DNA from: Chloroflexota bacterium
GTDB lineage: Bacteria > Chloroflexota > Dehalococcoidia > Bin125
Length of the DNA stretch: 34,086 nucleotides
Reading direction: 5' to 3'
NCBI GenBank assembly: GCA_009838915.1
Contig: VXQT01000018.1
Location: forward strand, 1 to 34,086
Part shown: piece after piece, positions 1 through 34,086 of the stretch
Layout: every line of letters begins with the position of its first letter
Numbering within the stretch: the stretch's first letter is position 1
Program-made: the position numbers and the translations under genes
The notes under the pieces: model-generated
What the model saw: the letters and a program-made list of their open reading frames with translations, nothing else
Databases searched by the model: none
What the model was told of the DNA's origin: nothing

Positions 1-317
1 TATGAGTCTGGCCCCATCCTCCGCTGGCAACCCCCCAGTCCCTGACCCCGCTCAGGGACCCGACACCTGTTCTCTCACGTGCTCGATCGGGGCGAGTGAC
101 TAGCTCGGCCCCGGACGCAGTTTGCGCCTCCAGCCATCGCTAATCTGTTACCCTCACGGCAATCGCTACTGCTCGATGCACGCGCGGTATTGGAATGCGC
201 GAAGGAGGACCGACAGCGGGAGATTCCCCGCAACTGCCTCGTCACGGAATGCCGAATACTTCTTGCAGGTATCGGCACGAACATGCTACTCTCAGCACGC
301 ACCAGAAAGGTTCGGAA
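1..317. other. leading non-coding stretch
   Basis: No convincing gene is visible before the start codon at 318. Short open frames exist on both strands, but they lack family resemblance and a supported start. The stretch contains one palindromic repeat at 34-62, annotated separately, and otherwise should hold the promoter of the DUF5343 gene. A TTGCAG at 263-268 followed 16 bases later by GCTACT is a weak sigma70-like candidate that I would not rely on. Confidence 0.5.
34..62. repeat. palindromic repeat, family R3, copy 1
   Basis: GTCCCTGA (38-45) pairs perfectly with TCAGGGAC (52-59) around a six-base loop. The hairpin is flanked by CCCA on the left and CCG on the right. The same flanks and near-identical arms recur at 22437-22464 with a different loop. 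Arms conserved while the loop varies is what a dispersed REP-like element would show. There is no T-run, so it is not a typical intrinsic terminator. Confidence 0.6.
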
Positions 318-1046
318 ATGACATCGAGACCAGACAACAGACGACCCTACGCGTCCGTCTCGAGCGTCCTCGCGGTGATTGACAGGGCGCGGACGATGAA
401 TCTCCCGGACTCCATCGATGTGGGGTTCATGAACGTGGCCGGGGTTGAAGGCCAGGCCGTGCCTCGTACCAGAGATACTCTGGCGTTTCTGGGGCTCATC
501 GACGAGACTGGTTCGGGGACTCCGGCCTTTGAGGACCTTGCCAACGTGCCCGACTCCGAGTTCCCTGAACGCCTTCGCACAGTGGTCGAAGTTGCCTATT
601 CGGAGGAGCTCTCCATCATCGATCCGAAAATCGACGACGCGGACAAGATCAGAGGTGTGTTTCAGAAGTACACACCCAAGTCAACGACGGGAAAGATGGT
701 ATCTCTGTTTCTTGGACTCTGTAAGGCAAGCGGTATGGAGCTCAAAGAAGCTCCGCCGACGCGATCGTTGGTTTCTTCTACCACGAAGAAGGAAGCAGGT
801 ACGCGAGCAAAGCGACCGTCGGGTCGGTCTGGTCGAGGATCTCGTGAGACCTCTTCTGACGGTCCGTCGGTTCTTGTCCACGGCATTTCCGAGGCGGACA
901 TACGCTCCTTCAAGGAGAAAGCCGATTTTGACAGCACCTGGCAGGCCCTCGGCAGCCTCATATGGCGAAGGCTGCATCAAGAGGATCCCGAACAACCAGA
1001 GCTGCCGCTCTCGTTGCCGTCTGGGATGGAGAGGAACACACAGTGA
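318..1046 (+). CDS. DUF5343-family protein
   Basis: This 242-residue protein resembles DUF5343, a family of unknown biochemical function often annotated in mobile or defence-rich regions. Residues ~10-150 show the family pattern: an opening Y.SVSSVLAVIDRAR helix, then a 'TLAFLGLID..G' segment, and a 'VFQKYTPKSTTGKMVSLFLGLC' helix like that of winged-helix proteins. Residues ~165-205 are Ser/Arg/Lys-rich and probably disordered, followed by a short C-terminal domain. I chose the ATG at 318 over an upstream in-frame ATG at 195 because AGAAAGG lies seven bases before it and similarity begins just after it. It is convergent with the DNA methyltransferase gene. The family call is from pattern recognition, and no molecular role is claimed. 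Confidence 0.7.
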   Translation: MTSRPDNRRPYASVSSVLAVIDRARTMNLPDSIDVGFMNVAGVEGQAVPRTRDTLAFLGLIDETGSGTPAFEDLANVPDSEFPERLRTVVEVAYSEELSIIDPKIDDADKIRGVFQKYTPKSTTGKMVSLFLGLCKASGMELKEAPPTRSLVSSTTKKEAGTRAKRPSGRSGRGSRETSSDGPSVLVHGISEADIRSFKEKADFDSTWQALGSLIWRRLHQEDPEQPELPLSLPSGMERNTQ

Positions 1047-1132
1047 CCGACAACGAAGGCCAGTGGAGCCATTGCGACTTTGCGCGAAGCATGGCTCCAC
1101 TGGCCGGAAGACACCGAGAGGGGAACCTCCCG

Positions 1133-1399
1133 ATGAGAGTCAAGCGTACACGTCGTGCCACGTCCCGGACGGAGCGCAAGCCGGATGGCAGTGAGATAGT
1201 CGAGCGATCTGAGGAAGAGTCCTACGAGGAACAAGACGAGCCTCGGAGATCCGTGTCTCGTGTTCTGCCACGCTTACGCGCCCCAGGCGGTTCCTCGCTC
1301 AGAAGGCTGATTGGCCGGATCTCAAGGACAGTAGGCACCCTATTGCTTGCAAACTGTGTGAAGAGTCTCTTGGGCTGGCTAACAGGCCTCGGTGGTTGA
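1133..1399 (+). CDS. small basic hypothetical protein
   Basis: This 88-residue frame begins at ATG 1133, eight bases after GAGGGG. The N-terminus is strongly basic (MRVKRTRRATSR), the middle is acidic (EERSEEE-type stretch around residues 22-37), and the last ~27 residues form a hydrophobic or amphipathic helix (RTVGTLLLANCVKSLLGWL) that could sit at a membrane. The same frame also allows a GTG start at 1043 that would overlap the upstream stop codon by GTGA and give 118 residues with translational coupling. I recognise no family. Its place directly downstream of the DUF5343 gene suggests the two are co-transcribed. It could be spurious, since the region is short and the protein has no known relatives that I can name. 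Confidence 0.45.
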   Translation: MRVKRTRRATSRTERKPDGSEIVERSEEESYEEQDEPRRSVSRVLPRLRAPGGSSLRRLIGRISRTVGTLLLANCVKSLLGWLTGLGG

Positions 1400-1423
1400 A
1401 CAGCCTCTGTGGCGGCGTGTCGC

Positions 1424-4279
1424 TCAACTGACAAATCTGGCGTCAGGCGGGCGGGCCTTGCCGCCGTGTACCGACGGCTCGGCGCACCACTTGGCGGCGA
1501 GGCGGCGGACGCCCTCGTAGACCGACTCGTCGAAATCGAGCAGGTCGCAGATCACGCGGCGGTCGAGCAGAGCGCGGTTGGGATCGGCATCGGCGAGGTA
1601 TGCCGGCTGAAGATCGCGCTCACGGAAGTCGTCGAAGATGTCCTCGGCGGTTGCCAGTTGGTCGTCGCTGAGCTCGCGAAAGTCGAGGATCGGAAGCGAC
1701 TCGGCTGTCCTGACTGTCGTTCGAGCCTTGCTGGACTGCTGCCTAGTGGAATGCCACCAATAGCTCAGCAATCCCAAGCTGGAGTTGCCCCAGACGGTCA
1801 GTGAGTAGTCGAATCGCGGATCTCTGAACCTCACGTTCGGCCAGACACTTCCGCCGATGGAAGCGCCTTCGGTGAAGGCAATCAGTAGGGCTTGAGCGCC
1901 AAAGGTGAATTCTTGATTCAAGTGTGCACGGCTCGCAGTGGACCACACCTGAGCTGCCTCAGTCTCCCTACCAACTCTTGGTTGCAGTTGTGAATCCGGC
2001 ACACACAAGATTCTCGTCTCATTCTTGTGATTGTGGTTCCAGAGCGATGGGTACGTGGCTGTCGGACTCGGTGGCAGCTTCTCGAAGGGCGCCTTGGCGC
2101 CGGCAATGTTGATGTGGTGCATCCCGCGTGTACCCAGGCTGTCGAGCCGCGCAACCGGAAGGCGAAGCGACTTGGAAGAGCCAGGGAGAGATAGCTGCGA
2201 ATGGTTTAGCGCGTATGCAGATTGAGCAACCGCATAGTCCAGGACGCGTACTGCTCCCCAGCCGTCGACGTGCCTGCCAATCGGAGTAGTGATAGATTCG
2301 CCCGACCTGTCATCTCCAACGACAATCGCCGTTCCGCCGTACGGGCCATCTTCCAGAGTGCGCACTGGCTCAGTTGCAACGATGTGTTTGGCAATGGCGT
2401 CGGCGTCGGCAAAGCTGGGCGGACGCTGATGCAACGACGTGAAGTGCACCCGCTCGCTGTGGCTGACATCTGAGTCTTTGCGTCGTCGCGCCACGACCAG
2501 GCACTCCGCCATGCCCGTGTCGGAGCTGAATGACATGTCATCGCCGTTGGCGGCAATGCTGACCACCGTCGCGTCGGTGTAGTCATTAGCCAGGAGTGTT
2601 CGCACCCCCTGCCACGACACGCCGTTGGCAATGGACAGCGGCAACACGAGGGCGAGCACACCCCCGGGCCGGAGCTTCTTGTTCGCAAGTGCGACGAAGG
2701 CCGACGCGATACCGGCGTAGCCGTGGTAGCAAGTGTCCTTGGAGTAGCGACTGAGAATGGCAGACATGTCCTTTTGCGTACCCAGCGTCGTGCCCAGTCC
2801 TCGGAAGTGCTTCACATAGTCGGACTCCCGTGCAGGTCCCTCCCAGTCTGACCCGGCGCGGGTGAACGGCGGATTCATGATCACGAGGTCAAAGCCCCCA
2901 TCGGGAATCTCGACGGCCACCTGCGCTGCCGTCATCTCACCTTCGCTGCCAGTCTGCAGCGCGGGATCGCTGGTGTTGAACAGGGTGAGCAGGTTTGAGG
3001 CCTTGAGCAGTTCGAGCGAGCCGATCTGGACGCTGCCGTCTTCCTGGCGCCCATAGGGCATGGTGTAGAGGCGCGACTGCTGGTAGCCGATGTCGGGCTG
3101 CACGCCAGCGAGCGTCGCGCCAGTGATGTGCACCGCCGAGGGCATCACGTCGCAGCCGTAGAGCACTTGCTCCATCATCGGCGCGTGCAGTTCGGCCGGG
3201 TCGCCGCCGGCGCGCTCGTGGCGGGCCGCGATCTGCTCGTAAGCGGCGGACAGCAATGCGCCGGTGCCGCAGGCGAAGTCGCCGACGCGGAGCCTGGGGA
3301 CCGCTTCGGGATCCGACCAATCGACGCCCTCCAGCTTGGCGACCGCCAGCCGCGCCAACAGGGCCGCCGACGCGGGCCGCGTGTAGAAACTCGCGAGGTA
3401 CTTGCGGTCGGAGATCAGGCGCTGGAAGATGCGGCCCGTCAGGTCGCGAGCGTTGTCGACGCCCGCGGCGTCGACCTCCTGCGCAGTGTCGCGCAGGACA
3501 TCGAGGATCTGCTTGGCGGCTCCGGCCGGGAGTTGGCGCAGCAGATCGCGGGCGATGGCGAAGATGGGAAAGTAGTTGATCTTGAGGATTGCGTCCCAGG
3601 CGGTCAGGGTCTTGAACTGGGGATTGGAGACATCGGGGCCGCAGACTTGCAGCAGCGGGTTGATGCCCTCGTGCATCCCGGTGATTCGCTCGTGGAAGAT
3701 CAACGCGTTGGCGATGATTGCGCAGGCCATGCGCCGCGTCTGCGGCACGTTGCGCATGCCCAACATGTCGGCCACCGAGCGAACCACATGCCGCTGCGTC
3801 TCGGCCATGTCGTCGAGAACGACTGCGGCTCGTTCGATTCCTGTCTGTAGCGAATCGGCTGCCTGGTCAACGGCCTTCTGAGGGACCGAGACGAGGCGAG
3901 TCAGATCAGCGAGGTCGTCGAGCCTACCTTCGAGCCACCCAGACACCGGAAAGCGCAGATGGTTGTCGTCTTTGTCGCGTTCGTCGTAGAGAACGCAATA
4001 GGAGAACGTCGCACCTCGCAGCGCTGATTCGAGGTCGTCGGCTGTCTTGAGCTCAGGCGGATAGCGCAGCGCGATGGCGGCTTCGACGGGTCGCGGTTGA
4101 TCGACGATTCTCTTGCCCAGCCGGCCCATAGCGTCGGCTTCGCCGGTGTTCGGCAGGAACTCGGCCTCGACTGCGACGGGCGAGCGTCCGGCGGCGGTGA
4201 TCAGGTTGTCGATCTGGGCGCCGTGCTGTCCGACGATCAGGCCGGTGTGCTCGGAGCGCACGAGGCAGGTCCGCATCAT
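1424..4279 (-). CDS. N6-adenine DNA methyltransferase, type IIG-like, with nuclease-like N-terminus
   Basis: This 951-residue protein carries the gamma-class N6-adenine methyltransferase motifs in order: motif X 'FYTRPA' at ~298-303, motif I 'DFACGTGALL' at ~334-343 (S-adenosylmethionine binding), and motif IV 'NPPF' at ~469-472 (catalysis). The C-terminal ~350 residues lack these motifs and probably form the target-recognition part. Near the N-terminus, D24 and E38-x-E40 within 'QIDNLI...VAVEAEF' resemble a PD-(D/E)xK nuclease core with Glu in place of Lys. If this is right, it is a single-chain restriction-modification enzyme. The start is uncertain. ATG 4279 has only a weak ribosome-binding site, and the reading frame continues upstream for 15 plausible codons to an in-frame TAG at 4325-4327. 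No helicase or partner subunit is adjacent. Confidence 0.8.
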   Translation of the reverse strand: MMRTCLVRSEHTGLIVGQHGAQIDNLITAAGRSPVAVEAEFLPNTGEADAMGRLGKRIVDQPRPVEAAIALRYPPELKTADDLESALRGATFSYCVLYDERDKDDNHLRFPVSGWLEGRLDDLADLTRLVSVPQKAVDQAADSLQTGIERAAVVLDDMAETQRHVVRSVADMLGMRNVPQTRRMACAIIANALIFHERITGMHEGINPLLQVCGPDVSNPQFKTLTAWDAILKINYFPIFAIARDLLRQLPAGAAKQILDVLRDTAQEVDAAGVDNARDLTGRIFQRLISDRKYLASFYTRPASAALLARLAVAKLEGVDWSDPEAVPRLRVGDFACGTGALLSAAYEQIAARHERAGGDPAELHAPMMEQVLYGCDVMPSAVHITGATLAGVQPDIGYQQSRLYTMPYGRQEDGSVQIGSLELLKASNLLTLFNTSDPALQTGSEGEMTAAQVAVEIPDGGFDLVIMNPPFTRAGSDWEGPARESDYVKHFRGLGTTLGTQKDMSAILSRYSKDTCYHGYAGIASAFVALANKKLRPGGVLALVLPLSIANGVSWQGVRTLLANDYTDATVVSIAANGDDMSFSSDTGMAECLVVARRRKDSDVSHSERVHFTSLHQRPPSFADADAIAKHIVATEPVRTLEDGPYGGTAIVVGDDRSGESITTPIGRHVDGWGAVRVLDYAVAQSAYALNHSQLSLPGSSKSLRLPVARLDSLGTRGMHHINIAGAKAPFEKLPPSPTATYPSLWNHNHKNETRILCVPDSQLQPRVGRETEAAQVWSTASRAHLNQEFTFGAQALLIAFTEGASIGGSVWPNVRFRDPRFDYSLTVWGNSSLGLLSYWWHSTRQQSSKARTTVRTAESLPILDFRELSDDQLATAEDIFDDFRERDLQPAYLADADPNRALLDRRVICDLLDFDESVYEGVRRLAAKWCAEPSVHGGKARPPDARFVS

Positions 4280-4362
4280 GCCCTGGAGAAGTTTGCCAAG
4301 TTCGACGTTGACTGTGGGTTCGGTCTAATTGGGCATGATTGGAGTGTCGCACAGGTGGGGGA

Positions 4363-4396
4363 CCCTCACCCTAGCCCTCTCCCAAAGGGAGAGGGG
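4363..4396. repeat. palindromic repeat, family R1, single unit
   Basis: CCCTCTCCC (4375-4383) and GGGAGAGGG (4387-4395) form a perfect 9-bp stem with an AAA loop, preceded by CCCTCACCCTAG. The first 21 bases are identical to 8275-8295. It lies between the divergent methyltransferase and small-protein genes. No T-run follows, so I treat it as a dispersed repeat and not a terminator. Confidence 0.65.
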
Positions 4397-4472
4397 ACTG
4401 AAGAGACAGCCCGCGTCGTCCACCGAACGCATGTCCTGATACCATCGATCCCACACCGAGAGGAGAACCGGC

Positions 4473-4694
4473 GTGGGCATCGACCTCAACTTCCGATCCG
4501 CCGTGCAGCGGCTGGCCGAGTTGGCCGGGGACGGGTTCCCGCCTCATATCCAGGTCGACGCCGCTTGCAAGCTCGTCTCCATCCTCTCGCCGCTCAACCG
4601 CAACATCGACGCCGTCATGCGCGCCCTCCGACCCAACGGCGCCGAGACCGCAGACGAAGACGAACCCGCAGACCCCGACGACGACCCGCTCTAA
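4473..4694 (+). CDS. small acidic hypothetical protein
   Basis: This 73-residue protein starts at GTG 4473, six bases after a strong AGGAGA ribosome-binding site, which is the main reason to accept it. Residues ~8-50 look like a compact helical domain (AVQRLAELAGDGFPPHIQVDA...), and the last ~20 residues are an acidic tail rich in Asp, Glu and Pro (ADEDEPADPDDDPL). I recognise no family. It is flanked by R1 and R2 repeats on both sides, so it appears to be transcribed alone. A T-run (4719-4725) follows 25 bases after the stop codon, without a clear stem before it. Confidence 0.6.
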   Translation: MGIDLNFRSAVQRLAELAGDGFPPHIQVDAACKLVSILSPLNRNIDAVMRALRPNGAETADEDEPADPDDDPL

Positions 4695-4741
4695 TCCGCA
4701 ACCCGGTCCCGCCACGTGTTTTTTTCTGGGACGGGGGAGCG

Positions 4742-4789
4742 CCCCCCTCTGCCTTCGGCATCTCCCCCCGCAAAGCGGGGGGAGAGGGG
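4742..4789. repeat. palindromic repeat, family R2, copy 1
   Basis: A small TGCC-TTC-GGCA hairpin (4750-4760) is followed by an 11-bp perfect stem, TCTCCCCCCGC (4761-4771) with GCGGGGGGAGA (4775-4785), around AAA. Outer CCCC/GGGG bases can pair as well. The same composite recurs at 9331-9378 and, inverted, at 22376-22423. It lies in the intergenic space before the esterase gene. Confidence 0.7.
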
Positions 4790-4868
4790 ACAGGGTGCGT
4801 GGCAGGCAGGCGGTCGACGGGCGCTAGTCTGCGGTTGGCTGAACGCGACACGACGAGGAGCCGATCCG

Positions 4869-5843
4869 ATGACTACTCCCGCTCTCGACATTGAGGCGCA
4901 CATGGACGCCGAGCACCTTGCGGTGCTGCAGGCGTTGCCGTTCCGACTGGACCTGTCCGACATCCCCGCCACGCGCACCGTGATGGAGGGCCTGCGCGAG
5001 ATGTTGGCGGCGGCGCCTCTGCCCGACAACGTGTCGGTCGAGGATCACATGGCGCCCGGTCCGGATGGCGCGCCCAACGTGATGGTCCGCACCTATCGAC
5101 CCGCCTCATTGCCGACCAATGCCCCGGCGCTCTACTACATCCACGGCGGCGGGATGGTGCTGGGCGACGTGGCGGGCAGCGACCCGTACTGCGCCAACGT
5201 GGCCGATCAACTGAACGTGATGGTGGCGTCGGTCGAGTATCGGCTCGCGCCCGAGCACCCGTTCCCGGCGCCGATCGAGGACTGCTACGCCGGCCTGCGC
5301 TGGTTCGCGTCCTCGGCCGACGAGTTCGGCATCGACCGCAGCCGGATCGCGATCGGCGGCGGCAGCGCCGGCGGCGGGCTGGCGGCCGGTCTGGCGCTGG
5401 TCGCCCGCGACCGCGGCGAAGTCGAGGTCTGCTTCCAGTTGCTCGTCTTCCCGATGCTGGACGACCGCAACGTCACCCGCAGCAGCCAGGCGATCGTCGA
5501 CGATCGGGTCTGGAACCGAGCCGCCAATCTCGCCGGCTGGGATGCCTATCTCTCGGGCAATGCCGGCGGCGACGACGTCTCGCCCTACGCCGCGCCCTCG
5601 CGAGCCACCGACCTCGCCGGACTGCCGCCCGCATACATCAACGTGGGCACGCTCGATCTGTTCGTCGACGAGGACATCGCCTACGCGCAGGCGCTGTTGG
5701 CGGCCGATGTGCCGGTTGAGTTGCGCGTCTACCCGGGCGCATTTCACGGCTCGAACCTGATGGCGCCGGACACCGAGATCTCGAAGCGCTGGAACAGCGA
5801 CGAACTGGCGGCGCTCGACCGCGCCCTCAACGGTCCGCGCTAA
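4869..5843 (+). CDS. alpha/beta hydrolase, hormone-sensitive-lipase (HSL) type esterase
   Basis: This 324-residue protein is a typical alpha/beta-hydrolase fold-3 (HSL family, bacterial family IV) esterase hydrolysing short acyl esters in the cytoplasm. The HGGG oxyanion motif is at residues 92-95, the nucleophile elbow G-G-S-A-G places Ser166, Asp263 sits in 'GTLDLFVDE', and His293 sits in 'GAFHGS'. The 'YRLAPEHPFPAPIEDCYAGL' stretch at ~124-143 is also diagnostic. The ATG at 4869 follows GAGGAG by eight bases and gives the usual family length, so longer upstream in-frame starts, which would run through the R2 repeat, are rejected. Its stop codon overlaps the convergent SET-domain gene by four bases. 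The natural substrate is unknown. Confidence 0.92.
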   Translation: MTTPALDIEAHMDAEHLAVLQALPFRLDLSDIPATRTVMEGLREMLAAAPLPDNVSVEDHMAPGPDGAPNVMVRTYRPASLPTNAPALYYIHGGGMVLGDVAGSDPYCANVADQLNVMVASVEYRLAPEHPFPAPIEDCYAGLRWFASSADEFGIDRSRIAIGGGSAGGGLAAGLALVARDRGEVEVCFQLLVFPMLDDRNVTRSSQAIVDDRVWNRAANLAGWDAYLSGNAGGDDVSPYAAPSRATDLAGLPPAYINVGTLDLFVDEDIAYAQALLAADVPVELRVYPGAFHGSNLMAPDTEISKRWNSDELAALDRALNGPR

Positions 5844-6349
5844 CCCGTTCGCTCGGCGTCGATGCGGCGCTGGATGAACCAGGAGAAGTACCCGTCGTAG
5901 CGGGACTGGATCTCCGGGTCCTGCCAGTCGAAGCCGGTGATCAGCTTGCGGCACAGCTCGGCGCCGCAGTCGCATGTCATCTCGTACGGCTCGTCGTCGG
6001 TCATCGCGTAGTCGATGCTCAGTTCCTCGCCCGCCGCGATCTCGCGCATGGCGACAAAGACGATCTGTCCCTGCAGGCCGAGATTGGGCTCGCAGGAGTG
6101 ATTGAGATGCATCATCCCGCCCTCGCGCTCGGCGCGCGTGGTCGGTCCGATGAACAGCTCCTCGGTGATCTGAATCTCCGACGGTCCCAGTTCCAGCGAG
6201 ACGGCGTCGCGCTGCGCTTCGCTCAGCACGTAGCCGCCTTTGACGATCACGATCTCGTCGCGCGCAATCAACTCGCGGGCAAACAGGCCGCGACCATGAA
6301 TGCCGCTCGCGCGCTTCTCAATCTTGGGCGAGAACCAGGTCAGGTCCAT
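5840..6349 (-). CDS. SET domain-containing protein
   Basis: This 169-residue protein consists almost entirely of a SET domain, a lysine methyltransferase fold using S-adenosylmethionine. Visible motifs are 'GRGLFA' at 19-24, 'NHSCEPN' at 83-89 (the pseudoknot motif), 'GEELSIDY' at 107-114 with the conserved Tyr, and a post-SET-like 'CDCGAELC' at 126-133, whose cysteines could bind zinc. Stand-alone bacterial SET proteins are fairly common, and their targets are mostly unknown. The start is supported by AGAGGG five bases before ATG 6349. It ends four bases inside the convergent esterase gene and lies 19 bases downstream of the MDR gene, so it may share that transcript. Confidence 0.9.
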   Translation of the reverse strand: MDLTWFSPKIEKRASGIHGRGLFARELIARDEIVIVKGGYVLSEAQRDAVSLELGPSEIQITEELFIGPTTRAEREGGMMHLNHSCEPNLGLQGQIVFVAMREIAAGEELSIDYAMTDDEPYEMTCDCGAELCRKLITGFDWQDPEIQSRYDGYFSWFIQRRIDAERTG

Positions 6350-6368
6350 GCGGCCCTCTGCAACGCGA

Positions 6369-7496
6369 TTAGCCGCCGTTCTTGTGCGGATTGATCAGGT
6401 ACTTCTCGCCGGTCGCGCGCTTGTTGTAAACCGCGATGTGTTCGAGGTCGAGCGCCTCGGCCAGCGAGATCTCCATCACGTAGTCGCTGGCGAAGGTAGT
6501 CGTGACTTCGTCGGCCACGCGCTGGCGCAAACGCTCGGCCGCCTCCGGCCCGACCTGTTCGAGGAACGGCGTCAGCAGCCAGCCGCCGAGTCCCCAGGCC
6601 ATGCCGTAGTTGCGGTGCAGCACCGTCGGCGTCGTGTCGAGGCCGCCGTAGATGTAGACCTGCTTGTGCACGCTGGAGCCGTAGCGGTTGAATCCAGGGC
6701 TGTTCACCCGCGCTGCGGCCTCCATGCAGGTCAGGAGCTGACTGGCGAGCGGACCGCCGCCGGTCGCGTCGAACGCGAGCGTCGCGCCGGTCTCGATCAG
6801 CGCCTCGGTCAGGTCGTCGGTGAAGCTGTCGGAGCTGGTGTCGCAGACGTGAGTCGCGCCCAGCCCCTTGAGCAGGTCGATGTGCTCGGGCCTCCGAACC
6901 ACGTTGACCAGCGGGATGCCCTCGTCGGTGCAGACCTTCTGCAGCATCTGACCCAGGTTCGACGCGGCGGCCGTGTGCACCATCGCCGTGTGACCCTCCA
7001 GCCGCATCGTTTCGACCATGCCCAGCACGGTCAGCGGATTGACGAAGCAGGACGCGCCCTCGCGCGGCGTCGTGCCTTCGTGCAGGACCAGGCACTGGTT
7101 CACGTGGACGACGCGGTACTGCGAGTACATCTCGCGGGTGATCACGGCGACCGTCTTGCCCATCAGTGCCTGGGCCGCGTCGCTCGACCCGGCCTCGACC
7201 ACGACGCCCGCGCCCTCGTTGCCGACCGGCATCGGTTCGTCGAAGCGCTCCGCCTGCATCGAAAGCAGGTGGGCAGGCACCGGCGCAGTCACGACCGGAG
7301 CCTCCGCAGTGCCCGACGCGACCGCCTGACTCATGTCGGCCGTACCCAGCAAGAGGCCGAGATCGGACGGGTTGATCGGCGACGCTTCGACCCGGATCAC
7401 CACCTCGTCCGGGCCGGGCGCAGGAGTCTCCACCTCGGCGAGCTCAAGCCGGAGCTCCCCGCCGCTCGTGATCGTCGATTGAATCTGCTTGGGCAT
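6369..7496 (-). CDS. MDR-superfamily NAD(P)H oxidoreductase (quinone oxidoreductase-like)
   Basis: This 375-residue protein belongs to the medium-chain dehydrogenase/reductase superfamily. The N-terminal GroES-like domain has 'PGPDEVVIRVEASPINPSD' and 'GNEGAGVVVEAG'. The middle part is a Rossmann domain ('VHTAAASNLGQML', 'GATHVCDTSS', 'LAFDATGG') for NAD(P)H binding. The catalytic-zinc Cys and His ligands of alcohol dehydrogenases are not evident, which points to the quinone oxidoreductase/enoyl reductase branch. No pathway partner is obvious. The SET-domain gene follows on the same strand. A trans-2-enoyl reductase role is possible but not shown by the sequence. Confidence 0.88.
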   Translation of the reverse strand: MPKQIQSTITSGGELRLELAEVETPAPGPDEVVIRVEASPINPSDLGLLLGTADMSQAVASGTAEAPVVTAPVPAHLLSMQAERFDEPMPVGNEGAGVVVEAGSSDAAQALMGKTVAVITREMYSQYRVVHVNQCLVLHEGTTPREGASCFVNPLTVLGMVETMRLEGHTAMVHTAAASNLGQMLQKVCTDEGIPLVNVVRRPEHIDLLKGLGATHVCDTSSDSFTDDLTEALIETGATLAFDATGGGPLASQLLTCMEAAARVNSPGFNRYGSSVHKQVYIYGGLDTTPTVLHRNYGMAWGLGGWLLTPFLEQVGPEAAERLRQRVADEVTTTFASDYVMEISLAEALDLEHIAVYNKRATGEKYLINPHKNGG

Positions 7497-7553
7497 GGCT
7501 GGTCCTGAACTGGTCCTGTAGTCGTGTCCTGTGTCACTGAGTCAGAGGCCAGC

Positions 7554-8249
7554 CTATCGCTCGCCCTCGAGGATCAGGCGGGTCAGTTCGTCGGGCGTGC
7601 TCAGCATCGGATAGTGGCCGGTCTCCAGCTCATGCCAGCGAGCGCCGAGCCGCTGCGCGCAGCGTTGTTGATGTGCGTGCCCCGGATTCGGCGCCTGGCG
7701 GCACCAGATCACGGTGGCGTCCCAGGACTGGTCCCAGAACGAGTCCAGCTCGACCGGACGGTTGAACACGGCGGCGGGATGCTGTCCGAACCGGTCGGCG
7801 GCCCACTGGGCGAGGTCCGCGTCCATGCTTGCGCTCAGCGCCTCGAGCATCCCCTCGGGCCGCGGTCCGGTGGCGACGTCCGAGTCGTCAATAGCTGCGC
7901 CGGAGACGATGTCGCGGATCGTCTCGCCGCTGAGCAATGCGAGCGCGTCGACGAAGACAATCCGCCGCACCCGCTCGCGCGCCCGCTCGGCGACCCGCGC
8001 CAGGACCATGCCGCCCGACGACGTGCCGACCAGGATCACATCGTCGAGGTCCTCGTAGCGCATCAGCTCGACGAGTTCCTCGGCGTGGGTTTCCGTGGTG
8101 ATGCCGGGCCGCACCTGGGCGGAGCGCTCGGCGCAGCCGTCCAGCGAGGGCGCGTACACGTCGTGTCCCTGCGCCCGCAGCCGCGCTGCCACCGGCGACC
8201 AGATCCAGCCGCCCTGGTAGGCGCCGTGGATCAGTACGAACGTAGCCAT
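7554..8249 (-). CDS. alpha/beta hydrolase, EstC/salicylate-esterase-like
   Basis: This 231-residue protein is a compact alpha/beta hydrolase. It opens with 'FVLIHGAYQGGWIW', where HGA plus G-G-W is typical of the EstC and plant methyl-esterase group. The nucleophile elbow G-T-S-S-G puts Ser77 in place, and a C-terminal 'TGHYPML' supplies His212. The acid residue was not pinned down. Expected activity is hydrolysis of a small ester or related bond in the cytoplasm. It is downstream of the epimerase-like gene on the same strand but separated from it by the large R1 inverted repeat, so it may have its own transcript. No export signal is visible. Confidence 0.88.
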   Translation of the reverse strand: MATFVLIHGAYQGGWIWSPVAARLRAQGHDVYAPSLDGCAERSAQVRPGITTETHAEELVELMRYEDLDDVILVGTSSGGMVLARVAERARERVRRIVFVDALALLSGETIRDIVSGAAIDDSDVATGPRPEGMLEALSASMDADLAQWAADRFGQHPAAVFNRPVELDSFWDQSWDATVIWCRQAPNPGHAHQQRCAQRLGARWHELETGHYPMLSTPDELTRLILEGER

Positions 8250-8274
8250 GAGATTCGTCCCTTCGCTCTGCAGA

Positions 8275-8358
8275 CCCTCACCCTAGCCCTCTCCCAGCGG
8301 GAGAGGGAATAGAGAATCTGAACTCCCTCTCCACTTGGGGAGAGGGTTGGGGTGAGGG
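8275..8358. repeat. large inverted repeat made of two R1 units
   Basis: The left arm (8275-8295) and the right arm (8338-8358) are reverse complements at 19 of 21 positions. Each arm also holds its own hairpin: CCCTCTCCC/GGGAGAGGG at 8287-8307, and CCCTCTCC/GGAGAGGG at 8325-8346. The left arm is identical to the single R1 unit at 4363-4383. It sits between the epimerase-like and hydrolase genes. The structure resembles two REP units in opposite orientation (a BIME- or MITE-like element). Confidence 0.7.
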
Positions 8359-8367
8359 GGCGCCCGC

Positions 8368-9306
8368 CTAGTTCACCTCAGGTAGACCTTCCGAGCGGCG
8401 GACCTCGTTGATTGTCTCCAGGACGCGCTGATCGAAGGGCGCGTACTGGACCTCGAACTCTTCGACCAGGCGCGAGTTGTCCATCAGGTAGAGGCCTGAG
8501 GCGTCGTGGCCGCCCTCGTCGGCGTCGAAATCGATCTGCGCATTGGGCAGGAACCGGCGCACGGCGTCGGCGAGTTCGCCGATGCTGGTCGGGTGGCCGC
8601 CCGAGTTGTAGATCGCGTGCGCCGTCTGCTCGGCCAGCGTGACGCGGACGAAGACCTCGGCGATGTCCTCCACGTGCAGCGGCAGGGTCATCGTGTCGCG
8701 GTAGGGGAAGCGGACCGCTTCCTCGCGCGCGGGCAGCACCTGGCACTGGACGTGATTCATCGATCCGCGCAGCTTGTCCGGGCCGGTGATGTTGGCCGGG
8801 CGGATGCCTGTGATCGCCATGTCGTAGGCATGGTTGTACCAGTCCGCCTGGTGTTCGTTGAATCGCTTGGACACCGAGTAGATGCCCCGGCCCAGGCAAA
8901 GATCGTCCTCGGTCACCATCTTCTCGCCGTGCAGCCGCTGCGGGCCGTAGACAGCAAGCGAGCTCGCGTAGACCACGCGTCGGATATCGAGCAGGCGCGC
9001 CGCCTCGAAGCAGTTGTCCATGCCCAGGATGTTGATCTTCACCTGCGGATGCGGGTCTGCCTCGGACGCGCCCAGCACGTAGGCGAGATTGAGCACGCGG
9101 TCCGGCTTGGCCGCGACCAGCGCCTCGACCACGTCGCCCATCACGGTGATGTCGCCGTGCATGATCTCTACCTGGTCGCGCAACGGATCAAGGACCGGCG
9201 CGCCGGGGTTGATGTCCATGCAGTGGACCTCGTGCCCATGCTCAACCAGCCGCCGCATCACCCGCGGACCAATGAACCCGCTCCCGCCCAGCACTGAGAT
9301 ACGCAT
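8368..9306 (-). CDS. NAD-dependent epimerase/dehydratase, extended SDR
   Basis: This 312-residue protein is an extended short-chain dehydrogenase of the UDP-glucose 4-epimerase type. The N-terminal 'GGSGFIG' at 7-13 binds NAD(P). 'VVYASSLAVYGP' at ~111-122 carries the active-site Ser region, and Y143-x-x-x-K147 ('YSVSK') is the catalytic pair. 'HVEDIAEVFV' and the C-terminal half form the substrate-binding part. Nucleotide-sugar neighbours are absent, so the substrate may be another hydroxylated compound. It lies downstream of the amidohydrolase gene on the same strand but across an R2 repeat. The start at 9306 is preceded by AGGAAGAGAG at a rather long spacing. Confidence 0.9.
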   Translation of the reverse strand: MRISVLGGSGFIGPRVMRRLVEHGHEVHCMDINPGAPVLDPLRDQVEIMHGDITVMGDVVEALVAAKPDRVLNLAYVLGASEADPHPQVKINILGMDNCFEAARLLDIRRVVYASSLAVYGPQRLHGEKMVTEDDLCLGRGIYSVSKRFNEHQADWYNHAYDMAITGIRPANITGPDKLRGSMNHVQCQVLPAREEAVRFPYRDTMTLPLHVEDIAEVFVRVTLAEQTAHAIYNSGGHPTSIGELADAVRRFLPNAQIDFDADEGGHDASGLYLMDNSRLVEEFEVQYAPFDQRVLETINEVRRSEGLPEVN

Positions 9307-9330
9307 GGTTTGTTCGCTCTCTTCCTGAAG

Positions 9331-9378
9331 CCCCCCTCTGCCTTCGGCATCTCCCCCCGCGAAGCGGAGGGAGAAGGG
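9331..9378. repeat. palindromic repeat, family R2, copy 2
   Basis: It begins with the same CCCCCCTCTGCC-TTC-GGCA segment as copy 1, followed by CTCCCCCCGC (9351-9360), GAA loop and GCGGAGGGAG (9364-9373). One A replaces G in the right arm, so the stem has a single mismatch. It lies between the amidohydrolase and epimerase-like genes. Confidence 0.68.
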
Positions 9379-9417
9379 AGTACGTAAACTCGCGCCGCCT
9401 TCCAGACAGAATGGAGA

Positions 9418-10875
9418 CTACGCCCCGTTCGCCGATTCCACGGCCAGCGCGTCGGCGGCGGCCTCTTCGACGATCGTGCCCTTGAAGAAGTTGGGGTTGT
9501 TGTGCGCGTAGAGGCGGAGCTGGTTGGTGAAGGCGAAGTCGCGGAAGTCCTCGGGGCTGATCAGTCCGTTCTCGACCGGCTCGTAGGCCTCGGCGACCGC
9601 TTCCGACATATCGGGCACGTCCCAGTGGCCCAGGTCGGTGCTCATGAACGCGCGGATCTTGGCGCCGAACGGGTTGACCTGGTCGTCGAAGGCCCAGGCC
9701 GTGATCGGGTCGTCGGCCTCGCAACCGAAGTAGAACGAGGGCACGAAGCGGTCGTAGAAGTCCTCGGCCCGCTCGATGTTCATCGCCGCGAAGTTGTCCT
9801 TGAGACTCTCTTCGACGTCCGGGGCTGTGAGGCCCAGCGTCCTGGGCAGATCGTCGAGCTTGCCCTCAGTCAACTCGCCGCCGTAGCGACTGAACAGATC
9901 TTGCGCCAGCTCAATGTCGAGATTGTCGGGATCGAGATGATTGAGCTGCTCGGGACCGCGCTTCTCCCAGCGCGCGATGATGTCTGCGTAGATCCGCGCG
10001 CCGTGGGCCACGCCGCCCTCGAGCAGCGCCACGCGCAGCTCGGGGAAACGGGTCGTCACGCCGCCCATCAGCAGCGACTTGCAGAGCACCTCGCCGGCGG
10101 CGGCGAAGTGGCCGATGTGGTTGTACATGTAGTTGGAGATCGAGGCGCGGTCGATGAAGCCCATGCCGGAAGAGTGCGACGCGACGGCAAAGCCGAGGTC
10201 GATGCAGCGCTGCCAGAACGGGTCGTAGTCGTACTCGCTGTCGATTGCGAACGAGTCCAGCCAGGTCACCTGGTTGGCCAGTTCCGGGTACTTCTCGGCG
10301 ACGGCGGGCACGGGCCGGCGGACGAAGGCCGGCATCTGCGCCACCTTGAAGCCGAGCGAGTGCGCGTACTCCAGTTCCGCGATGCCCTCTTCCGGCGTGT
10401 GCAGCGGGATCACGGCGGCAACGGTCATGCGGTCGGAGAACTCGCCGTATTGCTCGGCGGTGAACTGGTTGAAGGCGCGGCAGACGGCCTGACGGACCTC
10501 GTCGTCCTGCATGTGCGGGAAGCCCAGACCAATCGTCGGATAGAGCACGACGAAGTCCATGCCGACCTCGTCCATCCGTTCGTGCAGCAGGCGCGGCAGC
10601 ATCGCCGTGGCGCGGTCGAGCGTGTTCTCGGTCGGCAGCGCCCACCAGGGCGGGACGGTGACGCGCTCGGCGCGGCGCTCGTCCCAGCTCATCGCGGCCC
10701 AGCGGCGGCTGACGCTGGAGTCGCGGTAGCGCTTGACGATCTCCGAGCCGCCGACGTCCTTGAGGTAGTCGAAGAACATCGGCATGAACTCGACGATGTG
10801 CGAGTCGCCGTCGATGATCGGATGGTCAAGCCGGTCTCGGACGGCGGACGATGGCGATTGGCTAACGGTGGTCAT
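9418..10875 (-). CDS. amidohydrolase_2 family metal-dependent hydrolase/decarboxylase (ACMSD-like)
   Basis: This 485-residue protein belongs to the TIM-barrel amidohydrolase_2 family, which includes ACMSD and gamma-resorcylate decarboxylases. Near the N-terminus 'IIDGDSHIVEF' (20-30) provides the first metal ligands. 'VASHSSGMGF' supplies a mid-barrel His, 'FPELRVALLEGG' is a family marker, and 'STDLGHWDVPD' carries the late Asp and His-Trp-Asp typical of this group. It is longer than ACMSD (~330 residues) because of an insertion of some 60 residues around 'EKRGPEQLNHLDPDNLD'. Likely reactions are hydrolysis or non-oxidative decarboxylation of a ring-cleavage or aromatic acid. It is divergent from the SDR gene at 11020 across 144 bases that probably hold both promoters. 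Confidence 0.88.
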   Translation of the reverse strand: MTTVSQSPSSAVRDRLDHPIIDGDSHIVEFMPMFFDYLKDVGGSEIVKRYRDSSVSRRWAAMSWDERRAERVTVPPWWALPTENTLDRATAMLPRLLHERMDEVGMDFVVLYPTIGLGFPHMQDDEVRQAVCRAFNQFTAEQYGEFSDRMTVAAVIPLHTPEEGIAELEYAHSLGFKVAQMPAFVRRPVPAVAEKYPELANQVTWLDSFAIDSEYDYDPFWQRCIDLGFAVASHSSGMGFIDRASISNYMYNHIGHFAAAGEVLCKSLLMGGVTTRFPELRVALLEGGVAHGARIYADIIARWEKRGPEQLNHLDPDNLDIELAQDLFSRYGGELTEGKLDDLPRTLGLTAPDVEESLKDNFAAMNIERAEDFYDRFVPSFYFGCEADDPITAWAFDDQVNPFGAKIRAFMSTDLGHWDVPDMSEAVAEAYEPVENGLISPEDFRDFAFTNQLRLYAHNNPNFFKGTIVEEAAADALAVESANGA

Positions 10876-11019
10876 GTCGGGCTCTTTCTCAGGCAGATCG
10901 GTGTCGGGACGAGGATAGGGATTTCACGGCAGCGGTGAGCGGCGGTCTGATTGGGCGTTGAAACTCCCTGATGCCGAATCTAGGCTCAGCACACCGACTA
11001 ACGAGAAAGATGAACGGCC

Positions 11020-11802
11020 ATGGAACTCGCCGGCAAGAACGCCGTCGTGACCGGCGCGGGACGCGGGATCGGCCGGGCCATCGCGCTGCGCCTCGCCGAG
11101 GCCGGCGCAAACGTCGCCGCGGCCGACATCGACGCCGAGAACGCCATGAACACGAGCGAGGAAGTTCGGGCGTTGGGATCGGAAGGGCTGTCGCTCCACG
11201 CCGATGTGGGCGACCTTGGCGAGATCGACCGTATGGTCGGAGATGCCAGAGACGCGTTCGGCCGGATCGACATCATGGTCAACAACGCCGGCGTGACCCG
11301 CTATCTGTACGTGATGGACATCGCCGAGGCGGACTGGGATCGCATCCACCGCGTCAACGCCAAGGGCGTCTTCTTCTGCATGCAGCGCGCGGCCCGGGAA
11401 ATGATCGAACAAGGCGGCGGCGGGCGGATCATCAACATCGCCTCGATCGCCGGCAAGGGCTACACCGGCACCTCGAACGCCGCCTACGCGGCGAGCAAGG
11501 GCGCGGTTCTGTCGATGACCATGATCGCCGCGCATCAGCTCGCCCGTCACGACATCAATGTCAACGCGATCTGTCCCGGCGTCACCGTGACTGAGCTCTC
11601 GATCACCAACATGCAGGATCGCGCCGAGGGCTCGGGACAGAGCATGGCCGAGCTCGAAGCCGCCCGCGATCGCCGCATCCCGATCGGCCGCGCCAACGAG
11701 CCGGAGGATATCGGTGACATGGCCCGCTTCCTCGCCGGCCCCGGCGCCCGCAACATCACCGGTCAGGCCTTCAACGTCGACGGCGGCCTGGTGATGCACT
11801 AG
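11020..11802 (+). CDS. short-chain dehydrogenase/reductase (classical SDR)
   Basis: This 260-residue protein has the full classical SDR set: cofactor motif 'TGAGRGIG' at 11-18, 'NNAG' at 88-91, catalytic Ser142 in 'NIASIAG', and Y156-x-x-x-K160 ('YAASK'). 'AADID' after beta-strand 2 carries an acidic residue that favours NAD over NADP. The C-terminal '[16 protein letters not shown]' is typical of the FabG-like group. It probably oxidises or reduces a secondary alcohol or ketone. Its stop codon shares CTAG with the stop of the convergent amidase gene. The substrate is not predictable. Confidence 0.92.
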
Positions 11803-13199
11803 GCAATCACGACCGGCGACACCGACTCCAGCATCCAACGCGCGATCGACGTCATCGCCGCGTCCTGCCCCTGCTGACCAAACACCTGGACGCCCACCGG
11901 CATCCTGCCGACGCTGATCAGCGGCATCGTCACCGCCGGAGCGAAGAGCATCGAGCTGGGGAAGTTGAACACCGGACTGCCGGTCGGCAGCGGCGCGAGC
12001 GGCTCGCCCGGCTGATCACCGAGCCAGACGTGGGCCGGTCCGGGACAAGAGAGGGTGATAATCGCGTCGGCGGCAGCGGCGACGGCCGCGTGAGCCTGCT
12101 GCGCCAGGTCGCGGGCCAGCAGCGCCGCCCGGTAGTCGTCAACTGACATCGACTCGGCGTGCGCCAACGCCGCCCTGGCCCGCTCGCTGACGCCCTCGGG
12201 ATGCAGATCGACCAGGTTGCGCGTCGCCCAGCGATTCTCCCAGTTGGTGATCGAGTTGCAGACCCGGCCGGCGTCGGCGATTGCACACTCCAGTGACTCG
12301 ACGAGGCGGCTGTCTCTGCGTCCGAGCGTTTCGACTCCCTGGTCTCGCAGTTGATCGAGCAGCGCGGCGAATCCCTGCTTGCTCGACTCGTCCAGGTTCG
12401 CCCAGCCCTCGGTCTCCAGGACGATCAAGCGTGCGGGCTTGTGCGGCGCGGGCGTCGTCTCGGGACCCTGGATGCCCGGCCAGCCGCGATCGCCGCCGGC
12501 GCGCTTGACGATCTCGATGGCGACCTGCCACATGTCCTCGATGCAGCCCGCGTGGACGCCGTGCGTGCTCATGCTGGTCGCCTGGCGCTCGCCCCGGTTG
12601 ATCCCGCCCTGGCTCGGCTTGAGCGCCACGTTGCCGCAGTACCCGGCGGGCCTGATGATCGATCCGCCGACCTGCGAGCCGATTGCCGCCGGCAGCATCC
12701 TCGCCGCTACCGCCGCAGCCGATCCCGACGACGAGCCACCGGGCGAGCGCGTCGGGTCGAACGGATTGGTCGTGGGACCCGGATGCGAGCCGCCGAGCTC
12801 GGCCGTCACGGTCTTGCCCAGGATCACGGCGCCCGCCTGACGCAGCGCCCAGACCGCCGCGTTGTCGCGGTTGGGGAAGTTGCCGCGCCAGGCCTCGCAG
12901 CCGAACTCGGTCGGCATGTCCTTCGTCTCCAGCAGATCCTTGATCCCGATCGGCATCCCGTCGATCGGTGAGAGTGGGTTCCCCGTCGCCCAGCGCTGCG
13001 AACTCGCCGCCGCCGACTCCCGAGCCAACACGGGGTTGAGATGGGCAAAGGCCTGGACAGCCGGCTCACGCTTTTCAACTGTCGCCAGGCAACGCTCCAG
13101 GTAGTCGCTGGGCGAGTCCTCGCCCAGACGAAACCTCTCTGCCGCGTCGTGAAATGTGAGCGGTTCGTAGGTCGTGGGGTCGTAGGCGGATTCGGTCAT
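11799..13199 (-). CDS. amidase signature-family enzyme
   Basis: This 466-residue protein is an amidase signature hydrolase with a Ser-cisSer-Lys triad. Lys87 sits in 'MPIGIKDLL', the glycine/serine-rich 'GGSSSGSAAAVAA' at ~154-166 contains the cis-Ser, and the nucleophile Ser180 is in 'GSQVGGSIIRPA'. It has the normal family length and no GatB or GatC partner, so a GatA role is unlikely. Hydrolysis of a small amide, or a hydantoin- or urea-type compound, is more plausible. It ends four bases within the convergent SDR gene. The ATG at 13199 gives an N-terminus typical of the family, though its ribosome-binding site is weak. Confidence 0.9.
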   Translation of the reverse strand: MTESAYDPTTYEPLTFHDAAERFRLGEDSPSDYLERCLATVEKREPAVQAFAHLNPVLARESAAASSQRWATGNPLSPIDGMPIGIKDLLETKDMPTEFGCEAWRGNFPNRDNAAVWALRQAGAVILGKTVTAELGGSHPGPTTNPFDPTRSPGGSSSGSAAAVAARMLPAAIGSQVGGSIIRPAGYCGNVALKPSQGGINRGERQATSMSTHGVHAGCIEDMWQVAIEIVKRAGGDRGWPGIQGPETTPAPHKPARLIVLETEGWANLDESSKQGFAALLDQLRDQGVETLGRRDSRLVESLECAIADAGRVCNSITNWENRWATRNLVDLHPEGVSERARAALAHAESMSVDDYRAALLARDLAQQAHAAVAAAADAIITLSCPGPAHVWLGDQPGEPLAPLPTGSPVFNFPSSMLFAPAVTMPLISVGRMPVGVQVFGQQGQDAAMTSIARWMLESVSPVVIA

Positions 13200-13322
13200 C
13201 GTCTTATCATCTCGCGCTCTACTCCGACGGTCATCGACGCAGCGTGGAGCAAACAGGCCCGCCGTTCAAGTCGAGGACGGACACTGCCACTCGTTCGCAC
13301 GAGCGTCGCGTGCGGTCGTGCC

Positions 13323-14456
13323 TTAGTAGACGCGAGGCACGATCCGCCACGGCACGCGCTGCTGGTATTCGGCCCACTTCTCGGGGCCGTACTTCTCGGC
13401 GCAGGCGCGGTCGTCCTCGATCTGCCTCCAGGTGAACATCGTCACGACGAAGATCATGTAGCTCCAGGCCCAGGGATTTCCGAAGTGGCCGAAGCTGAGC
13501 GCGATCGCCAGGCCGAACAGGCCCTCGCCAAAGTAGTTGAAGTGACGCGCCGCGCCCCAGAAGCCGCTGCACAGGATCTTGCGGTTTCCGGCCTCAATGA
13601 CCTCCGGCTCGAACCACAGGAACTTGCGATCGGGCCATCGCTTGAACCAGTACTTCTGCAGACTCGCCCCCCGCGAAATCGTCCAACCGGTCAGGAACAG
13701 CGCCGCCGCGCCGCCGACGATTGCGTACTCGGCCGCCGCCGAGAAGCCCGGGTCCGGCTGGTTGGCCATCGCCCATAACGGAAGGATGAACAGCCAGCCG
13801 TAGACCACCAGCCCGCCCCAGAACAGCTTGAAGCCTGTGTTCTCGTGAATCAGGTCGTAGGTGTAGAGCTGCACCCGCTCCCAGATGAAGTAATCGGTGA
13901 TGTAGAAGGTGTAGATGCCTGCGTAGAGAAAGACGCCGAGATTCGCGTCGGCGAAGTTCTCATGGTGCCAGACCGCCCCGGACAGCGCGTTCAGCGACAA
14001 CATCGCCCCGCCGACGACGTAGAACCACATCTTGACGTCGAAGTACTCGTTGAAGAACGAGAACTCTTGCTTGCGTCCGAGATAGAACGCGATGATCGGG
14101 TTCTTCACCTCGCCCTGAGGCTGGCCGAACACGGCGATCAGAGAGAAGATGACGGTGAAGACCGTCCCCCCGAAGACCGCCCAGAGCGACGAGCGGTAGA
14201 ACCAGTCGCGCGGCATCCCCGTGGCTTCAGTGGCCCAGATGATCACCATGATCGCGAAGACCAGGAGCCCATTGAGGCGGTAGCTGCGGGGCTGCCCGGT
14301 CTCGGCATTGGTGACGTACCCGGTCACCGTGCGCGCCGCTAAGGCGATCTGAGCGACCGCGAACGCCGCAAAGATGATTAACGGAGTGAAGAACGCGAGG
14401 ATCTTCTCCTCCGCCGTGAGGTCGAACAGGTGCTCAATGCCCAGCGATTCAATCAC
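13323..14456 (-). CDS. ERG4/ERG24-family membrane reductase (sterol C14/C24-reductase-like)
   Basis: This 377-residue integral membrane protein matches the ERG4/ERG24 sterol reductase family. Diagnostic parts are 'YRLNGL' (59-64), 'FYLGRKQEF' (124-132), 'FDVKMW' (139-144), 'CSGFWGAARHFNYFGE' (296-311), and the C-terminal 'DDRACAEKYGPEKWAEYQQR' followed by VPWRIVPRVY. The last two regions bind NADPH and the substrate in characterised relatives. About eight to ten hydrophobic segments are visible. The start is GTG 14456, six bases after a strong GAGGGGAG. Members reduce double bonds of sterols, but bacterial relatives may act on other polycyclic or isoprenoid lipids. It is divergent from a P450 gene, which supports a lipid-modifying role. 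Confidence 0.87.
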   Translation of the reverse strand: MIESLGIEHLFDLTAEEKILAFFTPLIIFAAFAVAQIALAARTVTGYVTNAETGQPRSYRLNGLLVFAIMVIIWATEATGMPRDWFYRSSLWAVFGGTVFTVIFSLIAVFGQPQGEVKNPIIAFYLGRKQEFSFFNEYFDVKMWFYVVGGAMLSLNALSGAVWHHENFADANLGVFLYAGIYTFYITDYFIWERVQLYTYDLIHENTGFKLFWGGLVVYGWLFILPLWAMANQPDPGFSAAAEYAIVGGAAALFLTGWTISRGASLQKYWFKRWPDRKFLWFEPEVIEAGNRKILCSGFWGAARHFNYFGEGLFGLAIALSFGHFGNPWAWSYMIFVVTMFTWRQIEDDRACAEKYGPEKWAEYQQRVPWRIVPRVY

Positions 14457-14528
14457 GTTCCGCTCCCCTCAGAGTGAGTTGGCGCCATTATCGGGGATTC
14501 AGATTGCGAGCATCGCGACTCGCACGTT

Positions 14529-14555
14529 CCCCTCCTCCCCCCGCTCAGCGGGAGG
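14529..14555. repeat. degenerate R2-like palindrome, possible copy
   Basis: CCTCCTCCCCCCGC-TCA-GCGGGAGG forms a short stem (five perfect pairs next to the loop, then bulged pairs). It shares the CTCCCCCCGC core of family R2 but lacks the TGCCTTCGGCA segment. It lies in the divergent promoter region between the ERG4/ERG24-like gene and the P450 gene. Confidence 0.4.
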
Positions 14556-14637
14556 CGGTTGACGGAAGCGGGTATCGCCGTGAGCGACATAGAATGCGGC
14601 CACACGTCGCCATCCGTGCAGCACAGAGGAGTCGGTC

Positions 14638-15897
14638 ATGGCGCTCAGCGACTTCAACCCAATCGACCCCGAGACGCTCGAGTGCCCTTACCCCTACTAC
14701 GCGGCGTTGCACGCCGAGGCACCGGTGTACCCAGAGCCAGAGCTCGGCGTCACCATCGTGAGCGGTTACGACCTGCTGCAGGAAGTCGTCCACGATCCCG
14801 AGACCTACTCGTCAGCGATGGCAGTGGGCGGCGCGGCCCTGCCCGGCCGCGCGCGGGCCGAACCCGACGAAGAGCTTGCCCAGTTGCGACGCACCTTTGG
14901 ACGGGCGAGCATCCCCACATTGCTGGCGGCTGATCCGCCCTACCACCGCCGCTACCGTTCGCTGGTTGAGAAGGCGCTCGCCCCGCGCCGCGTGATGGGC
15001 ATGGAAGGCTACGTCCGCGAGATCGTCACCGATCTGATCGACGGATTCATCGACGATGGCAAAGTCAACTTCACCAGGCAGTTCGCCGACGAACTGCCGA
15101 TGGCTGTAATCGCCGACCAGATCGGCGTGCCCCGCTCCGACCTCAAGGAGTTCAAGCGCCGCGCCGACTTCGCCATCGGCGGTCTCGAGCGCAGGATTCC
15201 CCCGGATGAGGAGCGCGCGATCCTCAAGGCCGGGATCGAGCTACAGGAGTTCTTTCTCGAGCGCGCCGAGGAGCGGCGCCGCAATCCGCAGGACGACATC
15301 CTGACCACACTGGCAACGGCGGAACTGGAGACCGACGACGGCTCGCGACCGCTCCACGATGCGGAGATCCTGAGCATCCTGCAACAGCTCCAGGTCGCGG
15401 GCAAGGAGACGACCGCGCACTTGATCGGCAGCGCCATGCTGCTGTTCATCGAGAACCCGGACCAGCTCGCTGCCGTTCAGGCCGATCCGTCGCTGATCGG
15501 CAACATGGCCGAGGAAGCGCTGCGGGTGGAGTCGCCCGTCCGCGCCCTCTTCCGCACGACGACGAGGCCGGTCACGCTCGGCGGCGTTGAGCTGGAAGCG
15601 GGCGCGCGGCTGATGCTGCTCTACTCGGCCGCCAACCGCGATGAGTGCGCCTTCGCGAATGCAGCCCAGTTCGATGTCAGCCGCGAGAACGCGCCGCGTC
15701 ATGTCGCGTTCAGCGCCGGGCCGCACTATTGCATCGGCGCAGCGCTCGCCCGGCTGGAAATTCGGGTTGCCTTCGAGGAAGTGCTGGCTCGGATGACCAA
15801 CTTCCGGCTCGATCCTGCCCACCCCGCTCCGAGCCACGTGCCCAGCTTCATCCTGCGCGGCCTCAACGACCTGCACATCCTCTTCGATCGGGCGTAA
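14638..15897 (+). CDS. cytochrome P450 (bacterial class I type)
   Basis: This 419-residue soluble P450 has the I-helix oxygen-activation motif 'AGKETT' at 254-259, where the acidic residue is Glu257. It also has the K-helix E293-A-L-R296 and the heme-binding loop 'FSAGPHYCIGAALAR' with axial Cys365. There is no membrane anchor. Such enzymes take electrons from a ferredoxin and reductase, neither of which is in the window. The ATG at 14638 follows AGGAG at a normal distance. The 130-residue gene starts seven bases after its stop codon. Hydroxylation of a hydrophobic compound is expected. The neighbouring ERG4/ERG24-like and Rieske genes suggest a terpenoid or sterol-like substrate, which is inference. 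Confidence 0.95.
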   Translation: MALSDFNPIDPETLECPYPYYAALHAEAPVYPEPELGVTIVSGYDLLQEVVHDPETYSSAMAVGGAALPGRARAEPDEELAQLRRTFGRASIPTLLAADPPYHRRYRSLVEKALAPRRVMGMEGYVREIVTDLIDGFIDDGKVNFTRQFADELPMAVIADQIGVPRSDLKEFKRRADFAIGGLERRIPPDEERAILKAGIELQEFFLERAEERRRNPQDDILTTLATAELETDDGSRPLHDAEILSILQQLQVAGKETTAHLIGSAMLLFIENPDQLAAVQADPSLIGNMAEEALRVESPVRALFRTTTRPVTLGGVELEAGARLMLLYSAANRDECAFANAAQFDVSRENAPRHVAFSAGPHYCIGAALARLEIRVAFEEVLARMTNFRLDPAHPAPSHVPSFILRGLNDLHILFDRA

Positions 15898-15904
15898 CTC
15901 CATT

Positions 15905-16297
15905 ATGCTCGACGACTTCGATTTGCCGCAGATGTTCCGCGAGCACGAAGACGCGACGTACACGGCGCAGCAGCTTGAGCCCACGCTCGCGCGGCTGCGA
16001 GCGGCGGTCGCCGACGTATCGACCGAGCCCGTGAGCCCCGCTTCGCTGGCATCGGCCTGGACCCGGATCGCCGAACTGCGTCTGCCGCGCAAGGCGGCGC
16101 CGTCGCCCGTGCTGCGCGAGATCGAAGATCTCGTCGTCGCCTGGGGATCACACGGCATCGGCGGCATCGCCGCACATGCCTACTCGCTCGCTGAAGCGGA
16201 GCGAGAGTTCGAAGCACAGCGCATCCGCGCGATGCTGGAGATCACCGAATCTGCCGCGGCGAACGCGCCGTCTTCGCCGCTCTATGAGACCGAGTAG
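15905..16297 (+). CDS. hypothetical protein downstream of P450
   Basis: This 130-residue soluble protein starts seven bases after the P450 stop codon, so the two genes are almost certainly co-transcribed. It is mostly helical and charged (for example 'QQLEPTLARLRAAVADV', 'LREIEDLVVAW', 'YSLAEAEREFEAQRIRAMLEI'). It has no cysteine, signal peptide or membrane segment. I do not recognise a family. Conserved linkage to the P450 would imply an accessory role, for example substrate handling. It ends three bases before the convergent Rieske gene. Confidence 0.7.
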   Translation: MLDDFDLPQMFREHEDATYTAQQLEPTLARLRAAVADVSTEPVSPASLASAWTRIAELRLPRKAAPSPVLREIEDLVVAWGSHGIGGIAAHAYSLAEAEREFEAQRIRAMLEITESAAANAPSSPLYETE

Positions 16298-16300
16298 CGG

Positions 16301-17989
16301 TTAGCTCTCGTCGTAGGCCACCCACCTGTCGTAGAGGTCGTGGAAGTGGCGAATCTTGCCCTCCTCATAGGCGGCCAGGTAGATAAAGGGATTGACCTTC
16401 GCCTTGAGCCCCTTCTGGATCTTGGGCAGGTTGTAGCTGTCTTGGTTGAGCACGCGGGCCAGGCCGCCCATCTCGGGCGCCTCGGTCCAGTGATCGTCCG
16501 GGCCCAGCCAGTGGATCGGCGCGGCCGGCGGCTTGGGCTGGTCCTCCGGCCAGGGCGAGAGGTACATCACCTCCATGATCGACATCTCGGGGTCGTCGCC
16601 GTAGGGGCGGAACCGGTAGACGATCCGGCTGAACGATCCCCAGGGATGAAAATTGGGGAAGAGGTTGTTGTACTGCCCGTCGATCAACTCGGCGTCGCAG
16701 TAGATATCGACCCGGTCACCGATCACATCGCGCAGACTCTCGCGCATCATGTCGGCCATTTTGTTGCGCGACTCGGACAGCTCCTCGCGCGGCGGGTGGA
16801 TGTCCAGGTGCGGGCTGGTCCGCACCGCCAGCGTGACGGCCCGCGACCAGTTGTCGAACGAGTCGTACTGGTGATTGGCGCCGTCGCCGCCGTAGATCAT
16901 CAGTTGCGGATGCGTGGCGATGATGTGGTAGCCCTCCATGAAGGCCTCCTGGTTCACCTTCCAGTTGGCCCGCACGATCTTGGCCACGTGCATCTGCTTG
17001 TACTTGATCTCGTAGTCGTACTTCTCGTAGTGCGCCGGCAAGGAGCCGAGGAAGTCCTCGAACGGCTCGGCCTCGGGATCCGGATTGATAAAGACGAACC
17101 CGCCCCAGGTGCCGACCCGCGCCTCCGGCAACTGTCCCACGTCCTCACGCACCTCGGGAAAATCCCACTCCGAGGGAATCTCGCGCAACGAGCCGTCCAG
17201 CTCCCAGCACCAGCCGTGGAAGGGGCAGCGGAACTCGGTCGCCTGCTTGCCGTCGAATTCTCGTAACTGGCGCCCGCGGTGCAGGCAGGCGTTGTTGTAG
17301 GCCTTGAACTCGGCCGCGCCGGTGCGCACCACGATCCAGGAGAGATGGGCGACGTCATAGACGATGTAGTCGCCGATCTCGGGGATGTCGTCCACGTGGC
17401 AGGCCATTTGCCAGACCCGCTTCCAGAGCCGCTCAACCTCGAGGTCGTGCCACTTCCGGCTGTAGTAGCGCTCGGTCGGCACCCTGCGTACCCCGCCCGG
17501 CTGCGAGCGCTCCATGCGCAGGGTCTCGGGGATGCGCTCCGGGTACTGGTCCAACTCCAACAGTTCGAGGAAGGAGATACCGGTCGAGCGCACGCCGTCC
17601 GCTGTCTCGCGGCCAGGGTCGCCCCGGTAGCGGGTGAACGACTCGTCGAGCTCTCCGTCCCTGGACATACCGCCTGAGTAAGACGCCTCCGCCGCCATGG
17701 CGTTGTCGAGCGTGCTGCGGGCGCGATAGCCGCCGCGACGAATGATGCCCGGATCGCCCGCTTCGCTCTTGTCTTCCGCTGGCTCCTTCCGGCTCCTGGA
17801 CGGCCGCGGCGGCAGTTCCGGACCGCCGACCCACTGCAACAGGTGCGGATCGGCGTGTTTCAGGTCTCCCTCGAGATAGTGGCCTTCCCAGTCGAAGATG
17901 CCGTACTTCTGCGCCTTGTCGACACGGACTTTGCCCTCGCCGAGCTCGGTGTACGTCGCGCCGCTCAGTGGATGCACTTCCGTCTTCAT
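16301..17989 (-). CDS. Rieske non-heme iron oxygenase alpha subunit with long N-terminal extension
   Basis: This 562-residue protein has a Rieske [2Fe-2S] site, C235-x-H237 ('CLHRG') and C255-x-x-H258 ('CPFHGW'), followed by the catalytic mononuclear-iron motif 'EGYHIIATH' with His355 and His360. It is therefore an aromatic-ring-hydroxylating or demethylating oxygenase. Typical alpha subunits are ~420-460 residues with the Rieske Cys near residue 80-100. Here ~150 extra residues precede the oxygenase, with a conserved-looking block at 1-56 ('YGIFDWEGHYLEGDL') and a Pro/Arg/Ser linker. No beta subunit, ferredoxin or reductase is nearby. GAGGAG seven bases before ATG 17989 supports this start, so the extension is probably translated. 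Confidence 0.92.
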   Translation of the reverse strand: MKTEVHPLSGATYTELGEGKVRVDKAQKYGIFDWEGHYLEGDLKHADPHLLQWVGGPELPPRPSRSRKEPAEDKSEAGDPGIIRRGGYRARSTLDNAMAAEASYSGGMSRDGELDESFTRYRGDPGRETADGVRSTGISFLELLELDQYPERIPETLRMERSQPGGVRRVPTERYYSRKWHDLEVERLWKRVWQMACHVDDIPEIGDYIVYDVAHLSWIVVRTGAAEFKAYNNACLHRGRQLREFDGKQATEFRCPFHGWCWELDGSLREIPSEWDFPEVREDVGQLPEARVGTWGGFVFINPDPEAEPFEDFLGSLPAHYEKYDYEIKYKQMHVAKIVRANWKVNQEAFMEGYHIIATHPQLMIYGGDGANHQYDSFDNWSRAVTLAVRTSPHLDIHPPREELSESRNKMADMMRESLRDVIGDRVDIYCDAELIDGQYNNLFPNFHPWGSFSRIVYRFRPYGDDPEMSIMEVMYLSPWPEDQPKPPAAPIHWLGPDDHWTEAPEMGGLARVLNQDSYNLPKIQKGLKAKVNPFIYLAAYEEGKIRHFHDLYDRWVAYDES

Positions 17990-18068
17990 AACCCGCTCCT
18001 CATTGCTCGCGCACAGTCTATTCCTGAGCGTTGCGGTGGCAGGGAGGGTCAGCGCCTAGCATGCCGAT

Positions 18069-18836
18069 ATGCCGAAACTCGCCGCCAGCCTGTCGTGGAT
18101 GTTCCAGGAAGTGGAGCTGCTGGAGCGGTTCCAGGCGGCGGCCGAGGCGGGCTTTCGCGCGGTCGAGATCCAGGCGCCGTACTCCGAGCCGGCGCCCTTG
18201 CTGGCCGAGAGAGCATGTGAAGCCGGCCTGACTGTGGCGCTGATCAACACGCCCGTCGCCCTCGCCGCGGTGCCGGGTAAGCGGTGCGACTTCCGTCGTG
18301 GAATCGAAACCACGCTCGAATACGCGAAGTCCCTGGACTGCTCCCAGATACACTGCCTCGCCGGCCGCACCGACCATCCTGACGCCGAGACTACGTTCAT
18401 CGACAACCTGCGCTGGGCCGCCGACCGCGCCGCTGCGCAGGATGCAAGAATCATGCTGGAGCCGCTCAACACGACCGATAATCCCGGCTACTTCCTCACG
18501 GGCAGCGCCCAGGCGCGGCGGATCATCGAGCAGGTCGATCGCGACAACGTACGGATGCAGTACGACTGCTATCACATGCAGATCATGGAAGGGAACCTGA
18601 CCGAGACGATCAGGACGCATCTCGACGTGATCGGTCACGTCCAGATCAGCGGCGTCCCCGGGCGTCACGAGCCCGACCCAGAGCAGGAGATCAACTATCC
18701 CTACGTGCTGTCCCTGATCGACGAGCTCGGATACGACGGCTGGGTCGGCTGCGAATACCGCCCGCGGGAGTCCACGCTTGCAGGATTCGAATGGGCGCGA
18801 CCGTACGGCATTGGGAGAGGACCGAGAGATGAATAG
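18069..18836 (+). CDS. hydroxypyruvate isomerase-family TIM barrel (Hyi-like)
   Basis: This 255-residue protein matches the hydroxypyruvate isomerase/AP-endonuclease-2 fold family. Diagnostic blocks are '[15 protein letters not shown]' with Glu131, '[14 protein letters not shown]' with Asp166 and His169, '[14 protein letters not shown]' with His190, and '[12 protein letters not shown]' with Glu229. The paired glutamates are the expected catalytic bases. Hyi interconverts hydroxypyruvate and tartronate semialdehyde, but glyoxylate-pathway partners are absent, so another 2-hydroxy-aldehyde or ketose may be the substrate. It starts the run hyi-like > SDR > crotonase > SDR and overlaps the next gene by eight bases. 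No good ribosome-binding site precedes ATG 18069. Confidence 0.88.
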
Positions 18837-19593
18837 TGAAGTCAAGAACCCTGTGGCGGTGATCACCGGCGCAGGCTCCGGCGTCGGCCGAGCATCCGCG
18901 CTCGCGCTGCTGCGCGACGGCTGGTCGGTGGTGCTCTCCGGGCGACGGATCGAACGGCTGGAAGAGACCCGGCAGATGGCCGGCGACGACGCGGAACGGA
19001 CACTGGCCGTCGTCGCCGACGTGACCCAGCCGGAGTCGGTGACCAGTCTGTTTGCCCAGGTGCGAGCGAACTTCGGTCGCCTGGACCTGCTCTTCAACAA
19101 CGCGGGGTCCGGCGCGCCGCCGCTGCCGCTGGAGGACTTGTCGCTCGAGCAGTGGCGCTACGTCGTCGACCTCAACCTGACCGCCTGCTTCCTCTGCACC
19201 CAGGAGGCGTTCCGGATCATGAAGGACCAGGACCCGCGCGGCGGACGGATCATCAACAACGGGTCGATCTCCGCCGATCGGCCGCGCCCCAACTCGGCCC
19301 CTTACACCGCAACCAAGCATGCGCTGACCGGGCTGACCAAGTCGACCGCGCTGGACGGCCGCAAGTACGACATCGCCTGTGGACAGATCGACATCGGCAA
19401 CGCGGCGACCGAGATGACCGCTTCAATGGGCCGCGGCGTGCCGCAGCCCAACGGCGAGCGGATGCCCGAGCCGACCTTCGACGTCGAGCACGTGGCCGAG
19501 GCGATCCTCTACATGGCCCGCCTGCCGCTCGACGCCAACGTCCCGTTCATCACCGTGATGGCGACCAAGATGCCGCTCTTTGGTCGCGGCTAG
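18829..19593 (+). CDS. short-chain dehydrogenase/reductase
   Basis: This 254-residue classical SDR has 'TGAGSGVG' for cofactor binding, 'NNAG' in '[12 protein letters not shown]', a Ser in 'IINNGSISA' and 'YTATK' as the Tyr/Lys pair. 'LSGRRIERL' after strand 2 places arginines where NADP is usually bound. The C-terminus '[17 protein letters not shown]' differs from FabG-type proteins. The ATG at 18829 overlaps the end of the Hyi-like gene and follows GGGAGAGG by eight bases. An in-frame ATG upstream at 18778 is rejected because it lies inside the previous gene. It probably works with the following crotonase. Confidence 0.9.
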
Positions 19594-19607
19594 AGAGAGG
19601 CTTCGCC

Positions 19608-20465
19608 ATGCAAGAGCTCGAACTGGTCCCCTACCTGCTCTATGAGAAGGAAGACAGCGGCATCCTCTGGATCAAGTTCAACCGACCGGAGAAGCTGAAT
19701 GCAGCTGTTGGCGGCACCGAACGCACCGGCACGCTGGCCAAAGTCGGCGAGTACATGCGCGCCGCCGACGATGATCCGGACGTGCAGGTGATCGTCCTGA
19801 CCGGCATGGGGCGCGGATTCTGCGCCGGAGTCGATGTGCGCGGCTCCGACCTGGGCGAGTTCGAACCCGACGACAACTATCTCGGCAACGCACCCTATGA
19901 GCCCGGCGGGCTCGACGCGACCCGCCAGCGCTTCTTCTATGGCCTGACCAAGCTGATGCGCGACATCTCCTACGTGCGCAAGCCGACCGTCGCGATGGTC
20001 AACGGCGTCGCCGCCGGATTCGGCATGGATATGGCGCTGCAGTGCGACATCCGCTACGGCTGCGAACACACCCGCTTCATCGCCTACCAGCAGGTCGGCC
20101 AGATCATCGAGAACGGCGGCGCGTACTACCTGACCCGTCTGGCCGGACTGGGCCGCGCGCTCGAGTTCTCATTCACCGGGCACCTCGACGCCCAGACGGC
20201 GGCCGAGTGGGGTGTGCTCAACCGGCTCGTCCCGGCCGAAGAGCTTGAGGACGAAGTCCGAGCCCTCTGCGCGCGGATCATGCGCAATCCGCCGCTCGTC
20301 ACCTGGATCAACAAGCGCGTGATTCGCGCCGCGATGGACAGCACCCTGGAGACCACGGCGGTGCTGACCTCCAACGCCTCGCCGATCCTGGCCACGTCTG
20401 CGGACGCAGACGAGGCGCGCGCCGCCCTGCGGGAGCGCCGCGAACCCGACTTCCAGGGCCGCTAA
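19608..20465 (+). CDS. enoyl-CoA hydratase/isomerase (crotonase) family protein
   Basis: This 285-residue crotonase-fold protein shows 'KFNRPEKLNA' near the N-terminus, the oxyanion-hole segment 'GRGFCAGVDVRG', and 'VNGVAAGFGMDMALQCDIRYG' for the second backbone NH. In true hydratases two glutamates act. By eye alignment, the first (Glu144 of the rat enzyme) falls on a Gln in 'YQQVG', while the second is kept in 'ALEFSF'. An extra Glu sits at 'IIENGG'. It may therefore be an isomerase, hydrolase or C-C lyase and not a simple hydratase. AGAGAGG precedes ATG 19608, which is 14 bases after the SDR stop codon, consistent with one operon. Confidence 0.88.
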   Translation: MQELELVPYLLYEKEDSGILWIKFNRPEKLNAAVGGTERTGTLAKVGEYMRAADDDPDVQVIVLTGMGRGFCAGVDVRGSDLGEFEPDDNYLGNAPYEPGGLDATRQRFFYGLTKLMRDISYVRKPTVAMVNGVAAGFGMDMALQCDIRYGCEHTRFIAYQQVGQIIENGGAYYLTRLAGLGRALEFSFTGHLDAQTAAEWGVLNRLVPAEELEDEVRALCARIMRNPPLVTWINKRVIRAAMDSTLETTAVLTSNASPILATSADADEARAALRERREPDFQGR

Positions 20466-20484
20466 CGACGGAGAGGAACACGAG

Positions 20485-21270
20485 ATGACCGATGCCACAT
20501 TCGCGCGATTCCGAGGCAAGGTCGCGCTGATCTCGGGCGCCGCGGCAGGCATCTGCCGCGCCAGCGCCGAGATTATCGCCGCCGAGGGTGGCACCGTCGC
20601 CGCCGTCGATATCAACCGCGAACTGCTCGACGGCGCGATGCTGGCGCTGGCCGAGGCCGGCGGCGGCGAGCACATGGCCTACTGCGCCAACTCGCTGGAG
20701 CAGGACGACGTCGACTCCGTCGTCGCCGACGTGATCGATCGCTACGGACGGATCGACATCCTGATCAACGGCGTCGGCGGCTCGACAATCATCGCCGACG
20801 CGGGCGCCGCTGTCGACGAGCTGACCATGGAGGAATGGCAACAGGTGCTCGATTTCAACCTCAGCGGCACATTCCTCTTCTGCAACGCGGTGGTTCCGCA
20901 CATGAAGCGACAGGGCAGCGGCAAGATCGTCAACTTCGCCTCGATTGCCGGGCGCGGCAAGAGCGCCACCAGTTCCAGCGCGTACTCGGCGGCCAAGGGC
21001 GGGATCATCGCGATGACGACCAAGCTCGCCCTGGAGCTCGGGCCGGCAGGGATCAATGTGAACGCGATCGCCCCGTCGGCCACCTTGACTGAGCGCATCC
21101 GCCGGCACTGGGAGCAACGTCCCTCGGAACTGAGGGAACAGGTAGTCGCGGCCACGCCGCTGCGCCGCATCGCCGAGCCGATCGATCAGGCCAACGTGGT
21201 CTGCTTCCTCGCCTCGTCCCACGCCGACTTCGTCACCGGCATCACCATCGACGTCACCGGCGGCGCCTAG
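20485..21270 (+). CDS. short-chain dehydrogenase/reductase with altered cofactor motif
   Basis: This 261-residue SDR keeps the catalytic Ser ('NFASIAGRG') and the Tyr/Lys pair in 'SAYSAAKGG', and ends with 'GITIDVTGGA', close to FabG-like proteins. Two normally invariant motifs differ: the glycine-rich loop reads 'SGAAAGICRA', with Cys replacing the third Gly, and 'NNAG' is replaced by 'NGVG'. 'AAVDINREL' after strand 2 suggests NAD. The enzyme could still be active, since both changes are tolerated in some relatives. GGAGAGGAA precedes ATG 20485, 19 bases after the crotonase stop codon. Its stop codon shares CTAG with the convergent flavin monooxygenase gene. Confidence 0.9.
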   Translation: MTDATFARFRGKVALISGAAAGICRASAEIIAAEGGTVAAVDINRELLDGAMLALAEAGGGEHMAYCANSLEQDDVDSVVADVIDRYGRIDILINGVGGSTIIADAGAAVDELTMEEWQQVLDFNLSGTFLFCNAVVPHMKRQGSGKIVNFASIAGRGKSATSSSAYSAAKGGIIAMTTKLALELGPAGINVNAIAPSATLTERIRRHWEQRPSELREQVVAATPLRRIAEPIDQANVVCFLASSHADFVTGITIDVTGGA

Positions 21271-22304
21271 AACTCCCCTGACTTCAACACCGGCAACACT
21301 TCCTGGGCGAAGAGGTTCATCGAGCTCAGTACCTGCTCCTGCGACAGGTCGCCGAACCAGAAGTTGGCGTTGAAGTGGTCGATGCCCATCACCTCGCGCA
21401 ACTGCCTGATCTTCTCGATGCAGGTGTCCGGCGTGCCCATGATCAGGTAGCGCTCGAGCAGCTCCTCTACGGTCGGTTCCTGCTCCATGGGAACTGCGAG
21501 CGCGCGGCCGTGGTCGACCCGGGCAAGACCCTGTCGCAGGCTCAGCGTGACGCGCATGTTCCAGCGCGCCTGCTCGACGATTGACGGCAGCTCCGACTCG
21601 TCGTGCGTCACGTAGATCGCCCGCTGCGAACTCACCCGCACCGCCTCGCGCTGCGCCGGATCCGGCAGCGCCCGGTCGAAGGTCTCTCTGAACTCGGCCA
21701 GCCGCTCGATTGGAATGCCGAAACCGCCGGTGATCAGGTTGAAGCCGCGTTCCGCCGTCGCCGCGATTGACTCCGGGCTCTGGCCCACGACCCAGATCGG
21801 CGGGTGCGGCTTCTGGCTCGGGCTGGGGAAGACGCTGGTCTCGTCGAAGCAGTAGTACTTGCCCTCGTGCGCGAAGGGCTTGCCCGCGAACGACTTGAGC
21901 AGGATGTCGACCGCCTCGTCGAAGCGCTCGCGGCTCTCGTCGAGCGAATGACCAAGGCGTTCGAACTCGTAGCGCTGATATCCGCGCCCCAGCCCGACAT
22001 CGAGCCGCCCGCCGCTGAGCACGTCGGCGGTGCCGATCTCCTCGGCCACGACCAGCGGATGATGCAGCGGCAGCACCACGACCGCCGAACCGACCCGGAT
22101 GCGCTCGGTGTGCGCCGCCAGGTGCATGGCGAACATCAGCGGGCGCGAGAGGTACCCGTAGGTTGAGAAGTGATGCTCGGCGCACCAGGCGCTGTCGAAG
22201 CCCAGCCGCTCGGCCCTCTGCGTCAGCTCAGTCGCCCGACTGAACACCTCGGCATGGTTCTGCCCCGTCGGCGACTGGAGCAGAAAGAAAATCCCACAGT
22301 CCAT
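21267..22304 (-). CDS. luciferase-like flavin-dependent monooxygenase (LLM)
   Basis: This 345-residue protein is a bacterial-luciferase-like TIM barrel. 'GFDSAWCAEHHFS' near residue 40 carries the Glu-His-His motif common in LuxA-like alkanal monooxygenases. 'ADVLSGGRLDVGLGRGYQ' is the usual flavin-region segment, and 'IMGTPDTCIEKI' is the standard C-terminal block. It uses reduced FMN supplied by a separate reductase, which is not seen here. SAR202-type Chloroflexota carry many paralogues of this group, proposed to oxidise recalcitrant organic matter. GGAGG six bases before ATG 22304 supports the start. It is convergent with the preceding SDR operon, sharing four bases. Confidence 0.92.
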   Translation of the reverse strand: MDCGIFFLLQSPTGQNHAEVFSRATELTQRAERLGFDSAWCAEHHFSTYGYLSRPLMFAMHLAAHTERIRVGSAVVVLPLHHPLVVAEEIGTADVLSGGRLDVGLGRGYQRYEFERLGHSLDESRERFDEAVDILLKSFAGKPFAHEGKYYCFDETSVFPSPSQKPHPPIWVVGQSPESIAATAERGFNLITGGFGIPIERLAEFRETFDRALPDPAQREAVRVSSQRAIYVTHDESELPSIVEQARWNMRVTLSLRQGLARVDHGRALAVPMEQEPTVEELLERYLIMGTPDTCIEKIRQLREVMGIDHFNANFWFGDLSQEQVLSSMNLFAQEVLPVLKSGEF

Positions 22305-22375
22305 CGTGCCCTCCCCCGTCTGAGACCCTGCCGACGCAGGCTAACGCGCCACCCGTCCAGACCCGTACGGCTCCC

Positions 22376-22423
22376 TCTCTCCCCCCGCGCAAGCGGGGGG
22401 AGATGCCGAAGGCAGAGGGGGGC
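22376..22423. repeat. palindromic repeat, family R2, inverted copy
   Basis: TCTCCCCCCGC (22378-22388) pairs perfectly with GCGGGGGGAGA (22393-22403) around a GCAA loop, followed by TGCCGAAGGCA and GAGGGGGG. This is the reverse complement of copies 1 and 2. The stem is kept although the loop differs. It is directly followed by an R3 palindrome. Confidence 0.7.
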
Positions 22424-22436
22424 TCCCCGCTCGACT

Positions 22437-22464
22437 CCCAGTCCCTGCTTCACGCAGGGACCCG
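22437..22464. repeat. palindromic repeat, family R3, copy 2
   Basis: GTCCCTGC (22441-22448) pairs with GCAGGGAC (22454-22461) around TTCAC, with CCCA and CCG flanks as in the copy at 34-62. The arm-closing pair is changed on both sides compared with copy 1 (A-T to C-G), a compensatory change. It lies 26 bases from the end of the NHL-repeat gene, but no T-run follows on either strand. Confidence 0.6.
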
Positions 22465-22490
22465 CTCGGCTCCGTTCGGCTCAACACGAG

Positions 22491-23513
22491 TCAGGCGTTG
22501 AACTGTGGGACGAGGTAGTCGTGATCCTTGTGGTAGACCTGTATCCGGCCTCGGCCTCCGTCGCTGATTGCGATTCGGTCCTGGCCGTCGATGGCGATCC
22601 CGCGCGGGCGGTCGAAGATGCCGAACTTGATCAGCTCAACCGGATTGACGCGGCGGAAGGCCTGCGCGTACTCCATGTTGACTTCCATGACCTGCTGTGC
22701 GGCTTTGGAGAACTCGTGGGCATCTCCCTGGAGACTGCAAATGACGTCGCCGTCCGGATAGTAGATCTGCACGCGCCCGTGGCCCCAGTCACAGACGTAG
22801 ACATCGCCCGCGCTGTCCACGGCGACGTCGGCCGGACGCTTCAGACTGCCGCCGTCGTCGATGCCCTGATCCGCGAACCGGGAGCCGAAGCGAACCAGAC
22901 ACTCGCCGTCGGGAGCGAATTTCTGCACTCGGTCGTTGGCCCAGTCGGCGATGAAGTAGGCGCCCTCGCCGTCGATGGTCAGGCCCCAGGGCTGATTGAG
23001 CTGCCCGGCGTCGGAGCCGTGAGTTCCCCACGCGTTGATGAACTCGCCGGCAATCGTGAACTTCTGCACGCGATGGTTGAGGCTGTCAATGACGACCAGG
23101 TTGTCGTCCTGGTCGAAGGCAAGTCCCGAGGGCCGGTTGAACTGTCCGGGCGCGTCGCCAAACTCGCCCCAATCGCCAATCGGCGAGCCTTCGGCGTCGT
23201 AGCCGAAGATGCGGTGATGGAATGCGTCGGCGCACCAGACCGAGCCGTCGCGCGCGAGCGCGAGCCCCTCCGGCCAGACCAGATCGCCCATACCCATGTC
23301 GCCGAGGAACTCGTCCTCGATCCGATGCTTGAAGATCTTCGGACTCAACGCACCGCCGCCGCCGTACTCAGCCAGGCCAATGTCGGCGATGTGCATCGTG
23401 CCGTTGGCCGCCATGGCAATCGAGGTCGGGTAGGTGAATCCCTGAGGCCCGACGAAATGGCCGATCGAGTGGTCGAAGTGCCAGGTGCGTCCGGCGACGG
23501 TCGTGGTCAGCAT
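22491..23513 (-). CDS. NHL-repeat beta-propeller protein
   Basis: This 340-residue protein is built from about six NHL repeats. Each is recognisable as 'rPxGlAfD..dnlvViDslNhRVQkF' followed by 'G.....W' (for example at ~125-160, ~170-205, ~215-250 and ~305-335). It should fold as a six-bladed propeller, used for ligand or protein binding or as a peptidyl-hydroxyglycine-lyase-like scaffold. There is no signal peptide at the start (MLTTTVAGRTWHF), so it appears cytoplasmic unless the start is wrong. AGAGGAA six bases before ATG 23513 supports this start. It is 24 bases downstream of the DUF1501 gene, forming a run DUF1800 > DUF1501 > NHL. Confidence 0.9.
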   Translation of the reverse strand: MLTTTVAGRTWHFDHSIGHFVGPQGFTYPTSIAMAANGTMHIADIGLAEYGGGGALSPKIFKHRIEDEFLGDMGMGDLVWPEGLALARDGSVWCADAFHHRIFGYDAEGSPIGDWGEFGDAPGQFNRPSGLAFDQDDNLVVIDSLNHRVQKFTIAGEFINAWGTHGSDAGQLNQPWGLTIDGEGAYFIADWANDRVQKFAPDGECLVRFGSRFADQGIDDGGSLKRPADVAVDSAGDVYVCDWGHGRVQIYYPDGDVICSLQGDAHEFSKAAQQVMEVNMEYAQAFRRVNPVELIKFGIFDRPRGIAIDGQDRIAISDGGRGRIQVYHKDHDYLVPQFNA

Positions 23514-23537
23514 GGCGGTTCCTCTCTCTGCAACCCT

Positions 23538-24695
23538 CTACGCGGTCGCCAACTGCGGCTCGATGAAGCGGAGCTTTTCGAACTCGCCATCGACAATCGG
23601 CTTCGCGTCCAGACCCATCCAGTCTTCGAGCAGCGTCGAGTAGACGCCGCGGAAATCGTGGTTGGGGATGAGGTCGCCTTGCTCCAGGTCGCTGGGCTTG
23701 ATGCTCGGGAACTCGCCGTGCATGCCGCCTACCGCACTCGGGCCGATGACGAAACAGCCGCCGCCGGCGCCGTGGTCGGAGCCGGAGCCGTTGTCGCGCA
23801 CGCGGCGGCCAAACTCGGTGAACAGGAACATGATCACGTTGTCGTCGGCGTCGTGCGCCTTGACGTCGTCCCAGAAGTCGGCGATCGCCCGCGAGAGGTC
23901 GGTCCAGAGCTTCTCGAAGACCGGCTTCTGGTTGGCGTGGGTGTCGAAGCCGATCAACTGCGTGTAGAAGACGCGCGTGCCGAGGTCGGCGCAGTGGATC
24001 GTGGCGATGTCCTTGAGGCTGCGCGAGATCTGCTCGGAGCCCCACTCAACCTCGGTCTCGTATCGGCCCAGGCCCTCTTTGAGGATGTCGGCGCCCTTGA
24101 GCGCGTCGAGTCCGGTCCGGCCCAGGTACTCCTGCACGTAGCCGGTGCCGATCGCGCGGCCGTACATATTCACGAACCGCTCGAGCATCTTCTCGCGCTG
24201 CCGCTGCTGCTCGATCCCGGTCAGCAGACCATAGGTCGAGAGGTCGGCGACCGAGGCCACAGTCACACCGGGCACAACCAGCGCCCGAGGTAGTCCCTGT
24301 CCAATGTGGACGCCGGTGACCGGGTTTTCGCCGGCCGGGTCAAGGTCGCGGATCGCGCGGCCAACCCAACCCTCGGTGCCGACCTTGTTGGGCTCACAGG
24401 TGTGCCAGATGTCCATCGAGCGGAAGTGCGAGCGCGGCGAGTTGGGATAGCCGACGCCGTGGATCAGCGCCATCTCGCCCTGGTCGTAGAGCTCCTTGAG
24501 CGGCGCCATCGTCGGATGCAGGCCGAAATGGTCGTCGATCTTGAGGACCTCATCCTCGCCGATGCAGAGTCCGCCGTTGCGGGCGTCGTTGTAGTACCCG
24601 TCGGCGTAAGGCACCACGCTGTTCATGTAGTCGTTGCCGCCGGTCAACTGGATGATGACGACAACCGGGTCCTTGCTTCTGGTCGCAGTGGTCAT
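23538..24695 (-). CDS. DUF1501-family protein
   Basis: This 385-residue protein matches DUF1501, a family related to the alkaline phosphatase/sulfatase fold and of unproven function. Family features are 'VVVIIQLTGGNDYMNSVVPYAD' at the N-terminus, 'FGLHPTMAPLKELYDQGEMALIHGVGYPN', 'SHFRSMDIWHT', and the C-terminal 'FTEFGRRVRDNGSGSDHGAGG' with likely metal-binding Asp and His. Family members usually carry a twin-arginine signal peptide. Here the protein starts just before the first domain strand, and no RRxFL motif is visible. It is linked to a DUF1800 gene 46 bases upstream, a known recurrent pairing. Confidence 0.92.
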   Translation of the reverse strand: MTTATRSKDPVVVIIQLTGGNDYMNSVVPYADGYYNDARNGGLCIGEDEVLKIDDHFGLHPTMAPLKELYDQGEMALIHGVGYPNSPRSHFRSMDIWHTCEPNKVGTEGWVGRAIRDLDPAGENPVTGVHIGQGLPRALVVPGVTVASVADLSTYGLLTGIEQQRQREKMLERFVNMYGRAIGTGYVQEYLGRTGLDALKGADILKEGLGRYETEVEWGSEQISRSLKDIATIHCADLGTRVFYTQLIGFDTHANQKPVFEKLWTDLSRAIADFWDDVKAHDADDNVIMFLFTEFGRRVRDNGSGSDHGAGGGCFVIGPSAVGGMHGEFPSIKPSDLEQGDLIPNHDFRGVYSTLLEDWMGLDAKPIVDGEFEKLRFIEPQLATA

Positions 24696-24741
24696 GGTTG
24701 GGGTCTCTCTGTGTTGCTCCCGTGTGTTGGATGGTCGTTGA

Positions 24742-26151
24742 TTAGCCGAACTGGTACTCCGTGGTTGCGGCGATCAGCGCCAGCATTTCGCCGACGCGCT
24801 CTGACGAACCGTCGTAATCCTCGCTCCACGAGAGGTCGCCGCCTTCCGACGCATGCTCGATCAGTTCGAGTCGGGTGGGTTCGCCCACGTCGAGCGGTCC
24901 GAACAGGTCGAGGCAGTGGTCGACCATCTCGTCCGGCGCCATGCTCGTGCCGTTCGAGGCCGCGATGCGCCGGCAGATCTTCTGCACGCCGGGCAGCTCG
25001 GTGTTGCTGACCCGGTCGGCGACGAAGTTGATCCGTCCCACCACGGCGCCGGAGTTGATCCAGTTGGGGCCCGTCGACCAGCCCTCGACCGAGGGCGGAT
25101 TGTGCAGGCTCTGACCCATGTGCGCCGATTCCTGGCCCAGCGCAATCAGCTCGGGCTTCGGGCCGAACATGTCCTCGGTCAGACGCAGCGTCGAGACGAC
25201 CGTCTCGACCGGGCTCTTGACCTTCTGGAACGTCGCTTCCTTGAAGAAGTCGGAGTTGAACAGCGCGCGCAGGACCGGCTTGATCTCGTAGTTCGAGTCC
25301 TTGAACACCCCGGCCAGGTATTCGATCGCCTCCGGGTCTCGCGGCGGCTCGATGTCCCAGGCCGGCACCTGTGGTTCGTCAGCGACGAAGAATGTGTACA
25401 GGTGACGTGCGATGAAGCGCGGGCAGGCTTCCTCTTCGAGGATGATGTCGATGATGTCGAGGCCGTCGAAGTTGCCTGTGCGTCCCAGGAACTCCTTCTC
25501 GCCGTAGTCGTGCTCCTCCGGTCGGAACTCGAATTGGAAGAAGAAGCGGTGGTTGGGCACGCGCGGGATCTTCGGGCCCAGCGTCCAGCCGGTGAACGCG
25601 CGCGCGCACTCGAAGACGTCCTTCTCGGTGTAGTTGCCGACGCCCATCGAGAACAGCTCGAGCAGCTCGCGGCCCCAGTTCTCGTTGGGCGAGCGCTTGT
25701 GATTCTCGTGGTTGTCGAGCCAGTAGATCATGGCCGGACTCTGGGCCAGCATGATCAGCAGGTCGCGGTAGTTGCCAGTGCCGTGATCGCGGAACATGTC
25801 GACCATCGCGGTCAGGTGATTGTCGTTGTCCACCTTCGAGTTGCCGACCGCGAAGATACCGTGCCAGAACAGGGCCATCTTCTCTTCCAGCGGACGCTGC
25901 GTGTTGACCAGGTGGTACAGCCAGTTAGCCGCGCCCGGCAGCGTCACCGGACCGCCGGTCTCCAACGACGGCATGTAGCGGAACAGTTGGTAGAGGTCGG
26001 CCCGGGGCACGTCTGCCGGCGGATCGACCAGTTGCTCGACCGTCTCCTCGTATCCCTGCGCGACGAGCCGCTCCAACTCGTCGCGTGATGCGCCAAACCC
26101 GGCCCGGCGCATCAGGTGCGCCATCTCGCCGATCGCCTTCGTGCTGGACAT
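24742..26151 (-). CDS. DUF1800-family protein
   Basis: This 469-residue protein matches DUF1800. It has 'MAHLMRRAGFGAS' close to the N-terminus, 'EEKMALFWHGIFAV', 'NENWGRELLELFSMGVGNYTEKDVFECARAFTGW' around residues ~160-195, and 'NPPSVEGWSTGPNWINS' near the C-terminus. The role is unknown. DUF1800 and DUF1501 genes occur as neighbours in Planctomycetes, Chloroflexi and others. I place the start at ATG 26151, with GAGG seven bases upstream. A 19-residue in-frame extension to 26208 is basic, lacks a proper hydrophobic core and is probably not used. No secretion signal is therefore evident, although relatives are often exported. Confidence 0.92.
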   Translation of the reverse strand: MSSTKAIGEMAHLMRRAGFGASRDELERLVAQGYEETVEQLVDPPADVPRADLYQLFRYMPSLETGGPVTLPGAANWLYHLVNTQRPLEEKMALFWHGIFAVGNSKVDNDNHLTAMVDMFRDHGTGNYRDLLIMLAQSPAMIYWLDNHENHKRSPNENWGRELLELFSMGVGNYTEKDVFECARAFTGWTLGPKIPRVPNHRFFFQFEFRPEEHDYGEKEFLGRTGNFDGLDIIDIILEEEACPRFIARHLYTFFVADEPQVPAWDIEPPRDPEAIEYLAGVFKDSNYEIKPVLRALFNSDFFKEATFQKVKSPVETVVSTLRLTEDMFGPKPELIALGQESAHMGQSLHNPPSVEGWSTGPNWINSGAVVGRINFVADRVSNTELPGVQKICRRIAASNGTSMAPDEMVDHCLDLFGPLDVGEPTRLELIEHASEGGDLSWSEDYDGSSERVGEMLALIAATTEYQFG

Positions 26152-26243
26152 GAACAACCTCAGATTCCGCAGCGCAAGGACACGCCGCACGTAGATCCTG
26201 GTTCGCAAGCTAGCGGTTTGCCAACGATGTCACTGACGAAAGC

Positions 26244-27059
26244 TCAGCCGCGCTTCGAGGGGTGCCAGCGGAGGACGTAGCGGTCGATGCCGGCGACGAT
26301 CATGTACTGGCTGATGCCCAGCAGGCAGGCCATCACGATCGCGGTCCAGACCTCGACCGTGTGGACGTTGTTCGCCTCGTTGCGGATGTAGCCGCCCAGG
26401 TTCTCGAAACTGCCGCCGAAGTACTCGGAGATGATCGCGACGATCATCGCGATCGTGACTGCGATCTTCATGCCCGAGAAGAAGAACGGCAGCGCGTACG
26501 GCACATGCAGGTTCCAGAAGGTGCGGAAGTGCCCGGCGGCGTATGAGCGCATCAGCTCCTGCGCGTTGGCGTCGGCGCTGCGCAGCCCGACCAGCGTGTA
26601 AGTGAACAGGATCGGCGCGGTCGCGATGCTCACGGTAGCGATCTTCGATCCGGCCTCGATCCCGAACCAGACGACGGTCAACGGGGCGAGCGAAATCACC
26701 GGCACCGCCTTGAGCACGGCCGCGTAGATGCCGATCCCTTCCGCCATCCAGCGAGTGCGGAACGTGATCGCCGCCAGCGCGATGCCGATCCCGCCGCCCA
26801 GCAAGAGACCTCGGCCCGCCACGCTCAACGTGTTGCGCCCCTGGCGAATCAGCCTGCCGAAGTCCTCGACGAACATGCTGGCGATCTCGCTCGGACGCGG
26901 CAGCAGGAAGCGTTGAATCTCGAACGCCTCGATGATCAGTTCCCAGAGCACGATGGCGGCGACGAAGACGAGCAACGGCGGAATCACCACCGCGGCGTGG
27001 CGGCTCCACGGACGCGGCCGTTCGATGCCGCTGTCCAAGACTGGGTCTGCGGTCGTCAT
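26244..27059 (-). CDS. ABC transporter permease (SsuC/TauC/ThiX type)
   Basis: This 271-residue membrane protein has about six transmembrane segments and the inner-membrane permease loop that docks the ATPase ('QELMRSYAAGHFRTFWNLHVPYALP', an EAA-like loop). It belongs to the BPD_transp_1 group used for nitrate, sulfonate, taurine and hydroxymethylpyrimidine-type substrates. Its start codon overlaps the stop codon of the ATPase gene by four bases (ATGA), so the two are translationally coupled. It is the last gene of the ABC set. No substrate-binding protein gene follows; 92 bases later comes the start of the DUF1800 gene. Confidence 0.92.
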   Translation of the reverse strand: MTTADPVLDSGIERPRPWSRHAAVVIPPLLVFVAAIVLWELIIEAFEIQRFLLPRPSEIASMFVEDFGRLIRQGRNTLSVAGRGLLLGGGIGIALAAITFRTRWMAEGIGIYAAVLKAVPVISLAPLTVVWFGIEAGSKIATVSIATAPILFTYTLVGLRSADANAQELMRSYAAGHFRTFWNLHVPYALPFFFSGMKIAVTIAMIVAIISEYFGGSFENLGGYIRNEANNVHTVEVWTAIVMACLLGISQYMIVAGIDRYVLRWHPSKRG

Positions 27060-27886
27060 AGGCCGCCCGCCATCGCCTGGCCCAGCGACTCGCGAACCTG
27101 GGTAACCAGTTCGTAGTAGCGCGTCGACTCCTCCACCTCTGTCGTGCGGGGATACGGCAGATCAATCGGGATGATCTCCTGCACCCGTCCGGGACGGGCC
27201 GTCATCACCACGACACGCCCGGACAACAGGACCGCCTCGGGAATGCTGTGCGTGACGAAGAGGATGGTCGTGTTCGTCTCGGCCCAGATGCGGTGCAGCT
27301 CGAGATTCATGCGGTCGCGCGTGATCTCGTCGAGCGCGCCGAACGGTTCGTCCATCAACAGGATTGACGGTTGGAAGACGAGCGCGCGCGCCAGCGAAAC
27401 GCGCTGCTGCATGCCGCCCGAGAGCTGGTACGGGTGATGACGCTCGAATCCGTCCAGGCCGACCATCCCCAGCAATCGCTCGATCTCCTCATCCTTCTTC
27501 TCTCTGGACATACCGGAGATCTTCATGATCTCGAGCGGCAACGCGACGTTTTTCCAGACCGTGCGCCAGTCGAACAGCGTGGGAGCCTGGAAGATGAAGC
27601 CGTAGTCGCGGTCGAGCCGCGCCTGTCGGGGCGACTTGCCGTTGACCACGACCGTCCCGCCGCTCGGCTCGATCAGATCCGCCGCCAGTCGCAGCAAGGT
27701 CGACTTGCCGCAGCCCGAGGGCCCGATCAGCGAGACAAACTCCCGTTCCCTGATTTCCAGATCGACGGACTCAATGGCCAGCGTGGCATTGACGCCGCTG
27801 CCGAATTCCTTGCGCACGGCGTCAAACGAGATTGCAGTGTTGGTCCCTAGCGAGACCACTTCTGCGGAGGATTCCGGAGTCGTCAT
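27056..27886 (-). CDS. ABC transporter ATP-binding protein (SsuB/TauB/ThiZ type)
   Basis: This 276-residue nucleotide-binding subunit has Walker A 'GPSGCGKST', Q-loop 'FIFQAPTLFDW', signature 'LSGGMQQR', Walker B 'ILLMDEPFGALDE' and H-loop 'FVTHSIPEAVLL'. It energises import through the two adjacent permeases. The 'TLFDWRTVWKNVALPLEI' segment after the Q-loop is typical of the nitrate/sulfonate/taurine group. The gene begins 12 bases after the upstream permease and overlaps the downstream one, so all three are one unit. The transported compound cannot be read from this subunit. Confidence 0.95.
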   Translation of the reverse strand: MTTPESSAEVVSLGTNTAISFDAVRKEFGSGVNATLAIESVDLEIREREFVSLIGPSGCGKSTLLRLAADLIEPSGGTVVVNGKSPRQARLDRDYGFIFQAPTLFDWRTVWKNVALPLEIMKISGMSREKKDEEIERLLGMVGLDGFERHHPYQLSGGMQQRVSLARALVFQPSILLMDEPFGALDEITRDRMNLELHRIWAETNTTILFVTHSIPEAVLLSGRVVVMTARPGRVQEIIPIDLPYPRTTEVEESTRYYELVTQVRESLGQAMAGGL

Positions 27887-27898
27887 GGCATGCCTCGC

Positions 27899-28774
27899 TT
27901 AGCTCAGTTCCTGGGCTCGGTGTCCGCGCAGCACGACGATCTGGATGATCCGAACCATCCCCACCATCGCTCCGCCCAAGACGCAGGCACCGCCGATGGC
28001 CGCGAACAGCGACTCGGGTTGGAGGCTGAAGTACTGCTGCGACGTGAGAATCACGACGCCGATGCCGTCCTGCGATCCAACCGGCAACTCGGCCACTATC
28101 GCGCCGATCACGCTGAACGCCGCGGCGACTTCGAGCCCGGTAAAGACGTAGGGCAGCGCGCTGGGCAGGCGCAGCTTGAAGAAGACCTCGGTGCGCGAGG
28201 CGCCGTAAGAGGCCATCAGGTCGAGGCTGTCCTGCGAGACATCGCCGATCCCCCGCGCGGTCGAGACCGCGATCGGGAAGAAGGCGAGGAATCCGGCAAT
28301 CAACGCCTTGGTCTCCCAGCCGGTGCCGAGCCAGATCACGAGTGCCGGCGCGATGGCGACAATCGGAACCGTCTGTGCACCGATTACGAACGGCATGATC
28401 CCTCGCCCGGTCCAGCGGCTGAGTGCCATCAATGTCCCGGCGGCGAACCCGGCGACGATCGCAACGGCCAGACCGGTCAACGCCTCGATAAAGGTCAAGC
28501 GCAGGTTGCGGCCCGTATCGAGCCAGACCCGATCACCCTGCGAGTTGACGCTGAACAGGTAGTTGACCACCTCGTGGAAATGCGGCAGCGTCGTGCGCGG
28601 CGAATCGGTGACCCACTTGAGGAGCTCCCAGCCGCCCAGGAACAGCGCGATCAGGATCAGTACCAGCGTGATCCGGGCCGAAGCAGAGCGAAGCCGGTCT
28701 GCGCGTTCGTCCGTGAGCAGTCGATCACGTGCGGCGAGTGGAACCGCGATCTCGGGACTTGCGCCGGCGCTCAT
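27899..28774 (-). CDS. ABC transporter permease (second permease)
   Basis: This 291-residue BPD_transp_1 permease has six or so transmembrane helices and the ATPase-docking loop 'SLDLMASYGASRTEVFFKLRLPSALP'. Its sequence is clearly different from the other permease in the cluster, so the transporter core is probably a heterodimer instead of the usual homodimer. A polar N-terminal ~35 residues precede the first helix. It lies 35 bases downstream of the luciferase-like oxidoreductase gene and upstream of the ATPase gene. A missing binding-protein gene suggests that it is encoded elsewhere. Confidence 0.92.
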   Translation of the reverse strand: MSAGASPEIAVPLAARDRLLTDERADRLRSASARITLVLILIALFLGGWELLKWVTDSPRTTLPHFHEVVNYLFSVNSQGDRVWLDTGRNLRLTFIEALTGLAVAIVAGFAAGTLMALSRWTGRGIMPFVIGAQTVPIVAIAPALVIWLGTGWETKALIAGFLAFFPIAVSTARGIGDVSQDSLDLMASYGASRTEVFFKLRLPSALPYVFTGLEVAAAFSVIGAIVAELPVGSQDGIGVVILTSQQYFSLQPESLFAAIGGACVLGGAMVGMVRIIQIVVLRGHRAQELS

Positions 28775-28809
28775 GGATCGGCGAACTCACTTTCGGCCGT
28801 GCGGGTCGT

Positions 28810-29817
28810 TTAGCGGTCGCCCCGGACGGCACGTGCGATCTTCTCGACCGTGCCCTGGTAGTCGCCAAGCGGCGTCAACACCGGCTCCGTACATCCAGCG
28901 GCAACGAACGCTTCAATCCGCTCAATCGTCTCCGATGTCGTGCCGCAGCAGCAGACATCGCGCACCAGTTCATCGGGGATGAACTGCATCGCTGCTTCGA
29001 TTTGCTCCTGCGTGGCCGGCCAGCCCATCACGCTCTTGACGCCGGCGATCTGATCCTCGGTTGCGCCGCAGGTCTCGGTGATGTGCGGCTGCTGACCGAT
29101 GTACTGGGTGAGGAACTTCTTGCAGGCATCGACCGCGGCCTGCGGGTTGTCATCGTCGACCGCCACGCCGAGCAGCTGGGGGCAGTCGATCTCATCCATC
29201 GAGCGTCCCATGCGGTCTGCGCCGATCTTGATGTGCTCGACCGAAAGCGCCGTGTACTCGGGCGGCACCAGGAAATCCATCAGCGCGCCGTCGGCGACCT
29301 CGCCGACCAGCTCCATCATCCGCAGCCTGACCGCGCCGATGTAGATCGGCACGGGATAGGACGGGTTGTGGTCGTCCTCAGGCGTGTCGAACTTGATCTG
29401 CTCAACATCGACGTACTCCCCCTGGTAGGTCACCGACTTGCCGTCCAACAGGTCTTTGAGTGCGAGGATGATCTCTTTCATCGCCGTACGCGGTTTGGCC
29501 GTGTGCAGCCCATTGCGTGTTGCCAGCGGCTCCCACCAGGCACCGAGTCCAAGCTTGATCCGGCCCGGCGCCATATCGTCGAGGGTCCGGGCGGTCATTC
29601 CCAGCAAGCCAACGCTTCGCGTGCGGAAGGGGAAAATGCCGCTGCCGATCGTGATCCGGCGGGTGTTGGCCGCAGCCAGCGTCATGTGAACGACCGCGTT
29701 CCGGGTGAGACGACCCTCTCCGACCCAGACCGTTTCGAATCCCTGGTCCTCAGCCCATTGCGCCTGATCGATGATGTCCCGTGGATGGTCGATGCCCGAC
29801 ATCAATCCGAGTTTCAT
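28810..29817 (-). CDS. luciferase-like (F420/FMN-dependent) oxidoreductase
   Basis: This 335-residue protein is an LLM-family TIM barrel of the F420-dependent methylene-H4MPT-reductase-like branch: 'WAEDQGFETVWVGEG', 'ANTRRITIGSGIFPFRTRSVG', 'GRIKLGLGAWWEPLA', and 'PIYIGAVRLRMMELVGEVADGAL'. It differs from the LuxA-like paralogue at 21267 and lacks the Glu-His-His motif. A 'CCCG' cluster near residue ~290 is unusual. It lies between the CMD-like gene and the ABC permease on one strand. The pyrimidine monooxygenase RutA also belongs to the LLM superfamily, so a ring-attacking role in this cluster is possible, though I see no specific RutA resemblance. Confidence 0.9.
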   Translation of the reverse strand: MKLGLMSGIDHPRDIIDQAQWAEDQGFETVWVGEGRLTRNAVVHMTLAAANTRRITIGSGIFPFRTRSVGLLGMTARTLDDMAPGRIKLGLGAWWEPLATRNGLHTAKPRTAMKEIILALKDLLDGKSVTYQGEYVDVEQIKFDTPEDDHNPSYPVPIYIGAVRLRMMELVGEVADGALMDFLVPPEYTALSVEHIKIGADRMGRSMDEIDCPQLLGVAVDDDNPQAAVDACKKFLTQYIGQQPHITETCGATEDQIAGVKSVMGWPATQEQIEAAMQFIPDELVRDVCCCGTTSETIERIEAFVAAGCTEPVLTPLGDYQGTVEKIARAVRGDR

Positions 29818-29864
29818 GATTCCTGCTCCATCCCCCGCTCCAGAAGCGTTGCTGTTGAGAATCG

Positions 29865-30278
29865 CTACTCGGCGTCCTGAGCGTCGAGTTCCGCGAACAC
29901 CTCCTGTGCGACCTGTAGTCCCGACAGACCCATCGGGAATCCGCCGTAGGCGAACTGGTGGATAAAGATGCTCTGGACTTCCTCTCGCGTGAACCCTTGC
30001 GCCAGCGCCCCGGCGATATGCCCGCGCAGCTGACGCTCGCGGCCCAGCGCCGAGATCGTGGCCAGCGTGATCACCCGCTTGGTACGCAGGTCGAGCGGGC
30101 CGTGGGTCCAGACGTCGCCGAAACAGAACTCGGCCAGCATCCGCGCGACGTCCGGACCAACCTCGCCGTTCGCGGCGGCGATTGCGTCCATCCCTGCCGG
30201 GTTCATGCTGATGCTCTCCATCAGCTCAACGCCCTGTTGGTAGCGGTCGCTGTCGTGGTAGTCCGTCACGATGAACAT
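29865..30278 (-). CDS. carboxymuconolactone decarboxylase (CMD) family protein
   Basis: This 137-residue protein belongs to the CMD/AhpD-like fold. The core is 'DLRTKRVITLATISALGRERQLRGHIAGALAQGFTREEVQSIFIHQFAYGGFP'. It lacks the redox CxxC of AhpD peroxidases and resembles the true gamma-carboxymuconolactone decarboxylase branch, with the His in 'RGHIAGAL' and the late 'Y-G-G-F-P' motif. The start at ATG 30278 follows AAGGAAGGG. Its place between the aminotransferase and LLM genes suggests a decarboxylase or hydrolase step in the same pathway. It could be a peroxide-handling partner of the flavoenzyme instead, but the missing cysteines argue against that. Confidence 0.88.
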   Translation of the reverse strand: MFIVTDYHDSDRYQQGVELMESISMNPAGMDAIAAANGEVGPDVARMLAEFCFGDVWTHGPLDLRTKRVITLATISALGRERQLRGHIAGALAQGFTREEVQSIFIHQFAYGGFPMGLSGLQVAQEVFAELDAQDAE

Positions 30279-30322
30279 CCCTTCCTTCTATAGCCGGATT
30301 GATTCGTGATTCCTCGGCAAGC

Positions 30323-31666
30323 CTAGGAACGGACGGCCGCATCCGTGATGTCGAGTGCCCGATCCACGATCGACAACGCCCATCGCAACTCCTCCTCGGA
30401 AATCGACAGCGGCGGATTGCCAAAAATGAAGTCGCCGCGCACGTTGACGAACATGCCCTCGTTGCGGAAAAACTGGTCAACGCGACCGGTGAGCTCGGGG
30501 TCGACCGACATCAACGGCGCTTTCGTAGTGCGGTCGGCCGTCAGCTCGAGGACCGTGAACAGTCCGCGGCCGCGGGCCTCGCCAATCGACGGATGCCGCT
30601 CCTTCATCGAGGCGTACTCGTCCTGGATGATCTCTCCCATCCGCACCGCGTTTTCGATCAGGTCGTCCTCTTCGTACACCGCGAGCGTCGCGAGAGCGGC
30701 CGCGCAACCGACCGTGTGGCTGCCGTAGGTGATCCCGTGACCAAGCGGGTTCTGCTCAAAGTGCTCGGCGATCCGGTCATTGACCATCACGGCGCCCAAC
30801 GGCACGATCGCGCTGGTCAGCCCCTTGGCCATTGTCATCATGTCGGGCACGACGTCCTCGTGCTCGATCGCGAACCACTTGCCGGTGCGCCCGAATCCGG
30901 CCATCACCTCGTCGTCGATCAATAGGATGCCGTAGCGGTCGCAGAGCTCTCGGACGCCCCGATACCAGCCCTGGGGCGGCACGATGATTCCGTTCGTGCC
31001 CGTGATCGGCTCCAGCAGGATGGCCGCGATCGTCTCCGGACCTTCGCGCTGGATCACATCCTCCAGGTATTGCATGTACGCCGGGACGAAGTCCTCCTCG
31101 TTCACCGCCAACGGACTGCGATAGAGGTATGGATCGAGGATGCGCACGACGCCGGTCATCCCTTCTTCAGAGGGCATCCGCCGGAAGTCGCCCGAGGCGT
31201 ACATCACGCCCTGGCTGCTGCCGTGATACGAGCGGTAGCGAGTCAGGATCTTGTGTCTGCCCGTGTAGAGCCGCGCGATCCGGACGGCAGCCTCATTCGC
31301 GTCGGCGCCGGCCAGCGTGATGTACGACTTGTTCAGTCCCTCTGGAGAGATCCGCGCCAGTTCCTTGCCCAGCCTGCCTCGCGCCTCGGTCGCATGAGCA
31401 GGGACGACATAAGGCAGCTCCGCGACCTGCTCGGCGATTGCCTGGACCACCCGATCATCCGCGTGTCCGATATTGACGCACATCGCCTGCGAGTTGAAGT
31501 CGAGGTATCGCTTGCCGTCGGCGTCCCAGAGGTGGATGCCCTTGGCGCGCACGAATGGGATCGGGTTGATCTGCTCCTGAGTGCCCCACTCATACAGGGT
31601 GTACTCGCGGCACAGGTCGAGGATCTCCTGGGCGCTTGCGCCTGCGGCGGTCTGCTCGGTGGTCAT
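30323..31666 (-). CDS. class III PLP-dependent aminotransferase (omega-amino acid:pyruvate type)
   Basis: This 447-residue class III aminotransferase has 'LAGADANEAAVRIAR' (phosphate-binding region), 'ILLIDDEVMAGFGRTGKWFA' with the pyridine-binding Asp252, and the Schiff-base Lys281 in 'MTMAKGLTSAIVPLGA'. 'GITYGSHTVGCAAALA' closes the other subunit's phosphate site. It probably transfers the amino group of an omega-amino acid such as beta-alanine to pyruvate or 2-oxoglutarate. That fits directly downstream of a dihydropyrimidinase and a ureidopropionase-like enzyme, the first of which it overlaps by four bases (ATGA). Beta-alanine as substrate is inferred from that context. Taurine- or putrescine-type aminotransferases are similar in sequence. 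Confidence 0.92.
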   Translation of the reverse strand: MTTEQTAAGASAQEILDLCREYTLYEWGTQEQINPIPFVRAKGIHLWDADGKRYLDFNSQAMCVNIGHADDRVVQAIAEQVAELPYVVPAHATEARGRLGKELARISPEGLNKSYITLAGADANEAAVRIARLYTGRHKILTRYRSYHGSSQGVMYASGDFRRMPSEEGMTGVVRILDPYLYRSPLAVNEEDFVPAYMQYLEDVIQREGPETIAAILLEPITGTNGIIVPPQGWYRGVRELCDRYGILLIDDEVMAGFGRTGKWFAIEHEDVVPDMMTMAKGLTSAIVPLGAVMVNDRIAEHFEQNPLGHGITYGSHTVGCAAALATLAVYEEDDLIENAVRMGEIIQDEYASMKERHPSIGEARGRGLFTVLELTADRTTKAPLMSVDPELTGRVDQFFRNEGMFVNVRGDFIFGNPPLSISEEELRWALSIVDRALDITDAAVRS

Positions 31667-33102
31667 CGGGCGGTCACGCTCTGCGGATGGTCCAGCACAT
31701 ACGGCGTCGAGCGTCGGATGTACTGCCCTCGACCGATTTGACCCAGGAACTCCTCGCCGCTGACGATGATCTCGCCGCGCGAAATCACGGTGCTCGGACG
31801 CCCGCTGACCTGCATCCCTTCGTAGAGGTTGTAGTCGACCCGCATGTGGTGCGTGGCTGCCTCGATCGTGTAGTCGGCGTTGGGGTCCCAGACCACGACA
31901 TCGGCGTCGGCGCCAATCGCGATGATCCCTTTCCTCGGGTACAGGCCGAACAGCTTGGCCGGCATGGTGCAGTTGAGGTCGACGAAGCGCATCATGTCGT
32001 AGCGTCCTTCGACGACGCCGCCTTGGTACATCAGGTGCATGCGGTTCTCGACGCCCGGCACGCCGTTGGGGATGTAGCGGAAGTCGCCCTTGCCCATCGG
32101 CTTTTGCGGCGGCAGTTCGGCCAGGTCGTCCTGCATTCGAAAGGTGCAGTGATCGGTGGCGATCACCGAGAGCGCGCCCGTCTCAATTCCGCGCCAGAGC
32201 TCATCCTGGTTGGCGCGTTCGCGAATCGGCGGCGAGCAGATGTACTTGGCCGCCTCGAAGCCGGCGTTCTCGTAATCCTCATAAGCGGCGAACAGGTACT
32301 GCGGGCAAGTCTCCGCATAGACCGCCTGTCCCCGAGCCTTGGCCGCCTCGACCTCAGTCAATGCGGTGCGGCTTGAGAGATGCACGATGTAGACCGCCGA
32401 ACCGGCCATCTCGGCCATCGCGATCCCGCGGTGAGTCGCCTCGCCCTCGACCAGGTGCGGATGCGCATGCATGTGCATGTGTTCCTGCACCCGGCCGGCG
32501 GCGGCGAACTGATCGGTGATCTGCTGGATCACGTGACCGTTTTCGGCGTGCAGCGTGACGATCGCATTGGTGTCGGCCGCAACCTGCATCGCCCGGAAAA
32601 TGGTCAGGTCGTCAACCATCATCGTCCCGGGATAGGCCATCAGCAGCTTGAAGCTGGTCACGCCTTCGCCAGGCAACGCCGCGAGTTCCTCCAAGTACTC
32701 CTGCGAATCCAGATTGGTCGCCATCAAGTGGAAGCCATAGTCGATCACCGCCTGCGACTCCGCCTGGCGGCGTCGGTGCTCAATCGCTTCGATCGGCGAC
32801 ATGCCCTCTCGCTCCTGCCGCGCGAAATCGACCACCGTCGTCGTGCCGCCGAAGGCGGCGGCCACGGTGCCTGATTCCCAACTGTCGGCGGTGATCGTCC
32901 GGAACACGGTCTCGCCCAGGTGCGTGTGCACGTCGATCCCGCCCGGGATCACGTACTGGCCCTCGGCTTGCACGACCGTGTCCGCGGCGACCTGGAGGTT
33001 GGCGCCGATCTGCACGATCACGCCGTCGTCGAGGAAGACATCGGCGACGTATTGCTCGCTCGCGGTCGTAACGGTGCCGCCGGTGATCAGAACCGAGGTC
33101 AT
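31663..33102 (-). CDS. hydA: dihydropyrimidinase / D-hydantoinase
   Basis: This 479-residue cyclic amidohydrolase has the complete two-metal site: H59-x-H61 in 'IDVHTHL', carboxylated Lys152 in 'TSFKLLMAYPG', His185 in 'LHAENGH', His241 in 'IVHLSS' and Asp317 in 'ATDHCTF'. Tyr157 in the same Lys segment and 'NGVPGVENRM' are the substrate-binding residues of dihydropyrimidinases, which separates it from dihydroorotases and allantoinases. It opens dihydrouracil- or hydantoin-type rings to N-carbamoyl amino acids in the cytoplasm. The ATG at 33102 has GGAGGTG just upstream. The frame remains open beyond it into the nitrilase gene, but that stretch is not used. Next genes supply hydrolysis of the product and transamination. 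Confidence 0.92.
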   Translation of the reverse strand: MTSVLITGGTVTTASEQYVADVFLDDGVIVQIGANLQVAADTVVQAEGQYVIPGGIDVHTHLGETVFRTITADSWESGTVAAAFGGTTTVVDFARQEREGMSPIEAIEHRRRQAESQAVIDYGFHLMATNLDSQEYLEELAALPGEGVTSFKLLMAYPGTMMVDDLTIFRAMQVAADTNAIVTLHAENGHVIQQITDQFAAAGRVQEHMHMHAHPHLVEGEATHRGIAMAEMAGSAVYIVHLSSRTALTEVEAAKARGQAVYAETCPQYLFAAYEDYENAGFEAAKYICSPPIRERANQDELWRGIETGALSVIATDHCTFRMQDDLAELPPQKPMGKGDFRYIPNGVPGVENRMHLMYQGGVVEGRYDMMRFVDLNCTMPAKLFGLYPRKGIIAIGADADVVVWDPNADYTIEAATHHMRVDYNLYEGMQVSGRPSTVISRGEIIVSGEEFLGQIGRGQYIRRSTPYVLDHPQSVTAR

Positions 33103-33131
33103 CTCACACCTCCATGAACACTTCCAGGGGT

Positions 33132-33965
33132 CTAGGGCTTGACCAGCGGCTCGTACATGTCGGGTCGCCGGTCGCGATAGAAGGGCCACTCGGCGCGCGC
33201 CTCCGAGAGCTGATCCAGGTCCAGGTCGGCCACGATCACCGCTTCCTGGTCGTCGGCCTGGGCGAGCACTTCGCCGCTCGGATTGCAGAAGTAGCTGTGC
33301 CCGTAGAAATGCACGTCGGGCTTCAGCGCCGTGCCGACCCGATTGATCGTGCCCACGAAGTAGCCGTTGGCGATCGCGTGGAAGCGTTGCTCCACGTCCC
33401 AGAGCACTCTCGAGTGCCCGGCCGTCGCCGAAGGAATGAACACGATCTCTGCGCCGTTCAGGCCCAACGCCCGCGCGCCCTCGGGGAAGTGGCGGTCGTA
33501 ACAGATGTAAACGCCGATCCGGCCCACGCTCGTATCGAAGGTCGGATAGCCAAGGTTGCCCGGACGGAAGTAGTACTTCTCCAGGAAGTTGTCCGAGTGC
33601 GGGATATGCGTCTTGCGGTACTTGCCCAGGTAGCTGCCGTCGGAGTCGATCACGGCGGCGCAGTTGTAGAGGAATCCGGGCGACTCGATCTCGTAGACCG
33701 GCACGATCAGCACCATGCCGGTCTCTGCGGCGACTTCCTGCATGCGCTGCACGGTCGGACCGTCGGGCACCGGCTCGGCCAGGCCGTACCAGCGCTTGTC
33801 CTCCTCCTGGCAGAAGTAGGGACCCGTCGCCAGTTCTTGCAGACACGTGATCTGCGCGCCCTGCTCGGCGGCCTGGTGGATCAATTCGATCTGGCGCTCG
33901 ACCATCGCGTCAACGGGCGTCAGACCCTCAGTCTGGATCAGCGCGGCTCGGACAATTCGGGACAT
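33132..33965 (-). CDS. nitrilase-superfamily N-carbamoyl hydrolase (beta-ureidopropionase-like)
   Basis: This 277-residue carbon-nitrogen hydrolase has the Glu-Lys-Cys triad: Glu44 in 'CLQELATGPYF', Lys118 in 'GKYRKTHIP' and Cys155 in 'GVYICYDRHFPEGAR'. 'YRKTHIPHSDNFLEKYYFRPGN' and the 'RHFPE' segment are characteristic of beta-ureidopropionase and N-carbamoylputrescine amidase, and not of nitrilases proper. It would release CO2 and ammonia from N-carbamoyl-beta-alanine, the product of the dihydropyrimidinase encoded 29 bases downstream. It is shorter than eukaryotic beta-ureidopropionase (~384 residues) and has no N-terminal extension, as is usual in bacteria. An N-carbamoyl-D-amino acid hydrolase is the main alternative. 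AGAGGCGG precedes ATG 33965. Confidence 0.9.
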   Translation of the reverse strand: MSRIVRAALIQTEGLTPVDAMVERQIELIHQAAEQGAQITCLQELATGPYFCQEEDKRWYGLAEPVPDGPTVQRMQEVAAETGMVLIVPVYEIESPGFLYNCAAVIDSDGSYLGKYRKTHIPHSDNFLEKYYFRPGNLGYPTFDTSVGRIGVYICYDRHFPEGARALGLNGAEIVFIPSATAGHSRVLWDVEQRFHAIANGYFVGTINRVGTALKPDVHFYGHSYFCNPSGEVLAQADDQEAVIVADLDLDQLSEARAEWPFYRDRRPDMYEPLVKP

Positions 33966-33986
33966 GGTTCACCGCCTCTGTCGGGG

Positions 33987-34086
33987 TGGGGGGGGGGGGG
34001 GGGCCGCCCCCGCCCCCCCGCCCCCCCCCGGGCGGGGGGGGCGGGGGGGGAAAAAAAAAAAAAAAAAAACACACCACAAAAAAAAA
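33987..34086. other. low-complexity contig end, probable sequencing artefact
   Basis: From about 33987 the sequence becomes runs of G and C, then ~19 A, a short CACACC segment and more A. No gene or biological repeat is likely here. This pattern is typical of polyG/polyC read ends and adaptor-type poly-A. Treat these bases as unreliable, and note that whatever lies upstream of the nitrilase gene has been lost. Confidence 0.85.

Follow-up and report, generated by a model that had tools for sequence, protein, structure and literature searches.

A putative sterol reductase of the ERG4/ERG24 family keeps company with Sterol_MT_C methyltransferases in sponge-associated bacteria

The ERG4/ERG24 family includes ring reductases that act at C14 or C7 of sterols, and its characterised members use sterols as substrates. 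Yeast ERG4 belongs to this family, as reportedly does a sterol C24 reductase from Coxiella. A bacterial member of solved structure is MaSR1, a delta-14 sterol reductase from Methylotuvimicrobium alcaliphilum (4QUV), in which Tyr241 and Asp363 are described as catalytic (PMC12489058) and N359 and R395 as part of the NADPH pocket (PMC4951196). Gene clusters encoding a C14 reductase (TM7SF2/ERG24 in PMC9531527; MsbC in PMC7074536) have been described in sponge symbionts, and sponge-associated chlamydiae are described as carrying sterol reductases, annotated as KEGG K00223/K00213 and K09828 and possibly acquired by transfer (PMC9666466); they may resemble the protein studied here in being sterol reductases of sponge-associated bacteria. 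In contrast, 8,14-Bsr, which we considered as another relative, is described as an NTF2-family protein (PMC13277303) and was rejected. The papers considered here deal with bacteria that have a sterol cluster and with single methyltransferases. Which organisms make the alkylated sterols of sponges is unsettled, and the answer bears on reading 24-isopropylcholestane as a biomarker of early animals (PMC10070321, PMC9531527).

Here we analyze a putative sterol reductase, RED, encoded in a 34,086-nucleotide stretch of Chloroflexota DNA ("the window"). The relevant features are:

13323..14456, minus strand: RED, putative ERG4/ERG24-family membrane sterol reductase (377 amino acids, GTG start, complete ORF)
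13365..13547, minus strand: C-terminal NADPH-site region of RED, residues 304-364 (R304, H305, N307, Y308, R344, D348, K355, Y356, Y364)
13524..13526, minus strand: Glu311 codon, aligned with catalytic Asp363 of MaSR1 (Glu in 94/94 RED rows)
13767..13820, minus strand: divergent TM7 sterol-channel segment, residues 213-230 (MaSR1 D271 to G215, P276 to G220, Q282 to P226)
13902..13904, minus strand: Tyr185 codon, aligned with catalytic Tyr241 of MaSR1 (Tyr in 94/94 RED rows)
14638-15897, plus strand: cytochrome P450, divergent from RED (PF00067, E 4.9e-25)
16301-17989: Rieske/Ring_hydroxyl_A protein (Pfam)

RED matches the Pfam ERG4_ERG24 model (PF01222) over residues 27-377 with an E value of 4e-29 (score 102.1 bits; cut-off 27), and the P450 ORF lies on the opposite strand, confirming the original prediction of an ERG4/ERG24-like reductase divergent from a P450. 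Both reductase motifs named in that prediction are present in the protein (GFWGAARHFNYFGE and EKYGPEKWAEYQQRVPWRI). A second Pfam model, DUF1295 (PF06966), matches residues 207-368 (24.3 bits; cut-off 20.4), and no NCBIfam model matches RED. A phmmer search identified 4QUV as the best solved relative (E 1.6e-33), and an AlphaFold model of RED (pLDDT 92.1, pTM 0.89) matches this structure in Foldseek with an E value of 1e-17 and a TM score of 0.80. The two superpose with a Z score of 35.8 and an rmsd of 2.8 over 351 residues at 28% identity, against Z scores of 11.4 and 11.0 for structures of isoprenylcysteine methyltransferase (ICMT). RED is therefore a member of the sterol-reductase family with the ERG4/ERG24 fold and not an isoprenylcysteine or phospholipid methyltransferase, the placement that would have counted against the original prediction.

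Pfam scans of 30 ORFs in the window revealed no squalene epoxidase or cyclase, as originally noted, but a search of the genome found both on a different contig, C12. The two share one reading frame there, in a sterol cluster that also encodes SdmB-like and SdmA-like proteins, a separate C14 reductase, and a CYP51-like P450. Clusters of this kind are already published for sponge symbionts (PMC9531527, PMC7074536), and the fused epoxidase-cyclase is not new either, having been described as MsbE (PMC7074536) and as "fused SMO/OSC" (PMC10070321). The cluster C14 reductase is flanked by the SdmA-like gene on one side and the CYP51-like P450 on the other; RED, a paralogue with about 30% identity to it, lacks these neighbours and lies on contig C25 outside the C14R-CYP51-cyclase operon. 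The two proteins share their family and, in part, the genomes that encode them. Within the genus, RED is found in 10 of 13 members with sterol-cluster genes (for one of them, G003, the match spans 85 residues on a short piece of contig) and in neither of the two without. In one genome, G002, RED is positioned at the edge of the cluster, about 1.3 kb past the SdmB-like gene with one gene between.

We counted residue conservation over 94 RED rows and 12 rows of cluster C14 reductases (10 distinct genes), with positions mapped onto MaSR1. By this alignment, RED has kept the catalytic tyrosine and the NADPH-site residues: N307 is conserved in 92/94 rows, and R304, H305, Y308, R344, D348, K355, Y356 and Y364 in all 94, contrary to the loss of NADPH-binding residues that would have spoken against the original prediction. 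K268 is likewise found in 94/94 rows, and MaSR1 R323 is replaced by lysine. The Asp363 position (NYxGD motif) holds glutamate in 94/94 RED rows and also in 12/12 rows of the cluster C14 reductases. RED thus resembles MaSR1 in whole-length fold, catalytic tyrosine and NADPH pocket, and differs from it in the sterol-channel helix, which is altered: G220 is invariant in RED and G215 is found in 86/94 rows, with aspartate at the latter position in 1/94 RED rows versus 12/12 C14 reductase rows. The channel-helix Asp and Pro (WGD...P) typical of sterol C14 reductases (ERG24/TM7SF2) are accordingly not conserved in RED. Two genomes, G151 and G185, encode a canonical, longer ERG4_ERG24 protein in addition to RED (L215, 421 bits; L224), so RED does not simply stand in for a missing ERG4; the TM7 motif of these two canonical rows, FWNLAGVPFVYC, is absent from RED.

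We next compared the distribution of RED with that of methyltransferases carrying the Sterol_MT_C domain (PF08498) and of strong cyclase matches (700 bits or more). Among 400 Chloroflexota genomes, 24 encode both RED and PF08498, two RED only, one PF08498 only, and 373 neither (Fisher 3.6e-35); among 395 Nitrospirota genomes the corresponding counts are 6, 1, 2 and 386 (Fisher 3.8e-11), both values being overstated because the genomes are related. RED therefore co-occurs with Sterol_MT_C methyltransferases, a pattern that could also reflect life in sponges rather than a common pathway. RED is at the same time independent of cyclase: 36 of 50 RED carriers, of unstated genome completeness, have no strong cyclase match. 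Across 35 such carriers, PF08498 was found in 29 (only partially in G091) and not found in 6. Among the carriers tested, all four with single-contig chromosome records (G078, G086, G095 and G109) encode PF08498, and none has a strong cyclase match. None of the NCBIfam sterol-methyltransferase models matches these proteins, whose best NCBIfam matches are other methyltransferases far below cut-off, so we infer their activity from PF08498.

These data bear on two alternative roles for RED. The first, a second C14 reductase of the genome's own sterol pathway, is consistent with the shared family, the cluster-edge position in G002, and the distribution of RED within its genus. We consider it very doubtful, as a dedicated C14 reductase already adjoins the CYP51-like P450 in the cluster, and the channel-helix Asp is lost in 93/94 RED rows; the carriers without a strong cyclase match further argue that RED is not a C14 reductase in most carriers. 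RED also differs from MaSR1 in being unlinked to CYP51 in most genomes. The second, a non-sterol isoprenoid lipid as substrate, would fit the divergent substrate helix and the squalene-hopene-class cyclase match seen in many RED carriers. It is extremely unlikely given that characterised family members use sterols, that the partner genes are sterol-related by domain, and that G095 encodes RED with no match of any kind to the cyclase model.

We propose instead, with about even confidence, that RED is an NADPH-dependent sterol reductase acting after side-chain alkylation by a sterol C24-methyltransferase, largely on host sterols. The working partner of RED would then be the methyltransferase, not CYP51: the methyltransferase would alkylate the sterol side chain and create a new double bond, which RED would most likely reduce, in a bacterial counterpart of the step from ERG6 to ERG4. 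Under this proposal RED would work on the same principle as yeast ERG4 and the Coxiella enzyme, reducing a sterol once it has been methylated at C24 or one that comes from a host. For most carriers tested, namely those that lack a strong match to oxidosqualene cyclase, we would expect the substrate to be a sterol obtained from the sponge or from other symbionts within it; in the window's genus, which mostly encodes its own sterol cluster, RED could also use home-made sterol. The sterol substrate, its host origin, methyltransferase action on sterols, and the target bond of RED are all what we infer. Finding both the reductase and the methyltransferase in bacteria that lack a strong cyclase match leads us to predict bacterial remodelling of host sterols by these named genes, and the company that RED keeps with sterol-alkylating genes suggests that sponge bacteria may remodel sponge sterols even where they are unable to make any.

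Physical linkage is consistent with this model. Of the 10 RED-bearing genomes in Chloroflexota genus g91, 8 have a PF08498 gene 5.4-8.8 kb away from RED. The four regions we read, three from g91 (L208-L210) and one from Dadabacteria (L212), all encode RED, SMT-B (a subclass of the putative sterol methyltransferases), a KshA-type Rieske oxygenase (KshA_C) and an MMPL transporter, which may move the sterol and in most cases matches a sterol-sensing domain. In L212, from genome G095, RED and SMT-B are separated by 4.2 kb. RED is thus linked to a Sterol_MT_C methyltransferase in two phyla. Of 104 flank loci, covered to at most 6 kb in 80 cases and to some 1.5 kb in the other 24 (among them L170, a C14 reductase), 8 contain island genes, six from one Chloroflexota lineage and two from Dadabacteria. 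Against the model, most RED copies thus lie away from the island, and in the window's genome RED, SMT-A, SMT-B and the KshA-type Rieske occupy four different contigs. An apparent SMT-RED adjacency in Nitrospinota G080, and perhaps G107, was rejected: the contigs read (L213, 267,426 bases; L214, 59,720 bases) do not contain RED and differ from those of L082 and L126 (142,937 and 53,517 bases).

The island's gene content also raises two further alternatives. RED could act on the sterol nucleus and reduce a ring double bond, perhaps converting host delta-5 or delta-7 sterols to stanols, and the methyltransferase would then co-occur only as another sterol-modifying gene of use in sponges. The family's C14 and C7 reductases, a channel helix whose alteration fits any new regiochemistry, the canonical ERG4-like protein retained beside RED in two genomes, and the ring chemistry suggested by the island's KshA-type Rieske oxygenase and P450 all favor this idea, yet in two phyla RED and the Sterol_MT_C methyltransferases occur in near one-to-one correspondence, and we consider it unlikely. 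Alternatively, RED could channel host sterols into a catabolic (9,10-seco) pathway, in line with the KshA_C Rieske and with the abundance of steroid-degradation genes, including divergent KshA, described in sponge metagenomes (PMC5790920). This is improbable, as a side-chain-alkylating methyltransferase is unexpected in degradation, and Proteobacteria and Actinobacteria make up most of the degraders described there, while of the best 80 RED records 64 bear a different phylum label or no label at all.

Returning to sterol remodelling, we tentatively propose, at somewhat less than even confidence, a mobile kit common to sponge symbionts of many phyla. The kit would import sterols from the sponge, then alkylate, reduce and oxidise them, with no de novo sterol synthesis involved. 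As proposed, the kit comprises SMT-B, RED, the MMPL transporter, the KshA-type Rieske oxygenase, a GPP34-P450 fusion and an amine-oxidase-like flavoprotein. If this is true, host and bacteria would together produce some of the unusual alkylated sterols found in sponges, among them those behind sterane biomarkers.

The best 80 RED records, with 150 weaker relatives outside this set, carry 11 phylum labels taken from submitters' titles. At least 43 of the 80 are of sponge origin: 29 with the codes RHO, COS, APA and IRC, which by our own matching fit sponge species of PMC8163846, 13 with jk18x, a designation of Ircinia bins in PMC9531527, and one from Spongia, the other 37 falling outside these designations. 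Between the single-contig chromosomes of G078 and G086, which belong to different phyla, RED is 75.7% identical, SMT-B 67.4% and the KshA-type Rieske 62.2%, against a median of 36.4% and a maximum of 65.4% for 73 sampled reciprocal best hits; RED exceeds all 73. Tree-based evidence for transfer is mixed. A single RED clade was rejected for Acidobacteriota (p 0.030) and not rejected for Gemmatimonadota (p 0.155), Actinomycetota (p 0.066) or Chloroflexota (p 0.963); the tree constrained to the Chloroflexota clade scores better by 51 log units, so the unconstrained tree is not optimal. The case for transfer therefore rests on identity compared with the sampled genome background, patchy occurrence and changing neighbourhoods, which indicate that RED has spread horizontally between unrelated bacterial phyla, many of its carriers being sponge-dwelling.

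We found no generally conserved RED neighbourhood among the orthologous loci fetched. The window's P450 and Rieske genes adjoin RED in 1 of 80 of these loci (L055, from G010 of the same genus), and we rejected them as conserved partners. Modification of an environmental sterol is still a live option. A KatG-like gene neighbours RED in eight loci from three phyla, an association that we judge weak.

The reductase gene RED and the cytochrome P450 gene beside it are arranged as follows:

13323-14456, minus strand: RED, open reading frame of 377 amino acids, GTG start
14638-15897, divergent from RED: cytochrome P450

RED scores 102 bits against ERG4_ERG24 (PF01222; cut-off 27), the match covering residues 27-377, and has a weaker match to DUF1295 (24.3 bits, cut-off 20.4); no NCBIfam model matched it. 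Using phmmer, we retrieved 4QUV, the delta-14 sterol reductase MaSR1 of Methylotuvimicrobium alcaliphilum (E 1.6e-33), and the 592-residue chain of 9L5R, also labelled delta-14-sterol reductase (E 3e-14). An AlphaFold model from a 53-row alignment (pLDDT 92.1, pTM 0.89) has 4QUV as its top solved structure (Foldseek E 1e-17, TM 0.80). The predicted fold overlays 4QUV with a Z of 35.8 (rmsd 2.8, 351 residues), whereas Z is far lower for steroid 5-alpha-reductases (12-13) and for ICMT (11), upholding the original assignment to the sterol reductases rather than to isoprenylcysteine or phospholipid methyltransferases.

We mapped residues through the phmmer alignment with 4QUV. According to the accessible text of the MaSR1 studies, Tyr241 and Asp363 form the catalytic pair (PMC12489058) and the NADPH pocket includes Asn359 and Arg395 (PMC4951196). 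The RED counterparts are Tyr185, Glu311, Asn307 and Arg344, so the NADPH-site residues are retained rather than lost. Tyr185 and Glu311 are invariant over 94 RED rows, and Asn307 is present in 92. Glutamate at the Asp363 position also occurs in all 12 rows (10 distinct genes) of C14R, the separate C14 reductase of symbiont sterol clusters. TM7, the channel helix, sets RED and C14R apart. Of the 94 RED rows, 86 have Gly at position 215 (Cys 4, Ala 3, Asp 1) and all have Gly at position 220; the 12 C14R rows all have Asp and Pro, respectively. Judged from sequence and model, RED folds like an NADPH sterol reductase and has the matching residues: its reductive machinery is retained and its sterol channel is altered.

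We surveyed 80 orthologous RED loci with flanks of up to 6 kb. RED mostly stands alone, and no neighbour is generally conserved beside it among the loci compared. The P450 and Rieske proteins were considered as its partners; the window's types adjoin RED in only one of the 80 loci (L055, same genus), which speaks against that pairing. Two or three tandem copies occur in ten loci (L118, with three, and L125, L099, L106, L107, L109, L111, L116, L121 and L123), suggesting different substrates. By eye, we identified a KatG-like (catalase-peroxidase) protein near RED in three phyla (L067, L072, L073, L096, L109, L110, L116, L129), which may reflect hitch-hiking or chance. The window also encodes, at 1424-4279, a protein of 951 aa that matches Eco57I-type methylases (30 bits, cut-off 25.3); a DUF5343 protein is nearby (195-1046).

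A profile of 11 RED rows searched against genome contigs detected 230 relatives. The top 80 span all or nearly all of the protein, with identities of 64-97%, and carry 11 phylum labels: Chloroflexota 33, Actinomycetota 11, Acidobacteriota 8, Nitrospirota 5, Pseudomonadota 5, Gemmatimonadota 4, Binatota 4, Nitrospinota 4, Myxococcota 2, Thermodesulfobacteriota (the Dadabacteria) 2 and Latescibacterota 1, with one unlabelled. Papers or titles support a sponge origin for at least 43 of these 80. Among 400 Chloroflexota, the best profile match is ≥634 bits in 26 genomes and ≤134 in all others, the latter being C14 reductases and then weak partial matches; among 395 Nitrospirota, it is ≥686 bits in seven genomes and ≤140 in the rest. 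RED is 75.7% identical between G078 (Nitrospirales, OX638327) and G086 (Dehalococcoidia, OX638324), each a single-contig chromosome; 73 reciprocal best hits from 40 stretches of 20 kb per genome reach at most 65.4% identity, with a median of 36.4%. One methyltransferase group described below, SMT-B, also exceeds all 73 pairs (67.4%), and the KshA-type Rieske protein lies far above the median (62.2%). These identities point to horizontal transfer of RED, on which tree tests gave a mixed outcome.

The original prediction saw neither squalene epoxidase nor oxidosqualene cyclase in the window, which is contig C25. This stands for the 30 window ORFs scanned with Pfam, but the genome (2.87 Mb, 95% complete) encodes both as one open reading frame in a sterol cluster on contig C12, whose genes are distinct from RED:

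C12: SdmB-like protein, NF052578, 300 bits (below curated cut-off 600)
C12: SdmA-like protein, NF052579, 406 bits (below curated cut-off 600)
C12: ERG4/ERG24 protein distinct from RED, 240 bits
C12: P450 that is called CYP51-like from its place in the cluster; it matched no CYP51 model
C12, L005 12904-16380: squalene epoxidase-cyclase fusion, 1158 aa, PF08491 plus cyclase domains

The cyclase part scores 503 bits with TIGR01787 (cut-off 322.7) and 740 with TIGR03463 (below 851). Nine other genomes of the genus probably have the same fusion, as their cyclase matches lie in open frames of 1146-1283 aa. In the accessible text, this fusion is published as MsbE, and the C12 cluster has the same genes as the msbABCDE locus of a Melophlus symbiont (PMC7074536) and the steroid gene clusters of Ircinia symbionts (PMC9531527). 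RED and the cluster's C14R share about 30% identity. Because a squalene-hopene-class cyclase is also present (L003; C13:71423-72376), the bacterium may make both hopanoids and sterols. Its closest relatives with a name, a Chloroflexota bin (97%) and a Dehalococcoidia bin (93%), place it in Chloroflexota and probably in Dehalococcoidia.

Sterol-cluster genes occur in 13 of the 15 genomes of the genus and a strong cyclase match in 12; G002 has SdmA-like, SdmB-like and C14 reductase genes, beyond which the stretch reads N. RED is found in 10 of these 13 (G003: an 85-residue match only) and in neither of the other two. Across 50 RED carriers, genome completeness not stated, TIGR03463 matches a cyclase above 700 bits in 14, none attaining the curated 851; 12 lie in open frames of 1144-1416 aa, probably the fused gene. 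The other 36, including all four single-contig chromosomes tested (G078, G086, G095, G109), have squalene-hopene-class, weak or no matches. In G068, the cyclase match (L145, C81) and C14 reductase match (C21:10202-11200) each contain one in-frame TAG; its RED (L225) has none.

The Sterol_MT_C domain (PF08498) is matched in 49 of 56 RED carriers, and in 29 of the 35 without a strong cyclase match (G091, with a partial match, included). The 400 Chloroflexota comprise 24 genomes with both, one with the methyltransferase only (G207; 25 with PF08498 in all), two with RED only (G185, G223) and 373 with neither; the 395 Nitrospirota divide into 6, 2 (G666, G692), 1 (G104) and 386. Fisher tests give 3.6e-35 and 3.8e-11, values inflated by kinship of the genomes; safer measures are the recurrence in both phyla and the identity of the six Chloroflexota genera bearing each gene. 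The methyltransferases read form two groups: SMT-A, whose YEYGWG-type motif is characteristic of sterol methyltransferases, and SMT-B, whose motif is of the FMVFGWGESLHF type. All that were scanned combine PF08498 with a methyltransferase domain and match no NCBIfam sterol-methyltransferase model.

Since the cyclase search shows no sterol-making of their own in most carriers, RED is unlikely to serve there as a C14 reductase. Fungi use ERG4, a member of RED's family, to reduce the sterol that C24 methylation yields. Given this analogy and the methyltransferase companion, we favour side-chain reduction: the methyltransferase would alkylate the side chain of a largely host-derived sterol, which RED would then reduce. 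Reduction of a ring double bond is also possible, and gains plausibility because G151 and G185 retain a canonical ERG4-like protein besides RED. These canonical, longer ERG4_ERG24-like proteins lie at L215 8553-9929 (421 bits), adjoining a methyltransferase and a KshA-type Rieske protein, and at L224 9236-10573.

SMT-B is part of a gene island. In L208 (Chloroflexota G315), the order is MMPL transporter (assigned by homology to that scanned in L210), SMT-B, GPP34-P450 fusion, KshA_C Rieske, amine-oxidase-like flavoprotein, RED, RED; L212 (Dadabacteria G095) differs, with RED, MMPL, KshA_C Rieske and SMT-B. Five of six MMPL proteins scanned match a sterol-sensing domain (L210, L213, L214, L222 and L223, not L212). 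Island genes lie beside RED in 8 of 104 loci, from two lineages. In the Chloroflexota genus g91, a PF08498 gene lies 5.4-8.8 kb from RED in 8 of 10 RED-bearing genomes; in the window's genome, RED and island parts are spread over four contigs. RED is absent from the 18-20 kb read at L213, L214, L216, L221, L222 and L223, which hold SMT-B and Rieske genes.

Published work already covers the sterol clusters and the fused cyclase, as well as methyltransferases of symbionts and sterol reductases of chlamydiae; the accessible text of PMC10070321 has the methyltransferases yielding 24-isopropyl sterols, and that of PMC9666466 describes the reductases. Among the open-access journal papers searched, we saw neither the island described nor a second reductase family that is independent of the cluster. 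Steroid genes in the accessible part of PMC9531527 are often scattered or in doublets, and may include unrecognised RED copies. Fusions of a GPP34 (Golgi phosphoprotein 3) domain N-terminal to a cytochrome P450 (L208 6205-8232, L214 13706-15865, L222 5987-8005) lie close to SMT-B, in genomes that belong to different phyla.
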